Shown piece by piece: positions 1 through 64,000 of a stretch of 64,000 bases of DNA (position 1 is its first letter; every line of letters begins with the position of its first letter). This DNA comes from Emcibacteraceae bacterium (GTDB lineage Bacteria > Pseudomonadota > Alphaproteobacteria > Sphingomonadales > Emcibacteraceae). The stretch lies in assembly GCA_021774795.1 (NCBI GenBank), contig JAJFIR010000012.1:1-64000 (forward strand). Reading direction: 5' to 3'. The translations under genes and the position numbers were made by a program. Under the pieces are notes generated by a model. That model saw nothing but the letters and a program-made list of their open reading frames with translations, did no database searches and was not told the origin of the DNA.

Positions 1-64
1 TCCACCTGTCCCATAACTCTTTCTTCTGCTCAGAGCTGTATTTTATTCTCGTTCTATAAGCCAT
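1..64 (-). CDS. IS30-like transposase, N-terminal fragment at window edge
   Basis: Reading leftward from an ATG at position 64, 21 codons are open to the edge and begin MAYRTRIKYSSEQKKELWDR. This looks like the N-terminus of IS30-family transposases of the MAYR-IKY type, which start with a helix-turn-helix domain that binds the element ends. A good ribosome site (AGGGAG) lies about 7 bases upstream of the ATG. The rest of the gene lies outside the window, so intactness cannot be judged. The family call rests on 21 residues recalled from memory and is moderate. Confidence 0.6.
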   Translation of the reverse strand, partial: MAYRTRIKYSSEQKKELWDRW

Positions 65-120
65 ATCAATCACTCCCTCTGTTTCTATACTAAAGTAAAG
101 TGTTGCGTTGACCACTTGAA
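1..120 (-). mobile_element. Probable end of an IS30-family insertion sequence
   Basis: The transposase start at 64 implies that the 5' end of the element lies in the next tens of bases. The stretch at about 98-120 is the best candidate for the terminal inverted repeat, because unrelated chromosomal sequence with its own hairpins starts after it. The exact boundary and the partner repeat cannot be determined here. Confidence 0.4.
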
Positions 121-142
121 ATGACCATCGAATATGGTCATT
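120..142. repeat. Palindrome beside the IS end
   Basis: ATGACCAT (121-128) and ATGGTCAT (134-141) are perfect inverted repeats around a 5-base loop, with one more pair at 120/142. IS30 elements are known to favour palindromic targets, so this could be target sequence, part of the element end, or an operator. The sequence alone does not decide. Confidence 0.45.
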
Positions 143-156
143 CAGGTTTGTCTAAA

Positions 157-186
157 ATAGGTGAAGTCACTTTATACTTCACCTAT
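157..186 (-). terminator. Hairpin terminator after the YCII-like gene
   Basis: ATAGGTGAAG (157-166) pairs perfectly with CTTCACCTAT (177-186) over a 10-base loop. On the minus strand it lies just past the stop codon at 209 and is followed by TTTTAGA, as in a weak intrinsic terminator. Confidence 0.5.
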
Positions 187-208
187 GCTTTAGAACATTA
201 AAGCTGTA

Positions 209-592
209 TTACATTGAAGGCGCAATCAGCATACCTAGTGGGGCCAATGGTCGCAGTGGAACATATTCAGCTGTAACCATTCCAGCACGTCCTAAAGGAA
301 GTGCTTCAATCGCTGTTTTTGCTTCTTCAACGCTTGAAGCGTTCATGATAAATAATACGCCACCATCACCACGAGAATACCAATGCGCTATCTTACCTCC
401 AAGATATAGTTTAAGCGTTTCGCGAATTTCATTGGGTATCACTTCTCTAAATTCCGGTGTTTGCTGAACTCCTGGATTACCCTTAATTGACACCATGACA
501 TTAGTCGTCGGCATTTCTTGTGACGATGCTTGAGCAAAAACCTGTGTTGTAGAAAGAGCAAGCATGATAGCCATACATACAAATTTTTTCAT
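209..592 (-). CDS. Small secreted protein, YCII-like alpha/beta-barrel fold
   Basis: The product has 127 residues with a clear signal peptide (MKKFVCMAIMLALS..., cleavage probably after VFAQA), so it is probably periplasmic. The remainder resembles the dimeric ferredoxin-like barrel of YCII and muconolactone-isomerase-like proteins: strand, helix, then a strand with GGVLFIMNASSVEEAKTAI, and a tail rich in leucine and proline. No catalytic residue can be named. It is probably a single-gene unit: a palindrome lies upstream (720-733) and a hairpin follows the stop. The fold assignment is by resemblance only and the function is unknown. Confidence 0.55.
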   Translation of the reverse strand: MKKFVCMAIMLALSTTQVFAQASSQEMPTTNVMVSIKGNPGVQQTPEFREVIPNEIRETLKLYLGGKIAHWYSRGDGGVLFIMNASSVEEAKTAIEALPLGRAGMVTAEYVPLRPLAPLGMLIAPSM

Positions 593-719
593 TATTTATT
601 CTCCGTTTGTTTAAATACATGTTGCATTGATTTTAATCTTTCGTATGCATGCAAATATTTCTCATTTCGCACTTTTTGCTAGCTTGTAAAAACCAATGTA
701 TGAACGGTATTTGATATGT

Positions 720-733
720 TTGACCTTGGTCAA
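720..733. promoter_or_regulatory. Operator-like palindrome TTGACC-TT-GGTCAA
   Basis: Perfect inverted half-sites TTGACC (720-725) and GGTCAA (728-733) lie in the 220-base gap between the response regulator stop (813) and the YCII-like gene start (592). The position, about 130 bases upstream of that gene, fits a regulator-binding site. No cognate regulator can be named. Confidence 0.35.
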
Positions 734-812
734 CAAAGCTCCTTAAATTATTCTCTCAATGGAACAAAAGGGGCTATAAATGGCCGTTTTAGGGGAATTT
801 TCGAACAATTAC

Positions 813-1502
813 TTAGCGGATAAAATGTTTTAATTTTGCTGTGCCCGCTTTACTGGACAAAATTTCAGAACCGTTTCTCATGATGATTTTGAATTGACGG
901 TCGCCGTGTCGTTGCATCGATTGGATCATATGGACGTTAACAATAAACGAGCGATGTATTCTGATGTACTGCCCTGGATCAAGCTGTTCTTCAAGCGCAG
1001 ACAATGTTGTGGATAATTGGCGCTCATCTTCCCTACTATGAGCGATTACATAGTCTTTGTCCGAACTAAAATAGTCGACCTGCCCAAGCACAAGCGGCAA
1101 CATTTGACTTCCCTTTTTTACGAAAATTTGCGCTTCATTTTTCTCGAAAAGACGTGTGCGAAGTTTCTCAAGAGCAACGAAAAGGCGTTTTTGGCTATAG
1201 GGTTTAAGCAAGTAATCAACGGCACTCTGCTCAAATGCCTCGACTGCAAATTCGCCGTATGCGGTTGTAAAAATTATATGAGGAACCGAAACCGTGTTAT
1301 CTAGAATATCAAGGCCCGTACCGCCTGGCATCTTTATATCCAGAAACAGTACGTCAGGCCTGTTTTCATTAATCATTTTAATGGCTCTGTCAACGCTGCC
1401 AGCTTCGCCCACAAGTTTCAACCACGGGATTTCCTGCACAATACTGCTTAGAGCATCTCGTGACATAACCTCGTCTTCAACAATGACTGTTGAGAACTTC
1501 AT
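813..1502 (-). CDS. LytTR-family response regulator
   Basis: The product has 229 residues. Residues 1-120 form a receiver domain: acidic pocket VEDE, phospho-acceptor Asp in LFLDIKMP, Thr in FTTAY and Lys in LLKPY. Residues about 125-229 form a LytTR DNA-binding domain (YFSSDKDYVIAH..., YIRIHRSFIVNV). It is the output half of an AlgR/LytR-type two-component system. Its ATG overlaps the TAA of the kinase gene by one base, so the two are translationally coupled. The kinase is interrupted by a stop codon, so this regulator may have lost its normal input unless the TGA is read through or another donor serves. Confidence 0.9.
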   Translation of the reverse strand: MKFSTVIVEDEVMSRDALSSIVQEIPWLKLVGEAGSVDRAIKMINENRPDVLFLDIKMPGGTGLDILDNTVSVPHIIFTTAYGEFAVEAFEQSAVDYLLKPYSQKRLFVALEKLRTRLFEKNEAQIFVKKGSQMLPLVLGQVDYFSSDKDYVIAHSREDERQLSTTLSALEEQLDPGQYIRIHRSFIVNVHMIQSMQRHGDRQFKIIMRNGSEILSSKAGTAKLKHFIR

Positions 1503-2578
1503 TATATTCTCAAATCTTCAGCAGGCATGATGATATTCACCTGAAAAGAATTATCAATAATTTCAGTTTGAAGAGTAGCATTTGTGCCAAAGACACTTTC
1601 TAAACTGGCTTTCACGGCCAATAGACCAAGACCCGATGTTTCCCGATCACTTTCAGCGCTTTGATTTAAACGGCTATTAACAATGCTTATGTATATACTT
1701 TCATCTTTATTCTTTATTCTGATATTTATATCGCCGCCGTTTTCATTACCGGCTACACCATGAATTACAGCATTCTCAATAAGGGGCTGGAGCAAAAGTT
1801 GTGGCGTTTTATACTCTAACGCGCTTGGGTCAATATTGGTGACGAGCCTAAGGTTATCTCCTAGTCGCAATTGCTCTAGCTCAAGGTATTTTTTGCAAAT
1901 AGCCCACTCTTTTTCAAGTGTTACAAGACCTCACGTACTTTGAGGCTGATATTTGTTGTCACTATGGAAACTATAGCGAATGAGGTCAGAGAATTGCCCC
2001 ATTGCTTGCTCCGCTTTATTGGCATCGCGTCTAAAGAGGATCATAATAGTATGGAGGGCATTAAACAGAAAGTGTGGATTTAAACGCGCCCGCATTACCT
2101 GCAATTCAGCATTTCTAAGACGGTTCTGTGTTTTTTCAATCGACCTTACGGCAATCACCGTGGAAAGGATTGTCAAATACATTATTGAGCCCGCCAACAT
2201 ATGCCACCTTAAAACGAATGTTGGTGGCAAATCAAAGCTAACAATACCATCAGTTAATGATATGCCTATCCAATTTAGACTTACGACACATACGATCCAT
2301 AAAACTGAATAAATCAGTGCTCCTATTCCATGGATGCCCAGAAATAACCCTATATTCTCCTGAGGTAAGGGTGATCTTAATGAGAACTTTAGTACCACCA
2401 ACCCCAATAATGTAGCAGGTCCAATAACTTGTATTCCCATTTTAATAGCATTTAAGACATCAGCATCAGGGGTTAATAAATATACGCCTTCAAATGTCAT
2501 GCCGATAGCGAGCCAAAAAGCGAAATATGGGATTAAATAATTTGTCTCTGTTTTTCGAGTTCTGAGTGTGTCTGCCAT
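1502..2578 (-). pseudogene. LytS/YehU-type sensor histidine kinase split by an in-frame TGA
   Basis: The start is ATG at 2578 with AAGGA about 7 bases upstream. The first 215 codons encode four or so membrane helices, a linker and the His_kinase motif RLNPHFLFNALHTI with the phospho-accepting His. A TGA at 1931-1933 then interrupts the frame. The same frame continues without a shift (GLVTLEKEWAICKKYLELEQ) into the ATPase domain, with the N box QPLIENAVIHG and G box SGLGLLAVKA, to a TAA at 1502-1504. Total length without the stop is about 358 residues, normal for the family. A CGA-to-TGA change would explain it. Readthrough, a sequencing error and true inactivation are all possible. A TTG or other restart near 1870 could give a kinase C-terminal fragment only. 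Confidence 0.8.
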
Positions 2579-2758
2579 GGATCATCCTTTTTATGCGATA
2601 GTATCACATGCCAACGGCGATTTTTGTAATAATTGGAAATTGACCCAAGCCGATGATTTTCTTTCAATCAGTACGGGAAAGTTGATTGACTTTAAGCACC
2701 GTACTTGGGCCATCAGGGACAACTGGTTTTTGATCGACAAGAATGTCAAAACACGCAA

Positions 2759-3964
2759 TCAAAGATAACTAAGCCACCAATCTTTTCTGTTTCGTTTAAT
2801 ATTATACATCCATTTACAAAGCGGATACATGATCGCCATGACAAGCAACCAAACAAAATATATGCCGATAAGGCTGGTTCCATAACCTTCAGGATAGAAA
2901 ATAAACATCCGTCTCAATTGTCCCAATTCGAACCCTTGATACATGCCGAACGCTAAAGAAAGTATGTGAATTATGTAAAAGTGCCCCACATAAAATGCAA
3001 ATGGAACCCGCCCAAACATGACGAGCGTATCTTTAAGCCAACCATGCATTCGATCTGCGTACGAGCAAACGATCGCCATCGGGCCAATTGTGATCATGAA
3101 GAAAAGTAAGCTTGGTGGATATTTTGATACGTTAAAGAAATCAAAAATAGTTGGCACCATTCCAAGGTCCTGCATTTGCCAATGGTTTGGATCACCAAAT
3201 AAATCCGCTGCTCTGATCAAGAAAAAGCCTATGATTAAACTAATACCAATCTTACGTAGTAATGCATCTCTCTCCGTCGACTCTTTTTGAAAGATGTTCA
3301 TTGTGCCGTAGCCTATCATCATTATTGCTGACCATTGAACGGGTGTATAAGCAACGACGGCGTAGAACGGACCAGCACTAAATGAACCCATCGTAAATAA
3401 GGTAATCCATGCAGGGTTTTCCCCTCTAAAAGGGGTTCCGCTTGGAAGGTATGGTAGGACGAAATCCTGACTAATTAAAATGACTGCTCCTATTATCAAG
3501 CAATTTCGTGCGCCGATGTAAATAGCAACGGACAGGATAATCATGCTAACCCCCAAGCCCCATATCACTTGCAGGAAGGCGAGAGTAGCACCACCAAAAT
3601 TTGGCTCACTCCATGATAATGTAAAAGCAGTAGATATAATCGCTATTTCAACAAAAATTAACCATAAGCCGCGTTTCAAGAGGAATTTTGATAGCTCTGT
3701 TTTTGTACGCCTTTGCTCCATAAGACCAATCGAAGTTCCGGCGAGTAATACAAATACAGGAGCACATAAGTGAGTGACCCATCTTGTTAGATAAAAACCT
3801 GCACCAATTGCTGGATCGTTAATATCTGTTCCCAATCCCGCATATTGAAAATAATCGCGCACGTGATCAAGTGCCATAATTATTATGACGAGACCTCGCA
3901 TCATATCAATATTTGTCATTCGGTAAGACCGAACATCCGCGGTTTGATTATCTGCATGTGTCAT
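2759..3964 (-). CDS. Multipass membrane acyltransferase-like protein (DUF1624/HGSNAT-like)
   Basis: The 401-residue protein has about 10-11 hydrophobic helices. It opens with RMTNIDMMRGLVIIIMALDHVRD, matching the start of the DUF1624 / heparan-alpha-glucosaminide acetyltransferase-like family, where Arg-Gly and Asp-His sit at the first membrane helix. Such proteins transfer acyl groups to sugars or other acceptors across the inner membrane; the substrate here is unknown. It precedes the LytS/LytTR genes in the same direction with a 180-base gap, so it may be co-transcribed or a target of them. GGGAAA before the ATG is a plausible ribosome site. Confidence 0.75.
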   Translation of the reverse strand: MTHADNQTADVRSYRMTNIDMMRGLVIIIMALDHVRDYFQYAGLGTDINDPAIGAGFYLTRWVTHLCAPVFVLLAGTSIGLMEQRRTKTELSKFLLKRGLWLIFVEIAIISTAFTLSWSEPNFGGATLAFLQVIWGLGVSMIILSVAIYIGARNCLIIGAVILISQDFVLPYLPSGTPFRGENPAWITLFTMGSFSAGPFYAVVAYTPVQWSAIMMIGYGTMNIFQKESTERDALLRKIGISLIIGFFLIRAADLFGDPNHWQMQDLGMVPTIFDFFNVSKYPPSLLFFMITIGPMAIVCSYADRMHGWLKDTLVMFGRVPFAFYVGHFYIIHILSLAFGMYQGFELGQLRRMFIFYPEGYGTSLIGIYFVWLLVMAIMYPLCKWMYNIKRNRKDWWLSYL

Positions 3965-4185
3965 TTAACTATTTCCCGTAATTGCAAATTGTTGGATAAT
4001 TCTCGCAATGTAAAATGATCTAGATTTAAACATCTCGGAACATGCGAAACCTAAAATTATCAAGTTACGGTATTTTGCAATTTTGTAATTCGTCAAGTTT
4101 TACCAGTAGAAAATTCTGCCAATAGATCATTACTCGGGTTGAATGGCCGGATAGATTAAATATTTGATATAGAATGCCTTATACG

Positions 4186-4221
4186 AACGTCCGCTTGAAA
4201 TGACCGCCATAAGCAGTCGTT
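4186..4221. repeat. Imperfect hairpin downstream of the MFS fragment
   Basis: AACGTCCGCTT (4186-4196) and AAGCAGTCGTT (4211-4221) are inverted with two mismatches. The hairpin lies between the MFS remnant stop (4252) and the acyltransferase start (3964). It resembles short intergenic hairpin repeats seen in proteobacteria and could terminate the MFS transcript. The rest of this 287-base gap shows no gene. Confidence 0.35.
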
Positions 4222-4251
4222 CACAAATTCAACTTTATTCTTTTTAGAGCA

Positions 4252-5040
4252 TCAGATATTTGTTTTGACGCTGCTAACTTTAATAGGATCAAAACGACGA
4301 TCCTGCATTAGCTGAAAATGAACTACGGAATAAATAAGCATTGCCACAAATGACGCCCCCGCTGAAAAAATCAACGCACCATTGAGACCATATCCCATAG
4401 TTATGGTGATTGCTGCACCCGCAGGGCCTACACTTTGACCAATACCCTGTGCGCCAGATATTAAAGCAACAAATTTTCCAGAGCGATCTATATTTGCTAG
4501 TGTACCAAGTTGATAGATATCAATACTATTCCATATTAACTGATATATAAGCAGACCTATAAAATACATCGTCGCCGACGGCAAAAATGCAGTGAGTAAT
4601 ATAGTGATGGTTATGAATAAGAGTGTTAGCACCATTGGTAGTGACTGCCCCATTTTCTGACTAACCTTATATGCGAAGTAACACCCCACCAAACTCAGCA
4701 CAGTTGTAAGGGATAAGCTGATACCGATAAAATCTTCTTCAAATCCACGATCAACACCCACTCTTTCGATATAAGCCCAATACGCACCAATACACATATA
4801 GAAGAAAACGGCTGCACCCAAGCATAACCATCCATAAATAGGGGGAGAGGATGGAATAGTACTTTCTGGTGTTGTCTTATCAATTTCAGGCAAGCGCGGC
4901 ACCATATTTCTAACAAACAAACATCCGCAGGTATTAATAATCGCAAAACCGTAAAACACACCGGCAATACCAAATGTGTTTATGATGTCATGAAGAAAAT
5001 ATAGTTCCAGAGCATTTGTGAAAACCAGTGTAAATATCAT
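4252..5040 (-). pseudogene. 5'-truncated MFS transporter
   Basis: 262 codons encode about eight membrane helices, corresponding to the central and C-terminal part of a major facilitator protein (family length about 400). The usual N-terminal helices and the first cytoplasmic loop motif are absent. The frame continues upstream at 5041-5052 into NYSY and a TGA that belong to the neighbouring relaxase remnant. The junction is therefore inside a former gene and no native start or ribosome site remains. Deletion associated with the mobilization module is the simplest explanation. The substrate is unknown. Confidence 0.75.
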
Positions 5041-5535
5041 ATAGCTATAGTTTCATGGGTCGCGTTCTTCACTGATCACATGACCGCGCGGCATTTTCCA
5101 GCCATGTTCAATAAAGAGTTCGCGGGACAGAACTTTAAGCCGCTCATGATCAAATGACATTTGAACGGCTTTCATTTCTTCAATATTAATGCGTGACCAG
5201 ACAACATGAGCATGGCGGCGACCATGTTTTTCATGAAAAACAACCACGCGCGGCTGACCATCAAGGCCAAGGCGTTTTTCTGCTTATTCAATGGCCGCTT
5301 CAAAAGTAGCAATATCAACATCTACCGTACGGGTTGGGTTTAAAGAAAGGGAATATAAAAACTGCTTACATTGTGTTCCACGGCTTACCCCATAGGCTTC
5401 ATTGAGCGCACCCATAATATTTTGCGATACAAACCCGCGAATTTGATGAACCTCAACATGGTCATTGTCTCGCTCATTCATAAGATGAAGAGCCAAATTC
5501 TTTGCCCCGCCTCGCTGGTTGCCGATTAAGATCAT
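5041..5535 (-). pseudogene. Relaxase (MobA/VirD2-like) remnant with two in-frame stops
   Basis: The start MILIGNQRGGAKNLALHLM at 5535 overlaps the MobC stop by four bases (ATGA), as in real mobilization operons. The frame is open to a TAA at 5284-5286, continues in register (AEKRLGLDGQPR) through the metal-binding motif FHEKHGRRHAHVVWSR, and reaches a TGA at 5053-5055. The four codons after it (NYSY) still fit the relaxase family before the sequence becomes the MFS remnant. Only the N-terminal nicking domain remains, so the protein cannot be functional as a complete relaxase. In its family it would nick oriT and pilot the strand in conjugative transfer. Confidence 0.85.
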
Positions 5536-6056
5536 TCGCCAGCCTCGCGCTTGATTTTGAGAGCATAAACAAGAGTGCTGCACATCGTATTAATATCCTC
5601 ACACGCTCTATGAAGTTTCTCTGTGAGTTCAGGCGTAACGGGCAGTAACCCAGATTGGGCGGCTAAAGCGATAGCAATCATACTTGGGCCAAGCTCCGAT
5701 TGCCCTAGCGTACCCAGTAGTCTTGCTACAGTTTGACTATCAATGTTTTGTTCTCGTTTTTTACGGGTGTATCGCGCAGCACGAGGCGTTCCCTTATCAC
5801 CTAATACCGTCTTCCGAATATAAGCACTGATTGAGAGCTTACCCGCAGCACGCTTTAATATTTTACGTTCTTCATGATCAAATCTTACAGATACAGGAGA
5901 AGGTTGTTGTCTCTTCTTTAGTTGCTTTTGGGAAACAACTTTATTGAATTCATAGATGTTTGATTGATGGGTCATATGCATGGCCCATCCCATCCAAGTT
6001 GTCAAAATCAATCCCTGAGTGTTTAAGTTGTTCTTCCCAATCTTGAAGCTCTTCAA
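5532..6056 (-). CDS. MobC-like relaxosome accessory protein
   Basis: Up to 174 residues. The core SVRFDHEERKILKRAAGK followed by LSISAYIRKTVLG matches the ribbon-helix-helix-like start of MobC proteins, which help the relaxase bind and open oriT. The C-terminal half is helical (RLLGTLGQSELGPSMIAIAL). The true start is uncertain: internal ATGs at MGWAM, MHMTH and MTHQS are all possible, and none has a convincing ribosome site. The stop overlaps the relaxase start by four bases. It seems intact but is probably useless without the relaxase. It has no visible relation to the host genes around it. Confidence 0.7.
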   Translation of the reverse strand: MKSFKIGKNNLNTQGLILTTWMGWAMHMTHQSNIYEFNKVVSQKQLKKRQQPSPVSVRFDHEERKILKRAAGKLSISAYIRKTVLGDKGTPRAARYTRKKREQNIDSQTVARLLGTLGQSELGPSMIAIALAAQSGLLPVTPELTEKLHRACEDINTMCSTLVYALKIKREAGE

Positions 6057-6319
6057 AAACCTGTTCTAGAAGACTCTGGTCGGAGGCACCAAGTTACCTT
6101 TCAAGTTTATTATTACCTTAATGATCCAGGCGTTCCGGTGCCAGGGAAACTAAAGATAGTTTTAAGGCAGTTCGTGCGCTAATCACACCGAAATTATTGA
6201 GCGTTAACCATGACTTGACACCGCTATTGCGTGTATAGCGCAAAACGTAGTATAGTGCGGAAGTGGGCATAGTATCGTGTTATGAAGACGAGTGAGTAAA
6301 TTAAAGGAGTAATTGGGTA
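6057..6319. other. Gap between the mob remnant and the next gene; inverted repeat, possible oriT remnant
   Basis: This is where an oriT would be expected, upstream of mobC. CGCTAT (6222-6227) and ATAGCG (6235-6240) are inverted around a 7-base loop, partly overlapped by TTGCG/CGCAA, after a TTGACA at 6215-6220. A nick site cannot be recognised. The last 20 bases carry AAAGGAG, the ribosome site of the following gene. No convincing gene is present. Confidence 0.3.
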
Positions 6320-7123
6320 ATGACGTATTTAAGGAAAATTAGAACTCTTATATTGAGTTTGGCAGTTTGCGGAGTCTTTTTATCGGCCGCGAGTGCCAGA
6401 GACGTTTCTATGAATTTTATCGCTAATGCAACCGTGAGGATTACGGACGGCGAGTATATTTTATTTACCGACTTTCCTTATGTCTCTGGTGCATTCGAGC
6501 ACATGGATTATCAATACCCATTTTTCGTTGAGCAAGATAATAACGTAACCACCTTAATTACGAGCCGCATGGCAGATCATTTTGATCCTGAAATTTTTAT
6601 GACGCTTGGATGGAAGATTATTGCACCCAATGAAGTAGTAAGTGATATTGAAGACAGATATATTGATTTAAACATTGCGCGTGATAAAATAGTCGCGGAT
6701 CTGGAATTAAATCGGAAGATTGACCAAGCCCTAAAGCCAGATCAAATAATAACGGTTACTTTGCCGGATCCAATTGTAAAACCCAAAGTCATCCCCATGA
6801 AAAAGACGATCAATCACGGGCCGATGAAAATTACGTCAATCAAAACAGAATCTGCACAAACTGAACACTATTCATATATTTTAGAATGGTCAGATAAAAC
6901 ATTCTATTTTAGCGGTGACACGGGGGATGTCGCTCATCTGTCGGCTTTACCGGAAGTTGATATCGCGTTTATATCCCCATGGTTATTTGAAAATGCGAGA
7001 AAAGAAGATGCTCTTCCGAATGCAAAGAAAATTGTTATTTATCAACATAAAGATAATGAGATAATACCTAACTGTTTTGATTGCGTTGTTCCTGTTCAGG
7101 GTGAATATATCGCCATAGAATGA
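6320..7123 (+). CDS. Secreted metallo-beta-lactamase-fold protein with degenerate metal site
   Basis: The 267-residue protein has a signal peptide ending near SAASARD. It resembles UlaG-like metallo-beta-lactamase-fold hydrolases: NATVRITDGEYILFTDFPY at the start, SRMADHFDP where HxHxDH is expected, and FYFSGDTGD for the later Asp loop. The first two histidines of HxHxDH are replaced (S-R-M-A-D-H), so metal binding is probably altered. AAAGGAG lies 9 bases before the ATG. It stands in the same direction as the dipeptidase cluster but is 114 bases away, so co-regulation is uncertain. Substrate unknown. Confidence 0.65.
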   Translation: MTYLRKIRTLILSLAVCGVFLSAASARDVSMNFIANATVRITDGEYILFTDFPYVSGAFEHMDYQYPFFVEQDNNVTTLITSRMADHFDPEIFMTLGWKIIAPNEVVSDIEDRYIDLNIARDKIVADLELNRKIDQALKPDQIITVTLPDPIVKPKVIPMKKTINHGPMKITSIKTESAQTEHYSYILEWSDKTFYFSGDTGDVAHLSALPEVDIAFISPWLFENARKEDALPNAKKIVIYQHKDNEIIPNCFDCVVPVQGEYIAIE

Positions 7124-7237
7124 TATCTATGTCTAAACGGCGTTAAAATTGTTTTTTTGTTGCGATTATTGAAAAAATATTCTTTCATATGATTTGAACA
7201 AACATAAATAAATTTAATAACCGTTTAGGGAGAGAAA

Positions 7238-8515
7238 ATGACAAAGCAATCAACAAGAAACCCTTTATTGACGGGGATGGTCTCTGTAGCTGCATTACTT
7301 TTGGTGAGCTGCGGTGAGCAAGGCAGTGGTTCGAGTGATGGTGACATGGCGGCCGGCCAAGATAACAGCGTTGAAGCTATTCATGAGCGTGTTATCACGC
7401 TTGATACTCATGTGGATATTCATGAAGATATGACGTTTGACCCAGTTTATGATCCGGGCACAGACACACAGCAACAGGTTGATCTTGGAAAAATGGAAGC
7501 TGGTGGCTTAGATAGTGCATTTTTCATTGTTTATGTTGGGCAAGACGTGAGAACACCTGAGGGGTACGCGATGGCGGAAGTAAAAGCGCGCCGTAAATTT
7601 AGCGCTATTCACAGGATGACCGAACATTACCCTGACCGCATTGGTTTTGCAAATACGCCGGACGAGTTTGATGCTATCGCTGCTAGCGGACGTAAAGTCG
7701 CTGCCATTGGAATTGAAAATGGTTACGTCATCGGCAAAAATCTCGCGCTGATTGAAGAATATTATAATATGGGTGCCCGCTATATGACGCTCGCTCATAA
7801 TGGTCATAATGATATCTGCGATAGTTCGGGTCCAAGTGCGCGCCTTGGTGACGCCGAAGAAGAACATGGTGGTGTGAGTGAATTTGGCTATCAGGTTATT
7901 GATGAAATGAATCGTGTCGGCATGATGGTTGATATTTCTCATGTTTCGATAAAATGTATGTTGCAGGCAACTGAATATTCTAAAGCACCCGTAATTGCGT
8001 CTCATTCAGGTGTATGGGAGCTTTCAAAACACCGTAGAAACCTGAATGATGAGCAGCTTAAAGCAGTCGGCGCAGCAAATGGCGTCGTTCAAATCGTTGG
8101 CCTAGATGATTTTGTGAAATATTATCCAGCGAAACAGGCGGAATTGGATGCTTTACGTGCTGATGTTGCTATGGCTGCTGGTGATGCGGATTGGGATTCT
8201 GGTAAACATGCTGCTTCTGAACAATATAAGGCTGGTATGGAGGTACTCGACGCAAAATACCCACCAGCGACGGTTAAAGATTTTGTTGATCATATTGACC
8301 ATGCGGTAAAACTTATTGGCATTGATCATGTTGGTATCGTATCTGATTTCGATGGTGGTGGTGGTATTCAGGGCTGGGATAGTGCTGCGGAAACCATGAA
8401 TGTGACGGCGGAGCTCGTCGCCCGTGGATATTCTGAAGAGGATATCGCCAAAATATGGAGTGGTAATACGCTCGCCCTTTGGCGTCGGGTCGACGCAGTC
8501 GCCGCAGGCCTGTGA
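7238..8515 (+). CDS. M19 membrane dipeptidase, lipoprotein (first tandem copy)
   Basis: A 425-residue renal-dipeptidase-family (M19) zinc enzyme that cleaves dipeptides, often with D-residues. A lipobox LLVSC near residue 25 predicts lipid anchoring. Expected metal ligands are visible: His-Val-Asp in LDTHVDIHEDM, Glu in GIENGY, His in VDISHVS, His in IASHSG and Asp in GIVSDFDGGGG. GGGAGAG precedes the ATG. It is followed by a close paralogue at 8629 and an M55 aminopeptidase. The paralogues share long identical runs around the active site (for example EHGGVSEFGYQVIDEMNRVG), so this is a duplication. Natural substrates are unknown. Confidence 0.9.
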   Translation: MTKQSTRNPLLTGMVSVAALLLVSCGEQGSGSSDGDMAAGQDNSVEAIHERVITLDTHVDIHEDMTFDPVYDPGTDTQQQVDLGKMEAGGLDSAFFIVYVGQDVRTPEGYAMAEVKARRKFSAIHRMTEHYPDRIGFANTPDEFDAIAASGRKVAAIGIENGYVIGKNLALIEEYYNMGARYMTLAHNGHNDICDSSGPSARLGDAEEEHGGVSEFGYQVIDEMNRVGMMVDISHVSIKCMLQATEYSKAPVIASHSGVWELSKHRRNLNDEQLKAVGAANGVVQIVGLDDFVKYYPAKQAELDALRADVAMAAGDADWDSGKHAASEQYKAGMEVLDAKYPPATVKDFVDHIDHAVKLIGIDHVGIVSDFDGGGGIQGWDSAAETMNVTAELVARGYSEEDIAKIWSGNTLALWRRVDAVAAGL

Positions 8516-8559
8516 TTAATATTTGGGCCTAGTTTTAAAAGTTTCAATAATAAGCTCGG

Positions 8560-8600
8560 CTCCGGTAGCGGTTTTCGTCGCTGTCGGAGTCTATATTTTT
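8560..8600 (+). terminator. Hairpin with T-run between the two dipeptidase genes
   Basis: CTCCGGTAGCG (8560-8570) pairs along its whole length, with two G-T pairs, to CGCTGTCGGAG (8579-8589). Five Ts follow at 8596-8600. This is an intrinsic terminator in form, sitting 45 bases past the first dipeptidase stop and 29 before the next ATG. It could end the first transcript or set a lower level for the distal genes. Confidence 0.7.
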
Positions 8601-8628
8601 GAGCACTTTTAATTATAAGGGAAATATT

Positions 8629-9906
8629 ATGAAAAAGAATCAAATTTTTAAAATCTGCGCTTTATCAACCATTGCTGTGATACTTGCGGGATGCGCCGAT
8701 CAAGCTGAGGAAACTGCGACCGATCAACAGGTGATGGATCAAGATCAAATAACGGCCGGCATTCATGAAAGAGTTATGACACTTGATACGCACGTGGATA
8801 TTCACCATGATATGACGTTTGAGCCAAAATATGATCCGGGTACGTTAACAGCGCAGCAGGTTGATCTTCCAAAAATGGAAGAAGGCGGTTTGGATAGTGC
8901 TTTTTTTATTGTCTATATGGGGCAAACGGCGAGAACTGAAGAGGGATATGCAGAAGCAAAGCAGATGGCGCTGCGAAAATTTGACGCCATTCACAGGATG
9001 ACAGAAATGTATCCCGACCAAATTAGTTTCGCCTATACACCGGAACAGGCGCGCGAGATATACGCTTCGGGCAAAAAAGTGGCTATGATAGGTATCGAAA
9101 ATGGATATGCAATTGGTAAAGATCTATCACTCATTGAAGACTATTATAATCGCGGTGCAAGATATATGACGCTCGCTCACAATGGTCATAATGATATTTG
9201 CGATAGCGCTCAACCCTCAGCGCGCCTTGGCGATGAGCAAGAAGAGCATGGTGGCGTCAGTGAATTTGGTTATCAAGTGATTGATGAAATGAATCGTGTT
9301 GGTATGATGGTCGATATTTCTCATGTTTCCGTCAAATGTATGATGCAGGCAACTGCCTATTCAAAGGTTCCGCCGATTGCGTCACATTCCGGTGTTCACG
9401 CGATAGCAGGGCATGTACGCAATATGACAGATGAACAAATGATTGCATTGGCTGACGCTGGCGGTGTGATGCAGGTCGTTGCATTTAGTGATTACGTAAA
9501 ATTTGATCCTGCTGCGGGACCAGCCCAGAACGCCATGTTAAAAGAAGTGGCCAAAATGTTTGGTGACGAGCAATTTGATTTTAGAAAACACTTTGACACC
9601 CCGGAATTCAATGCTGCTCGTGAAAAATATTTGGAACAGTTTCCACGAGCTACTGTCGCCGAATATGTAGATCATGTTGATTATGCGGTTAATTTGATTG
9701 GGATTGACCATGTTGGGCTGGTATCTGACTTTGATGGTGGTGGTGGTGTCGATGGCTGGAGCAGTGCGGCGGAAACAATGAACGTGACCAAAGAGTTAGT
9801 AAGAAGAGGATATACTGAAGAAGAAATAGGTAAAATCTGGAGCGGCAACACGTTAGCCTTATGGGAAAGGGTAAATGTGGCGTCGGCTAATTTAAATAAT
9901 CAATAA
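8629..9906 (+). CDS. M19 membrane dipeptidase, lipoprotein (second tandem copy)
   Basis: 425 residues from the ATG at 8629, chosen over an upstream in-frame TTG because AAGGGAA lies just before it and the signal sequence then starts MKKNQIFK. The lipobox is ILAGC. All M19 ligands seen in the first copy are conserved (LDTHVDIHHDM, GIENGY, VDISHVS, IASHSG, LVSDFDGGGG). The region after the fourth ligand differs most (VKFDPAAGPAQNAM), which may change substrate preference. It sits 11 bases upstream of the M55 gene, so these two are co-transcribed. Confidence 0.9.
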   Translation: MKKNQIFKICALSTIAVILAGCADQAEETATDQQVMDQDQITAGIHERVMTLDTHVDIHHDMTFEPKYDPGTLTAQQVDLPKMEEGGLDSAFFIVYMGQTARTEEGYAEAKQMALRKFDAIHRMTEMYPDQISFAYTPEQAREIYASGKKVAMIGIENGYAIGKDLSLIEDYYNRGARYMTLAHNGHNDICDSAQPSARLGDEQEEHGGVSEFGYQVIDEMNRVGMMVDISHVSVKCMMQATAYSKVPPIASHSGVHAIAGHVRNMTDEQMIALADAGGVMQVVAFSDYVKFDPAAGPAQNAMLKEVAKMFGDEQFDFRKHFDTPEFNAAREKYLEQFPRATVAEYVDHVDYAVNLIGIDHVGLVSDFDGGGGVDGWSSAAETMNVTKELVRRGYTEEEIGKIWSGNTLALWERVNVASANLNNQ

Positions 9907-9917
9907 GAGGAATTTTG

Positions 9918-10817
9918 ATGAGAATAATATGTTTGCTACTCACTGTTTTCGGGATGATTTATGCGCCCAATGCAGTGGCCCAGGACGGGTTAAAAATTCA
10001 TATTTCTGTCGATCTTGAAGGAATAGCAGGTGCTGTAACTGGTGATCAGCTTGGAACAGGGGGGTTTGAATACCAACGGTTTCGTGAGTTTGCTACGGCC
10101 GAAGCGGTTGCAGCAGTGGAAGCGGCATTTGAAGCAGGTGCAACTGAAGTGTTAGTGGCGGATTCACACGGCAATGGACAAAATCTACTTATTGAAAAAT
10201 TTCCGGAAAATGTTAAAGTTATTCGTTCCTGGCCCCGCAAGCTTGGCATGATGCAGGGCATTGAAGAAGGTGGTTTTGATGGTGCCATTTATATTGGATA
10301 TCATTCGAGTACAAATTATATGTCAGGTGTGAGGGCTCATACCAAATCCAGTGCGTCGCTAACGGGGCTCACGTTGAATGGTAAAATAGCAGGTGAATCA
10401 TACTTTAATGCTGCCCTTGCCGGCGAATATAATGTGCCCGTTATTATGATTTCGGGTGATCAAGACGCGGTGAAAGAAGCACAGGACAGCATCGGCGACA
10501 TGGAAGGTGCCGTTGTGAAATGGGCTTATAGCTTCCATTCTGCTAAATCGCTCTCACCGGTGGCATCAAGAAAGCTTATCGCTGAGAAAGTAAAAGCGGC
10601 GGTAAAGCGCATTGACGATTTTAAACCGCTCAAAATTGAAGGACCAATCACGATGGATATGAGTTTTAAAAATTATCGAGTTAGTGAAATGCTGGCTTAT
10701 TTGCCGCAATTTGAACGTATTAATAGCCATACTATCCGCTATGTTGGCCCGGACATGATTGACATTTCAACGGTCGCAACTTTTATCACAGGTTACAGTT
10801 TGGAGCTTTCACCATAA
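9918..10817 (+). CDS. M55 (DppA-type) D-aminopeptidase, secreted
   Basis: 299 residues from the ATG at 9918; a TTG directly before it is in frame but AGAGG suits the ATG. A signal peptide ends near NAVAQDG. The DppA family fold is clear: HISVDLEGIAGAVTG supplies the Asp-x-Glu ligands, VADSHGNG and IGYHSS the histidines, and AGESYFNAALAGEYNVPV the conserved middle. DppA releases N-terminal D-amino acids from peptides. The family is usually cytoplasmic, and this one seems exported, next to lipoprotein dipeptidases. Its TAA overlaps the next ATG by one base. Confidence 0.85.
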   Translation: MRIICLLLTVFGMIYAPNAVAQDGLKIHISVDLEGIAGAVTGDQLGTGGFEYQRFREFATAEAVAAVEAAFEAGATEVLVADSHGNGQNLLIEKFPENVKVIRSWPRKLGMMQGIEEGGFDGAIYIGYHSSTNYMSGVRAHTKSSASLTGLTLNGKIAGESYFNAALAGEYNVPVIMISGDQDAVKEAQDSIGDMEGAVVKWAYSFHSAKSLSPVASRKLIAEKVKAAVKRIDDFKPLKIEGPITMDMSFKNYRVSEMLAYLPQFERINSHTIRYVGPDMIDISTVATFITGYSLELSP

Positions 10818-11104
10818 TGAGTGCATATTTAATTTTAGATGTCGATATTCACGATCCAGTGAAATACAAAACCTATATGGAAAAAGCAAAGCCGCTGGTT
10901 GAAAAATACGGCGGTAAATATCATGTGCGTGGTGGTCCGTTTCAAATAATGGACGGTGACTGGAAGCCAACAAGGTTGGTCGTTATTGAGTATCCGGATA
11001 TGGAAACCGCTAAAGCGATGTATATGGGGGATGAATATGCACCGATAAAGGCGATTCGTAAATCATGCAGTACCGGTCATACCGTTATCGTGGAAAGTGA
11101 ATAA
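10817..11104 (+). CDS. DUF1330 family protein
   Basis: A 95-residue cytoplasmic protein with the DUF1330 ferredoxin-like barrel pattern: YLILDVDIHDPVKYKTYM, KYGGKYHVRGG, LVVIEYPDMETAKAMY. Family members are small and of unknown biochemical role; dimeric alpha/beta-barrel relatives include oxygenases and lactone isomerases. It overlaps the M55 stop and the next start by one base each, which implies translational coupling and a link with peptide catabolism. Confidence 0.85.
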   Translation: MSAYLILDVDIHDPVKYKTYMEKAKPLVEKYGGKYHVRGGPFQIMDGDWKPTRLVVIEYPDMETAKAMYMGDEYAPIKAIRKSCSTGHTVIVESE

Positions 11105-11655
11105 TGAGGTTTCTAATTTTTCTGGTCTCAATATTTGTTCTAGTCGCCTGTGCATCAAAATCGCAGGATGCGGTAATATCAATTTATCCTAGTGTAGAAG
11201 AATCAACGATAGGTGCCGGAAGATCTATTTTTATAACAGTCGATGACGCGCGGGCTTCAGCGGTACTTGGTGAAATGGGTAAGGGCGGACAGATACATAC
11301 GAGCCAAGACCTCGCCGAAACTATCGGCAGCTCATTGGTGGAAGCATTCGAAAAGCAAGGATTTAACATAAGTTCGCCAAATGATCAAAATGCCAGTGAA
11401 TTACTGGTGATATTGCAAAAGTTAAGTTATTCGATGGATAATAATACGCTGAGCACGGGAGTTGAAACCAAGTCATCAATGAAAGTTGTTGTTGAGGGTA
11501 AGGGTTTTATTCGAACTTATAACAATTCTGAACAGCGAACTACCCCATTTTCCGCTAACGCAGACAGCAATAATTCGCAGTTAAGTAACACACTAGGATC
11601 GCTGGTTGAAAAAATCATAAATGATCAAGAATTATTGGCAGCACTCACCAAGTGA
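11104..11655 (+). CDS. YajG-like lipoprotein
   Basis: 183 residues. The N-terminus MRFLIFLVSIFVLVACASKS is a lipoprotein signal with the Cys at about residue 16. The body resembles the YajG family: ITVDDARASAVLGEMG, LAETIGSSLVEAFEKQGFNI, VEGKGFIRTYNNSEQRT. The function of that family is poorly known. It is the last gene of the dipeptidase-M55-DUF1330 operon, overlapping the previous stop by one base. Its stop codon lies in a hairpin shared with the opposing aminotransferase gene. Confidence 0.7.
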   Translation: MRFLIFLVSIFVLVACASKSQDAVISIYPSVEESTIGAGRSIFITVDDARASAVLGEMGKGGQIHTSQDLAETIGSSLVEAFEKQGFNISSPNDQNASELLVILQKLSYSMDNNTLSTGVETKSSMKVVVEGKGFIRTYNNSEQRTTPFSANADSNNSQLSNTLGSLVEKIINDQELLAALTK

Positions 11656-11676
11656 TGAAAAAAATTAATTCATCAC
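11652..11676. terminator. Convergent hairpin overlapping two stop codons
   Basis: GTGATGAA (11652-11659) and TTCATCAC (11669-11676) are perfectly inverted. The hairpin covers the stop of the lipoprotein gene (11655) and the stop of the opposing aminotransferase (11665), with A/T-rich loop sequence. It may act in both directions. Confidence 0.45.
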
Positions 11677-12780
11677 GGCTTTAAAAGCCGCAAGGCATTT
11701 ATCAACATTTTCCTCGCGCGCACTATGCCCCATCAGGCCAACGCGCCATACTTTCCCGGCGAGTGCACCCAGGCCGGCACCGATTTCCAAATTATGGTCA
11801 TCAAGCAACTTGGTGCGGATTGCGGCTTCATCAACAATATGCTCAGGTATAATGATGGAATTGAGTTGCGGTAGCGCGCAGCTCTCATCTACCAGATATT
11901 TTATACCCATGGCATTAAAACCTTCACGCAGCTTCTCGGACATTTTTTTGTGGCGCGCCCACGCATTTTCAAGTCCTTCTTCTTTTAGAATAAACAGGCT
12001 TTCATGAAGCGCATACATAGCATTTACCGGGGCTGTATGATGATAAGACCTACCTCCTGTTCCGTCCCAATAACCCATTACCAAATTAAGATCCATAAAC
12101 CAACTTTGCACGGGTGTATTTCGGTTTTTAATTTTTTCAACGGCGCGTTCATTAAAACTCACCGGTGATATACCCGGCGGACAAGACAGACATTTTTGTG
12201 AGCCGGAATAAATTGCGTCAATACCCCAGCCATCTACATCAAGTTCTGAACCGCCAAGAGAAGTTACGGCGTCGACGATATTCAAACAATCATGCTCAAG
12301 TGCTAGCGCGCATAGGCTTTTTGTGTCTGAGGCAACCCCTGTTGACGTTTCGGCAGCAACGAATGCCAAAATTTTTGCATCAGGGTTGGCTTTTAACGCT
12401 TCACTTACTTTATCAATGGAAACCGGTGTGCCCCAGTCATCATTCACGATAATTGCTTCGCCGCCGCATCGGGTGACATTTTCAACCATACGTGTTCCGA
12501 ATACCCCGTTCACGCACACAACGACCTTGTCGCCACGCTCAATGAGATTGGCAAAACAAGTTTCCATACCGGCGGAACCCGGTGCTGAAACTGGAAAAGT
12601 GAGCATATTTTCTGTTTTAAACGCGTAACGAAGCAGGTCTTTTATTTCATCCATTAAAGTTTGAAATGCGGGATCAAGATGGCCAATCGTTGGTCTGGAC
12701 ATTGCTTCAAGTACTCTGGGTGAAACATCAGAAGGGCCGGGGCCCATGAGTGTTCTTTTTGGAGGAATAAAGGACGCCAC
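11665..12780 (-). CDS. Class V aminotransferase (alanine/serine--glyoxylate type)
   Basis: A 371-residue PLP enzyme of fold type I, class V. GPGPSDVSPRVLEAMSRPTIGH starts the family signature, PGSAGMET binds phosphate, VDAVTSLGG carries the PLP-ring Asp, and SGSQKCLSCPPG holds the Schiff-base Lys (about residue 195). It resembles alanine-glyoxylate and serine-glyoxylate aminotransferases, which transfer the amino group from alanine or serine to glyoxylate. Which donor is used cannot be read from sequence. It converges on the dipeptidase operon and could process the amino acids released by it; that link is inference. Confidence 0.85.
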   Translation of the reverse strand: MASFIPPKRTLMGPGPSDVSPRVLEAMSRPTIGHLDPAFQTLMDEIKDLLRYAFKTENMLTFPVSAPGSAGMETCFANLIERGDKVVVCVNGVFGTRMVENVTRCGGEAIIVNDDWGTPVSIDKVSEALKANPDAKILAFVAAETSTGVASDTKSLCALALEHDCLNIVDAVTSLGGSELDVDGWGIDAIYSGSQKCLSCPPGISPVSFNERAVEKIKNRNTPVQSWFMDLNLVMGYWDGTGGRSYHHTAPVNAMYALHESLFILKEEGLENAWARHKKMSEKLREGFNAMGIKYLVDESCALPQLNSIIIPEHIVDEAAIRTKLLDDHNLEIGAGLGALAGKVWRVGLMGHSAREENVDKCLAAFKAVMN

Positions 12781-12942
12781 AATAAATACTTTCTCAGTGA
12801 TTATAATTAAAATATATCGAAACTTAAATCATCTCTTGTTGCAAGTGAAGTTAATATCGTCAAAATACTTAATCAATTTATTTAAGCTCTTGACCTTAAA
12901 AGATATAAAGCCGATAAAATTACATGTTCTTAAGGGAAAAAG

Positions 12943-14337
12943 ATGACTGTAGAATATAAAAATAGCTCTGGCGATAATGAAAATTCATTAGATGACGTGC
13001 TTCCGGTTTCACCGGAACTAGTAGCGGAGCTTATCAACGCCCTTGATAATCAGGATAAAGAGCAAATCAATTTCCTGTTGGAGCCGCTGCACAGTGCCGA
13101 CGTAGCGGATATTTTCGAACAACTTGACGACAATGACCGGAAGATTCTTACATCCTTTATCGGTGCTGAAATGGAGCCGGAAGTGCTGTCGGAGTTGGAT
13201 GACAGTACGCTTGATGATGTTGTCAGCGAAATGGATAATAAAGATGTTGCCCGTGCCATTACGCAAATGGAATCTGATGACGCTGTTCATGTTCTTGAAG
13301 ACATGGATGAGAATGATCAAAAGGAAATCATTGATGCGCTGCCTGTTGAGGACAGGGTCGTAGTTGAAGAAGGACTTTCTTATCCAGAAGACAGTGCAGG
13401 CCGATTATTACAAAGAAATCTGGTTTCGGTTCCCGGGCAGTGGGCCATCGGAAAAGTGATAGACTATTTCAGGACCGAAGAAAATCTACCAGATGAGTTT
13501 TATGAAATATTTGTAGTCGACCCAATGCATCATCCTATTGGTTCAGTGGCCCTTAACCAGATTATTCGAAGTGAAAGGGATATGCTAATAAGTGAGATTA
13601 TGGAAGCCGAACCTAAAGTGGTTCCTGTTGATATGGATCAGGAAGAGGTGGCCTATCTATTTCGTCAATATGATATGGCATCAATGGGTGTCGTGGATGA
13701 TAGCGGTAGATTGATCGGAATGATTACCGTAGATGACGTTGTTGACGTGATAGAGGAAGAAGCTGAAGAAGATTTAATGCGCATGGCTGGTGTTCAGGAA
13801 ACCGATATCACCGAAAGTGTTTTTGAGGCCTCAAAGAACCGGGTTATTTGGCTCTTGATTAACCTGGTAACTGCTATACTCGCCTCTATGGTTATTGCAC
13901 TTTTTGACGCAAGTATCGAACAGATGGTAGCGCTGGCTATTCTGATGCCTATTGTCGCCTCTATGGGGGGCAATGCAGGCACTCAAACGATGACAGTGAC
14001 CGTTAGGGCGATAGCGACACGCGAGCTCACTTCAACTAATGTCAATCGGGTTATCTTTCGCGAATTTTCGATCGCTGTTGTTAATGGCGTAGTTATTGCA
14101 TTGATCATTGGTGTGCTTTCCTGGTTATGGTTCAATAATATTGCTTTAGGTGGGGTTATGGGTGTCGCAATGGTTGTTAATATAATCATGGCAGGTCTTG
14201 CTGGTATATTAATACCATTAATGCTTGATAAACTGGAAATTGACCCTGCGCTAGCGAGTAGTATTTTTGTTACTACAATAACAGACGTTATAGGTTTCTT
14301 TGCGTTCCTCGGGCTTGCCGCAATGGTGTTGTTATAA
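12943..14337 (+). CDS. mgtE: MgtE magnesium transporter
   Basis: 464 residues with the family layout: an N-terminal acidic superhelical domain (residues about 20-135, LHSADVADIFEQL, FSYPEDSAGRL-like region near 145), two CBS domains (VVPVDMDQEEVAYLF, GVVDDSGRLIGMITVDDVVDV), a connecting helix and five membrane helices from about 295. GGNAGTQTMTVTVRAIATRE is the conserved pore helix region. It imports Mg2+ through the inner membrane, with gating by Mg2+ bound to the cytosolic domains. Only 3 bases separate its stop from DUF1489, so the pair is an operon. Confidence 0.95.
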   Translation: MTVEYKNSSGDNENSLDDVLPVSPELVAELINALDNQDKEQINFLLEPLHSADVADIFEQLDDNDRKILTSFIGAEMEPEVLSELDDSTLDDVVSEMDNKDVARAITQMESDDAVHVLEDMDENDQKEIIDALPVEDRVVVEEGLSYPEDSAGRLLQRNLVSVPGQWAIGKVIDYFRTEENLPDEFYEIFVVDPMHHPIGSVALNQIIRSERDMLISEIMEAEPKVVPVDMDQEEVAYLFRQYDMASMGVVDDSGRLIGMITVDDVVDVIEEEAEEDLMRMAGVQETDITESVFEASKNRVIWLLINLVTAILASMVIALFDASIEQMVALAILMPIVASMGGNAGTQTMTVTVRAIATRELTSTNVNRVIFREFSIAVVNGVVIALIIGVLSWLWFNNIALGGVMGVAMVVNIIMAGLAGILIPLMLDKLEIDPALASSIFVTTITDVIGFFAFLGLAAMVLL

Positions 14338-14340
14338 AAT

Positions 14341-14760
14341 ATGACTGTTCATGTCATTAAATTATGTGTTGGGATTGAAAGTGTTGAACATTTAATTGAA
14401 GCGCGAAAAAAAGACCCTGGAAATCGTGGGAAAGACTATAACTTCCATATAACGCGCTTTAAGCCAAAAAGAGCCGAGGAAGTTTTGGAAGGTGGCTCCC
14501 TTTATTGGGTGATTAAGGGGTCTGTGCTTGCAAGGCAAAAAATTATTGGATTAAAAGAAGTTAAAACCGATCAAGGCAATAAATGTATGATCATGATGGA
14601 TAAAGAAATCCATCTGACTGAAAGTCAGCCCAGGCGTCCCTTTCAGGGTTGGCGATATCTGGAACAAAGCTCCGCTCCGAAAGATCTTCCAAAAGGCCAA
14701 AAAATACTTGATATCCCTCTCGAATTGCGTAACGAACTTAAGGACCTGGGTTTAATTTAA
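14341..14760 (+). CDS. DUF1489 family protein
   Basis: A 139-residue cytoplasmic protein with the hallmark of the alphaproteobacterial DUF1489 family: TVHVIKLCVGIESVEHL, FHITRFKPKRAEEVLEGGSLYWVIKG, RQKIIGLKEV, RPFQGWRYLE. Function is not known. It lies 3 bases after mgtE and its last 23 bases overlap the 3' end of the opposing glucosaminidase gene, so the two coding ends share sequence on opposite strands. Confidence 0.85.
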   Translation: MTVHVIKLCVGIESVEHLIEARKKDPGNRGKDYNFHITRFKPKRAEEVLEGGSLYWVIKGSVLARQKIIGLKEVKTDQGNKCMIMMDKEIHLTESQPRRPFQGWRYLEQSSAPKDLPKGQKILDIPLELRNELKDLGLI

Positions 14761-15733
14761 CTGTTAGAAATGAATTTTTCTTAAGCTGTGCTTGATCAAA
14801 TTGATTTAACCCATTGATTCGAATAATGCTGTTTAGATTATCGATATATTCATAACCGAGTTCAGAGTAAAAAATTAATGTTACAAGCAGCGAACGGACA
14901 TCAATATTCTCCGCTGCGGCGAATTTACTCCGCTCATACCTGAAATCCTCGTAGGCTTCGTGGGTGTTAAGATTTAAGGCGTAACTTTCCACAGCACTGA
15001 TTAGATTATCAAATTTTTTAATGCTATGTGTTTTACCTTCTTCGCGACCCAACGGTATGACACCATCTTCATCGTTCCACGTCCATTGTCCGTATAACGC
15101 ATTCGCTTCTTGGGCAAATCTCGATGACCCCCATCCCGTTTCAATTGCTGCTTGCGTTAATGCAAGGGAAGGTGGAATTATATTCATTCGGGAATAGAGT
15201 TCTTCAATATTAAATTCTTCCATTCTATAACGAATCATCTTACGACGAAGCCAATAAAGATCATTTACAGATGCTTGCCCGCTGATTTCGATCGATCGAA
15301 TAATATTTATAAGTTTATTTCGTTCATAAATAATATATTCGTTTACCTTTAAAATAGGTGGCAATAAAGCGGAAATAAACAGTTCCTTTTTAACGTCAGC
15401 ATCCTGCATTGTCGTAAGTTCGCGAGGCAAATTTTCAAGATAAATATTTGGAACAAAAGCACTCCCTTGTTTGATTTCATTAAGATTGTAACCGTATGCA
15501 GCAAATCTTTTCGTCACATTTTCATCGTCACCTAGTTTTAAACTCCTAATTAAAGTAACCGGAGAAAATGATTTTTTGCTCTGGTCAACTTCATAATAAG
15601 AAATTAAAATTGGCACACAGATGAAAGATGTGAATAATAAAAAGGTTAAAATAAATCTTATATTAGATGAAGATGATTTTTGTTGTAGTCTACTATTCAT
15701 ATATAACCTAAAAGGATAAATTGATCGTTTCAT
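14738..15733 (-). CDS. Bax-like glucosaminidase-domain protein
   Basis: 331 residues with one N-terminal membrane helix (FILTFLLFTSFICVPILI) and a periplasmic catalytic part. ALTQAAIETGWGSSRFAQEA carries the catalytic Glu of the mannosyl-glycoprotein endo-N-acetylglucosaminidase family (GH73-like), followed by NALYGQWTW. E. coli Bax has the same layout. It probably cleaves N-acetylglucosamine linkages in peptidoglycan. The start is uncertain: ATG 15733 or the internal ATG at 15700 (MNSRLQQK); neither has a strong ribosome site. It is divergent from mipZ. Confidence 0.8.
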   Translation of the reverse strand: MKRSIYPFRLYMNSRLQQKSSSSNIRFILTFLLFTSFICVPILISYYEVDQSKKSFSPVTLIRSLKLGDDENVTKRFAAYGYNLNEIKQGSAFVPNIYLENLPRELTTMQDADVKKELFISALLPPILKVNEYIIYERNKLINIIRSIEISGQASVNDLYWLRRKMIRYRMEEFNIEELYSRMNIIPPSLALTQAAIETGWGSSRFAQEANALYGQWTWNDEDGVIPLGREEGKTHSIKKFDNLISAVESYALNLNTHEAYEDFRYERSKFAAAENIDVRSLLVTLIFYSELGYEYIDNLNSIIRINGLNQFDQAQLKKNSFLTVKLNPGP

Positions 15734-15752
15734 ATATATAATATAGTGTGGT

Positions 15753-15758
15753 TATAAT
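15753..15758 (+). promoter_or_regulatory. Possible -10 box for mipZ
   Basis: TATAAT lies 34 bases upstream of the mipZ ATG at 15792, in a 58-base divergent gap. No good -35 is seen at the right spacing, so this is tentative. Confidence 0.3.
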
Positions 15759-15791
15759 AGCCAGATTCTAATTGGGTGAGTGGAGAGTTTG

Positions 15792-16643
15792 ATGTCGAAG
15801 GGGCTTAATAAAGCGCATATAATCGTTGTGGGAAACGAAAAAGGGGGTTCGGGTAAATCAACAACAGCGGTACATATTGCTGTCAGCTTGATGAAACGTG
15901 ACTTTAAAATTGCCATTGTTGATCTTGATGCAAGGCAAAAATCATTAGCACGTTATCTGGAAAATAGATTAAATTATGCAGATCAACATGATTTGCAGCT
16001 TAGTATACCTGACGTATATGTTCTGGGGCGCTCTATGGAAGGCGATGTGGATAATATGATATACGAGGATACTAAAAACTTTACGGAACTCGTTGACGAA
16101 CTGCACAAGGAATCGGATTTTATACTGATTGATTGCCCGGGAAATGATTCAAACCTTGCTAGGCTTGCTCACAGTGTCGCGGATACGTTGATTACTCCTA
16201 TAAATGATAGTTTCATTGATTTAGACTTGTTGGCTAACGTCAATCCAGACACATATAAGGTCGAAAAATTAAGCCTTTATAGTGAAATGGTATGGGATGC
16301 CCGTAAGCATCGTGCAATGACAGATCGCGGCACCATTGACTGGATCGTTATGCGAAACCGCACTTCTGCCCTTGATGCAAAAAATAAACGCAGAGTTCAT
16401 GAAGCATTAAAGGAACTGCAAAAAAGAGTTTCTTTTCGCTATGTACAAGGACTTGGCGAGCGTGTGGTCTACCGCGAGTTATTTCCCAAAGGTTTAACAT
16501 TAGTTGATTTTCGCGACACTGAAGAAAAAGTTACGATGTCACATATAGCGGCGCGTCAAGAAATAAGACGTTTAATGTCCGATCTTCAACTTCCCGGTTG
16601 GGAAGAAGAAAAGCTCGAACCTTTAGAGAGTAAAATAGCTTAA
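15792..16643 (+). CDS. mipZ: MipZ, cell-division-site ATPase
   Basis: 283 residues from the ATG at 15792 (MSKGLNKAHIIVVGN), preferred over the GTG 12 bases earlier because GGAGAG sits right before it. It has a deviant Walker A motif, NEKGGSGKSTTAVH, and VDLDARQKSLARYLENR, typical of the ParA/MinD branch called MipZ in Caulobacter. Other matching parts are IDCPGNDSNLARLAHSVADT and PINDSFIDLDLLANV. MipZ forms a gradient from the ParB-bound chromosome poles and blocks FtsZ polymerisation except at midcell. Its TAA overlaps the following start by one base. Confidence 0.93.
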   Translation: MSKGLNKAHIIVVGNEKGGSGKSTTAVHIAVSLMKRDFKIAIVDLDARQKSLARYLENRLNYADQHDLQLSIPDVYVLGRSMEGDVDNMIYEDTKNFTELVDELHKESDFILIDCPGNDSNLARLAHSVADTLITPINDSFIDLDLLANVNPDTYKVEKLSLYSEMVWDARKHRAMTDRGTIDWIVMRNRTSALDAKNKRRVHEALKELQKRVSFRYVQGLGERVVYRELFPKGLTLVDFRDTEEKVTMSHIAARQEIRRLMSDLQLPGWEEEKLEPLESKIA

Positions 16644-17098
16644 TGCATATCGTCTTAATTATACTAGGCGTTATAATACTATATTTCGCTATTTCAAAAT
16701 ATCTCAACAAAAAACCGGATCAATTCAATGATATATTCCGAAAAGTCTTAGCCGTTGTTTTTGGTGTATTTGGGTTTTTTATTCTTGTTAAAGGCAATAT
16801 TGCTGTAGCAGTAGTCCTGGGCACCGCGGCTGTATTGTCTTGGCAAGGCACGCTTTGGACATATTTACAATCAAAAGCAGAGGGACCCAAAGTTGGGCAG
16901 GCAAATGCAACTTCTGCCACTGAGAATATGACCCGTGATGAGGCACTTGAAATATTAGAACTGATCGGCAAACCCACCGACGAAGAAATCAGGACGGCAC
17001 ATCATAGATTAATGATGAAAATTCACCCTGATCAAGGGGGTTCAGGTTATTTCGCCGCGAAGCTCAATCAAGCAAAAGATCTATTACTAAAAGAATAA
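16643..17098 (+). CDS. Membrane J-domain protein, Tim14/Pam18-like
   Basis: 151 residues: membrane helices at about 1-17 and 34-66, a linker, and a C-terminal J-domain from about 92 with the HPD motif in MMKIHPDQGGSGYFAAKLNQ. The J-domain sits at the C-terminus, and residues around it (EIRTAHHRLMMKIHPDQGGS) resemble mitochondrial Tim14/Pam18, the import-motor J-protein. A partner Hsp70 (DnaK) is expected to be stimulated at the membrane. It is translationally coupled to mipZ, and 16 bases separate it from the phosphomannomutase start. Confidence 0.85.
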   Translation: MHIVLIILGVIILYFAISKYLNKKPDQFNDIFRKVLAVVFGVFGFFILVKGNIAVAVVLGTAAVLSWQGTLWTYLQSKAEGPKVGQANATSATENMTRDEALEILELIGKPTDEEIRTAHHRLMMKIHPDQGGSGYFAAKLNQAKDLLLKE

Positions 17099-17114
17099 AA
17101 AAATGGGGAATATT

Positions 17115-18512
17115 ATGCCTTCCAACCATCAGTTTAATAACACAATTCTGCGCGAATATGACATCCGCGGCATTGTCGGAGAAACTCTTCTTGAACAAGA
17201 TGCCACTGCCTTAGGCAAGGCATTTGGCACGATGGTTCTTCGCAATGGCGGTAAGAAAATATGCTTGGGATATGATGGTCGCTTGAGCTCCCCCATAATG
17301 GAAAAGGCTATTTTAGAGGGCCTTTTATCAACCGGACTTGACGTTGTTCGGATCGGTCTAGGGCCAACACCGATGCTTTATTACTCGGTGTTTGAGCTTG
17401 ACGCTGACGGAGGCATTATGATTACAGGTTCTCATAACCCATCAAATTACAATGGGTTTAAAATGATGCTCGGCAAGGGTGGTTGCTACGGAGAACAAAT
17501 TCAAAGATTAGGCAAGATGAGTGCCGAGGGCGATCTGGAAGAGGGAAGCGGGACTTCAAACAAACTAAATATTTTTGACCGTTATATTGACCGCCTTATA
17601 GAGGATGTGGATATAGATGCTTTGGAAAAAGCAAATTTAACTGTAGGGTGGGACGCTGGCAATGGGGCTGCAGGCGATGCTATTTCTGCCGTCACCAAGC
17701 GGCTTCCGGGTCGGCATGTGTTACTGAATGAAAAAATAGACGGTACGTTCCCGTCACATCATCCGGACCCTACAGTAGCTGAAAATCTCGTGGAGCTACA
17801 GGAGGCTATTGCGGACAAATCAATGGATATGGGAGTGGCTTTTGACGGTGATGGTGACAGAATAGGTGCTGCCGACCGGGGAGGAGAGATAATCTGGGGC
17901 GATCAATTACTCGCCATTTTGTCAAAAGATGTTTTAGCGGATTTGCCGGGATCAAAAATAATCGCTGATATTAAATGTAGCCAAGTTTTGTTTGACCATA
18001 TTAAATTGCTTGGTGGGGAACCTGTTATGTGGAAAACAGGCCATTCCCTTATCAAAAGTAAAATGGTTGAACTGGATGCGCCACTAGCCGGTGAAATGAG
18101 CGGTCATATTTTCTTTAAACATAAATTTTATGGGTTTGATGATGCCATTTATGTAGCCCTTAGACTTTTAAATACTGTCGCGTTAGAAAGCGGTGGCCTG
18201 GAGGCCCTACGAAAAAGTCTGCCAGCGGTTGCTAACACACCGGAAATTAGAATCGAATGCGATGAAGGAAGACCATTTGTTGTTGTTGATGAAGTGTTGG
18301 CCAGATTAAGAAAAACAGATGCGGTTGTGAATGATCTGGATGGGGCCCGTGTGCAGTCAGAAGACGGATGGTGGTTAATTCGGGCATCCAACACTCAAAA
18401 TGTGATCGTGGCGCGCTGCGAAGGAAAAAACAGAGAAGCCTTGCACAGAGTGTACGCCGATTTGTCCGCTCAACTTAAGCTTAGTGATGTTGAAGCTCCC
18501 GATCTATCATAA
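17115..18512 (+). CDS. Phosphomannomutase/phosphoglucomutase
   Basis: 465 residues from the ATG at 17115, which has GGGGAA 5 bases upstream; an ATG at 17103 is in frame but lacks a ribosome site. It is an alpha-D-phosphohexomutase: MITGSHNPSNYNGFKMML carries the phosphoserine, FDGDGDRIGAADRGG the Mg2+-binding loop, GEMSGHIFFKH the sugar-binding loop and SNTQNVIVARCEG the phosphate-binding loop. It interconverts hexose-6-P and hexose-1-P to supply GDP-mannose or UDP-glucose pathways for exopolysaccharide and lipopolysaccharide. Resembles AlgC/ManB; exact sugar specificity is not evident. Confidence 0.92.
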   Translation: MPSNHQFNNTILREYDIRGIVGETLLEQDATALGKAFGTMVLRNGGKKICLGYDGRLSSPIMEKAILEGLLSTGLDVVRIGLGPTPMLYYSVFELDADGGIMITGSHNPSNYNGFKMMLGKGGCYGEQIQRLGKMSAEGDLEEGSGTSNKLNIFDRYIDRLIEDVDIDALEKANLTVGWDAGNGAAGDAISAVTKRLPGRHVLLNEKIDGTFPSHHPDPTVAENLVELQEAIADKSMDMGVAFDGDGDRIGAADRGGEIIWGDQLLAILSKDVLADLPGSKIIADIKCSQVLFDHIKLLGGEPVMWKTGHSLIKSKMVELDAPLAGEMSGHIFFKHKFYGFDDAIYVALRLLNTVALESGGLEALRKSLPAVANTPEIRIECDEGRPFVVVDEVLARLRKTDAVVNDLDGARVQSEDGWWLIRASNTQNVIVARCEGKNREALHRVYADLSAQLKLSDVEAPDLS

Positions 18513-18676
18513 GCATAAGGTTTTACTTGCATATTTTTACTTTTGGCTGAATTATGATATGATTAATTCATATGTTTTATAATGATATTCAAAAAAAAGA
18601 GCTGTTAGGCCTTTAAAAATAAAATTATGGTTTTATCTTTAATAGAGATTTTTTAAAAACGTGCAGCGATAATGAA
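18513..18676. other. AT-rich gap before clpS
   Basis: 164 bases, strongly A/T rich, between the phosphomannomutase stop and the clpS start. It presumably holds the clpS promoter; no confident -35/-10 pair, RNA gene or ORF is visible. Confidence 0.3.
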
Positions 18677-19003
18677 ATGAGCGAAAAAGACAGTGATAAT
18701 GAAGGTGGCTTTGAAAGTAACACACTGACCAAAGCCAAACCTAAAACAAAAAAACCATCTATGTATAAAGTTCTCATGCTAAATGATGATTATACACCCA
18801 TGGATTTTGTCGTTCTGGTGTTGCAGAAGTTTTTTAAGAAACCTGAACCTGAAGCGCTAAAAATTATGCTGCAAGTCCATCAACAAGGTGTCGGTGTTTG
18901 TGGTGTATTCAGCTTCGAAGTTGCTGAAAGCAAAGTGCATCAAGTGGTGGATTATGCCCGCAAATATGAGCATCCGTTGCAATGTACTCTTGAAAAGGAT
19001 TAA
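18677..19003 (+). CDS. clpS: ClpS, adaptor of ClpAP
   Basis: 108 residues. After a disordered charged N-terminus (about residues 1-27) comes the ClpS fold: [41 protein letters not shown] and the C-terminal [11 protein letters not shown]. The residues [10 protein letters not shown] form the N-end-rule binding pocket and the His in VHQQG is conserved. It delivers proteins with destabilising N-terminal residues to ClpA. It lies 18 bases before clpA and is co-transcribed. Confidence 0.95.
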
Positions 19004-19021
19004 TCCAGGGAGATTAGACTA

Positions 19022-21334
19022 GTGCCTACATTTTCACCTAATCTGGAGCATACGCTTCACCGTAGTGTTGCAGAAGCGAATAAGAGACAGCATGAATTCG
19101 CGACCTTGGAGCATCTGCTGCTCGGTCTTTTGGACGATCAGGATGCTGTCGCTGTGCTGCGTGCTTGCGATGTTAATATTTCACAACTTCGCGCCGAACT
19201 TAAAGTGTATCTCGATAAAGAACTTGAAAATATTACGGAGGAAACAAATCTGGATGCCACCCCCACGGCGGGGTTTCAGCGCGTTATTCAGCGTTCAATT
19301 TTACATGTTCAGAGCAGCGGCCGTGAAGAAGTGAATGGCGGCAACGTGCTTGTAGCATTATTTTCCGAACGCGATAGCCACGCGGTTTATTATTTGCAGC
19401 AACATGAAGTTTCACGTTTGGATGTGGTTAATTATATTTCCCATGGCTTAGCAAAATCCGGCGAAATAGAAGACAGAGAAAATAACGACGATCCTTTGGA
19501 CCATGATGACGTCGAAGGCGGCGAAGGGTCGTCGAAAACTGCCGTAGAAAAATATTGCATAAATTTGAATGAGAAAGCGCGCGACGGTAAAATTGACCCG
19601 TTGATTGGCCGAGTTTCAGAAGTGGAACGCACGATCCAGATTTTATGCCGCAGATCAAAAAATAATCCACTTTATGTTGGTGACCCTGGTGTTGGTAAAA
19701 CGGCTATTGCAGAGGGTCTTGCGCTGCGGATTGAGAAAAAAGAAGTGCCTGAGGTGCTACACGGCTCAACAATTTTTTGTCTTGAAATGGGGACAATATT
19801 AGCGGGAACCAGGTTTCGTGGTGACTTTGAAGAACGGATTAAAGCGGTAATAAAAGAAATTGAAGAAATGGACGGTTCAATTCTCTTTATTGATGAAATT
19901 CATACTATTATTGGTGCCGGAGCCACGGGCGGCGGAGCGATGGACGCATCAAATCTGCTTAAACCTGCACTGGCAAAAGGTGATTTGCGCTGTATAGGCT
20001 CAACAACTTATAAAGAATACCGTTCTTATATTGAAAAAGACCGCGCTCTTCTTCGACGTTTCCAAAAAATTGATGTGGTGGAGCCCACGTCACGAGAAAC
20101 AAAGGATATTTTAAAAGGTATTAAAAAATATTTTGAAGAACACCATAAAGTAAAATACAGTGACGAGGTGATTGAAGCAGCTGTTGATCTATCCATTAGA
20201 CATATCAACGAGCGAAAATTACCGGATAAAGCGATCGATGTTATTGATGAAGTTGGCGCATCACAAATGTTACTTTCAGAAGCGAAGCGCAAGAAAAATA
20301 TAACAGTTGCTGACGTAGAAAATGTCGTCTCAAAAATGGCACGGATACCGCCAAAAAGTGTTTCAAAAGATGATAAGTCAATTTTAAAAACATTGCCAAA
20401 AGATTTAAAACGTGTGGTTTTTGGTCAAGATAAAGCGATCGAAGTATTATCCGACGCTATAAAATTGTCGCGCGCGGGCCTGCGTGAAGATGACAAGCCA
20501 ATAGGATGTTATTTATTTAGCGGTCCAACAGGCGTTGGTAAAACGGAAGTGGCAAAGCAACTCGCCAGTTTGCTTGGTGTTGAGATAGAGCGATTTGATA
20601 TGTCCGAATATATGGAGCGTCATACGGTTTCCCGCCTCATTGGTGCGCCTCCCGGTTATGTTGGATATGATCAAGGGGGGTTACTAACCGACGCGATTGA
20701 TCAAACACCGCACTGTGTATTGCTTTTAGATGAAATTGAAAAGGCGCATCAAGATATTTATAATATTTTATTGCAAGTGATGGACCACGGAACGTTAACA
20801 GACAGCAATGGTAAAAAAATCGATTTTAGAAATGTGATCCTTATAATGACCACGAATGCTGGTGCAATGGAGCTTAGTAAAGAAGCGTTCGGATTTGGCG
20901 CGTCTGATCAATCCGGAGCTGATGAAGAGGCTATAAAGAAACTGTTTACGCCGGAATTTAGAAACAGGTTGGATGCTGTCGTGCCATTTTCGGATTTGCC
21001 ACCGAGCGTAATAGAACAGGTCGTAGAGAAATTCGTCTTGGAGCTTGAAATGCAATTGGAAGACAAGGGAGTTCATATAAAACTAACTGCGGCGGCTAAA
21101 GGATTTATCGCGCAGAAGGGGTATGACAAGCATTTTGGTGCCAGACCTTTAAAACGCGTTATACAGGAAGAGATTAAAAAGCCGCTCGCAGATGAATTAC
21201 TTTTTGGTCGTCTTGTGCAAGGCGGCGAAGTGAATATCGATTATAAAAATAAGAAATTAGTCATCGATATTGAGCCCGGTAAATCGGTGCCAAAGAAAAC
21301 GCGGAAAAAGAAAGAAAAGGCGACAATAAAGTAG
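19022..21334 (+). CDS. clpA: ClpA, AAA+ unfoldase of the ClpAP protease
   Basis: 770 residues from a GTG start. The N domain at 1-140 binds ClpS. The first AAA domain has Walker A GDPGVGKTAIAEG and Walker B LFIDEIHT. The second has GPTGVGKTEVAKQ and LLLDEIEK, with sensor MTTNAGAMELS. The ClpP-docking loop, IGL in E. coli, reads F-G-F in SKEAFGFGAS. The lysine-rich end (KKTRKKKEK) is longer than usual. It unfolds tagged substrates into ClpP; clpP itself is not in the window. Confidence 0.95.
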   Translation: MPTFSPNLEHTLHRSVAEANKRQHEFATLEHLLLGLLDDQDAVAVLRACDVNISQLRAELKVYLDKELENITEETNLDATPTAGFQRVIQRSILHVQSSGREEVNGGNVLVALFSERDSHAVYYLQQHEVSRLDVVNYISHGLAKSGEIEDRENNDDPLDHDDVEGGEGSSKTAVEKYCINLNEKARDGKIDPLIGRVSEVERTIQILCRRSKNNPLYVGDPGVGKTAIAEGLALRIEKKEVPEVLHGSTIFCLEMGTILAGTRFRGDFEERIKAVIKEIEEMDGSILFIDEIHTIIGAGATGGGAMDASNLLKPALAKGDLRCIGSTTYKEYRSYIEKDRALLRRFQKIDVVEPTSRETKDILKGIKKYFEEHHKVKYSDEVIEAAVDLSIRHINERKLPDKAIDVIDEVGASQMLLSEAKRKKNITVADVENVVSKMARIPPKSVSKDDKSILKTLPKDLKRVVFGQDKAIEVLSDAIKLSRAGLREDDKPIGCYLFSGPTGVGKTEVAKQLASLLGVEIERFDMSEYMERHTVSRLIGAPPGYVGYDQGGLLTDAIDQTPHCVLLLDEIEKAHQDIYNILLQVMDHGTLTDSNGKKIDFRNVILIMTTNAGAMELSKEAFGFGASDQSGADEEAIKKLFTPEFRNRLDAVVPFSDLPPSVIEQVVEKFVLELEMQLEDKGVHIKLTAAAKGFIAQKGYDKHFGARPLKRVIQEEIKKPLADELLFGRLVQGGEVNIDYKNKKLVIDIEPGKSVPKKTRKKKEKATIK

Positions 21335-21448
21335 TTTAGACGCTCTTTCCTGTCTTCGATCACGGTAATGTTATTGATATATAATTGAAAAACAGGTTCC
21401 GTAATGTTAAAATTATATTGAAGCGGGAATATTATTAAAGGACATATT

Positions 21449-21844
21449 ATGAGAAAAATATTACTTACAGCTCTTTTCTTCTGCGGTTTAGGGATCGTAT
21501 CAGTGGCGTTAGCTGAAACAACGACCGAACGCGGCGCAAAAGAATTAGCAAAATATGAACAAACCGGTGAATTTGAAAGATGTATTTCTAACAATCAGAT
21601 CAAGAGTACTAAAGTTCTTGATGACGGACGTATTTTGTTCAAATTGAAGCACAACAAATACATGTTAAATACGATGAAAAGCGAATGTCCACGTCTCGCG
21701 TTTAATAATAATTTTGCTTACGGGGTTGGTGGAGCGAGCCAACTTTGCGGAAGCGATATCATTTCGGTTGTAAATTATACCACTGTTGGGGCATCTTGTG
21801 TGCTGAGTGAATTTGAAGTTCTGGAGCGGAAGCCTAGATCATAA
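21449..21844 (+). CDS. Secreted small protein, possibly DUF6491
   Basis: 131 residues with a signal peptide (MRKILLTALFFCGLGIVSVALA). The mature part has three or four cysteines (FERCISNNQIKSTKVL, MKSECPRLAFN, SQLCGSDIISV, GASCVLSEF) that may form disulphides. The pattern recalls alphaproteobacterial DUF6491 proteins, of unknown function; I hold that name loosely. It stands alone between clpA and a converging operon. AAAGGA lies before the ATG. Confidence 0.6.
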   Translation: MRKILLTALFFCGLGIVSVALAETTTERGAKELAKYEQTGEFERCISNNQIKSTKVLDDGRILFKLKHNKYMLNTMKSECPRLAFNNNFAYGVGGASQLCGSDIISVVNYTTVGASCVLSEFEVLERKPRS

Positions 21845-21858
21845 GCTGAATTTAACGT

Positions 21859-23004
21859 TTATTTTTTGAATGGTGTAAAATTTTCGAGATATTTTATATC
21901 TTGTTGAACCATGTTACGCTCCTGTTTCAAGAAATTATCTATCGCTTCCCTAAACGAAGGGTTCGATATCCAATGGGTGCTTTGGGTGATGATCGGTACG
22001 TATCCCCGTGCTAATTTATGATCACCTTGGGCGCCTGCTTCCACTTTTTCTAAGTTATTTTGGATAGCAAATTCTATCGCTTGATAATAACATACCTCAA
22101 AATGTAAGAATTTGTGATGCTCCGTTGCGCCCCAATAACGACCAAAAAGAGTGTCATGACCAATTAAATTCAAGGCTCCTGCAATATATTTATCTTTACG
22201 TTTTGCCATTATAAGCAATAAGCTATCTGGTATTTTTTGACTAAGGAGCGAAAAAAACTTCCTGTTTAAATAAGGCCTTCCCCATTTTCGGGTTGCCGTA
22301 TTTAAATAAAACTCAAAATAATGATCCCAATGATCTTCACTAATTTCGTCTGCTTTAACAGTTTCAATCTCAATATCATTTTGCACGGCACAACGACGCT
22401 CTTTTACAATATTTTTTCTTTTACGTGAGGATAATGCTTCCAAAAATTGATTGAAAGAAAGGTAGCCATTATTTAACCAATGAAACTGTTGATCTTGACG
22501 CATTAAGAATTGTTCAGACGTCATGACGTCAGCATCTTCTTTTGCCAGAAAAGTAAAATGTAATGAAGAAACATCAAGTTTTTTAGCGAGCGTGAGGGCA
22601 CCGTTAACCAACCGTAATTTGGTATCCATCTCCGGGGCGTCGGGGTGCACCATAAGACGTGGACCCGTAACGGGGCTGAAGGGGATAGAACATTGAAGTT
22701 TAGGATAATAATTACCACCGGCATTTTCAAATGCATTCGCCCACGAATGATCAAATACGTACTCGCCCTGTGAATGGCTTTTTAAATAAAGCGGCATTAT
22801 TCCGCATATTCGTTCTTGATCGTTTCTTATGATAATATGTTGTGCCAACCATCCAGTTTCTGCTATCGCACAGCCACTTTCTTCAAGTGCGCTTAAAAAC
22901 CCGTAAGAGCAAAAAGGATTTAATCCAGTTTTTTCCTGTAGGGCACAGCTATCCCAGTCATCTTGGTTAATTGCATGAATGGATGTCAGTATTTCAATTT
23001 TCAT
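21859..23004 (-). CDS. GNAT/FemAB-like N-acyltransferase family protein
   Basis: 381 residues. FDHSWANAFENAGGNYYPKLQCSIPFSPVTGPRL and GALNLIGHDTLFGRYWGATEHHKFLHFE are typical of the peptidogalycan-biosynthesis / FemAB-like family (DUF482) with GNAT folds. The family is common in alphaproteobacteria and its substrate is unknown. It is the last gene of an operon with RidA and GDPD, 7 bases after the latter. Full length for the family. Confidence 0.8.
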   Translation of the reverse strand: MKIEILTSIHAINQDDWDSCALQEKTGLNPFCSYGFLSALEESGCAIAETGWLAQHIIIRNDQERICGIMPLYLKSHSQGEYVFDHSWANAFENAGGNYYPKLQCSIPFSPVTGPRLMVHPDAPEMDTKLRLVNGALTLAKKLDVSSLHFTFLAKEDADVMTSEQFLMRQDQQFHWLNNGYLSFNQFLEALSSRKRKNIVKERRCAVQNDIEIETVKADEISEDHWDHYFEFYLNTATRKWGRPYLNRKFFSLLSQKIPDSLLLIMAKRKDKYIAGALNLIGHDTLFGRYWGATEHHKFLHFEVCYYQAIEFAIQNNLEKVEAGAQGDHKLARGYVPIITQSTHWISNPSFREAIDNFLKQERNMVQQDIKYLENFTPFKK

Positions 23005-23011
23005 TCTTTAA

Positions 23012-23725
23012 CTACAATTCAAAAATGATGTTGTCTGTATATTGCTTTGCTTTGCGTCTATTTTGATCTGACCTGACCGTCCAGGTTAATATTGTTTTAC
23101 CGAACTTACGATAGGTTTCCGTAGCATCATTGGGTAATGCACGAATATCGTAAGCCAGAAAATCAACTGAATTAAGTAAACTAATTTGTGTACTCACATC
23201 AAAATATTTTGTCGGTAGGCTTCCATCATCTATAGACGTGGCAACCAGACCACAAAGGGTATTTGGAGATAAGTTCTTAAAATTGGACATTATTTCGGGA
23301 TAGAATGACATAACAGCAATATTTCCTTTGTAATCTTTCATATCCCGGAAAACGGCTTCAGCTATTTCTGAATATTTTCCCTGGTCGCCTTTTATTTCAA
23401 CTAAAATTGGCACGGATCCATTGATCTGATTGAGTACTTCTTTTAACGTCGGGATGTTATCTTTGCTGTTGCGAAGATTTATTTTGCTTAATTCAGACGC
23501 TGAATGTTCAGTTATTTTCCCGGTTTCGCCAGTTAATCGATCCAATGTTTCATCATGAATGACGATCGCCTTATTGTCTTTACTTAAAAGCACATCAAGT
23601 TCAAATCCATAGCCGTTCTGAACGGCGTTGTTGAAGGCGGATATGCTATTTTCAACAATATGTTTTTGAAGACTATGAAGCCCTCTATGAGCGAATGCTT
23701 TATCTTTAAGCCAATCGTCCTGCAT
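23012..23725 (-). CDS. Glycerophosphodiester phosphodiesterase
   Basis: 237 residues, a GDPD TIM-barrel enzyme. It has AHRGLHS at the start with the catalytic His-Arg, GFELDVLLSKDNKAIVIHDETLDRLTG supplying the Glu, Asp and second His, and LVEIKGDQG. It has no signal peptide, so it is cytoplasmic. It hydrolyses glycerophosphodiesters to glycerol-3-phosphate and an alcohol. It lies 5 bases after RidA and before the GNAT gene, a gene order seen in other alphaproteobacteria. Confidence 0.88.
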   Translation of the reverse strand: MQDDWLKDKAFAHRGLHSLQKHIVENSISAFNNAVQNGYGFELDVLLSKDNKAIVIHDETLDRLTGETGKITEHSASELSKINLRNSKDNIPTLKEVLNQINGSVPILVEIKGDQGKYSEIAEAVFRDMKDYKGNIAVMSFYPEIMSNFKNLSPNTLCGLVATSIDDGSLPTKYFDVSTQISLLNSVDFLAYDIRALPNDATETYRKFGKTILTWTVRSDQNRRKAKQYTDNIIFEL

Positions 23726-23730
23726 TTTTG

Positions 23731-24201
23731 CTATGAGATTTCAATTAATGCGTCAATCTCGACCGGTACGTTAAGGGGAAGTGCATTTGTTCCAACAGCA
23801 GATCGGGAATGTTTTCCTGCGTTACCGAAGACCTCTACCATCACATCTGATGCGCCGTTCACTATACCTGGCTGCCCAGGGAAGCTGTCTACACAGTTAA
23901 CGAAGGCACCTAGTTTTACAATTCGAACAACACGATTTAGATCGCCGTCACAAGCAGCATTTATTTGGGAAATAATGTTAATTGCACACAAGCGGGCTGC
24001 TTTATTAGCATCTTCTAATGTTACTTCTTGTCCTACTTTACCAATATAGGGAAGTTTACCTTCACCATCGAGCGGCAATTGACCGGATACGGAAAGTAAG
24101 TTTCCCGTTTGCACGTAAGTTACATAATTGGCTACAGGCGCAACAGGTGTGGGTAGTTTGATGCCAAGTTTTTCTAGGTTTTCTTTAGGTGAAGTGCTCA
24201 T
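23731..24201 (-). CDS. RidA (YjgF/UK114) family protein
   Basis: 156 residues. It resembles the longer RidA-like subgroup: VQTGNLLSVSGQLPLDGEGK, LEDANKAARLCAINIISQINAACDGDLNRVVRI, GASDVMVEVFGNAGKHSRSAVG and LPLNVPVEIDALIEI. The Arg in HSRSAVG corresponds to the catalytic arginine of enamine/imine deaminases. It would remove reactive 2-aminoacrylate-type intermediates. First gene of the RidA-GDPD-GNAT operon. Confidence 0.88.
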   Translation of the reverse strand: MSTSPKENLEKLGIKLPTPVAPVANYVTYVQTGNLLSVSGQLPLDGEGKLPYIGKVGQEVTLEDANKAARLCAINIISQINAACDGDLNRVVRIVKLGAFVNCVDSFPGQPGIVNGASDVMVEVFGNAGKHSRSAVGTNALPLNVPVEIDALIEIS

Positions 24202-24276
24202 ACTAGCTCCATTAAGTTTTTTAAGAAATTAATGGAGATTACGATGTTTTTATGACAATGAAAAGCAATTAGATGG

Positions 24277-24987
24277 TTAAGTTAAATGATATTTGTTGCG
24301 TGTTTGCTTGCGTTCACGTTTATTTTCATACATCGCTTTATCGGCAATATCGAATATTTCTTCCATCGCTACGTTTCGGTCGATAATTGCAAACCCCATA
24401 CTCGCACATGTCGATAAAACGTTGCCATGATAATTGAGCGTAATTTTTTTTAAATAGTGTCGAATGTAACCGGCTCGTTCTTTGGCTTTTTCAACATCAC
24501 ATTTGCTTAGCAATAACCCGAATTCATCACCAGACAAACGCGATGCAGCATCTGTTTGGCGGACTGATTTAATAAGAAGCTCGCCTACTCTTTTTAACAT
24601 AGCGTCACCGGCATTATGGCCATAAGTATCATTTACTCTTTTAAAGCCGTCTAAATCAACGAAGGCAAATAAGCTTATTTCACCATATCGGTTTGCCCGT
24701 GCAATGGCATTTTCGATTTCATTTTCAAAACCTTGACGGTTTAAAAGCCCCGTGAGCATGTCCGTCGACGCCAGCGATTCCAGATTTGAAATATATTCTT
24801 TTTGATCAGCAATTGTTTGCTCCGCTTCCGCCGCATAATCAAGAATTTCAGAAAGTGCTTTCCAGTTTTTTAACGTTAGGCCGTCACTCGATTGATGAAA
24901 CTTTTTGATTAGCTCAGTTGCTTTCTTACTAATACTCAGAGCGTTATTTTTAATCTGTAAATCGGGGTTATATTGTATGATATTCAT
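24277..24987 (-). CDS. Diguanylate cyclase (GGDEF)
   Basis: 236 residues without a membrane segment. N-terminal helical part (about 1-70) ends in LESLASTDMLTGLLNRQGFE, the start of the GGDEF domain. The catalytic motif reads SGDEF in ASRLSGDEFGLLLS; S for the first G is tolerated in active cyclases. RQTD five residues upstream is the RxxD inhibitory site. It makes cyclic-di-GMP. What it senses is unclear. Monocistronic; 174 AT-rich bases separate it from the amidohydrolase. Confidence 0.88.
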   Translation of the reverse strand: MNIIQYNPDLQIKNNALSISKKATELIKKFHQSSDGLTLKNWKALSEILDYAAEAEQTIADQKEYISNLESLASTDMLTGLLNRQGFENEIENAIARANRYGEISLFAFVDLDGFKRVNDTYGHNAGDAMLKRVGELLIKSVRQTDAASRLSGDEFGLLLSKCDVEKAKERAGYIRHYLKKITLNYHGNVLSTCASMGFAIIDRNVAMEEIFDIADKAMYENKRERKQTRNKYHLT

Positions 24988-25161
24988 GTTACATCCCTTG
25001 TTTAATTAAACTAACTCAAATCTTGCAAGAGACGTGCCAATGGATAATGCACTGGTAATTAAGGATAAAATGTAGTTTTATTCAAGTCACGCTAATTCGC
25101 GGTAATATTTTCCGCAATCAACTGGGAAAAATAACCACAATTATGGTTAATCAGAAGTTAA

Positions 25162-26760
25162 TTATTCTTTTGGCGGAACGTTTGATATCGCGAGTGGCTT
25201 ATCAAGAGATATCCCGGCCTCAATTTTGGCTTCTTTCACCATATTCCTGACATCAGCACGTAATTGAAATGCATCATAAACGATACCGTCCTTAATCGTC
25301 CAGCGAACGCCGCCAACCCGTTCCACATTCCCTGTTTCTTCATTTAGTTTAACGGCACCAGTACCGTAAAGAACTTTGAAGTTGTGGAGCGGATTTTCAT
25401 CAACAATGGCTAAGTCGGCTTTTTTGCCAACTTGTAAACTACCGATTTCATCTTCCATCATAAGCTCTTTGGCCCCGATCAATGTCGCAGACCTAATAAC
25501 TTCCAGCGGATGAAATCCGGCTTCCTGTAGGAGCTCAAATTCCTGAATATACCCAAAACCGTAAAGACTATAGATAAACCCGGTATCGCTACCCACACCA
25601 ACTTTACCACCGCGATTTTTATATTCATTGATAAATTGCATCCACAGTTTAAAGTTATTATTCCATTCTACTTCATGTTTGGTTGTCCAGTAGAACCAAT
25701 AAGATCCGTGTGCAACAGGGCTAGGACGATAAAAATCCCATAAAGCCGGCATCGTATATTCGTCGTGCCAAATGGCCCGGCTCATACGCATAAGGTCGCG
25801 TGAAGCGATATAGATTGTAAATGAGGGGTTTATTGCGAAATCCCTTTCAAGTAATGTTTCCATTACTTCATTCCATTTCTTTGATCCTGGTTTTGCGGCT
25901 TGTTTCCACAATTTACCTGCTTCGCCAAACCGATCCATTTCGTTTGTATATATGTAATCAGATGGATAATCCTGTATTAATCTGTCTTCAAATAAGGCTT
26001 CCGGCAAACCATACCAATGTTCCATACTATCCAGACCATGTGACGAAGTATCAAGCACATTTGCATGGGTTACATCGGGCTGTGCATGGTGCATGGTCGT
26101 GTTTAGTCCAATTTTTTCTGCTTCATCAAGCGCGGCCCATAGAATTTTTTCTGGTGCGCCAAAAAACTTTATCCCGTCACCGCCATTCTTTTTAATCTCG
26201 CGGACGCGTTCTCTGGCTGCTTCCACGCTGTCAATACCACCAAAAGTAGGAAATGCGACAATACGAGGAGCAGTGATTTCGTTTGCTTCACTGCGATTTT
26301 TAAGGCCGACTATACGCTTATCGCCGCCGGAACCCAGGCTTCTTATCGTTGTTATTCCATGACCGAGTTGTAGTTTAAAAATATAATCTGGCGAAACACT
26401 CTGTCCGGAATTTAAAGAATGGATATGTGTATGAACATCAATAAAGCCGGGCAGGATGTATTTGCCGGTGACATCAATTTCTCTATCCCCTTTAGCAGGG
26501 CGTCTATCAGAATTAACAAGTCGGCCCGGCGTACCTACAACTTGAATTTGGGTTATGCGATCATTCTCTATAACCACGTCAGCGGGGCCATACGCCGGTG
26601 CCCCGGTGCCATCGATGATATATCCCCCGCGCAGTACCAGACGTTCATATTGTCCTTCACCTTCTTTTCTATCAGGCACTTCGTTTTCCTGAGCCCATAA
26701 AGGTGACGAAGAAAATGCAAGCAATGCAAAAGAAATAGTTATTAATCTTGATGATATCAT
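25162..26760 (-). CDS. Secreted amidohydrolase
   Basis: 532 residues with a signal peptide (cleaved near PLWAQE). It is an amidohydrolase-superfamily enzyme: GKYILPGFIDVHTHIHSLNSG has the HxH metal site, GDGIKFFG the bridging Lys, LNTTMHHAQPD a later His, GSDTGFIYS the Asp, and the C-terminal KADLAIVDENP closes the beta domain. It resembles imidazolonepropionase/prolidase-like members used on peptides or cyclic amides; substrate unknown. Probably periplasmic. Monocistronic, upstream of dinB in the same direction by 59 bases. Confidence 0.85.
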   Translation of the reverse strand: MISSRLITISFALLAFSSSPLWAQENEVPDRKEGEGQYERLVLRGGYIIDGTGAPAYGPADVVIENDRITQIQVVGTPGRLVNSDRRPAKGDREIDVTGKYILPGFIDVHTHIHSLNSGQSVSPDYIFKLQLGHGITTIRSLGSGGDKRIVGLKNRSEANEITAPRIVAFPTFGGIDSVEAARERVREIKKNGGDGIKFFGAPEKILWAALDEAEKIGLNTTMHHAQPDVTHANVLDTSSHGLDSMEHWYGLPEALFEDRLIQDYPSDYIYTNEMDRFGEAGKLWKQAAKPGSKKWNEVMETLLERDFAINPSFTIYIASRDLMRMSRAIWHDEYTMPALWDFYRPSPVAHGSYWFYWTTKHEVEWNNNFKLWMQFINEYKNRGGKVGVGSDTGFIYSLYGFGYIQEFELLQEAGFHPLEVIRSATLIGAKELMMEDEIGSLQVGKKADLAIVDENPLHNFKVLYGTGAVKLNEETGNVERVGGVRWTIKDGIVYDAFQLRADVRNMVKEAKIEAGISLDKPLAISNVPPKE

Positions 26761-26819
26761 TTTTGAGCATCCTTTTTTAAAAGATAATAATTTTACTATT
26801 GCATGAAGTCATAACCCTG

Positions 26820-28085
26820 TCAGGTAAATTTTCGGCCCTTAATAATTATATCAGTACCGTATTTGTTACGGATCTTATCCATTGCCCTTTCGGTCTTGAT
26901 TTCTTTACTTTTTCTTTCGTCTAATAAATCCGGTAAATCGGAATATTGATCATTCTGAAATTTTGAAACGCCGATACCAATAAGACGATATTCTAAGCCA
27001 TTACATTCCGGCTTTAAAAGGAACTTCCCATGTTGATATAGCGTTTCAGCCATTTGGGTCGTGCCATCGAGGGTTACAGATCTAGTGACAGTTCTAAAAT
27101 TTGATGTCTTAAGCTTTAGAGTTACAGTTTTTGCAGACAATTGTTGCTTTTTTAACCTAAAAGACACTTTTTCGCACATTATCCATAGTCGTTTTTTTAG
27201 GTAGTTGTAATCACCAATATCTTCTTCCAACGTATGTTCGTTGGAGATGCTTTTGGTTTTTTGTGATGAAACAACTGATCTACTGTCATCGCCGCGGGAA
27301 AAATAATAAAGTCGCTCACCCATAACGCCATAATCTTGAATGAGTTTTTTCAGCTCCATTTTTTGGAGTTGGCCGATCTGCGTAATTCCCGCTCGTTTCA
27401 TTTTACTATTAAGCACTTTTCCAACACCCCATATTTTACTTATGGGTTGTTTTGCCAGAAAACTTTTTGCTTCTTTTTGTCCAATTATTGAGAATCCCTG
27501 AGGCTTATCAAGATCCGAAGCAAGTTTTGCCAAAAACTTATTATAGCTAAGCCCAACCGATACAGTGATACCAATTTCTTCAAAAACTTTCTTTACGGTT
27601 TTGCAAAGCACTTTTGCTGGTGGCAGCTCGTACAACTTTTCTGTACCCGTAAGATCCAAAAATGCCTCATCAATCGAAATTGGCTCCACCGCCGGTGTTA
27701 TATCATTAAATATTTTTCTGATTTCCTTACTGACAGCGGAATATTTTTCCATATCTGGGCGTAACACAATAGCATTTGGGCACAATTTATTAGCTTTAAA
27801 CATAGGCATAGCGGATTTAACACCGAAAGTTCGTGCAATGTAGCAACATGTGGACACAACGCCGCGCTTGCCACCCCCAATTAATAGTGGTTTCGAATTT
27901 AAATCTGGATTATCGCGTTTTTCAATGCTGGCATAAAATGCATCACAGTCAAGGTGAGCAATGCTTAATTTATTTAGTTCGGGGTGTGAGATAATGCGTG
28001 GGCTGGCACATTTCGGACAAAGCATGTTCGTTTCATAATTCTGGATATTCGAAAGGCAGTCACGGCAAAATGAAAATTGTGTCAT
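26820..28085 (-). CDS. dinB: DNA polymerase IV (DinB) with N-terminal zinc ribbon
   Basis: 421 residues. Residues 1-35 form a CxxC...CPKC zinc-ribbon-like extension (FCRDCLSN, MLCPKCASP), which I recognise from alphaproteobacterial DinB. The Y-family core follows: SIAHLDCDAFYASIEKR with catalytic Asp, YIARTFGVKSAMPMF, and PISIDEAFLDLTG with Asp-Glu. The C-terminal little-finger domain is intact. It performs error-prone lesion bypass. It overlaps the DUF3572 stop by four bases (ATGA). No LexA-type box was recognised upstream. Confidence 0.93.
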   Translation of the reverse strand: MTQFSFCRDCLSNIQNYETNMLCPKCASPRIISHPELNKLSIAHLDCDAFYASIEKRDNPDLNSKPLLIGGGKRGVVSTCCYIARTFGVKSAMPMFKANKLCPNAIVLRPDMEKYSAVSKEIRKIFNDITPAVEPISIDEAFLDLTGTEKLYELPPAKVLCKTVKKVFEEIGITVSVGLSYNKFLAKLASDLDKPQGFSIIGQKEAKSFLAKQPISKIWGVGKVLNSKMKRAGITQIGQLQKMELKKLIQDYGVMGERLYYFSRGDDSRSVVSSQKTKSISNEHTLEEDIGDYNYLKKRLWIMCEKVSFRLKKQQLSAKTVTLKLKTSNFRTVTRSVTLDGTTQMAETLYQHGKFLLKPECNGLEYRLIGIGVSKFQNDQYSDLPDLLDERKSKEIKTERAMDKIRNKYGTDIIIKGRKFT

Positions 28086-28366
28086 GAGTGATCGGTTGCA
28101 CCAGGAAAACAGCGGCGTCCTTTATCAATATCCATTGGTTCGATGGTATATGCTTCTGAAAATTCTATTAATATTTTCTCATTCTGCAATAGAAAGTCAA
28201 AAATACTGGCTAAAATATGCGACATAGTTTCTGAATTAGACATATTATCCTTTAGCAATGTGAGGTCTATACCGCTCAAATTAACGTAACTGGCTAGATA
28301 TTTTTCGTTTTCTGCTATAAATGTTAGACCGTTTAGAGCAATGACTTCTGCGCTATCTCTGTTCAC
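28082..28366 (-). CDS. DUF3572 family protein
   Basis: 94 residues, helical, with the alphaproteobacterial DUF3572 pattern: AEVIALNGLTFIAENEKYLASYVNLSGIDL at the start and a short C-terminal FSEAYTIEPMDI. Function unknown. It is the first gene of a unit with dinB (four-base overlap), and it is divergent from divK with a 160-base AT-rich gap. Confidence 0.8.
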   Translation of the reverse strand: MNRDSAEVIALNGLTFIAENEKYLASYVNLSGIDLTLLKDNMSNSETMSHILASIFDFLLQNEKILIEFSEAYTIEPMDIDKGRRCFPGATDHS

Positions 28367-28526
28367 GATATATTCCTTGTATTACATAATAATTCAATAT
28401 TAGTATATTTTAGCGTAAATATATAAAAATTAACCGCTTTTTCATATACTGTGGTTATTAGTATGTATATCTATATGGGTTGGTGTTTATGACACTTCAA
28501 AATTATAACAAAATAAGAGACATTTT

Positions 28527-28892
28527 ATGCCAAAAAAAATACTCGTTGTTGAAGATAATGATTTAAATATGAAGCTTTTTTGTGACTTACTGGACGCTCA
28601 TGGATATGAAACGGTTCAAACACAGGAAGGTATGAAAGCTCTTGAACTTGCCAGAAATGAAAAGCCTGATTTAATATTAATGGATATTCAATTACCTGAG
28701 GTCTCGGGTCTCGAAGTAACAAAATGGATCAAAGAAGATGATGATCTGAAGTCAATCCCTGTTATTGCTGTAACAGCGTTTGCTATGAAGGGTGATGAAG
28801 AAAAGATACGTGAGGGTGGTTGTGAAGCCTATATCGCGAAACCTATTTCCGTGAGCCACTTTATTGAAACAGTGCGTAAATTTGTAGGGTAA
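28527..28892 (+). CDS. divK: DivK, single-domain response regulator
   Basis: 121 residues, only a receiver domain: [12 protein letters not shown] acidic pocket, phospho-Asp in [13 protein letters not shown], Thr in [11 protein letters not shown] and Lys in YIAKPIS. In Caulobacter and relatives DivK~P acts on the DivL-CckA pathway to control CtrA, with PleC and DivJ as kinase/phosphatase. It is followed 9 bases later by pleD, the canonical alphaproteobacterial pair. Confidence 0.93.
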
Positions 28893-28901
28893 TCGCTTAA
28901 A

Positions 28902-30287
28902 ATGACCGCAAGAGTATTAGTTGTAGATGATGTGCTTCATAATGTGAAGCTACTTGAAGCGAAGCTCCGAAGTGAATATTTCGATGTGCTTACTGCAATG
29001 AACGGTATTGATGCTCTAAATATAATCGAAAACGAACTGCCAGATATCATATTACTGGATGTAATGATGCCGGGGATGGATGGATTTGAAGTGTGCAGGC
29101 GTGTTAAAGAAAATCCGCTAGTGGCCCATATTCCAATAATCATGGTTACAGCACTTGATCAACAAAAAGATAGAGTAACGGGACTTGAGGCTGGCGCGGA
29201 TGACTTTCTTACCAAACCGATTCAGGATTTGCCACTATTTGCCAGAGTGCGGTCACTTGTTCGGCTAAAAGTATTGATGGATGAACTGCGAATGCGCGAT
29301 TCGACTGGAAAGGCTTTTGCAGGAGATGCCGGGATGGAAGTTAGCTCTACCATCAAACTTGACGATGCAAAAATACTACTCGTTGAAGATTATGAGAGAG
29401 TTGCCCACAGAATAATGGGATATTTGGACGGCGCGGCGCAATCAATAGACATGGATGATGTTGATGTAGGTGAGCTGACAACAGAAAATCTAGGGCAATA
29501 TGACTTATTTATCATTAGCTTAAGTCTTAGAAAAGTAGATGGTTTGAGGCTTTGTTCATCTATCAGATCAAATGAAGCGACAAGGCACACGCCCATTCTA
29601 ATTTTGATAGATGAAGGTGACAACGAACGATTAATTCAAGCAATGGATATCGGCGTAACCGATTATGTCACCAGACCGATTGACGGCAATGAATTGGTTG
29701 CGAGAGTCAAAGCACAAATCAGACATAAAAGATTTGCTGATTACCTGCGTGGGAAAATGCAAAAAAACATGGAAATGGCAGTAACGGATTCAGTAACAAA
29801 TTTGTACAACAGGCACTTCCTTTCCACACATTTGGAGAATGTATTCTCCCCTGATAATGATAAGCAGGCCAATTTAGCGATGCTAATGTTAGATATTGAT
29901 TATTTCAAAATAGTCAATGATACACACGGACATGCGGCAGGTGATGAAGTTCTGGAGGAATTTGCGGAAAGAATTTCAAGTAATATTCGTAGTATTGATT
30001 TGGCCGCGAGATATGGGGGCGAAGAATTTGTTGTTATTATGCCTGAAACTGATGCCGAATTTGCGTTATTTATCGCCGAGCGTTTACGGCGCACGATCAG
30101 CGATAAACCGTTTGAAATATCTACATCGAAAGAACCAATTAACGTCACCGTAAGCATCGGCGTTTCAATCGCCAGTGATGAATGCAATACGAAGGAAAAG
30201 TTGCTTTCTGACGCGGATAAAGGGCTTTATAAAGCGAAAGATTCCGGACGTAATAAAGTGTGTGGTTTTAAGTGTTTAGATGAATAG
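28902..30287 (+). CDS. pleD: PleD, two-receiver diguanylate cyclase
   Basis: 461 residues: receiver 1 (1-120, phospho-Asp in IILLDVMMPGMDG), receiver 2 (about 150-275) and GGDEF (about 290-461). Receiver 2 has Ser where the phospho-acceptor would be (DLFIISLSLRKVDG), so it is an adaptor domain as in Caulobacter PleD. The GGDEF motif is GGEEF in ARYGGEEFVVIMP, with RSID as the inhibitory site. It makes c-di-GMP at the stalked pole after phosphorylation of receiver 1, in step with DivK. Confidence 0.94.
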   Translation: MTARVLVVDDVLHNVKLLEAKLRSEYFDVLTAMNGIDALNIIENELPDIILLDVMMPGMDGFEVCRRVKENPLVAHIPIIMVTALDQQKDRVTGLEAGADDFLTKPIQDLPLFARVRSLVRLKVLMDELRMRDSTGKAFAGDAGMEVSSTIKLDDAKILLVEDYERVAHRIMGYLDGAAQSIDMDDVDVGELTTENLGQYDLFIISLSLRKVDGLRLCSSIRSNEATRHTPILILIDEGDNERLIQAMDIGVTDYVTRPIDGNELVARVKAQIRHKRFADYLRGKMQKNMEMAVTDSVTNLYNRHFLSTHLENVFSPDNDKQANLAMLMLDIDYFKIVNDTHGHAAGDEVLEEFAERISSNIRSIDLAARYGGEEFVVIMPETDAEFALFIAERLRRTISDKPFEISTSKEPINVTVSIGVSIASDECNTKEKLLSDADKGLYKAKDSGRNKVCGFKCLDE

Positions 30288-30314
30288 TCTGATATAAAGA
30301 AGAATGGTTTGACA

Positions 30315-30343
30315 TAAAAAAGGCCGCTTTGAATAAAGCAGCC
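30315..30343 (-). terminator. Intrinsic terminator of rpmG
   Basis: GGCCGCTTT (30322-30330) and AAAGCAGCC (30335-30343) are inverted with one mismatch around GAAT. On the minus strand the stem is followed by TTTTTT (30316-30321 read in reverse). It terminates the rpmG-proximal operon. On the plus strand, after pleD, no T-run follows. Confidence 0.75.
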
Positions 30344-30373
30344 ACTCCCAAAAAATGTAAATATCGTAATAAG

Positions 30374-30541
30374 CTATTTAATTTTTACTTCCTTGAATTC
30401 AACATGTTTGCGCGCAACAGGATCATACTTGCGCATTACCATCTTTTCAGTGATGTTGCGTGGGTTTTTCTTCGTAACATAATAAAAACCTGTATCAGCA
30501 GTGCTGACGAGCTTAATTTTTACACTTGATGGTTTGGCCAT
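30374..30541 (-). CDS. rpmG: Ribosomal protein L33
   Basis: A 55-residue protein not seen among long ORFs. Translation from the ATG at 30541 gives [20 protein letters not shown], then [34 protein letters not shown], stop TAG at 30374-30376. This is the L33 family of the 50S subunit, in the cysteine-free form. It lies 95 bases after rnr, in the same direction, and precedes a terminator. Confidence 0.93.
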
Positions 30542-30636
30542 TGCTAGCTTCCGTTCTTAAATTTCATAGATTATGTTTGCGGAAAATACAGGGATTGTGG
30601 GTGAAGTCAAGTAAAAGTCAGTGATTTTTTTATAAT

Positions 30637-32874
30637 TCACTTTCTTTTTCTTTTTCGCACTGTTTTGTTATTTTTTCTTGCTGTATTGCGCTTCTGATGT
30701 TTGTTTAAATTATCATCCATTAATTGGAAAATTAGCCCGCCCGAGACGGGATTGGCTTCTTTTAGCCGTACATTGATAGAATCACCTAATTGGTAGGTCA
30801 GACCACTATGTTCGCCTTGAATAAGCTGATGATCCTTGTCATAAAAAAAATAGTCGCCAACAATTGACGATATAGGTATAAACCCCTCACCACCGGTTTC
30901 GATGAGGCTGACAAATAAACCGGCGCGAATGACACCGCCGATTTTACCTTCGAATACTTCATCTATTTTGCTGTACATATAGTGGGCTACATAACGTTCG
31001 GTAGAGTTTCGTTCGGCAATCATTGAATTACGTTCAGTGTTGCTTATGTGTTCGGCCGTTTCATATAAATGCTCAATATCACCGTCGCTCAATCCATCAT
31101 CACCTAGCTTTAGTGCTTTTATGAGTGCCCGATGAATGAGTACGTCAGCGTAACGGCGAATTGGGGAAGTGAAATGCGCATATTTAGTGAGTGATAATCC
31201 GAAGTGCCCGTGATTATCAGGACTATATTTTGCCTGCATTTGGGTTCTCAAAATTATCGTATTGATAACACTTTCATGTGGTGTTCCGACTACTTTTTCT
31301 AACAAATTATTGAATATTTTTGGTTTTATTGCCTGCCCTTTTGCAAAATTATAATCCAGACTCTGCATAAACTGTCTTAGAGTTTCGAGCTTATCCAAAC
31401 TCGGCTGTTCGTGAATGCGGTACATGCAGGGGACGTTTCTTTTTTCCAGCTCTTCCGCCGCGGCCACATTTGCCTGTACCATGAATTCTTCAACAAGTTT
31501 GTGGGCCGGTATGTTTTCTCGATTAGTAATTGACGCGACTTTACCTTCGTCATCGAGATTGATTTTCTTTTCAGGTACAAATAATTCTAACGGTTCGCGG
31601 TGGGTACGCCCTTTAAGTAATATTTCGAACGCGTCATATAGTGGATTTATTACCTTGTCTAATAGATGCGAAGTACGCCCACAGGTTTTTCCATCGCGGG
31701 CTGACTGGAATTCCTGGTAAGAGAGACTAGCGAGGCTATTCATTAGGCCTCGAACGAATTTGTGACGTATTTTTTCCCCACGTTTATCGAACCAGATATG
31801 TACAGCCAGAGTATATCTGTCTTCTGCTTCATGCAGAGAACAAAGTCCGTTGGATAAAGATTCTGGTAACATAGGGACGACACGGTCAGGAAAATAGGTG
31901 GAGTTTCCACGTTTCCGTGCTTCTTGATCAAGGGCCGAGCGTGGTTTTACATATTCCGCTACGTCAGCAATCGCGATTAAAATATGACAGCCGCCCGCAT
32001 TATTTGGATCGGGATCCATTTCCGCCCAAATAGCATCATCATGATCACGTGCATCCGGGGGATCGACAGTGATTAACGGAAGTGATCTCAGGTCCGTTCT
32101 TTTTCTCAAACCAGGATTCTGAGACTTTTTGGCTTCTTTGATAACGTTATCGGGAAACTCTACGGCGATGCCTTGTGATATTATTGCTATTAAACTGATT
32201 GATTTCGGGTCGTCTACTGACCCGAAGCATTTAAGAACTTTAGCAGGTTTGGCTTTTGCGTGTCGTGACCTTTGGCGGCCGGGCTTAATTTGAATAAGAA
32301 CGAGAGTACCGTCTTTGGCTTCGTTCCAGTCATTTTTAGCAATTAAATATTTATTTCGGTCTTTTTTGTCCGTTGGATTTACGAAGGCAATATTTTCATC
32401 GTCAGAATTGAATATTCCCATCACTTGTGTTGAACTTTGTTCAATTTTTCTAATTACTTTAGCGACGTAACCGGTTTCGCCTTTGTTTTTATTTGGTGTG
32501 ATGCGCACAAGGGCTTTATCGCCTGGCCCAAGCTTATTGCGTTGGTCGTGTGCAAACATTAGTATCTTTGGCGGATTTTTAGAATGTTGCCAGTTTGCCG
32601 GGCGCGCCGTTAAGTCACCAAAATTATCAATCCCACTTATTTCAACGATTAAAACAGGGGGTAAGTCACCGGAGACATGTAGTTTGGATTTACGCGATTT
32701 TTCGAGCAGCCCGTCCAGGTTCATTTTTCTGAGAACTTTTTTCAGTTTTATCTTATCCTCGCCCTTAATTTGAAAAGCGCGCGTAATTTCACGCTTCGAG
32801 GCGCGACCCGGATTTTCCCGAATGAACTCTAAAATCTGATCAGCATTAGGAAAAGGGGCTTTCATTTTGGCCAT
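30637..32874 (-). CDS. rnr: Ribonuclease R
   Basis: 745 residues. Cold-shock-like domains come before the RNB core, with the catalytic cluster VDPPDARDHDDAIWAEM (four Asp around two metals). A C-terminal S1 domain reads FEGKIGGVIRAGLFVSLIETGGEGFI, then a basic tail (KHQKRNTARKNNKTVRKRKR). It degrades structured RNA 3' to 5'. It starts 8 bases after the topA stop, and the two are probably co-transcribed. The basic tail is common in RNase R. Confidence 0.95.
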   Translation of the reverse strand: MAKMKAPFPNADQILEFIRENPGRASKREITRAFQIKGEDKIKLKKVLRKMNLDGLLEKSRKSKLHVSGDLPPVLIVEISGIDNFGDLTARPANWQHSKNPPKILMFAHDQRNKLGPGDKALVRITPNKNKGETGYVAKVIRKIEQSSTQVMGIFNSDDENIAFVNPTDKKDRNKYLIAKNDWNEAKDGTLVLIQIKPGRQRSRHAKAKPAKVLKCFGSVDDPKSISLIAIISQGIAVEFPDNVIKEAKKSQNPGLRKRTDLRSLPLITVDPPDARDHDDAIWAEMDPDPNNAGGCHILIAIADVAEYVKPRSALDQEARKRGNSTYFPDRVVPMLPESLSNGLCSLHEAEDRYTLAVHIWFDKRGEKIRHKFVRGLMNSLASLSYQEFQSARDGKTCGRTSHLLDKVINPLYDAFEILLKGRTHREPLELFVPEKKINLDDEGKVASITNRENIPAHKLVEEFMVQANVAAAEELEKRNVPCMYRIHEQPSLDKLETLRQFMQSLDYNFAKGQAIKPKIFNNLLEKVVGTPHESVINTIILRTQMQAKYSPDNHGHFGLSLTKYAHFTSPIRRYADVLIHRALIKALKLGDDGLSDGDIEHLYETAEHISNTERNSMIAERNSTERYVAHYMYSKIDEVFEGKIGGVIRAGLFVSLIETGGEGFIPISSIVGDYFFYDKDHQLIQGEHSGLTYQLGDSINVRLKEANPVSGGLIFQLMDDNLNKHQKRNTARKNNKTVRKRKRK

Positions 32875-32882
32875 TGTTTTCC

Positions 32883-35450
32883 TTATTTGGCTTTGGCCTT
32901 AGCTTTCTTTTTAGCTTTCGGTTTGGCCTTGGCTTTAGGTTTCGATTTTTTGCCTTTAGCAGCGCGCGCCTTGATCAACTCTATCGCTTCCTCAACAGTA
33001 ATATCCTTTGGATCTTTGTCTTTCGGGATTGTCGCGTTAACGCGCTTATATTTGACATATGGACCGTATCTGCCGTCCATTACTAAAATATTGCCTTCAC
33101 CGTCTGGATGTTCACCCAAATCTTTAATCGGCTCAGCTGATTTCCCACGTTTTGCTAGTGCCTCTGCCAGCAATGTGACTGCATGGTTAATACCGATATT
33201 AAAAACATCTTCCGGGTCTTTTAAGCTCGCAAATGCACCGTTATGGGAAACATAAGGGCCATAGCGGCCAATCGCAGCTTTAATAACTTTACCGTCTTCC
33301 GGATGTACACCAACGTCACGCGGTAGGGCAAGGAGTTTAAGGGCGCGTTCAAAATCAACTGATTCTGCTGCCATACCTTTTGGAATAGAGGCTCTTTTTG
33401 GTTTTTCTTTTTCAACGGGTTCGCCGAGTTGGATATAAGGCCCGAAACGTCCACTACGAACCGTAACTTCCATGCCGGAATCCGGATCAATACCCAGAGT
33501 TTTTGGCCCATCGTCTTGTGCTTTTTCCCCGTCGCCATCTTGAATTTGGCGAGTGTAATTACACTCCGGATAATTTTCACAACCAATGAATGCTCCGAAT
33601 TTACCGGTTTTGACACTCAACCCACCTTCTTCACATTTGGGACATTTACGTGGATCGGAGCCATCTCCGCGTTCTTGAAAGATAAATGGCGCAAGCGCAT
33701 CCGTTATGACATCCAGTACTTCAGAAACTCGCAGGTCTTTTGTTTCTGCTATAGCCGCACTAAAATCGAGCCAAAAGTTTGCAAGAACTTCTTTCCAGGG
33801 AATTTTTCCGTCCGAAACTCTGTCAAGCTCCGCTTCAAGGTCAGCGGTGAAATCATACTGTACATATTTGTTGAAATAACTTTCCAGAAAAGATGTTACA
33901 ACACGTCCTTTTCCTTCTGGAATAAATCTATTTTTATCCATAACAACATAATTGCGGTCTCTTAATACTGTAAGGATAGAAGCATAAGTGGACGGGCGAC
34001 CAATACCAAGTTCTTCCATTCGTTTAACGAGGCTTGCTTCTGTGAAGCGTGGTGGTGGCTCAGTGAAATGTTGATTGGCTTCAATTTTATCCTTATTTAC
34101 ATTTTCACCTTTTGATAATTTAGGCAGACGTTTCTCGTCATCATCTTTTGCGTCGTCCCGTCCTTCTTGATATAGGGTAAGAAAGCCATCAAAGATTTGT
34201 ACTGTGCCCGTCGCCCGAAGTGAGGTTTTGCCATCCGCGGAAACGATATCAGCGGTGGTTCGTTCCATTCTCGCTTCTTCCATCTGGCTGGCGATGGTTC
34301 TTTTCCAAATCAGCTCGTAAAGTCTTTTTTGGTCATCGTCTAATCGGTTTGCTATTGATTCAGGCAGTCTTGCCAGATCAGTTGGGCGCACTGCTTCGTG
34401 GGCTTCCTGCGCATTTTTTGATTTATTTTTATAAAATTTCGGTTTTGCGGGTACATATTCGCTACCATATTTTTCGCCAATAACGCTTCGTGCACTTGCA
34501 ATGGCTTCCCTGGCTATGTTAACGCCGTCCGTCCGCATATAAGTAATAAGTCCAGTGGTTTCACCCTTTATATCAATACCTTCATAAAGTTTCTGCGCCG
34601 TTCTCATGGTACGTTGCGCATTAAACCCAAGCTTCCTTGCTGCTTCCTGCTGCATCGTAGACGTGGTAAATGACGGCGACGGGTGCCTTTTAGCTGGCTT
34701 ACTGATAACGTCTTTTACGGTAAATTCTGCCGCTTCCACTGCTTTTTTTGCGGCCAATGCGGTAGTTTCGTTTGTTAATGTAAACTTCTCGAGCTTTTTT
34801 CCATTTAGCAAAGTCAATCTCGCGCTAAATGATTTAGCTGCGGAATTTTTAAGCTGCGCTTCTATGGTCCAGTATTCTTCGGATAAGAATTTTTCAATTT
34901 CCAGTTCACGTTCGCAAATGAGGCGCAATGCTACCGACTGAACACGCCCGGCTGATTTAGAACCAGGGAGTTTACGCCATAATACGGGTGATAAATTAAA
35001 TCCAACCAAATAATCTAATGCCCGCCTTGCAAGGTAGGCCTCTACCATTTCCGTATCAACGTCACGGGGTTCATCCATCGCTTTAAGAATAGCGGTTTTA
35101 GTGATCTCATTAAATACGACGCGCTTGACATTAACGTCTTTCATCACACCGCGTTTTGCTTTTAACACTTCAAGAACGTGCCAGGAAATAGCTTCACCTT
35201 CGCGGTCAGGGTCGGTCGCGAGAATAAGCTCATCCGAATTTTTTGTGCTGTCCGCGATGTCTTTGATGCGTTTTTTGCTGTCGCTATCAACTTTCCACGT
35301 CATCTCAAAGTCATTGTCGGTATCAACCGAGCCATCCTTAGAAGGCAAGTCGCGAATATGGCCAAAGCTTGCGAGAACTTTATAATCTTTGCCTAGATAT
35401 TTGTTTATAGTCTTGGCTTTCGCCGGAGATTCAACAATTACTGTTTTCAT
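32883..35450 (-). CDS. topA: DNA topoisomerase I
   Basis: 855 residues. The Toprim domain begins TVIVESPAKAKTINKYLG; the active Tyr is in GLITYMRTDGVNI; a zinc-ribbon (CPKCEEGGLSVKTGKFG, CENYPEC) and several repeats (GRFGPYIQLG, GRYGPYVSHNG, GRYGPYVKYK) follow. The C-terminus is a Lys/Ala-rich tail of about 25 residues. It relaxes negative supercoils. It lies between dprA (66-base gap) and rnr. The tail could bind DNA non-specifically. Confidence 0.96.
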   Translation of the reverse strand: MKTVIVESPAKAKTINKYLGKDYKVLASFGHIRDLPSKDGSVDTDNDFEMTWKVDSDSKKRIKDIADSTKNSDELILATDPDREGEAISWHVLEVLKAKRGVMKDVNVKRVVFNEITKTAILKAMDEPRDVDTEMVEAYLARRALDYLVGFNLSPVLWRKLPGSKSAGRVQSVALRLICERELEIEKFLSEEYWTIEAQLKNSAAKSFSARLTLLNGKKLEKFTLTNETTALAAKKAVEAAEFTVKDVISKPAKRHPSPSFTTSTMQQEAARKLGFNAQRTMRTAQKLYEGIDIKGETTGLITYMRTDGVNIAREAIASARSVIGEKYGSEYVPAKPKFYKNKSKNAQEAHEAVRPTDLARLPESIANRLDDDQKRLYELIWKRTIASQMEEARMERTTADIVSADGKTSLRATGTVQIFDGFLTLYQEGRDDAKDDDEKRLPKLSKGENVNKDKIEANQHFTEPPPRFTEASLVKRMEELGIGRPSTYASILTVLRDRNYVVMDKNRFIPEGKGRVVTSFLESYFNKYVQYDFTADLEAELDRVSDGKIPWKEVLANFWLDFSAAIAETKDLRVSEVLDVITDALAPFIFQERGDGSDPRKCPKCEEGGLSVKTGKFGAFIGCENYPECNYTRQIQDGDGEKAQDDGPKTLGIDPDSGMEVTVRSGRFGPYIQLGEPVEKEKPKRASIPKGMAAESVDFERALKLLALPRDVGVHPEDGKVIKAAIGRYGPYVSHNGAFASLKDPEDVFNIGINHAVTLLAEALAKRGKSAEPIKDLGEHPDGEGNILVMDGRYGPYVKYKRVNATIPKDKDPKDITVEEAIELIKARAAKGKKSKPKAKAKPKAKKKAKAKAK

Positions 35451-35516
35451 TGCGTTTTCATCACCACTAGAATCGAAATTAAAAATTATTGCTTCACGGG
35501 GCTTTTACAGAATGTT

Positions 35517-36638
35517 TTAACAAAAAGATACCCTGTTTCCTGCATGTCGTGTAATTTCTCCTGCAAGTTCGAACTCAAGAAGTACGGTTTGAACCACGGA
35601 AGGTGTTAGTTTCGTCATCCTGATTAAGTCGTCTATAGCTATCGCAGTATGACTTAATTTTTCCTTAACGGCCTTTGAAGCGTTTTTTAAGTCGCTTTCA
35701 TTTTCTTCTTTATTGGGGGGTGCTTGAAATAGATCATACTGCGGTTCAGAAATGCTTCTCTGATCCACAATGTTTAAAACGTCAACAATATCCTGAACGG
35801 ATTCTGTTAGCTGAGCACCTTGTTTGATTAGGCTGTTTGGGCCCTTGGAACGTGGATCAAGAGGCGAGCCGGGGATCGCAAAAACCTCCCTACCTTGTTC
35901 GGAAGCTAATCTGGCAGTAATCAATGTTCCTGACTTATGCGTAGCTTCCACAACCAATACCCCTGAAGCCAGTCCTGAAATAATCCGGTTTCTTCTGGGA
36001 AAATGGCGTGCTTGTGGCTGGGTGCCAAATGGCATTTCAGAGATAATAAGGCCGGCTTCTTTTATAGATTGATATAATTTTTGGTTTTCGCGAGGATAAA
36101 TAACATCTGCGCCACCAGCGAGGACCGCAATTGTACCGGTGTTCAGCACCCCTGTGTGCGCGGCAGCATCAATCCCACGGGCCATACCAGAGCTGATAAT
36201 GTATCCTGTTTCGCCGAGTTGCTTCGAAAATGATGTTGCCATTTTAATTCCTACGGCAGAAGCATTTCTCGCGCCGACGATGGCAAAACATTTTTTTTCA
36301 AGTAAGTGGGTGTGTCCCAATGCCATCAATATAGGCGGAGCGTCTTCCGTCGCTGCAAGAGGAGTAGAGTATAGGCCATCGCCAAGTACGATCATTGTGC
36401 CACCCAACTTATTTAAAGCGTCAATTTCCTGATCAATTTTTGCTTTTGGGCAGACGACAAGCGGTTTTTTTCTCCCGCCTCGTTTTGCAAGTTCAGGTAA
36501 AATATCGATGGCATTTTTAGCTGATTTATACCTGCTGATCAATTGCCGGAAAGTAACGGGACCTACATTATCGGTTCGAATTAGGCGAAGACGAGCAATC
36601 TTTTCATTTTCCGAAAGTTTTTCAGAAGAGTTACTCAT
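35517..36638 (-). CDS. dprA: DprA, DNA-processing protein
   Basis: 373 residues. N-terminal helical part LRLIRTDNVGPVTFRQLI, Rossmann-like core AIVGARNASAVGIKMA, SGMARGIDAAAHTG, VLAGGADVIYPREN and PRRNRIISGLASGVLVVEA, then a winged-helix end (AIAIDDLIRMTKLTPSVVQTVLLEFELAGEI). DprA loads RecA onto incoming single-stranded DNA in transformation; many non-competent bacteria keep it. It follows plsY by 15 bases. Confidence 0.95.
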   Translation of the reverse strand: MSNSSEKLSENEKIARLRLIRTDNVGPVTFRQLISRYKSAKNAIDILPELAKRGGRKKPLVVCPKAKIDQEIDALNKLGGTMIVLGDGLYSTPLAATEDAPPILMALGHTHLLEKKCFAIVGARNASAVGIKMATSFSKQLGETGYIISSGMARGIDAAAHTGVLNTGTIAVLAGGADVIYPRENQKLYQSIKEAGLIISEMPFGTQPQARHFPRRNRIISGLASGVLVVEATHKSGTLITARLASEQGREVFAIPGSPLDPRSKGPNSLIKQGAQLTESVQDIVDVLNIVDQRSISEPQYDLFQAPPNKEENESDLKNASKAVKEKLSHTAIAIDDLIRMTKLTPSVVQTVLLEFELAGEITRHAGNRVSFC

Positions 36639-36653
36639 ACCATTTTGCCCCGA

Positions 36654-37259
36654 TTATTTCTTTCCGATTTTTGGTTCGGTTCCGCTAAGAAGTCGCTTAA
36701 TGTTTTCTGTATGTTTTAGTAGAATAAGAATACACAATATACCCGCAAGAATTGCAAGTTTTAAATCAGAAAATATGTAGCTATATAAAGGTGACAGCAC
36801 AGCTGCTACCAGGGCCGACAAAGAAGAAATGCGAAAAATAAGGGCTGTTACGACCCAAGTTAGACATGAGGCAAGTCCGGCTAACGGGTTAAGTGCTATA
36901 ATAATACCCAAGAATGTTGCGACACCTTTCCCACCGGTGAATTTTAAAAAGATAGAATATAAATGTCCCGTAAAGGCTCCTGCTCCCGCATATAATCCTG
37001 CACCGGGATAAAAATACTCAGTAAGAAGAACTGCTGTCGCTCCTTTGCCGATATCCAAAATTAATGTAAGAAGTGCGAGTAACTTATTACCGGTTCGAAG
37101 AACATTAGTGGCACCAATGTTACCTGATCCGATTTCGCGTATATCACCGTGACCGGCAAGTCTTGTAAGTACTAATCCGAATGGTATAGATCCCAGAATA
37201 TACCCGCCGCACAAAATTGCAGCAATTAAACCATATGAATATTCAGGCAACATATTCAA
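36654..37259 (-). CDS. plsY: PlsY, glycerol-3-phosphate acyltransferase
   Basis: A 201-residue inner-membrane protein with about five helices. Conserved loops are GSIPFGLVLTR, GSGNIGATNVLRTGN and TGGKGVATFLGI. It uses acyl-phosphate to acylate glycerol-3-phosphate, the first step of phospholipid synthesis with PlsX. Its start overlaps the end of the upstream dihydroorotase-like gene by 17 bases, indicating coupling. Confidence 0.95.
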   Translation of the reverse strand: MNMLPEYSYGLIAAILCGGYILGSIPFGLVLTRLAGHGDIREIGSGNIGATNVLRTGNKLLALLTLILDIGKGATAVLLTEYFYPGAGLYAGAGAFTGHLYSIFLKFTGGKGVATFLGIIIALNPLAGLASCLTWVVTALIFRISSLSALVAAVLSPLYSYIFSDLKLAILAGILCILILLKHTENIKRLLSGTEPKIGKK

Positions 37260-38526
37260 AAACGCTTACCCCCCCAACAACAGTTTTGGTGACACGTCCT
37301 TGGACAGGTCGACCGTCAAAAGGTGTGTTTTTAGTAATGCTCACCATTTTTTCCGGTTCTATTCGATGGGGGCTATTTAAATCAAATATACAAAGGTCAG
37401 CAGGGGTACCTACTTCAAGGACACCGCCCGGCAGCTTCATTATTTTTGCAGGATTACAGGTTAACTTTGCAAGCAGTTCCAAAAGCTCTATACTTCCATT
37501 ATGATACATTTCCAAGGATACACTGAACAATGTTTCAAGTCCTATTACACCCGCTTCTGCTTGTTCGTAAGGCACCCGTTTGCTTTCCGGGTCTTCCGGA
37601 TCATGGCCGCTAACAATTACGTCAATAACCCCATCTTTAAGCGCTTTTATAACGGCTACTCTATCTTCTTCTGATCTTAAAGGTGGCGACAGTTTGGTAA
37701 ATGTTCGGTAATCTTCAATGGCATATTCGTTTAAAGATGCGTGAGGTGTCGCAACGCCAGCCGTAATATTTAATCCGGATTTCTTAGCATTTTTAACCAC
37801 TTCTATACTATCGCTGCATGTTATTTGAGATGCATGATATGCGCAGTTGGAAGCTTTTAATAATCTTACATCGCGCTCTAAAACTAGAGTCTCGGCTGCC
37901 GTGGGTATGCCCGGAAGTCCCATGCGTGTTGCGAGGTCTCCCGCATTCATGCAGCCGTTCTTTGAAAGGGTTGGTTCTGCAAGATGCTGCACGACCATCG
38001 CATCAAATGCCGCTGCATACTTAAAAATACGGCTCATAAGGGCTGCATTATCTATTGTTGAGCTGCAATCGGTAAACGCTTGGTAACCCGCGTTGGACAT
38101 TAAGCCAATCTCGGTCATTTCCTTTCCTTGAAGCTGCTTTGTTACTGCTGGCATCGCAACAAAATTAACGAGCGCATTTTTCGCCCTGATGGCCAAATAT
38201 TCAATATGAGCAATGCTATCTATAATGGGATCGGTGTTGGGCTGTACGCAAACTGTCGTGACGCCCCCCGCTGCTGCGGCTTCACCCGTATTTTCTATAG
38301 TGTCCTTATAGTCCGCACCTGGAATACCGACGAAAACCCTCATGTCGATCAAACCCGGGCATAGACATTGACCGTTACAGTCAATCACCTCTGCCTTTTC
38401 CGGTGCTTTAACAGTGTCGCCAAAATCAGCGATTAGATTATCTTTAGTGAGGAGTTCCCCTTTAATATCAAGACCACTTTTCGGATCAAGAAGACGAGTA
38501 TTCTTATAGAGCACATATTTACTCAT
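37243..38526 (-). CDS. pyrC: Dihydroorotase-like protein, non-catalytic type (PyrX)
   Basis: 427 residues, class I dihydroorotase fold. The normal metal motif DxHxH is lost: [16 protein letters not shown] has R and F-V-G in place of the two His. A later His pair is YHASQITCS, with Gln for one His, and [21 protein letters not shown] replaces the catalytic Asp region. These changes match inactive dihydroorotase homologues that support aspartate transcarbamoylase in other bacteria. It overlaps pyrB by four bases. An active dihydroorotase must be elsewhere. The common database name would be pyrC. Confidence 0.85.
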
Positions 38527-39476
38527 TTCTGATCTCCTCTTTTTGATCGGGTTAGAATATCAAGGCAAGCCATGCGAACGGCAACCCCCATTTCAACTTG
38601 TTCCTGTATTGCGCTTCTTGTCAGATCATCTGCCACTGCTGCATCAATTTCAACACCACGGTTCATAGGGCCGGGATGCATAATTAATGCGTCTTCTTTT
38701 GCATGTGATAATTTTTCATAGTCCAATCCATATAGTGAAAAATACTCGCTCACCGTTGGGAAATATCCGCCGTGCATTCTTTCGGTTTGAAGGCGCAGCA
38801 TCATAATAATGTCGCAATCCTTCAGACCTTCCTCCATGTTATAAAAAACCTCTACGCCCATTTTTTCAACACCAGACGGGATAAGTGTGGGGGGGCCTAT
38901 AACACGCACTCGTGCGCCCATGATATTAAGCAGATGTATATTGGAACGAGCCACTCTGCTATGAAGAACATCACCACAAATGGCGACGGTAAGTCTTTCA
39001 ATCCTTTTTTTACGCCTACGAATGGTAAGGGCATCGAGTAAGGCTTGGGTTGGGTGTTCATGTTTTCCGTCGCCAGCATTAAGCACAGCGCAGTCAACTT
39101 TGCGCGACAAAAGCTTTACCGCACCTGATGATCCATGACGAACAACAAGTAAGTCTGGTCGCATCGCATTTAATGTGGAGGCGGTGTCTATCAGTGTTTC
39201 GCCCTTTTTGATGGATGAAGACGACGTGGACATATTGATTACGTCTGCGCCTAATCTTTTTCCAGCAAGTTCAAACGACATCCGGGTTCGAGTTGAATTT
39301 TCAAAGAATAGATTTATTTGTGTTAGCCCGCCGAGCAAATCTTTCTTCTTGTTAGTTCTGCGGTTTTGCTTGACATATTGATCGGCTACATCAAGAATTT
39401 GTGTGATTTCATCTTCTTTTAATCCTTCAATACCCAAAAGATGAGTATGAGGAAATGAAGCATTTTCAAGGGGCAT
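38523..39476 (-). CDS. pyrB: Aspartate carbamoyltransferase
   Basis: 317 residues. Carbamoyl-phosphate-binding motif [54 protein letters not shown] and the C-terminal [12 protein letters not shown] are all present. It condenses carbamoyl phosphate and aspartate in pyrimidine synthesis. It precedes the pseudo-dihydroorotase with a four-base overlap, typical for the dodecameric pair. It follows ruvX by 91 bases. Confidence 0.96.
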
Positions 39477-39567
39477 ATTCAGTCCTTAAATTCATGATTA
39501 CGATAAGGTTCTGAAAATCAAGTATATAGATGTAATCATTAGTATGGGCAAGTGATTTGTGGATTTT

Positions 39568-40029
39568 CTATTTCCAAGATAAATTGTCAAGTACACCTTG
39601 CAATATATAGGAAGCCGCCATTTTATCGACAAGTTCGCTGCGGCGTTTTCGACTTGTATCCGCTTCCAATAATGTACGTGTCACCGCGACTGTTGAAAGC
39701 CGTTCATCCCAAAAGCTTATCGGAATATCTGTTTTTTCAGCCATATTTATAGCGAATTGTCTTGTTGACTGGCATCTGGGTCCTTCCGATCCATCCATGT
39801 TCATCGGCAGGCCCAATATGATTCCCCCAACATTTTGTTCGTTAATAATAGTAAGTAGCCTGTCCGCATCTATGGTAAACTTGACGCGTTTAATTGTTTC
39901 CATCGGCGTAGCGACGGTTAGCAAAATATCGGATAACGCAATGCCAATTGTCTTTGAACCAAGGTCAAGTCCAAGTAAACGCTCACCTTTTCTGATATGT
40001 GATTTTAACTCGTTATATTCTACTATCAT
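39568..40029 (-). CDS. ruvX: RuvX/YqgF, RNase H-like nuclease
   Basis: 153 residues. LLGLDLGSKTIGIALSD starts the RNase H-like fold with the first Asp, GLPMNMDGSEGPRCQSTR the middle loop, and WDERLSTVAVTRTL the Glu. The C-terminal end (RRSELVDKMAASYILQGVL) carries the last Asp. YqgF is linked to 16S rRNA 5'-end processing and to Holliday junction resolution. It heads the leftward block and is divergent from the TPP riboswitch. Confidence 0.93.
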   Translation of the reverse strand: MIVEYNELKSHIRKGERLLGLDLGSKTIGIALSDILLTVATPMETIKRVKFTIDADRLLTIINEQNVGGIILGLPMNMDGSEGPRCQSTRQFAINMAEKTDIPISFWDERLSTVAVTRTLLEADTSRKRRSELVDKMAASYILQGVLDNLSWK

Positions 40030-40125
40030 GGTCCTGCTTATACAGTGATTGCTGCCCGTTTTCTATGATATATTTTGGCTGCATAATTAACTTGTATTTG
40101 TGGTAAAATTATATAAGCATATACC

Positions 40126-40219
40126 CATTCCTAGGGGAGTTTAGTAAACTGAGATTCCATTCCTATTAATGGTAACCCTTAGAACCTGATCCGGGTTATT
40201 CTGGCGGAGGGAAGGAATT
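40126..40219 (+). promoter_or_regulatory. TPP riboswitch (thi box)
   Basis: The aptamer pattern is complete: P1 strands ATTCCT (40127-40132) and AGGAAT (40213-40218), GGGGAG, CTGAGA at 40149-40154, ACCCTT-GAACCTGATCCGGGTTATTCTGGCGGAGGGA-type elements at 40174-40212 (given here as separate conserved blocks). It lies about 80 bases before the thiC ATG. Thiamine pyrophosphate binding should lower thiC expression, probably by hiding the ribosome site or by termination. Confidence 0.93.
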
Positions 40220-40227
40220 CAAATTAA

Positions 40228-42135
<1,908 letters not shown>

Positions 42136-42155
42136 ACCAGAACACTATATTAAAG

Positions 42156-42192
42156 AAAAACCCATTTAAATAGAGAGTTTAAATGGGTTTTT
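42156..42192 (+). terminator. Strong hairpin terminator after thiC
   Basis: Fifteen bases AAAAACCCATTTAAA (42156-42170) pair perfectly with 42178-42192 over a 7-base loop, ending in TTTTT. It lies 20 bases after the thiC stop and should end the transcript. The reverse strand also ends in T-run, so it may act both ways. Confidence 0.9.
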
Positions 42193-42250
42193 AGTGACCA
42201 ATACAGTTTCAATGGTTATGGTTTGCAAAAGATTACTCTATGGGAAAAGA

Positions 42251-42904
42251 ATGAAAATGTCAGATTTAATGAGTAAGCTGTCGTCTTGTTACACGGGTGT
42301 TGTTCATGATATCATGCGTGAGATGGGATTTCAAAATTTTACCTTGCCTAAGGAAATCACACCGCTTGTTGAAGGCGAGGTCTTATGCGGCCCAATTTTT
42401 ACAATAGAAGGAAAAGTTGATGAGAACGCGGATGCTCATCAAACACTTCTTGAATGGACGGGGTTATTATCTAAAGCAAAAAGCGGCCATATTTGGGTGT
42501 GTCAGCCTAATGATTTGAATGTCGCCTTCATGGGTGAATTATCCGCAGAAACTTTATTAAAAAAAGGCGTGTTGGGATGCGTTATCGACGGAGGAATTAG
42601 AGACACGAGCTTTATTACAGATATTAACTTTCCAACTTGGCGGCGTTTTCATACACCACGTGATATAGTAGGTTATTGGCTACCAACTAAATTTAATAAA
42701 CCAATAGTTATCGGAAATGTTACGCTAAATGCGGGGGATTATTTACTGGGTGATCGTGATGGCATCATTTGTATTCCAAAAAACAATGTTGAAGAAATAA
42801 CGGAGAAATCTATAGTAGCCATAAAAACCGAAAGTAAAGTCCGTACGGCAATTTTATCAGGAATTGATCCACGAGAAGCATATTTAAAGTTTGACAAGTT
42901 TTAG
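42251..42904 (+). CDS. RraA/HMG-aldolase-family protein
   Basis: 217 residues from the ATG at 42251 (MKMSDLMSKL), chosen because GGGAAAAGA lies before it. The RraA fold shows VVHDIMREMG, GPIFTIEG, and CVIDGGIRDTSFI with the G-x-x-x-D...RD motif that binds substrate and metal in 4-hydroxy-4-methyl-2-oxoglutarate aldolases. Pyruvate-forming aldolase/decarboxylase is the most likely activity, or an RNase E-inhibitor-like role. It lies 31 bases before a sugar symporter gene, suggesting use on a sugar-acid product. Confidence 0.75.
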   Translation: MKMSDLMSKLSSCYTGVVHDIMREMGFQNFTLPKEITPLVEGEVLCGPIFTIEGKVDENADAHQTLLEWTGLLSKAKSGHIWVCQPNDLNVAFMGELSAETLLKKGVLGCVIDGGIRDTSFITDINFPTWRRFHTPRDIVGYWLPTKFNKPIVIGNVTLNAGDYLLGDRDGIICIPKNNVEEITEKSIVAIKTESKVRTAILSGIDPREAYLKFDKF

Positions 42905-42935
42905 TTATGAAATGAAAGTGTTATAAGAACTCAAA

Positions 42936-44246
42936 ATGAATAAAGCAAATCCCGTTTCTCAAAATAATAATCAGTATCTTTTTGCTCTGGCTTTGATCGT
43001 TAGCTTGTTTTTTATGTGGGGGGTTGCCAATAATTTAAACGATATTTTGATTAAGCAGTTTAAAAAAGCTTTTGAATTAAATGATCTACAATCTGGGCTT
43101 GTGCAATCAGCCTTTTATTTTGGTTACTTCGTTTTTGCGATGCCAGCGGCCCTTGCGATGCGCCGTTACGGGTATAAAAATATTATTATATTCGGGCTGA
43201 TTATATATGCGCTAGGGGCTTTTTTATTCTACCCCGCAGCAGAGAAAGGTTCATATAATTTCTTTCTATTTGCGCTTTTTATTATCGCCAGCGGGCTAGC
43301 ATTTTTAGAAACAACTGCTAATCCATATGTCATTTCACTGGGTAAACCGGAGACGGCAGCCTGGCGGTTGAATTTAGCGCAGGCATTTAATCCGCTCGGC
43401 TCAATAGTGGGCGTTTTTATTGGACGGGAATTTATTTTATCCGGCGTTGAATATAACGCTGACGAGCTCAGTAAATTATCACCGCAAGCTCAAGACGCTT
43501 TTTATTTGAGCGAAAGGCTTGCGGTACAAACGCCGTATCTTATTTTGGGAATGATCGTTCTTATCTGGAGTTTAATCATTTTTCTAACTAAATTCCCAAC
43601 GGTGAAAATCGAAGATGACAATGCACGCAGTGATAAAAGCGCGGGGTTCAAGGGGTTAAAACAATTTCCGCATCTCTATCTTGGTGCGGTAGCGCAATTT
43701 AGTTATGTCGGGGCTCAGGTCGGAATCTGGAGCTACCTGATCAGGTATGCGCAGCACACGGTTCCTGGCATGCCAGAAAAAATTGCCGCTGATTATTTAA
43801 CCTATGCCATATTTGCATTTATGATTGGTCGTTTCGTCGGAACAGTCCTTATAAAATATGTAGCTGCGCATAAATTAATGGCACTATTTGCTGTAGTTAA
43901 TGTTGTTCTGATGATTTTTGCAATATTTATGGATGGCTATTTGGGGCTTTATTGCCTTGTCGCGGCGAGCTTTTTTATGTCTGTGATGTATCCGACTATT
44001 TTTGCCTTAAGCATTGATGGTCTTGGCCCCTATGCAAAATCAGGCTCTTCTTTAATTGTTATGGCGATTATAGGCGGGGCTATTTTAACGGCCTTAATGG
44101 GGTATGTTTCTGATGTTTCAACTATAAAATATGCCTTTATGGTGCCGATGATTTGTTTTGCATTTGTGTTTTACTTTGCACTATGGGGAAAGAAAATCGG
44201 CCGCGCGAATTTTTCATACAAACCAAGCGCGACCGCTAGAAGCTGA
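42936..44246 (+). CDS. FucP-type sugar:proton symporter (MFS)
   Basis: 436 residues, 12 membrane helices. FFMWGVANNLNDILIKQFKKAFEL, LVQSAFYFGYFVFAMPAAL, and LETTANPYVISLGKPETAAWRLNLAQAFNPLG match the L-fucose:H+ symporter family (FHS). Substrates may be fucose, glucose, galactose or other sugars. It probably forms a unit with the RraA-like gene upstream. It ends 80 bases before the restriction gene on the opposite strand. No fucose catabolic enzymes are nearby. Confidence 0.85.
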   Translation: MNKANPVSQNNNQYLFALALIVSLFFMWGVANNLNDILIKQFKKAFELNDLQSGLVQSAFYFGYFVFAMPAALAMRRYGYKNIIIFGLIIYALGAFLFYPAAEKGSYNFFLFALFIIASGLAFLETTANPYVISLGKPETAAWRLNLAQAFNPLGSIVGVFIGREFILSGVEYNADELSKLSPQAQDAFYLSERLAVQTPYLILGMIVLIWSLIIFLTKFPTVKIEDDNARSDKSAGFKGLKQFPHLYLGAVAQFSYVGAQVGIWSYLIRYAQHTVPGMPEKIAADYLTYAIFAFMIGRFVGTVLIKYVAAHKLMALFAVVNVVLMIFAIFMDGYLGLYCLVAASFFMSVMYPTIFALSIDGLGPYAKSGSSLIVMAIIGGAILTALMGYVSDVSTIKYAFMVPMICFAFVFYFALWGKKIGRANFSYKPSATARS

Positions 44247-44248
44247 AG

Positions 44249-44278
44249 CTAGTAAAGAAAGCAACGAGAGCTTTTAGG
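44249..44278 (+). repeat. Short sequence resembling the thiC 3' end
   Basis: After the fucP stop, TAAAGAAAGCAACGA is identical to thiC 42110-42124, and in the right frame it reads EASKESNESF-stop against [10 protein letters not shown]-stop at the thiC C-terminus. The flanking bases differ. It could be a partial duplicate of the thiC tail, or coincidence; in any case no coding function can be assigned. Confidence 0.4.
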
Positions 44279-44327
44279 AGCTTTCAAATCCACGTAAATA
44301 TATAAAGTTAAAGTCAATCGGCGAGTT

Positions 44328-47300
44328 TTATGATTTTGGAAGAAAGTCTATTTTGTCGATTTCTTTCATCACATGATCTGTTTCGGTCAGTGCAACGATG
44401 ATGCGTTGATAATGCATAATATCGTCAAGAGTTAAATTACGTCCTTTTCGGTCTTTAAGCCATTTTTGTGCTGGCTGATAACCACCAATATAAAATTCCC
44501 ATGCCACTTTCGGTACATTTCCAAAATACTGAGTTGTATTTATCCAAACTTTGCCGTCTTCAAAACATGGCTTAATCAATTCATGATCGCCATCGACAGG
44601 ATAGGTTGTAATAAGCTCATCCAATTTCTCACTTTCCATCAGGTGAAGCTCACGAAGTTCAGCTCCTTTCTTAGCAAGAGCATCGAATTTTTTTTGATCA
44701 GATGAGTAAGGGATGCGCGGAAAATCAGTTTTTAAAAATTCTGTATAACGTTTTCGATACTTAGGAGCATGCAGCACAGCATAGATATAATCGAAAAGGG
44801 CTTCTGGTTCTAAATTAGGGATAATATCTTTGAACTTGGAATAAATCTTAGAATCAAGGTTTGGATGTCTATCATTTAAGGCTCCATCATGAAATAGGTA
44901 CAGTGGGAAATGATATGACTGAATTGTTCTTTCGGCGCACTTCATTTCTGATAAGTTATCGGTTACAAAAAAGTGATCAATACTTCCAGATTTGTTTTGT
45001 CTCGCCGTTAATAAAGCAATATTATTTCCGTTTATCATGTGTTTCATAGTACGGTGACGGGGTCTGCCGTGAAATGCACTAGATTTACCAGTATATGCAG
45101 TGTAGCGAGTGTCAAACGGTCTATAGGCAATATTACAATATTGGGGATTATTACTTACTAAATCTGACTGTGCTGCTTGAACTGTCCATACTCCATCTTC
45201 TTTAATTTTATATTTTTTATTGATCTCGTCAATGTCATTATTAAGAATATATGAAATTACTTCTTCTCTTTCTTTTTCAGAAATATATATAGTCATGGCG
45301 TCCTTTTTTGTTTGGATTCCTGTGTTGTATTCCAAAAAAAGTTCTGTAATAGAAAAGCCATTCTCATATTCACTTAATGCTTCATAATTTTTAGGTACAA
45401 AGAAGCAATAAGGTTTTTTAATTGATAATTTTTTGAAAGGAGTAGAACTAATATTATTTGATATTAATCGATTGTACTTATTACTACGCGAACCATAACT
45501 ATCGAAATGATAAATATTAGCCAATTTCTGCTTACTATTGTTATGTTTAATAAAAATAAAGATACAAACACCCTGTTGAATATCAAAAACATTGTCATCT
45601 TTTAATCCATCGGGAGTTTTTTCTTTCTGTTTTGAGTTTCCATGAAGATCATAAATATATATTTCGTCAAATGTCTCCATGAGATGTATTCTCAATTGAC
45701 GATGAGTTACACCACTTAAAAAACTATTATTAGTGATCATTGAAACAATTCCATAACCAGTTCTCTCAACATAATGTTCGGCATATCGAATAAATTTTAT
45801 GTAGTCGTCATCTAAGTTAATTTTTTTCTCTTTTAATCCAACTTTATAATCTTGTATAAGGTTCTGAATCCATTCACCTTTATTAGTACTACTCACCGAA
45901 TAGGGTGGGTTACCAAATGCAACCATAATGGGCATGTTTTTTTTGATCCAGCTTGCTTCATTGGCTTCACGGGAAAGCCAACTAGCGAATAGACTATCCA
46001 TTTCTGGATGGTGTTCTTCTAAACTATTGGTTAAATAGACGCTTAAGCGTGGTGGATTATGTTCATTTGATGGTTTGTATCCGGTTTCTTGTAATAACAA
46101 ATCCAGTTTCATATGGCACATGGCATAACTAGCCATCAGCAGTTCAAATCCGTGCATACGTGGAAGCAGGTCATTTTCTACATAACTACTCCAAATGCCT
46201 TCCTGCCCCTTATACTTTTTATAAATTTGTTTAACAGTTTCCGCCAGAAAAGTACCTGTTCCAGTGGCAACATCAAGTAGCTGGACTTTATGAACTTCTT
46301 TCGTTTCAATAGCTTTTTTTGATTTAGTTCGGTTGTCGATTTTTTGTGCGTCGACCTTAATTTTAATCTTTGATTTATCAGCAATACCGTCTTTTAAGCC
46401 AAAATGGGTTTTTAGCACTTCATCAATGGCACGGACGATGAAATTAACTACTGGTTCCGGCGTGTACCATACGCCACGGGCTTTACGTAGTGATTTGTCA
46501 TATTTCGCAAGGAAAGTTTCATAGAAATGCAGCATCGGATCTTTTTGACCCGTGGAGGAACCAAAATCTTCAAGGATTTTATCAAGATCAGAAAATAGAA
46601 AGACTTCGCATAGCGCGTCAACAATCCAGACGACCCGTTCTTCAAGCTCCGGACCGGCGATATAGCTAAAAAGTTGGCGTAAAAACGGATTGCTTTTAGG
46701 AATTAAGAGAAGAGCTTCGCTACGCGAGAAGCTTTCTTTTGTTTTGTCATGTAAACGTGCTGTAAATAAACCGTATGCGATGGTTTGCGCATAGACATCG
46801 GCAAACTGTTCTTCTGTCATGTCATGCATTAATACTTTTTGGAAAACTTTAAGTTGATCTTTTAAACTGCTGTCTTCTTCGGCCAAAATGACATTATGGA
46901 AAACATGTTTCATGAGTTTGGCTTTATGAGCCATCATTTCTGCCAGTTTCTTTGCAGATTTAATTGTCTGACCTTGGAAAGCGGAGAAATCCAGAAGAAG
47001 AGTTTTGAGACGATCATAATTCTCAGGTATTGGCTTTACTTGCCCATTTTCGATTTCGCCAATACGTATTACATCAACTTTTTCACCATTCAGGTAAAAA
47101 CGAAATTCCAGATAATCAGTTAGGATTAAATTATCAAGGGATTCAAGGTAACGCTTAAGTTGATCTGTTTTTTCAGTTTTACTGAGGTCGTTGTCAATAT
47201 CTTTTGCTTCGATATAACCTACATCAATTTTATTTTGATGAAGAATATAATCAGGTGCACCACATTGAATATGAGCAGGATCATTAACAGCCGTAACGTC

Positions 47301-47411
47301 AGGCATAATGTCTTCGATAAGTATTTTTAGTGCTGGGCGGTAGGCGTGTTCACGAGCGATGCCGGTGTTATATTGATTTTGAATATCTTCGATATATTTT
47401 TGAAACGGCAT
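44328..47411 (-). CDS. Single-chain restriction-modification enzyme (type IIG-like)
   Basis: 1027 residues. The N-terminal CGAPDYILHQNKIDVGYIEAKD fits a PD-(D/E)xK nuclease site (PD...ExK). An Eco57I-like N6-adenine methyltransferase follows: LLDVATGTGTFLAETV (SAM-binding motif I) and AFGNPPYSVS (catalytic NPPY). The C-terminal third should hold the target-recognition domain. No helicase motifs are seen and length is below the 1500 or more of type ISP enzymes, so type IIG is the best fit. No separate specificity gene is nearby. It would both methylate and cut DNA. Lower GC than neighbours suggests transfer. Confidence 0.82.
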   Translation of the reverse strand: MPFQKYIEDIQNQYNTGIAREHAYRPALKILIEDIMPDVTAVNDPAHIQCGAPDYILHQNKIDVGYIEAKDIDNDLSKTEKTDQLKRYLESLDNLILTDYLEFRFYLNGEKVDVIRIGEIENGQVKPIPENYDRLKTLLLDFSAFQGQTIKSAKKLAEMMAHKAKLMKHVFHNVILAEEDSSLKDQLKVFQKVLMHDMTEEQFADVYAQTIAYGLFTARLHDKTKESFSRSEALLLIPKSNPFLRQLFSYIAGPELEERVVWIVDALCEVFLFSDLDKILEDFGSSTGQKDPMLHFYETFLAKYDKSLRKARGVWYTPEPVVNFIVRAIDEVLKTHFGLKDGIADKSKIKIKVDAQKIDNRTKSKKAIETKEVHKVQLLDVATGTGTFLAETVKQIYKKYKGQEGIWSSYVENDLLPRMHGFELLMASYAMCHMKLDLLLQETGYKPSNEHNPPRLSVYLTNSLEEHHPEMDSLFASWLSREANEASWIKKNMPIMVAFGNPPYSVSSTNKGEWIQNLIQDYKVGLKEKKINLDDDYIKFIRYAEHYVERTGYGIVSMITNNSFLSGVTHRQLRIHLMETFDEIYIYDLHGNSKQKEKTPDGLKDDNVFDIQQGVCIFIFIKHNNSKQKLANIYHFDSYGSRSNKYNRLISNNISSTPFKKLSIKKPYCFFVPKNYEALSEYENGFSITELFLEYNTGIQTKKDAMTIYISEKEREEVISYILNNDIDEINKKYKIKEDGVWTVQAAQSDLVSNNPQYCNIAYRPFDTRYTAYTGKSSAFHGRPRHRTMKHMINGNNIALLTARQNKSGSIDHFFVTDNLSEMKCAERTIQSYHFPLYLFHDGALNDRHPNLDSKIYSKFKDIIPNLEPEALFDYIYAVLHAPKYRKRYTEFLKTDFPRIPYSSDQKKFDALAKKGAELRELHLMESEKLDELITTYPVDGDHELIKPCFEDGKVWINTTQYFGNVPKVAWEFYIGGYQPAQKWLKDRKGRNLTLDDIMHYQRIIVALTETDHVMKEIDKIDFLPKS

Positions 47412-47542
47412 ACAAATACTTCCCCATATAATTATTCTTGCACTAACTAAAGTAATTCACACTACTTTATCTTTTAATTTAAGGCGAGGAGGATTTTTAA
47501 TTCAGTATGCGCAGAAGTCGTTATTCCTATATTAATTACACA
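47412..47542. other. Gap upstream of the restriction gene
   Basis: 131 AT-rich bases between the restriction gene start and the TetR remnant stop. It presumably holds the promoter of the restriction gene (minus strand); no confident box, RNA or ORF is seen. Confidence 0.3.
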
Positions 47543-47818
47543 TTAAAGACTGGATTTGAGGGTTTTTATTAAATTTGCATGTGCTTCGGTTAATTCTTCT
47601 ACGGATAGGCCACTTCGCACCATTACCCGAAACCCGGAATATACCGCGAGGAGCCAACGTGCCTTGATGGCAAGTGTATGTTCATCAATAGTTGGTGAAA
47701 CATCCTTTAGTGCTTTTACCAACCCCTGTTCCATTTTTTTAAACCCGCGCTGCACCATATCTGATGTTTCCGGGTTTAATGCTGCACGGTCAGATGAAGC
47801 ATTACATAAAAAACTCAA
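47543..47818 (-). pseudogene. TetR-family regulator, C-terminal remnant
   Basis: About 90 codons match the C-terminal ligand-binding half of TetR/AcrR regulators: FLCNASSDRAALNPETSDMV, RGFKKMEQGLVKALKD, IKARWLLAVYSGFRVMVRSG. The N-terminal helix-turn-helix (about 100 residues) is missing; an in-frame TGA precedes the fragment and no ATG or ribosome site remains (TTG only). A DNA-binding function is excluded. The breakpoint lies near 47820, next to a hairpin. Confidence 0.75.
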
Positions 47819-47827
47819 GTAAACTCA

Positions 47828-47866
47828 GGATCAATGGGAGAGCAACGCTGCTAACTCCATTGATCC
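47828..47866 (-). terminator. Hairpin after the DUF4870 gene
   Basis: GGATCAATGG (47828-47837) pairs with CCATTGATCC (47857-47866), with a further inner AGC/GCT pairing in the loop. It abuts the stop of the DUF4870 gene (47867), and on the minus strand a T-run (TTTTTT) follows after about 14 bases. A likely terminator. Confidence 0.6.
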
Positions 47867-48214
47867 TTAAGGTTTAAATTTTTCACTCAACTGTTCGGCA
47901 TAACTGGTGAGAAAATCGAGTCTTAAAGGCTTTTTATTTAATGCGGTAACAATGAATACGATCCAGAGGACGAGTGTTGCGAGGCTAAGGAGGCTCATAA
48001 GCATTAAACCACCCATGAAAAGAAACATGGGCAGTATAAAATTTAAAAGCGTGATGCTACCGAAAATGATAATCGATTGCGCGGCATGGTACCTGACAGT
48101 GTCATTTTCTTTTTCAATTAAAAGAATGATTAAACCGGAAATCCAGCCGAGTGCATAACAAAGAGCGATGGCAACGTGTTCAGGGGTTCCTATAGATGTG
48201 GGTTTTGATGTCAT
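47867..48214 (-). CDS. Small membrane protein, DUF4870-like
   Basis: 115 residues with three hydrophobic helices (ALCYALGWISGLIILLIE, IIIFGSITLLNFILPMFLF, LLSLATLVLWIVFIVTAL). EKENDTVRYHAAQSIIIFG fits the DUF4870 pattern (a charged ...VRFHA(A)QS... stretch). Function unknown. Separated by 69 bases from the dipeptidase gene on the same strand. Confidence 0.75.
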   Translation of the reverse strand: MTSKPTSIGTPEHVAIALCYALGWISGLIILLIEKENDTVRYHAAQSIIIFGSITLLNFILPMFLFMGGLMLMSLLSLATLVLWIVFIVTALNKKPLRLDFLTSYAEQLSEKFKP

Positions 48215-48283
48215 GAGTTTTTCTGCCTTGTATTTTTGGGCGGGTGGGCCAGTGAAGTTTTTTCCTCTGACCCCCTATAATTC

Positions 48284-49687
48284 TTATTCCGCCGCCAGTA
48301 ATTCCTTTGATACTTCCTGAACCTGATCCAGTACACGGAGCAGGTTACCGCTCCAAAGGGCGGCGATTTGTTCTTCGCTATATCCGCGGCGGACCAGTTC
48401 AATCGTCACGTTGTGGGTTTCCGCTGCGCTGTTCCAGCCATAAATGCCGCCGCCGCCGTCAAAGTCTGAGCTGATCCCCACATGTTCAATGCCGATTAAA
48501 TTTACCATATAATCGATATGATCAACAAAATCATTAACGTCAACCGGTGGTGCGACAGCGTATACTTCTGCTTCAAGGCGCGGAGCCGCCAGTTTCTCAA
48601 GTTGAGCAAACTCTTCGTTATAAGTGGCGCGTTCAGCATCAGATAAATTGCGTCTTGCAGCAAAACCCAGAATTTCAAAACCCATAGTTGCCGCGATTTC
48701 CACATGTAATTTATTCAACACTTTCCGGTAGGCATTATTTTTATCACGATCAAGATAGCTGGCAAAAGCGACCGTCTGCACGACACCGCCATTTTCCTTA
48801 ATGGCCATCAGTTCTTCGTCGGATAGATTTCGGCTTACCGTTTGGCTAAGGGTTCTTGCGGATGAATGCGATGCAATAACCGGGGCTTTGGAAAGGGCGA
48901 TTGCCTGCATATTTGATTGTTTAGACGGATGGGAAAGATCGACCATTATTCCATGCAAGTTCATCAAGGCCAGAGCTTCCTTGCCAAAGTGGCTCAGTCC
49001 ATTATAAAGCCATGGTTCGGTTGGGTTACCGTCATCATCGACACGTTCACCGGTGTTCGAATCTGCAAATTGGTTATGGCCGTTGTGGGCGAGGGACATA
49101 TAACGCGCGCCAAGATCAGCGAATTTTTTAATATTGCCAAGATCAGTCCCAACCGGATAGGCATTCTCGATGCCGATCATCGCGATCTTTTTGCCTTCTG
49201 CATTTAATCTGCGGACATCATCCGATGTCAGGGCAAGGCCGATCTGGTCCGGTGCTTTTTCCTCCGTAAGCCAATGAATGGCGTTAAATTTGGCCATCGC
49301 ATTTTCGTAAGCCTGTGCATACCCTTCTTCGTTAAGCTCCCCCTGTCCGGTGAAGACAATAAAAAAAGCAACGTCAAGGCCGCCAGCCACCATTTTGGGA
49401 AGATTCACCTGGCTATCTGTGTCCATTGTATAATTCAGCTCATCGGTAAAGTTATTTACGTTGATATCATCGTGGGTATCGAGGGTGATGACGCGATGGT
49501 GAATTTCCATTGCACGGCTGATTAGTGCTTCTTCATTTTCCATATTGCTGATCTGGTCAGTGGCGGGGGCAGCGACATCAACAGCAGCATCGGATGATTG
49601 AGGTGTTTCCTGCACGTTATCACAAGCACTTAATAAAAGTGTGCTAAATAATAATGTGATTTTTAGACCGAATGAATTGATGGACAT
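48284..49687 (-). CDS. M19 membrane dipeptidase, lipoprotein (third copy)
   Basis: 467 residues from the ATG at 49687; GGGGA precedes it and the lipoprotein signal (LLLSAC) then starts MSINSFGLK. M19 ligands: LDTHDDINVN (His-x-Asp), GIENAY, VDLSHPS, IASHSSA and GISSDFDGGGG. It shares the family and general layout with the tandem copies at 7-10 kb but is clearly more divergent, with a longer N-terminal linker and an insert AVAPPVDVND. Probably a different dipeptide range. The cytochrome-like lipoprotein gene is divergent from it. Confidence 0.9.
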   Translation of the reverse strand: MSINSFGLKITLLFSTLLLSACDNVQETPQSSDAAVDVAAPATDQISNMENEEALISRAMEIHHRVITLDTHDDINVNNFTDELNYTMDTDSQVNLPKMVAGGLDVAFFIVFTGQGELNEEGYAQAYENAMAKFNAIHWLTEEKAPDQIGLALTSDDVRRLNAEGKKIAMIGIENAYPVGTDLGNIKKFADLGARYMSLAHNGHNQFADSNTGERVDDDGNPTEPWLYNGLSHFGKEALALMNLHGIMVDLSHPSKQSNMQAIALSKAPVIASHSSARTLSQTVSRNLSDEELMAIKENGGVVQTVAFASYLDRDKNNAYRKVLNKLHVEIAATMGFEILGFAARRNLSDAERATYNEEFAQLEKLAAPRLEAEVYAVAPPVDVNDFVDHIDYMVNLIGIEHVGISSDFDGGGGIYGWNSAAETHNVTIELVRRGYSEEQIAALWSGNLLRVLDQVQEVSKELLAAE

Positions 49688-49850
49688 GTTATCCCCGCTT
49701 TTATAATGATTGAATAAAAAGATTGGTTTCAAAAGAAATAAACGATAATGACCAATGTGAACCTTGTCAAATACGCAATACTTGACCAGCATCAATTCAA
49801 ACGGGCCTTCGGTGCATTATGATTATCTTTATAATCAGGAGGTAATCACT

Positions 49851-50333
49851 ATGAATATCCACTTCTTTAAAACAGTTTCCAAATTTATCATTATCTTTAC
49901 TGCCCCATTTATCCTGACATCGTGTAACGGTGAAAACGGGGAAAGTTTTCCGCAGGTGGCGGATCCACCGCCGTTTGACTATATTGATGGTGAGGAGCTT
50001 CGCTCAGGAATGCACCAACTAGCATTTGCGATGTTAAGGCTCGACCAGGCACTGAGAGATAGGGATGAAGATTTTGATTCCATTGACCCTCCGGGTGGAG
50101 AAATCGTTGATCGACGGGAAGTCGTTGTAACCCTTAATCGAATTCAGCAAATAGCTGAGAACCTCCAGGCCGGCGACATCCGCGTCATGCATCCATATCT
50201 GGCAAGCGAAATGCACAGGTTTTTAAGCGATGTGGATCAGGCGATCTTTGATGCTTCTATGAGGTCTCCACGATATTACATGGCAGGCCGGATTTCCGGT
50301 GCCTGTGTCGCTTGTCATAGCTCGGTCGATTAG
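49851..50333 (+). CDS. Lipoprotein with C-terminal CxxCH haem motif
   Basis: 160 residues from the ATG at 49851, with a perfect AGGAGG 8 bases upstream. Lipobox ILTSC near residue 22. The body is helical (SGMHQLAFAMLRLDQALRD, VVTLNRIQQIAENLQAGD) and the C-terminus ends GACVACHSSVD, a c-type haem attachment site. The helical bundle with CxxCH at the C-terminal end recalls cytochrome c'-like or c_2-like monohaem proteins. Partner and redox role are unknown. No ccm or oxidase gene is nearby. Confidence 0.7.
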   Translation: MNIHFFKTVSKFIIIFTAPFILTSCNGENGESFPQVADPPPFDYIDGEELRSGMHQLAFAMLRLDQALRDRDEDFDSIDPPGGEIVDRREVVVTLNRIQQIAENLQAGDIRVMHPYLASEMHRFLSDVDQAIFDASMRSPRYYMAGRISGACVACHSSVD

Positions 50334-50449
50334 TACGTTAGTTCGTTGGATTAAACGAATAAAATTCTGTTTTCTTATTATATTATGATCAAAAATTCTG
50401 TTTCAAGATAAAAAAAGTGCATTTTTTTTAAAAAATCTATGCACAAGGC

Positions 50450-50477
50450 TTGCACTCATATTACTTATCCCTATACT
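50450..50477 (+). promoter_or_regulatory. Sigma-70-like promoter of argG
   Basis: TTGCAC (50450-50455), a 16-base spacer and TATACT (50472-50477) lie 46 bases before the argG ATG. An inverted repeat GTGCA/TGCAC upstream (about 50417-50444) could be an operator. Confidence 0.6.
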
Positions 50478-50522
50478 GCGCCCAAATTTTGAAATGGTAG
50501 AATCAAACTCAAGGAAATTATA

Positions 50523-51722
50523 ATGTCTATCAATAAAGTCGTTCTTGCTTATTCTGGTGGCCTGGATACTTCGATTATCCTCAAATGGTTGCAGGATGAA
50601 TACCAATGTGAAGTGGTCACGTTTACGGCGGACCTTGGCCAAGGTGAAGAGCTGGAACCAGCCCGAAAAAAGGCCGAGATGTTCGGTATCAAAGAAATAT
50701 TTATTGATGATCTTCGCGAGGAATTCGTGCGTGATTTCGTTTTCCCGATGTTTCGCGCCAACGCCCTTTATGAAGGGGTTTATTTGCTGGGTACGGCAAT
50801 AGCACGACCACTTATCGCAAAAAGACAAATTGAAATCGCAAAGCAAGTTGGTGCGGAAGCGGTTTGTCACGGTGCCACCGGTAAAGGAAATGACCAAATA
50901 AGGTTCGAACTCGGATATTATGCGCTTAACCCAGATATTAAAGTCATTGCGCCTTGGCGGGAATGGGATTTGAACAGCCGCGAAAAATTAGTTGATTACG
51001 CGGAAAAACATCAAATTCCCATTGCAAAAGATAAACGCGGCGAAGCCCCTTTTTCTGTTGATGCCAATTTGCTTCACACATCATCGGAAGGAAAACTTCT
51101 TGAAGACCCGTGGGAAGAAAGCCCCGAATATGTTTATGGCCGGATTAACTCACCGGAAAGTGCGCCGGACGAACCAACATATATTGAAATCGAATTTGAG
51201 AAGGGTGACGCTGTTACGATTGACGGCGTTAAAATGTCACCCGCTACTATTCTTACAAAATTAAATGATTTAGGCCGAATTAATGGTATCGGCAGACTTG
51301 ATCTTCTTGAAAACCGTTATATCGGAATGAAGTCTCGCGGAATTTATGAAACGCCGGGCGGTACCATTTTGCTTACCGCGCACCGCGGCATGGAAAGCAT
51401 TACAATTGACCGCGGGGCCATGCATTTAAAAGATGAAATTATGCCAAAATATGCGGAAGCGATTTATAATGGTTTTTGGTATTCGCCCGAGCGTGAAATG
51501 ATGCAGGCCCTGATCGACAAATCACAGGAAGATGTTTACGGTACTGTTCGCTTGAAACTTTATAAAGGCGGCGTTCATTTGGTTGGCCGTAAGTCACCAA
51601 GATCACTTTATTCTATGGAACATGTGACCTTCGAAGAAGATGAAGTTTATGATCAGCGTGATGCCGAAGGGTTTATTAAACTCAATGCACTTCGCCTGAG
51701 GCTTCGTAATATCCGCGGGTAA
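50523..51722 (+). CDS. argG: Argininosuccinate synthase
   Basis: 399 residues. [18 protein letters not shown] is the ATP pyrophosphatase P-loop; [17 protein letters not shown] and [18 protein letters not shown] are family signatures. It ligates citrulline and aspartate to argininosuccinate using ATP. AAGGAAA lies before the ATG, and a promoter at 50450-50477 points to a single-gene unit. It converges on the YdjM-like gene with a 21-base gap. Confidence 0.97.
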
Positions 51723-51743
51723 GAACTTTACGTGCCTCATGAC

Positions 51744-52763
51744 TTATGGGGCCATACTTTCTTCTTTTGGATAATCCCCGACTATCATAGCCCATGTTGC
51801 GCCGAGCGCACGACCACCGGGAAGAGAGAAGTTTGTGTATATGGCATGTTCTTCGGGATTTTCGGGATCAACAACGATCCCCCAAATTGGTTTAATTTTA
51901 TGGGGTTCTGCACTGTATCTCAGATCGGCGATTATATTGTCGTCAAGCATGAATAGATATCCTTGTGAGAAATAATTAAATCGCCTTATATCGCTGCGTT
52001 GAAGGCTATCGTTATCAAGTTCGGGAAAAATACTTTCAGGATCGACTGCCGCAACCGATGATCCAATTATGATTTCGAGAGCCGAAAATGGTCTGGCAAT
52101 CACGGCATCCACATAATATTCGCCTTCATATTGATATGTGGAGCGCCAAACAATTAAATTACCCAAAGTAGGGTTTAATTTTATGCGTTCAATTTTATGC
52201 CCACGGGTCGCGGCGAGCTGCTCAATGCTTTCTGTTACTCGACTGTTTTGTAAAAAACCAAGGGACAGATAACCGATCAGACATGCCATGCCGATCCGGG
52301 CGAGCGTTGCCGATTTTTTACGGAAACTAAGAATAACAAAAATTAATAATGCGAATGAAGGGATTGGGTCAATTACCGAAACCGTATCCCAGGAAACCCT
52401 GGCGTTGGAAATGGGCCAGAAAAGCCTTGTTCCGTAACTGGTGCAAGCATCAAGCAAGGCGTGAGTGGAATATCCCAATGCAGAAAAAAAATAAAGATTT
52501 TTAAAATCCCACCTTTTTCGAAACAATAACCAAAGCGTAATGGCGACGATAAAACTTCCGAACGGAATAAACCATAACGAATGAGTAAAATGCCTGTGAA
52601 ATTCTATATAGAGTAAAGTGTCCGTTGTGGAATTAATGAATATATCCAGATCTGGTGCCATTCCGCCAGCGATGCCCGCAACGCACGCCATTGGCATTTT
52701 GTTCTTCTTGGCAAAACTTTGTGAAAAGGCGGCACCGAGAACGCCTTGAGTGAACGGATCCAT
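51744..52763 (-). CDS. YdjM-like inner-membrane metal-dependent hydrolase
   Basis: 339 residues. MDPFTQGVLGAAFSQSF, GGMAPDLDIFINS, YIEFHRHFTHSLWFIPFG and ALGYSTHALLDACTSYG match the DUF457/YdjM family: conserved Asp and His clusters within four to five membrane helices. The C-terminal 150 residues form a soluble domain. It is annotated as a metal-dependent hydrolase in databases; the E. coli homologue is a LexA-regulated inner-membrane protein. No LexA box was recognised here. Converges on argG. Confidence 0.82.
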   Translation of the reverse strand: MDPFTQGVLGAAFSQSFAKKNKMPMACVAGIAGGMAPDLDIFINSTTDTLLYIEFHRHFTHSLWFIPFGSFIVAITLWLLFRKRWDFKNLYFFSALGYSTHALLDACTSYGTRLFWPISNARVSWDTVSVIDPIPSFALLIFVILSFRKKSATLARIGMACLIGYLSLGFLQNSRVTESIEQLAATRGHKIERIKLNPTLGNLIVWRSTYQYEGEYYVDAVIARPFSALEIIIGSSVAAVDPESIFPELDNDSLQRSDIRRFNYFSQGYLFMLDDNIIADLRYSAEPHKIKPIWGIVVDPENPEEHAIYTNFSLPGGRALGATWAMIVGDYPKEESMAP

Positions 52764-52890
52764 ATAAAAACTACCTTAATTATTTTTGTAAAGACTTATA
52801 ACAACATTAATTGAAAATTTGTATATTTTTGTGACATTCACAGGCTTTAGGGGATGGTTTTTTGAAATTTTATTTGTTACTGTCCGCCTC

Positions 52891-53790
52891 ATGAGTACAG
52901 ATTGGAAAGATATTTGGACCACAATCCGCAACTGGGATGCAGAGGGCCGTAACATGGCCCTTGCGACAGTGATCAAAACATGGGGATCATCCCCCAGACC
53001 CGTTGGCAGTCATCTTGTGATTGACGAACAAGGTCATATGGAAGGCTCCGTGTCCGGCGGATGCATTGACGGTGTTGTTGTCACCACGGCATTTGAAACT
53101 ATAAAATCAGGTAAGGGCGAGTTGCTTAAATTTGAAGTGGCAACCGATCAGGCATGGGAGGTTGGTTTGAGTTGTGGCGGTGAGGTTCATATTCTTGTTG
53201 AACCACTTGTCGATATTAAGGAAAAAGCTAAATACCTGCTTGATGAAGATGAAAATGAGTTAAAAAAAATACCCAGCGATACCGAAATTGCGGAAGGTGA
53301 AAAGTTTACGCATGTCTATAAACCAGCTTTAAAAATGATCGTTGTTGGCGCGGTACATATTTCACAAGGCCTTGTGAAAATGGCGGAAATATTAAATATT
53401 GACGTAACCCTGATTGATCCGCGTACCGCTTACGCAAGCGAAGAACGTTTTCCCCATGTCAATTATGCCAATGGATGGCCTGATGAAGTATTAAGTGAAG
53501 TAGATATTAATTCGAGTACGGCGATAGTGACCCTTAGCCATGATCCAAAATTAGATGACCCGGCATTAGAAATAGCCATACGGTCCAAGGCTTTTTATAT
53601 CGCGGCGCTGGGAAGCAGAAAAACTCATCAAGATCGTGTTGATAGGTTACTGGGTAAGGGTTTTACCGACACGGAAATAGCCCGTATTCACGGCCCGGCG
53701 GGATTAAATATCGGTAGTCTGGAGCCAGCAGAAATAGCCCTTTCCATTCTTGCGGAATTTGTTTCAATTCGCCGTCAAGGTGATCAGTGA
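52891..53790 (+). CDS. XdhC/CoxI family protein
   Basis: 299 residues from the ATG at 52891 (MSTDWKDIW); an upstream in-frame ATG at 52819 would add a spurious leader. MALATVIKTWGSSPRPVGSH and GSVSGGCIDG are XdhC N-terminal signatures; IVVGAVHISQGL starts the C-terminal Rossmann domain. XdhC inserts sulphurated molybdenum cofactor into xanthine dehydrogenase-type enzymes. The stop overlaps the next GTG by four bases, forming a two-gene unit. No xdhA/B gene is in the window. Confidence 0.88.
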   Translation: MSTDWKDIWTTIRNWDAEGRNMALATVIKTWGSSPRPVGSHLVIDEQGHMEGSVSGGCIDGVVVTTAFETIKSGKGELLKFEVATDQAWEVGLSCGGEVHILVEPLVDIKEKAKYLLDEDENELKKIPSDTEIAEGEKFTHVYKPALKMIVVGAVHISQGLVKMAEILNIDVTLIDPRTAYASEERFPHVNYANGWPDEVLSEVDINSSTAIVTLSHDPKLDDPALEIAIRSKAFYIAALGSRKTHQDRVDRLLGKGFTDTEIARIHGPAGLNIGSLEPAEIALSILAEFVSIRRQGDQ

Positions 53791-54374
53791 GCATCGCCAT
53801 TTCAGCTATCGTTCTGGCGGCTGGTAACTCAAGCCGCATGGGTAATGATAATAAGCTGCTGCTGAAATTTAATGGTAAGGCTATGGTTAGTCATGTGATT
53901 GATCAGCTTGTGCTAAGTGACGTCAAACAAATTATTGTAGTTCTGGGTAATGAAGCAGAGCAGGTAAGAAAAAGCATTACTCAAAATGTAAAATTTATTG
54001 ATAATGCTGATTATAATTATGGACTAAGTGCATCTTTAAAAGCGGGAATAGCTGCCTTGCCACAGGACTGTGAAGGTGTGATGATCTGCCTCGGGGACAT
54101 GCCATACATAACGGCCGATAATTATAATATGCTGATAGAAAACTTTCAGGCAGAAAAAATAATTGTTCCGGCCGTGAATGGTAAAATTGGCAATCCAATC
54201 ATTTTCTCAAATTCATATTTTGAAGGATTATTGAAGCTCAGCGGTGATAAAGGTGCAAAAAAATTAATAAAGGAATATCCTGATCATATTATTGAAGTGG
54301 ATGTTGGCAGCACCGCTATATTCAATGACATCGATACGCCGGATGCCTACAGCAAAGCCCTAAAAAAATTATAA
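53787..54374 (+). CDS. MocA-like molybdenum cofactor nucleotidyltransferase
   Basis: 195 residues from a GTG. AIVLAAGNSSRMGNDNKLLL is the nucleotidyltransferase signature (LAAGxSxRMG), IVVLGNEAEQVRK and MICLGDMPYITADNYNMLI the substrate and metal motifs. MocA attaches CMP to molybdopterin-Mo for xanthine-dehydrogenase family enzymes; MobA-type GTP use is less likely with this partner. The gene is coupled to xdhC, so both probably serve one molybdo-hydroxylase located elsewhere. Confidence 0.85.
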   Translation: MSIAISAIVLAAGNSSRMGNDNKLLLKFNGKAMVSHVIDQLVLSDVKQIIVVLGNEAEQVRKSITQNVKFIDNADYNYGLSASLKAGIAALPQDCEGVMICLGDMPYITADNYNMLIENFQAEKIIVPAVNGKIGNPIIFSNSYFEGLLKLSGDKGAKKLIKEYPDHIIEVDVGSTAIFNDIDTPDAYSKALKKL

Positions 54375-54518
54375 AATGTGCCGCCCTTGAAAAAGGGTTG
54401 ATTGCTGATATAGTGATTTTCACAAGTATTCGCTTAATTTAATAGATTTTAGCAATTCGGGGACTTAGGAAGAGATAAAAAAACAAACGAAAATGGGAAA
54501 TCATAAAAGGGGAGTTTT

Positions 54519-55823
54519 ATGGGACAGAAACAGAATAAGACAATGATCGTCGATGCGACCGATCAGGCTGCGGGAAATGGCTTGATGAACCGCCGGTTTT
54601 TTCTAAATTCGGCACTTGCAACCGGGGCAGCAGTTGTTGGTGGTAGCGCGGCTTTAGCACAAGAAACGACAGTTGGTGAAGGTCAGGAAGACTGGACCTT
54701 ATATCCCGGTGATGACGCTCCGGAGTACGGTGAATTAAGTCAATTTGAAGTAGGGAGAGTTAAGAAATTTGTAGCACCACCCACTGGCGGCAGAACCGCG
54801 TCATCCGCCGGGCGTACGCCCCTTCACCTACTGCACGGAACAATAACGCCCAGCGGTCTTCATTTTGAAGTGACCCACCACGGTATTCCCGATGTTGATC
54901 CGGATAAACACCAAATGGTAGTCCATGGTATGGTCAAACAACCATTAAAATGGGGTGTTGAGCAACTCGAAAATTATCCAACGGTCACACGCCAACATTT
55001 CCTGGAATGTTCGGGTAATGGTCGGGTATGTTGGGCGCAACCAAAGCCGGATCAGAATTTTATGTATATGACCCACGGTCTTGTATCCGGCAGTGAATGG
55101 ACAGGCGTGCCGCTTTCAACGTTGCTTGATGAAGCGGGTGTATCAAAGGATGCCAAATGGGTGATCGCCGAAGGCGGTGATAGCGGATCATTGAGCCGAT
55201 CGATCCCGATCGATAAAGCCATGAATGACAGTATGGTTGCTATTTATCAAAATGGTGAACGCCTGCGCCCAAGTCAGGGATACCCGATGCGTATTCTTAA
55301 CCCTGGCTTTGAAGGCAACACATCTGTCAAATGGGTGCGTTCTCTGTATGTAACCGACAAACCGGTGATGTCACGGTTTGAAACATCAAAATATACTGAC
55401 AAATTGCACGACGGAAAATCACTTCAATTTTCGCTTGAAATGGATGTTAAATCAGTGATCACCAGACCATCAAATGCCGTCGCGCTCGAGAAAAAAGGCA
55501 TGTATGAAATTACCGGCCTTGCCTGGTCCGGTAAAGGCAAGATCGCCAAAGTGGAAGTTTCCGCAGATGGTGGAAAAACATGGGCCGAAGCCGCTGTTGA
55601 AGGGCCAGTTCAAAGCATTATGCTAACAAGGTTCAGGATACCCTGGATGTATGAAGGAAGGCCTGCGGTGCTGCAAAGTCGGGCTACCGATGAATTTGGC
55701 CGCGTGCAACCAACCCGAAAAGCCCTCCTCGCGGCAAGAGGGAAGCAGGCTTACTACCATTATCACGCCATCCACAGTTGGAGCGTTAATGCGCGGGGGA
55801 AAATCAGACATGTATATGCGTAA
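54519..55823 (+). CDS. soxC: SoxC/SorA-like sulfite dehydrogenase, molybdopterin subunit
   Basis: 434 residues with a Tat signal (NRRFFLNSALATGAAVVGG). The sulfite-oxidase family domain has HFLECSGNGRVCW with the Mo-binding Cys, RILNPGFEGNTSVKWVR, and a C-terminal Mo-co dimerisation domain. SoxC with SoxD oxidises sulphur-bound intermediates or sulfite in the periplasm. It stands 145 bases after MocA and overlaps the next gene, but no other sox genes (soxXA, soxYZ, soxB) are present. A lone sulfite or sulfoxide-type role is plausible. Confidence 0.85.
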   Translation: MGQKQNKTMIVDATDQAAGNGLMNRRFFLNSALATGAAVVGGSAALAQETTVGEGQEDWTLYPGDDAPEYGELSQFEVGRVKKFVAPPTGGRTASSAGRTPLHLLHGTITPSGLHFEVTHHGIPDVDPDKHQMVVHGMVKQPLKWGVEQLENYPTVTRQHFLECSGNGRVCWAQPKPDQNFMYMTHGLVSGSEWTGVPLSTLLDEAGVSKDAKWVIAEGGDSGSLSRSIPIDKAMNDSMVAIYQNGERLRPSQGYPMRILNPGFEGNTSVKWVRSLYVTDKPVMSRFETSKYTDKLHDGKSLQFSLEMDVKSVITRPSNAVALEKKGMYEITGLAWSGKGKIAKVEVSADGGKTWAEAAVEGPVQSIMLTRFRIPWMYEGRPAVLQSRATDEFGRVQPTRKALLAARGKQAYYHYHAIHSWSVNARGKIRHVYA

Positions 55824-56373
55824 AACTCTCATCGCCGCGCTGTTGCTCGCTGGCTCCGCGGTCGCTATGGCACAGGAAAGTCGTTTCGGAGAGCCTGCAA
55901 CACAAGCGGATATTGATAAACGATTTTGGTCCGTTTTCCCGGACGGAACAAACCTGCCAGATGGTCAGGGGACCGCGGTTGCAGGCGCAGAAATATTTGA
56001 ACTTCAATGCCATGCCTGTCATAAAAATCCGCCGGATGAAGCCAGCGAATTTGAACCGGAAGACCCGGCCGATGTTCTTTTTGGTGGCCACGGTACCATC
56101 GGCACAGACGGTGCACTGGCGACGGTGGGCAGTTACTGGCCTTATTCGACGACCGTGTTTAATTATGTGCGCCGCGCCATGCCGTACACTTCGCCAATGT
56201 CACTTACAAATAGCGAATATTATTCAATCACCGCTTATCTTCTTTATAAAAATGACATCATCGAAGAAGATACCGTTCTAAATAAAGAAACATTGCCGGG
56301 CATCAAGATGCCCAATAGCGACGGGTTTATAAACGCTTATCCGGAAGTTCCGGAAAAATACCGGACGAAATAA
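55810..56373 (+). CDS. SoxD-like monohaem cytochrome c subunit
   Basis: 187 residues from the ATG at 55810 (GGGGGA 9 bases upstream); an ATG at 55816 is the alternative. Signal peptide MRKTLIAALLLAGSAVAMAQ. The mature part has FELQCHACHK (haem site) and VLFGGHGTIGTDGALATVGSYWPY, then FNYVRRAMPYTSPMSL, characteristic of the N-terminal domain of SoxD. The usual second, C-terminal haem domain (full SoxD is near 380 residues) is missing. Electron acceptor of SoxC; overlaps it by 14 bases. Confidence 0.82.
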   Translation: MYMRKTLIAALLLAGSAVAMAQESRFGEPATQADIDKRFWSVFPDGTNLPDGQGTAVAGAEIFELQCHACHKNPPDEASEFEPEDPADVLFGGHGTIGTDGALATVGSYWPYSTTVFNYVRRAMPYTSPMSLTNSEYYSITAYLLYKNDIIEEDTVLNKETLPGIKMPNSDGFINAYPEVPEKYRTK

Positions 56374-56390
56374 CGAAAAACGAATAACCA

Positions 56391-56417
56391 AAGGGGTGGG
56401 TGTAAAATCTACCCCTT
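56391..56417. terminator. Convergent hairpin after soxD
   Basis: AAGGGGT (56391-56397) and ACCCCTT (56411-56417) are inverted over a 13-base loop, overlapping the stop (56416-56418) of the opposing peptidase gene. A/T-rich ends on both sides suggest a two-way terminator, though weak. Confidence 0.45.
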
Positions 56418-58395
56418 AAAAATTATCTATTACAATTTCCGGTAGCTCACCTGCCGGCTCGAACCCTAAAACCTTACCGTAAAATACAAGTTCGCTTTCA
56501 AGGCTGTGGATGATATTTTCTTTCTTGCCGAAGCCGTGATATTCGCCTTCATAAGGGTAATACGCCACGGGCACCCCTTTTTCACGCAGGGCGTCTACGA
56601 TAAGTTCTGATTGATTTTTTGGTACTACCGGATCAAGAATGCCTTGGAATACGATCAACGGGCTTTTAAAACCATCAAGGAAATTAATTGGCGAACGGGC
56701 TTTATAGATATCAATATCTTCCGGATATTTTCCAATCAAACTATCCAGATAACGACTTTCATATTTATGAGTATCGCGCGCTAATACTTCAAGGTCACTG
56801 ATGCCGTAATAATTTGCGCCCGCGGCAAAGACATCATGCTGTGATAACGCGACCAAAACGCTATAACCACCGGCACTGCCGCCCCGGATCAGAAGCCTGT
56901 CTTCATCGGCTAAATCCTGTTCGATTAAATAATTCAGCACCGCTTTTGTATCGTCAATATCAACGACACCCCAGAGCCTACGAAGACGTTCGCGGTACTC
57001 GCGGCCATATCCGGTGCTGCCACCATAATTAACGTCAATTATTGCAAAACCACGCGACGTCCAATATTGATTATTGGCGCGAAAGGCGGCACTGGTCGCC
57101 CCTGTTGGCCCGCCGTGAAGGCGAACTATTAATGGCGGAAGTTCATCATCCGGCGCCATAAAGTTCGGGTTTTTCGGCGCGTAATAAAAGGCGTGGGTCG
57201 GCTCCCCCTTTAAATTGGGGAAGGTTATGGCTTCCGGTTCTGAAATATAGGCCGTATCAACGATGGGTTCCTGTGATTTCCTAATTGTCATAAACGCGCC
57301 GTCTTTATATTCGGCTATTTCCGAAGCCGATGTGGTGGTTGAGCCGATCAGATATATTCGTTCACCGTTCGAATAAACTTTTGAAATGCTGGCGTAGGGG
57401 GTCGCAATTTCATTGACCTCTCCGCTGGACAGATCAACTGTCGCCAAATGAGACGTACCGTCTCGCTCAAATTTGGCAATCACTTCCGTATTGCTTAAAA
57501 ATGCATATGAATGGGCACCAAGGGCGCCGGATTTGCCAAATTCCCCTTCATATTGGTGAATGGCACGGGCACCATCATCATCAAATGTTTGAAAATTCCA
57601 CCAGTTATCGGGATCCGCAATATAATAAAGTTTTCCGTCGGCGGTCCAGCGTGGCTCCTGCACTGAAAGACTGGCGCGACTAACGAAGCTTTCCGTGCCG
57701 GAAAGACTGCCTTGTTCGGTGACGTCTGCCGCCCACATTTTGGTATCGTCCCAATTCATGTTGGGATGATCCCATGTGATCCACACCAGTGTTTCGCCGG
57801 ATGGATTAAGTGCCGGGGAGGAGACAAAATCAGTGCCCGAAAACAAAGTGCGGACCTTATGGTCTGCGTCAAGGCTAACAGAAACGAGAGTATTCACAGG
57901 CTCACCTTCTTCTGTATGGTCTTCCTGCACACAGATAAGCTGGTTATGGCTCGCGTCCATAATACAATCGGCGTATCTGTATCCCTCGCTGGTTAGTGCT
58001 TCCGGTGCCTGGTTGGATGTATGACCGGGCGTGTGGCGGTATAAAATCTGGTCACTATGGTTTGAAAAATAAATCACTCCGTCCCAAACATTATATGATC
58101 CGCCGCCATATTCATGAACTCGGGTACGGCTTGAAAACCCTTCTGGGATAGCGTCAGTAACATTTCCGCCCTTATCACGTTTGACGATAACCCGACGGCC
58201 ACCTTCATCAGGGCGGCTTTCAATCCAGTATAAATCATCACCGTCAAGGCGCACACTGCGAAGGCCAACGGCATTTCGTGTCGTTAGTTCCGCTGAAATC
58301 GGCGATTCCCAACTGCCATATGGCGCTTCGGTCATATCATCCCCACAAGCCGTTAAAAGAAGAAGAGATAGGTAACGTAAGATTTTTTTGAACAT
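56416..58395 (-). CDS. S9 prolyl-oligopeptidase-family lipoprotein
   Basis: 659 residues from the ATG at 58395 (MFKKILRYL); GGTGGAAA precedes it. Lipobox LLLTAC near residue 17. An N-terminal beta-propeller (about 30-400) is followed by an alpha/beta-hydrolase domain: IRGGSAGGYSVL with the nucleophile Ser, ILDPVVPKNQSEL with the Asp and YHGFGKKEN with the His. It cleaves peptides from the N-terminus or after proline, probably on the periplasmic face. Divergent from the M20 peptidase (110 bases). Confidence 0.9.
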   Translation of the reverse strand: MFKKILRYLSLLLLTACGDDMTEAPYGSWESPISAELTTRNAVGLRSVRLDGDDLYWIESRPDEGGRRVIVKRDKGGNVTDAIPEGFSSRTRVHEYGGGSYNVWDGVIYFSNHSDQILYRHTPGHTSNQAPEALTSEGYRYADCIMDASHNQLICVQEDHTEEGEPVNTLVSVSLDADHKVRTLFSGTDFVSSPALNPSGETLVWITWDHPNMNWDDTKMWAADVTEQGSLSGTESFVSRASLSVQEPRWTADGKLYYIADPDNWWNFQTFDDDGARAIHQYEGEFGKSGALGAHSYAFLSNTEVIAKFERDGTSHLATVDLSSGEVNEIATPYASISKVYSNGERIYLIGSTTTSASEIAEYKDGAFMTIRKSQEPIVDTAYISEPEAITFPNLKGEPTHAFYYAPKNPNFMAPDDELPPLIVRLHGGPTGATSAAFRANNQYWTSRGFAIIDVNYGGSTGYGREYRERLRRLWGVVDIDDTKAVLNYLIEQDLADEDRLLIRGGSAGGYSVLVALSQHDVFAAGANYYGISDLEVLARDTHKYESRYLDSLIGKYPEDIDIYKARSPINFLDGFKSPLIVFQGILDPVVPKNQSELIVDALREKGVPVAYYPYEGEYHGFGKKENIIHSLESELVFYGKVLGFEPAGELPEIVIDNF

Positions 58396-58504
58396 TTTCC
58401 ACCCGATAATTTGTTTAAATTCAGGATAATCAAACTCACACAAAAATAAAAGTGAAATTAACGCAGCTTTTATTATACTATTCAGAGAACCAAAGGGGAC
58501 ACCA

Positions 58505-60052
58505 ATGAAACATTTAAACCTTCCACTACTTTTGCTGATAGCCAGTTTGCTTGTGCCATTTTCGGCTGTGGCTGAAAATCAACTTGATCCTGATGAAATA
58601 AGAGCAGAAGTTGAAAAAATTAAAATTCCGGCGCTTAATATGTTTAAGAATTATCTGGCGATCCCGAACGACGGCCATATGCATGATGATATCGCGACGC
58701 TGGCCACTTGGGTTGAAACGGAATTTGAAAAGCGCGGTTTTACGCTTTCCCGCCTCGCTACGCCGGAAAACCCGCTTATATATGCAAAACGCATGGTGCC
58801 GGGCGCAAAGCGCACAATACTTGTATATCTTCAGGCGGACGGCCAACCGGTTGACCCTGCTGCGTGGTATCAACCAAACCCTTACGGTGCGGTGCTTCGC
58901 GCGTCCGATACAAACACATGGGAAAACGGAAAATGGCGTGATATTGCGTGGGAAAGTTTGGAAGGAGAGATTGACCCTGACTGGCGCATTTATGCGCGTT
59001 CAGCGTCCGATTCAAAAGGGCCAAATACTCAATTTTTAATGGCCCTTGATGTGCTTGAAAATCTGGGCGTTAAAACCGACTTTAACTTAAAAGTGGTGAT
59101 CGATACCGAAGAAGAGCTTTCATCACCGAATCTGCCGCAGGCCGTTCTTGATAACCGCGAAGAGCTTGCATCAGACATGCTGCTTATTTTTGACGGCCCG
59201 CCGCACCGTTCTGGCGCGCCGACGTTATCATTTGGTGCGCGCGGTATTGCCACACTTACGTTAAAAACATTTGGTGCGAAAGTGGCGCAGCACAGCGGAC
59301 ATTTTGGCAATTATGCTCCCAACCCGGCCTTTCATATGTCGCGCATATTGGCGTCCATGAAATCAATCGACGGAAGGGTGACCATAGATGGTTTTTATGA
59401 CGGTGTTGAAATATCACCTGATGTTCAGAAAATCCTGGACGCGGTCCCCAATAACGAAGTGGAAATGCGTAAAAACATGGGGTTTAGCACACCGGACAAG
59501 GTGGCGGATAGTCTTGAGGCATCCATTCAATATCCTTCTTTAAATATCCGTGGCCTTAACAGCGCGTGGGTGGGAACGCAGGTTCGCACGATAATTCCGC
59601 CCGTCGCAACCGCGGAAATTGATGTGCGGCTGGTGAAGGAAAGCGATCCTGTTTATCTGGTTGGTCTTATAAAAGGCCACATTGAAGCGCAGGGTTACAC
59701 GGTCATCGACCACGCACCGACTGATGCAGAGCGAGCCGAACAAAAACGATATGTTCAATTAAATTATGATATTTCTTACCCGGCATTTAGGTCGGATTTT
59801 GATAGTATCGTTGGAAATTTCGCAAAAAGCGCGCTGACCCACTTAAACGGTGCGAAACCGATCTTGCTACGCACAATGGGCGGATCAATCCCCATCTCAC
59901 CGTTTGTTGATACGCTAAATATCCCTGCGCTATCGGTGCCAACCGTCAACCCCGACAATAATCAACACAGCCCCAATGAAAACATCCGTGTCGGCAATTT
60001 CATAAACGGCATCGCCACCATTGCTGCGGTTTTAGCGGAGAAAGTTGAGTAA
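58505..60052 (+). CDS. M20-family metallopeptidase, secreted
   Basis: 515 residues with a signal peptide (cleaved near SAVAE). M20 fold with SASDSKGPNTQFL (bridging Asp), IDTEEELSSPNL (Glu-Glu), QHSGHFGNYAPNP in the dimerisation domain and NNQHSPNENIRVG (last His). The first motif, usually H-x-D, reads L-Q-A-D-G-Q-P-V-D, with Gln in place of the His. Close relatives with QADGQP are known to me, so it is a subgroup feature. Peptide or amide substrate unknown. Last 8 bases overlap the next gene. Confidence 0.88.
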   Translation: MKHLNLPLLLLIASLLVPFSAVAENQLDPDEIRAEVEKIKIPALNMFKNYLAIPNDGHMHDDIATLATWVETEFEKRGFTLSRLATPENPLIYAKRMVPGAKRTILVYLQADGQPVDPAAWYQPNPYGAVLRASDTNTWENGKWRDIAWESLEGEIDPDWRIYARSASDSKGPNTQFLMALDVLENLGVKTDFNLKVVIDTEEELSSPNLPQAVLDNREELASDMLLIFDGPPHRSGAPTLSFGARGIATLTLKTFGAKVAQHSGHFGNYAPNPAFHMSRILASMKSIDGRVTIDGFYDGVEISPDVQKILDAVPNNEVEMRKNMGFSTPDKVADSLEASIQYPSLNIRGLNSAWVGTQVRTIIPPVATAEIDVRLVKESDPVYLVGLIKGHIEAQGYTVIDHAPTDAERAEQKRYVQLNYDISYPAFRSDFDSIVGNFAKSALTHLNGAKPILLRTMGGSIPISPFVDTLNIPALSVPTVNPDNNQHSPNENIRVGNFINGIATIAAVLAEKVE

Positions 60053-60623
60053 AGATATGGTAGTATATGTAAGTCTGATAATATCTATCTTTGCAATCTT
60101 AGTTTCTGGGGTTACTGCATGGTTGACTTTCTTCCATAGGGGTAATTTATTAATGACAAGACCTTCTGTAGTTTATATAGGGCCGGAAAAAGAGGGCGGC
60201 GGTAACAAATTCTTCTTTAGGTCTCTTATGTACAGCACTTCAAAACGGGGCATGGTTATTGAGAGCTTGCATGTTCGAATTAAATGTGATGATTACAAAA
60301 AAGATCTTAAAATATGGGTTTATGGTAATCGCGATAAACTGATGAGAGGTAGTGGCCTTTTTATTCCTCAAACTGGATTAACCTTTGATCATCATTTTTT
60401 GTTATCAAAAAATTCTGAAGTTTTTGAAATTAGCTCTGGTGACTACAATATTACGATTTTTGCAAATCTAGTAGGTGAAGATAAAGCGGTAGAATTGTAT
60501 GAATTTAATTTAACTATTGAATCTTTAGAAGCCGGAGCATTGATGATAGATGATGATTTAGGTATCTATTTTGACTGGGACCCCGATGCTCAAACATATG
60601 ATGCTCATCTGAAACAATTATGA
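60045..60623 (+). CDS. Uncharacterised membrane-anchored protein
   Basis: 192 residues if started at the TTG at 60045 (188 from the ATG at 60057). GGAG precedes the TTG by about 4-7 bases. One N-terminal helix (VVYVSLIISIFAILVSGVTAWLTF), then a soluble mostly beta part: TRPSVVYIGPEKEGGGNKFF, SLHVRIKCDDYKKDLKIWVYG, DYNITIFANLV. No family recognised. Noticeably more A/T-rich than the flanking M20 and Lrp genes, which suggests separate origin. Overlaps the M20 stop by 8 bases and is probably cotranscribed with it. Confidence 0.7.
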   Translation: MSKDMVVYVSLIISIFAILVSGVTAWLTFFHRGNLLMTRPSVVYIGPEKEGGGNKFFFRSLMYSTSKRGMVIESLHVRIKCDDYKKDLKIWVYGNRDKLMRGSGLFIPQTGLTFDHHFLLSKNSEVFEISSGDYNITIFANLVGEDKAVELYEFNLTIESLEAGALMIDDDLGIYFDWDPDAQTYDAHLKQL

Positions 60624-60633
60624 TTTATTCTTG

Positions 60634-61110
60634 TTAACTCGATAGCTCAAGCGGAACAGCTGTCGTGTATTTGACCTGTGTTACCGCGAAGTGGGTATTG
60701 ACCTCTGATACCATATGAAGGCGAAGAAGTTTTTGGCGCAGGAATTTTTCATAAGACTGCATGTTTTCAGTAACCACCCGCAGCAGGAAATCCATTGACC
60801 CGCTGATCGTATAGCATTCCGTGACTTCGGCGTATTTGGTCACTTCGGCTTCAAATTCTTCGAGCGCATCTTCCTGAATATGGCTTAATTTCACATTGGC
60901 AAAAGCGATGATGTTAAGCCCCAGTGCCTTCGGGTCGAGAAGGCCAACCCGTTTTGAAATGATGCCTTGTTCTTCAAGCCTTTTAATGCGCCGCCAACAG
61001 GGCGCGGACGATAATCCGACAAGGTCCGCAAGCTCGGAATTGGTGATGGCGCTGTTTTCCTGAATGGCGTTTAAAATTTTCTTATCGATATCGCCTAATT
61101 CAATAAGCAT
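60634..61110 (-). CDS. Lrp/AsnC-family transcriptional regulator
   Basis: 158 residues. N-terminal helix-turn-helix: LGDIDKKILNAIQENSAITNSELADLVGLSSAPCWRRIKRLEEQGII. C-terminal RAM/AsnC domain: FANVKLSHIQEDALEEFE and TISGSMDFLLRVVTENMQSYEKFLRQKL, where an amino-acid effector binds. It is divergent from the indolepyruvate oxidoreductase, so it likely regulates that gene in response to aromatic or branched amino acids; inference by position. Confidence 0.92.
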   Translation of the reverse strand: MLIELGDIDKKILNAIQENSAITNSELADLVGLSSAPCWRRIKRLEEQGIISKRVGLLDPKALGLNIIAFANVKLSHIQEDALEEFEAEVTKYAEVTECYTISGSMDFLLRVVTENMQSYEKFLRQKLLRLHMVSEVNTHFAVTQVKYTTAVPLELSS

Positions 61111-61149
61111 TAATTTACCCTTTAAGTATCAAAATATGATATATTATTT

Positions 61150-61160
61150 CCTATAATAGG
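61150..61160. promoter_or_regulatory. Palindrome in the Lrp/oxidoreductase gap
   Basis: CCTATAATAGG is a perfect inverted repeat around one central A, in the 136-base divergent gap, with further TATAAT-like sequence at 61163-61168. It is a candidate Lrp-family operator and/or promoter for the oxidoreductase gene. Confidence 0.4.
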
Positions 61161-61246
61161 TGATATAATGCTAAATAGAAAGCAAATTTCGCCAAAAGTA
61201 TGTAAAAATTACCCGTAATTATATGATTCTATCGGAGCATTTCGTC

Positions 61247-64000
61247 ATGGGCATCAATATTTCCTTGAATGATAAATATGAACTGGCTGAAGGCCGCGCC
61301 TTTATGACGGCGATACAGGCGCTTGTGCGTATTCCCCTTGTGCAGCGTTGGCGCGATAACGCCGCGGGTCTTAACACGGCGGGTTTTATTTCCGGTTACC
61401 GCGGCTCGCCACTTGGTCATTATGATGCGGCGCTTAGAAAAGCGGAAAAATATTTACGCGCCGAAAATATTTATTTTGAAGAAGGCATTAACGAAGAACT
61501 CGGCGCGACCGCCGTGTGGGGCACGCAGCAGGTCAACATGTACAAGCAAGCCAAATATGATGGCGTGTTTGGCATGTGGTACGGTAAAGGACCGGGTGTA
61601 GACAGAAGTGGTGATGTACTGCGCCACGCAAACGCCGCCGGAACGTCGCCTCTCGGTGGCGTGCTTGCCATAGCGGGGGATGATCATGCTTGCAAATCAT
61701 CGACCATACCGCACCAATCCGACCATACATTTTATTCAACCATGCTGCCGATGTTATACCCGGCCAATATGCAGGAATTTGTTGAATATGGTCTGCTTGG
61801 TATCGCCATGTCGCGCTATAGCGGTTGTTGGACTGCGTTTAAAGTGACCAGTGATACCGCGGAAAGCACCGGTGTGGTCGACCTTAACCGCGAAAACAGA
61901 AAAATTATAGTCCCCAGTGATGATGAATTTGAAATGCCCGAAGGCGGCGTTCATATCCGCCCGGCTGATGTCTGGCGCGATCAGGACTACAGGCTGCAAC
62001 GATATAAGCTTTTTGCTGCGCTTGCCTTTGCCAAGAAAAATAATATCGACCGTGTGGTCTGGGATAGCAGCAAGCCGCGTTTCGGCATTATCACCAGCGG
62101 CAAAACTTACGGCGATGTGCGCCAAGCACTTTATGAACTGGGTATTGATGAGGCTATGGCAGAGAAAATCGGGTTGCGTTTGTTTAAGGTTGGCATGCCT
62201 TGGCCGCTTGAGCCAGAAGGAATGCGGAATTTTTGCGAAGGGCTAGATGAAATTCTAATTGTTGAAGAAAAACGCGAACTGATTGAAAATCAACTTAAGC
62301 AGCAGCTCTTTAACTGGCACGCCGATAAGCGCCCGGTGGTGGTTGGAAAATACGATGAAAAAGGAAAATGGTTGCTGCCGCCGGAAAATGAACTTTCCGT
62401 CGGGCTGATCACCCACGTGATCGCCGATCGGATTTCGCATTTTTATAATAGTGAAATGGTTGATTTCGCGCGAAATTACTTTAATCGCCGTGAAAAAATG
62501 CAAGCTGAGTATCAATCACCCTTGGTGCGCAGTCCTTATTTTTGCTCTGGTTGTCCCCATAATAGCTCAACCAAAGTGCCGGAAGGAAGTCGCGCAACCG
62601 CAGGCATCGGTTGCCATATTATGGCTCTCTGGATGGACCGCAGCACCGATACATTCACACAAATGGGCGGTGAGGGTGTGCCTTGGATCGGGCAAGCACC
62701 ATTTACCGATGAAAAACATATATTTACAAACCTCGGCGACGGCACATACCAGCATTCAGGCATTCTCGCGATCCGTGCCAGCATCGCCGCTAAAGTGAAT
62801 ATTACTTATAAAATTTTATATAACGACGCGGTGGCGATGACCGGCGGCCAGCCGGTTGAAGGTGGCCTTACGGTTGAAATGATCGCCCAGCAGCTTCGCG
62901 GTGAAGGCATTCAGAAAATCTGGATTCTCACCGAAGATTTGGATCGTTATAATTCACGCGGTGCCATTCCCGCCGATATTCCAATACTTTACCGTGATCA
63001 GTTGGAAGCAACCCAACTTCAAGCGCGTGAAGTTGAAGGATGTTCGGTCATTATTTTCGACCAGACCTGCGCCGCAGAAAAACGCCGCCGCCGCAAGCGC
63101 GGCACGTTGCCCGATCCCGACAAGCGCGTGTTCATCAATGATGCGGTTTGTGAAGGGTGCGGTGATTGTTCGGTTAAATCAAACTGTGTATCGGTGGAGC
63201 CACTTGAAACCGAATATGGCCGCAAACGCACCATCAACCAATCAAGCTGTAATAAAGACTTTAGTTGTGTAAATGGCTTTTGCCCTTCATTTGTTAGCGT
63301 TATTGGTGGCTCGCTTAAAAAACCAAAAGTCACTGGCCTTGATGAATTGGTCGCGGATATTCCTTTGCCGCAAATTGATGAAGTTGAAACCGAATATAAT
63401 ATTCTGGTTACAGGGGTTGGTGGAACTGGTGTTCTGACAATTGGTGGTATTCTCGGAATGGCTGCGCATATTGATGGTCTTGCCAGTAATCTGCTTGATA
63501 TGACGGGCCTTGCGCAAAAGGGAGGCGCAGTGCTTAGTCATGTGCGGCTTGGTAAAGACATCGAAATTCTTCGCACACCCCACATCATGACCGGATGTTC
63601 GGATCTGCTCATCGCCTGTGATCTCGTGGTGGCAGCAAGTCCAAGTGCGATTGAATGTGTCAGAAGTGACCGGACAAAATCGATTGTAAACGGTCATAAT
63701 TCGCCGGTTTCTGCTTTTGTTGAAAATAATCAAATCGATTTTCAGCAGGAAAATTTAAAACGTTCCATAGAAGCACACACTTTGGATGGCGACCGCCATT
63801 ATGTAGAAGCCACAGAGCTTGCGACAATTTTGCTGGGTGACGGCATAGCAACAAACATGTTTATGATGGGTTACGCCTGGCAAAAAGGTTTTATTCCGCT
63901 TTCATTTAATGCCATTGACCGCGCCATAGAGCTTAATGGAGTAGCCATTGAAGCCAACAAAAAAACTTTTGCCTGCGGAAGGTTAGCAGCGCACGATATG
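61247..64000 (+). CDS. Indolepyruvate ferredoxin oxidoreductase, fused; 3' end off window
   Basis: 918 codons open to the window end from the ATG at 61247 (GGAG 9 bases before it); another in-frame ATG at 61223 lacks a site. Fused alpha-beta-gamma enzyme: FISGYRGSPLGHYDAALRK at the N-terminus, TPP domain with FCSGCPHNSSTKVPEGS (about residue 429) and NLGDGTYQHSG, VCEGCGDCSVKSNC for a [4Fe-4S] cluster (about 634), and TGVGGTGVLTIGGILG of the gamma domain (about 721). It decarboxylates aryl- and branched 2-oxoacids to acyl-CoA. Full family length is near 1150, so about 230 residues are missing on the right. Confidence 0.95.
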   Translation, partial: MGINISLNDKYELAEGRAFMTAIQALVRIPLVQRWRDNAAGLNTAGFISGYRGSPLGHYDAALRKAEKYLRAENIYFEEGINEELGATAVWGTQQVNMYKQAKYDGVFGMWYGKGPGVDRSGDVLRHANAAGTSPLGGVLAIAGDDHACKSSTIPHQSDHTFYSTMLPMLYPANMQEFVEYGLLGIAMSRYSGCWTAFKVTSDTAESTGVVDLNRENRKIIVPSDDEFEMPEGGVHIRPADVWRDQDYRLQRYKLFAALAFAKKNNIDRVVWDSSKPRFGIITSGKTYGDVRQALYELGIDEAMAEKIGLRLFKVGMPWPLEPEGMRNFCEGLDEILIVEEKRELIENQLKQQLFNWHADKRPVVVGKYDEKGKWLLPPENELSVGLITHVIADRISHFYNSEMVDFARNYFNRREKMQAEYQSPLVRSPYFCSGCPHNSSTKVPEGSRATAGIGCHIMALWMDRSTDTFTQMGGEGVPWIGQAPFTDEKHIFTNLGDGTYQHSGILAIRASIAAKVNITYKILYNDAVAMTGGQPVEGGLTVEMIAQQLRGEGIQKIWILTEDLDRYNSRGAIPADIPILYRDQLEATQLQAREVEGCSVIIFDQTCAAEKRRRRKRGTLPDPDKRVFINDAVCEGCGDCSVKSNCVSVEPLETEYGRKRTINQSSCNKDFSCVNGFCPSFVSVIGGSLKKPKVTGLDELVADIPLPQIDEVETEYNILVTGVGGTGVLTIGGILGMAAHIDGLASNLLDMTGLAQKGGAVLSHVRLGKDIEILRTPHIMTGCSDLLIACDLVVAASPSAIECVRSDRTKSIVNGHNSPVSAFVENNQIDFQQENLKRSIEAHTLDGDRHYVEATELATILLGDGIATNMFMMGYAWQKGFIPLSFNAIDRAIELNGVAIEANKKTFACGRLAAHDM

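Follow-up and report, generated by a model that had tools for sequence, protein, structure and literature searches.

A second thiC 3′ end inside an accessory block between thiC and argG of an Emcibacteraceae bacterium

The block of genes that follows thiC in this Emcibacteraceae bacterium is probably (we put the probability at about 0.66) a species-specific patchwork of acquired genes, which occupies a variable spot between the core genes thiC and argG and consists of two modules. Within the block, a genuine second copy of the thiC 3′ end separates a sugar module (rraA–fucP) from a defence module made up of a restriction–modification gene, here called RM, and the remnant of a TetR regulator gene. 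The block is an example of how unrelated metabolic and defence genes come to occupy a variable spot next to a core gene of vitamin synthesis (vitamin B1, thiC), and the second thiC end is a readable scar of that gene flux. The block is otherwise an ordinary accessory islet, the duplication of the thiC end being its sole unusual point.

Results

Composition of the block

We analyzed a stretch of 64,000 nucleotides, hereafter the window, which lies in contig C4 of a genome of 3.93 Mb in 58 contigs (99.5% complete, 3.92% estimated contamination). G000 denotes the genome of the window, the other G numbers denote its relatives, congeners among them, and L numbers denote loci. The block measures about 5.7 kb and contains an RraA-like gene, fucP, RM and the TetR remnant; thiC lies on its left and, going rightward, the genes for DUF4870, an M19 dipeptidase and a 189-aa protein are followed by argG, which was named in the window from its own sequence (Table 1). 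Profile matches and, for the TetR gene, similarity to DNA of the congener G012 placed all four genes where an earlier, sequence-only reading of the window had put them. That reading had also regarded the block as accessory and non-conserved, and this view held: the same gene order was sought in the family and not found, which led us to reject conserved gene order at the thiC spot among the family genomes covered. No integrase or recombinase is present among the four genes of positions 42136–47820. The GC content of RM, which had been called low, is 0.356 (z −1.8), the third lowest among the 48 window ORFs of at least 150 aa, and that of the sugar genes is near normal (z −1.2 for rraA and −0.5 for fucP).

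Table 1. Features of the block and of its flanks in the window.
Feature	Position	Strand	Evidence
TPP riboswitch, 5′ of thiC, core flank	40123..40229	+	Rfam RF00059, 73.9 bits
thiC, core left flank	40303..42135	+	PF01964, 7.7e-184
thiC 3′ end copy 1, direct repeat	42102..42134	+	repeat, matrix and pattern scans
15-bp perfect inverted repeat, likely intrinsic terminator of thiC, 5′ of rraA	42156..42192	+	role inferred
RraA-like aldolase-family gene	42194..42904	+	PF03737, E 1.3e-25
fucP, L-fucose:H+ symporter permease	42936..44246	+	TIGR00885, 461.7 bits (cut-off 280.4)
thiC 3′ end copy 2 with hairpin GAGAGCTTTTAGGAGCTTTC across the stop codon	44244..44285	+	
RM, single chain: nuclease, N6-methyltransferase and specificity domain	44328..47411	-	PF18135, PADLOC
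TetR regulator gene, C-terminal remnant lacking the DNA-binding half	47543..47818	-	similarity to G012 gene
Hairpin, likely DUF4870 terminator, block right edge	47827..47865	-	read from sequence
DUF4870 gene, right flank common to G004 and G008	47867..48214	-	PF09685

The second thiC 3′ end

The 33 nt of copy 1 (42102–42134) recur as a direct repeat at 44244–44276 with 82% identity, and the two copies share a 15-nt identical core, TAAAGAAAGCAACGA. On a matrix derived from the thiC ends of the genus, which included copy 1 and left out copy 2, copy 2 scored 31.0 bits, whereas the next among the sites listed in the 64-kb window scored 9.0 and shuffles of 12 sequences scored at most 10.2. The tail pattern, allowing up to three mismatches, was present exactly twice in the whole G000 genome (at 42112 and 44254). 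Copy 2 also follows the thiC reading register, being read from the sequence as ASKESNESF-stop, and its similarity runs beyond the stop codon into a hairpin known at other thiC ends. By plain ungapped local alignment copy 2 scored 18.0, compared with a best of 15.0 in 300 dinucleotide shuffles, and it ranked first among 282 gene ends, one chance pair of which reached 16.5. Since this plain score barely beats chance, the claim rests on the matrix, the reading register and the hairpin, and the thiC-like tail that had been noticed by eye is a genuine second thiC 3′ end.

In G005, G008, G001 and G012 the stop codon of thiC itself sits within the hairpin, and a search of 13 genomes with the hairpin pattern (up to three mismatches) returned only the thiC ends of these four congeners and copy 2. 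Because the pattern is limited to these sites, we rejected a REP-like dispersed repeat as the nature of the hairpin; in the four congeners it could be a 3′ mRNA element or a recombination site. The stem of copy 2 is kept through a C–G to U–A change and one G–U pair, and the fold has a predicted energy of −9.3 kcal/mol, which was equalled in 1 of 200 shuffles. At L036, L037, L039 and L040 the thiC-stop hairpin (GAGAGCC..GGGCTCTC) has no T run and is followed by a co-directional ORF. On inspection, further local matches at 21449–21844 and within L043 resembled chance similarity.

Position and origin of the second thiC end

Copy 2 lies directly at the fucP stop codon, so that the thiC ends bracket rraA–fucP only, and RM and the TetR remnant are outside the bracket. 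This arrangement suggests that the block was built by at least two events. The sequence-only reading had proposed the thiC-like tail as a boundary of the block; the tail is a genuine seam, but its place is in the interior, where it splits the block into two parts, and it marks no outer edge.

We infer the route of recombination and the order of events as follows. Module 1 (42136–44276) would be rraA–fucP flanked by the two thiC 3′ ends. Most likely, DNA that ended in a homologue of the thiC end, or was circularised through one, entered the thiC 3′ end through one crossover in the 15-nt identical core; this would have kept thiC intact, with an additional tail following the cargo. Module 2 (44286–47818), with a self-contained RM gene and the 3′ remnant of a TetR gene, may have come in separately, or a deletion with one end next to the DUF4870 terminator may have trimmed it. 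If the two copies are the products of a crossover, the hypothetical native site is the left of copy 1 joined to the right of copy 2. This hypothetical site matches the hairpin-bearing congeners (n = 4) at 31–33 of 42 positions, as against 25–30 for the separate copies. The thiC ends of G000's own clade (G003, G007, G002 and G011) have no hairpin, and copy 1 fits them as well as the hypothetical site or better (26–28 versus 25–26). The clade was defined by a tree of thiC, argG, pyrB and ruvX, in which G000 falls among G002, G011, G003 and G007 with modest support (0.68 at the nearest node).

Alternatively, the block could stem from a congener that carried thiC–RM–TetR, in a single import by homologous recombination, be it through transformation or through a gene transfer agent, with no site-specific recombinase involved; the second tail would then be the donor's thiC end, and rraA–fucP would have been inserted later or imported along. 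Such an import would agree with the absence of a recombinase from the block, and copy 2 does resemble the hairpin-type thiC end of other congeners, unlike the ends of G000's own clade, but a 15-nt identical core between divergent arms is more like a crossover point. A related TetR gene does exist in a congener, but in the 10 congeners whose sequence continues past thiC neither RM nor rraA–fucP was found at the spot, and RM was present in only 1 of the 32 family genomes searched, that of the window itself (for 22 of the 32, completeness is 90% or more and contamination 5% or less). We therefore consider a single import unlikely. That the thiC-end repeat arose by chance or by local duplication, unconnected with gene acquisition, is far less probable still, and is largely refuted: the slightness of the lead of the ungapped score over the best chance pair speaks for this explanation, but the gap between 31.0 and 9.0 bits on the matrix and the continuation of copy 2, in register, past the stop codon into the hairpin speak against it, and one would not expect copies made by a recent local duplication to have drifted to 82% identity, with a hairpin that is absent from copy 1.

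The exchange that we favor for rraA–fucP recalls one class of integrative elements, those that target the 3′ end of a conserved gene and are flanked by direct repeats after insertion. The likeness lies in the gene-end repeat on both sides of rraA–fucP, the intact gene, and the identical core with divergent arms; unlike such elements, the pair comes with no recombinase and no known partner element, the repeat identity is 82% and the cargo is 2.1 kb. Among the paper titles listed in our literature searches, none reports use of the thiC 3′ end as a landing site, and we know of no report of it as an integration site. Among 18 loci of relatives, one other, in G004, carries a weak candidate for a second thiC end after cargo: about 18 nt that match well, located after a TPR-sulfotransferase gene at a spacing of 2056, compared with 2142 in G000. 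This candidate scored 19.7 bits on the matrix (at most 9.1 for the other sites listed and 10.2 in shuffles), and its simple score of 14.5 was reached by none of 2000 shuffles (maximum 14.0) and is lower than those of two apparently chance cases among the 282 gene ends; it is possibly real. The shuffle scan covered the window and these 18 loci and left out G007, whose contig ends about 85 nt past thiC, G011, whose contig is short, and G006, whose thiC 3′ end is off the contig; G007 and G011 were included in the matrix scan. The mildly low shuffle values of G015 (0.035) and G020 (0.03) were taken as chance among 19 loci. If the thiC 3′ end of this genus were an attachment site for recombinase-less cassettes of about 2 kb that are moved in trans, which we regard as decidedly unlikely, rraA–fucP of G000 and the TPR-sulfotransferase gene of G004 would be two thiC-end-closed cassettes. 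Should the scar prove recurrent, it would be worthwhile to scan thiC 3′ ends as a landing site; otherwise it reflects ordinary genome flux.

The variable spot between thiC and argG

We found thiC in 54 of 60 genomes, from which 30 loci were given and 20 larger stretches were taken. Across 12 congeners thiC is 86–96% identical, partial copies counted. The left flank is ruvX–thiC in those congeners whose stretch reaches it, and the right flank is argG–metal hydrolase–xdhC–mobA in all seven congeners with thiC and argG on one stretch. Between these flanks the contents differ in each of the eight genus genomes with both genes on one stretch (the window and the seven congeners), and the thiC–argG distance ranges from 1.7 to 8.4 kb.

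The cargo of the congeners was identified by Pfam on part of the genes, with argG off the G004 and G005 stretches. It comprises a TIR-domain gene and DUF4440 in G009; a beta-lactamase-family gene and a sulphur transporter in G010; ThuA, a DUF1579-like gene (under the curated cut-off) and an oxidoreductase in G003; a rhodanese and a glyoxalase-family gene in G001; L-PSP, an FMN dehydrogenase and a sulfatase in G012; the TPR-sulfotransferase and DUF817 in G004; and an acyltransferase and a LytTR two-component pair in G005. Since some items recur, namely M19, DUF4870 (G004 and G008) and the sulphur transporter (by Pfam in G010, by eye in G008 and G001), the spot is variable yet partly common among species. 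The G009 TIR-domain gene (L035, 7955–8830), the second ORF past thiC, is a possible defence gene in a second species. The block resembles accessory islets in chromosomal hotspots in that its cargo differs by species between conserved flanks and mixes metabolic with defence genes, with no mobility gene seen in the stretches read; it differs from them in the duplicated thiC 3′ end within it.

The empty sites that the sequence-only reading had led us to look for did not turn up in precise form among the congeners: thiC faces M19 directly in G003, G002 and G011, but the DUF4870 gene is also gone from between them, and the intergenic region of G003 was unaligned by eye. These losses, together with contents that vary in every genome compared, indicate that deletions probably occur at the spot, as would be required had the block been ancestral to the genus and deleted in all other members. 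However, a search of the other 31 family genomes, not all of which are complete, did not find RM, and relatives of RM occur here and there among many phyla, a pattern that fits transfer and makes an ancestral block very doubtful indeed. An assembly chimera at one junction, which 58 contigs and the estimated contamination might bring to mind, is hardly credible, because on either side the core genes and their order are as expected, and a chimera would need two false joins that restored synteny.

The TetR remnant and the right edge

The TetR remnant has 91 codons and on its own matches no Pfam or NCBIfam family. A full-length TetR protein of G012 is 70% identical to it over 88 residues, and the DNA of positions 47588–47814 is 74% identical to the 3′ part of the G012 gene, starting at about residue 111 of 200. 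As the TetR_N domain of the G012 protein occupies residues 21–63, the DNA-binding half is missing from the window gene, just as had been read from the sequence. The G012 gene is at another place, in contig C1 about 250 kb from its own thiC; there (L074, 5583–7751) it is divergent, as judged by eye, from a gene like those for oxidoreductases of the dihydrolipoamide-dehydrogenase type.

The TetR similarity ends at about 47814–47818, beside the hairpin at 47827–47865, and this point is plausible as the right edge of the block. The breakpoint that had been suggested near 47820 agrees with this edge, but no repeat longer than 7 nt accompanies it: the longest sequence that 47780–47870 shares with the other edges is the 7-mer AGCAACG, which we took as chance. 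Of the direct repeats proposed at 42136, 44280 and 47820, the first two thus exist, as the thiC ends, and the third does not. A 9-mer common to 42100–42200 and 47410–47545 was presumed to be chance as well.

The restriction–modification gene

The RM protein has 1027 aa and matches PF18135 (Type_ISP_C, 2.1e-81) and the PADLOC model REase_MTase_IIG (1061.9 bits). We aligned RM sequences using 8 of the 37 RM loci (L080 and L102 were dropped because of stop codons in the matched stretches). In the nine aligned sequences P53 D54, E68 and K70 are invariant in the nuclease part, and D380, A382, G384, T385, T387 and F388 as well as N501 P502 P503 Y504 are invariant in the methyltransferase part; we take the first set to be a PD-(D/E)XK nuclease, and D380–F388 and N501–Y504 to be N6-adenine methyltransferase motifs. 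With these motifs, the enzyme would be expected to methylate its own target and to cut unmethylated incoming DNA.

In its nuclease residues, methyltransferase motifs, Type_ISP_C domain and chain of about 1000 residues the protein is like single-chain Type IIG enzymes as defined by the PADLOC model, and nothing distinctive sets it apart from them. It is also like the Type ISP enzymes LlaGI and LlaBIII in that the methyltransferase and specificity half aligns (residues 368–986 of RM to 893–1523 of LlaBIII). The domain set given for Type ISP in the abstract of PMC4666363, however, includes an SF2 helicase-like ATPase. A search of RM with Pfam and defence-system profiles gave no helicase family match, and the chain has 1027 residues, compared with 1578 in the Type ISP enzymes. 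The lack of a helicase match leads us to classify RM, from its sequence, as Type IIG-like rather than as a true Type ISP enzyme. Because Type IIG-like enzymes are complete in one gene, it is normal for such an RM gene to stand alone.

The 37 loci with RM relatives are from Alphaproteobacteria, Bacteroidota, Fibrobacterota, cyanobacteria and others. They include L085, 85% identical to RM residues 1–528, and L084, 68% identical over the full length. Relatives were present in 336 of 72,556 plasmid records, all below 60% identity, and these plasmid homologues are frequently annotated as 'type ISP'. A phage origin of RM was rejected: only 2 of 50,697 phage records held a relative (24.7% identity over 68%), and none was confirmed in the viral contigs searched, in which the replication-like neighbour gene of L084 had no match either.

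Four close RM loci were read, L084, L085 and L075 from Alphaproteobacteria and L086 from Proteobacteria. In L084 and L075 RM is immediately preceded by a gene of about 385 aa, which in L085, where the contig stops inside RM, stands one gene further off; L086 shows no such gene. The ~385-aa gene has no match to the phage replication-protein family phrog_702 in L084 and weak ones (6.8e-6 and 4.1e-5) in the other two loci. A serine recombinase gene was found downstream of RM in L075 by Pfam, and a truncated one in L084 by eye, where a SpoVG-domain gene is also near the RM relative. The neighbours of RM in the window include no such ~385-aa gene and no serine recombinase. L084, L085 and L075 are apparently small integrated elements that carry an RM gene.

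The rraA–fucP pair

The RraA-like ORF probably starts nearer 42257 than its listed start. The protein stayed under the cut-off in all nine NCBIfam models that it matched (29.1 against a curated cut-off of 136 for RraA, 81.3 against 179 for CHA aldolase and 76 against 304.5 for LigK), and these scores mark it as a member of the superfamily only, with no equivalog status as RraA or CHA aldolase. FucP, by contrast, clears two curated cut-offs, that of TIGR00885 given in Table 1 and that of NF007524 (429.3 against 427). FucP would import L-fucose or a similar sugar coupled to protons, and a keto-acid from the breakdown of sugar acids may be the substrate of the RraA-like enzyme.

Matches elsewhere in the family reach at most 35% identity for RraA, the paralogues of the genome itself included, and at most 40% for FucP. 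A survey of the class found relatives of the RraA-like gene in 145 of 385 genomes, the best with 61% identity. At L125 such a relative follows an enolase-superfamily gene and rhaM, neighbours that point to a putative role in sugar-acid breakdown. We rejected the idea that rraA and fucP travel as a pair, as fucP was absent from the 1.5 kb around rraA in all 19 loci examined in other genomes. A FucP-like match in G012 (L116; G012:C1:1930563-1931858) contains one internal TAA stop and yet lies in a 435-aa open frame, and may represent either the end of a frame or a pseudogene.
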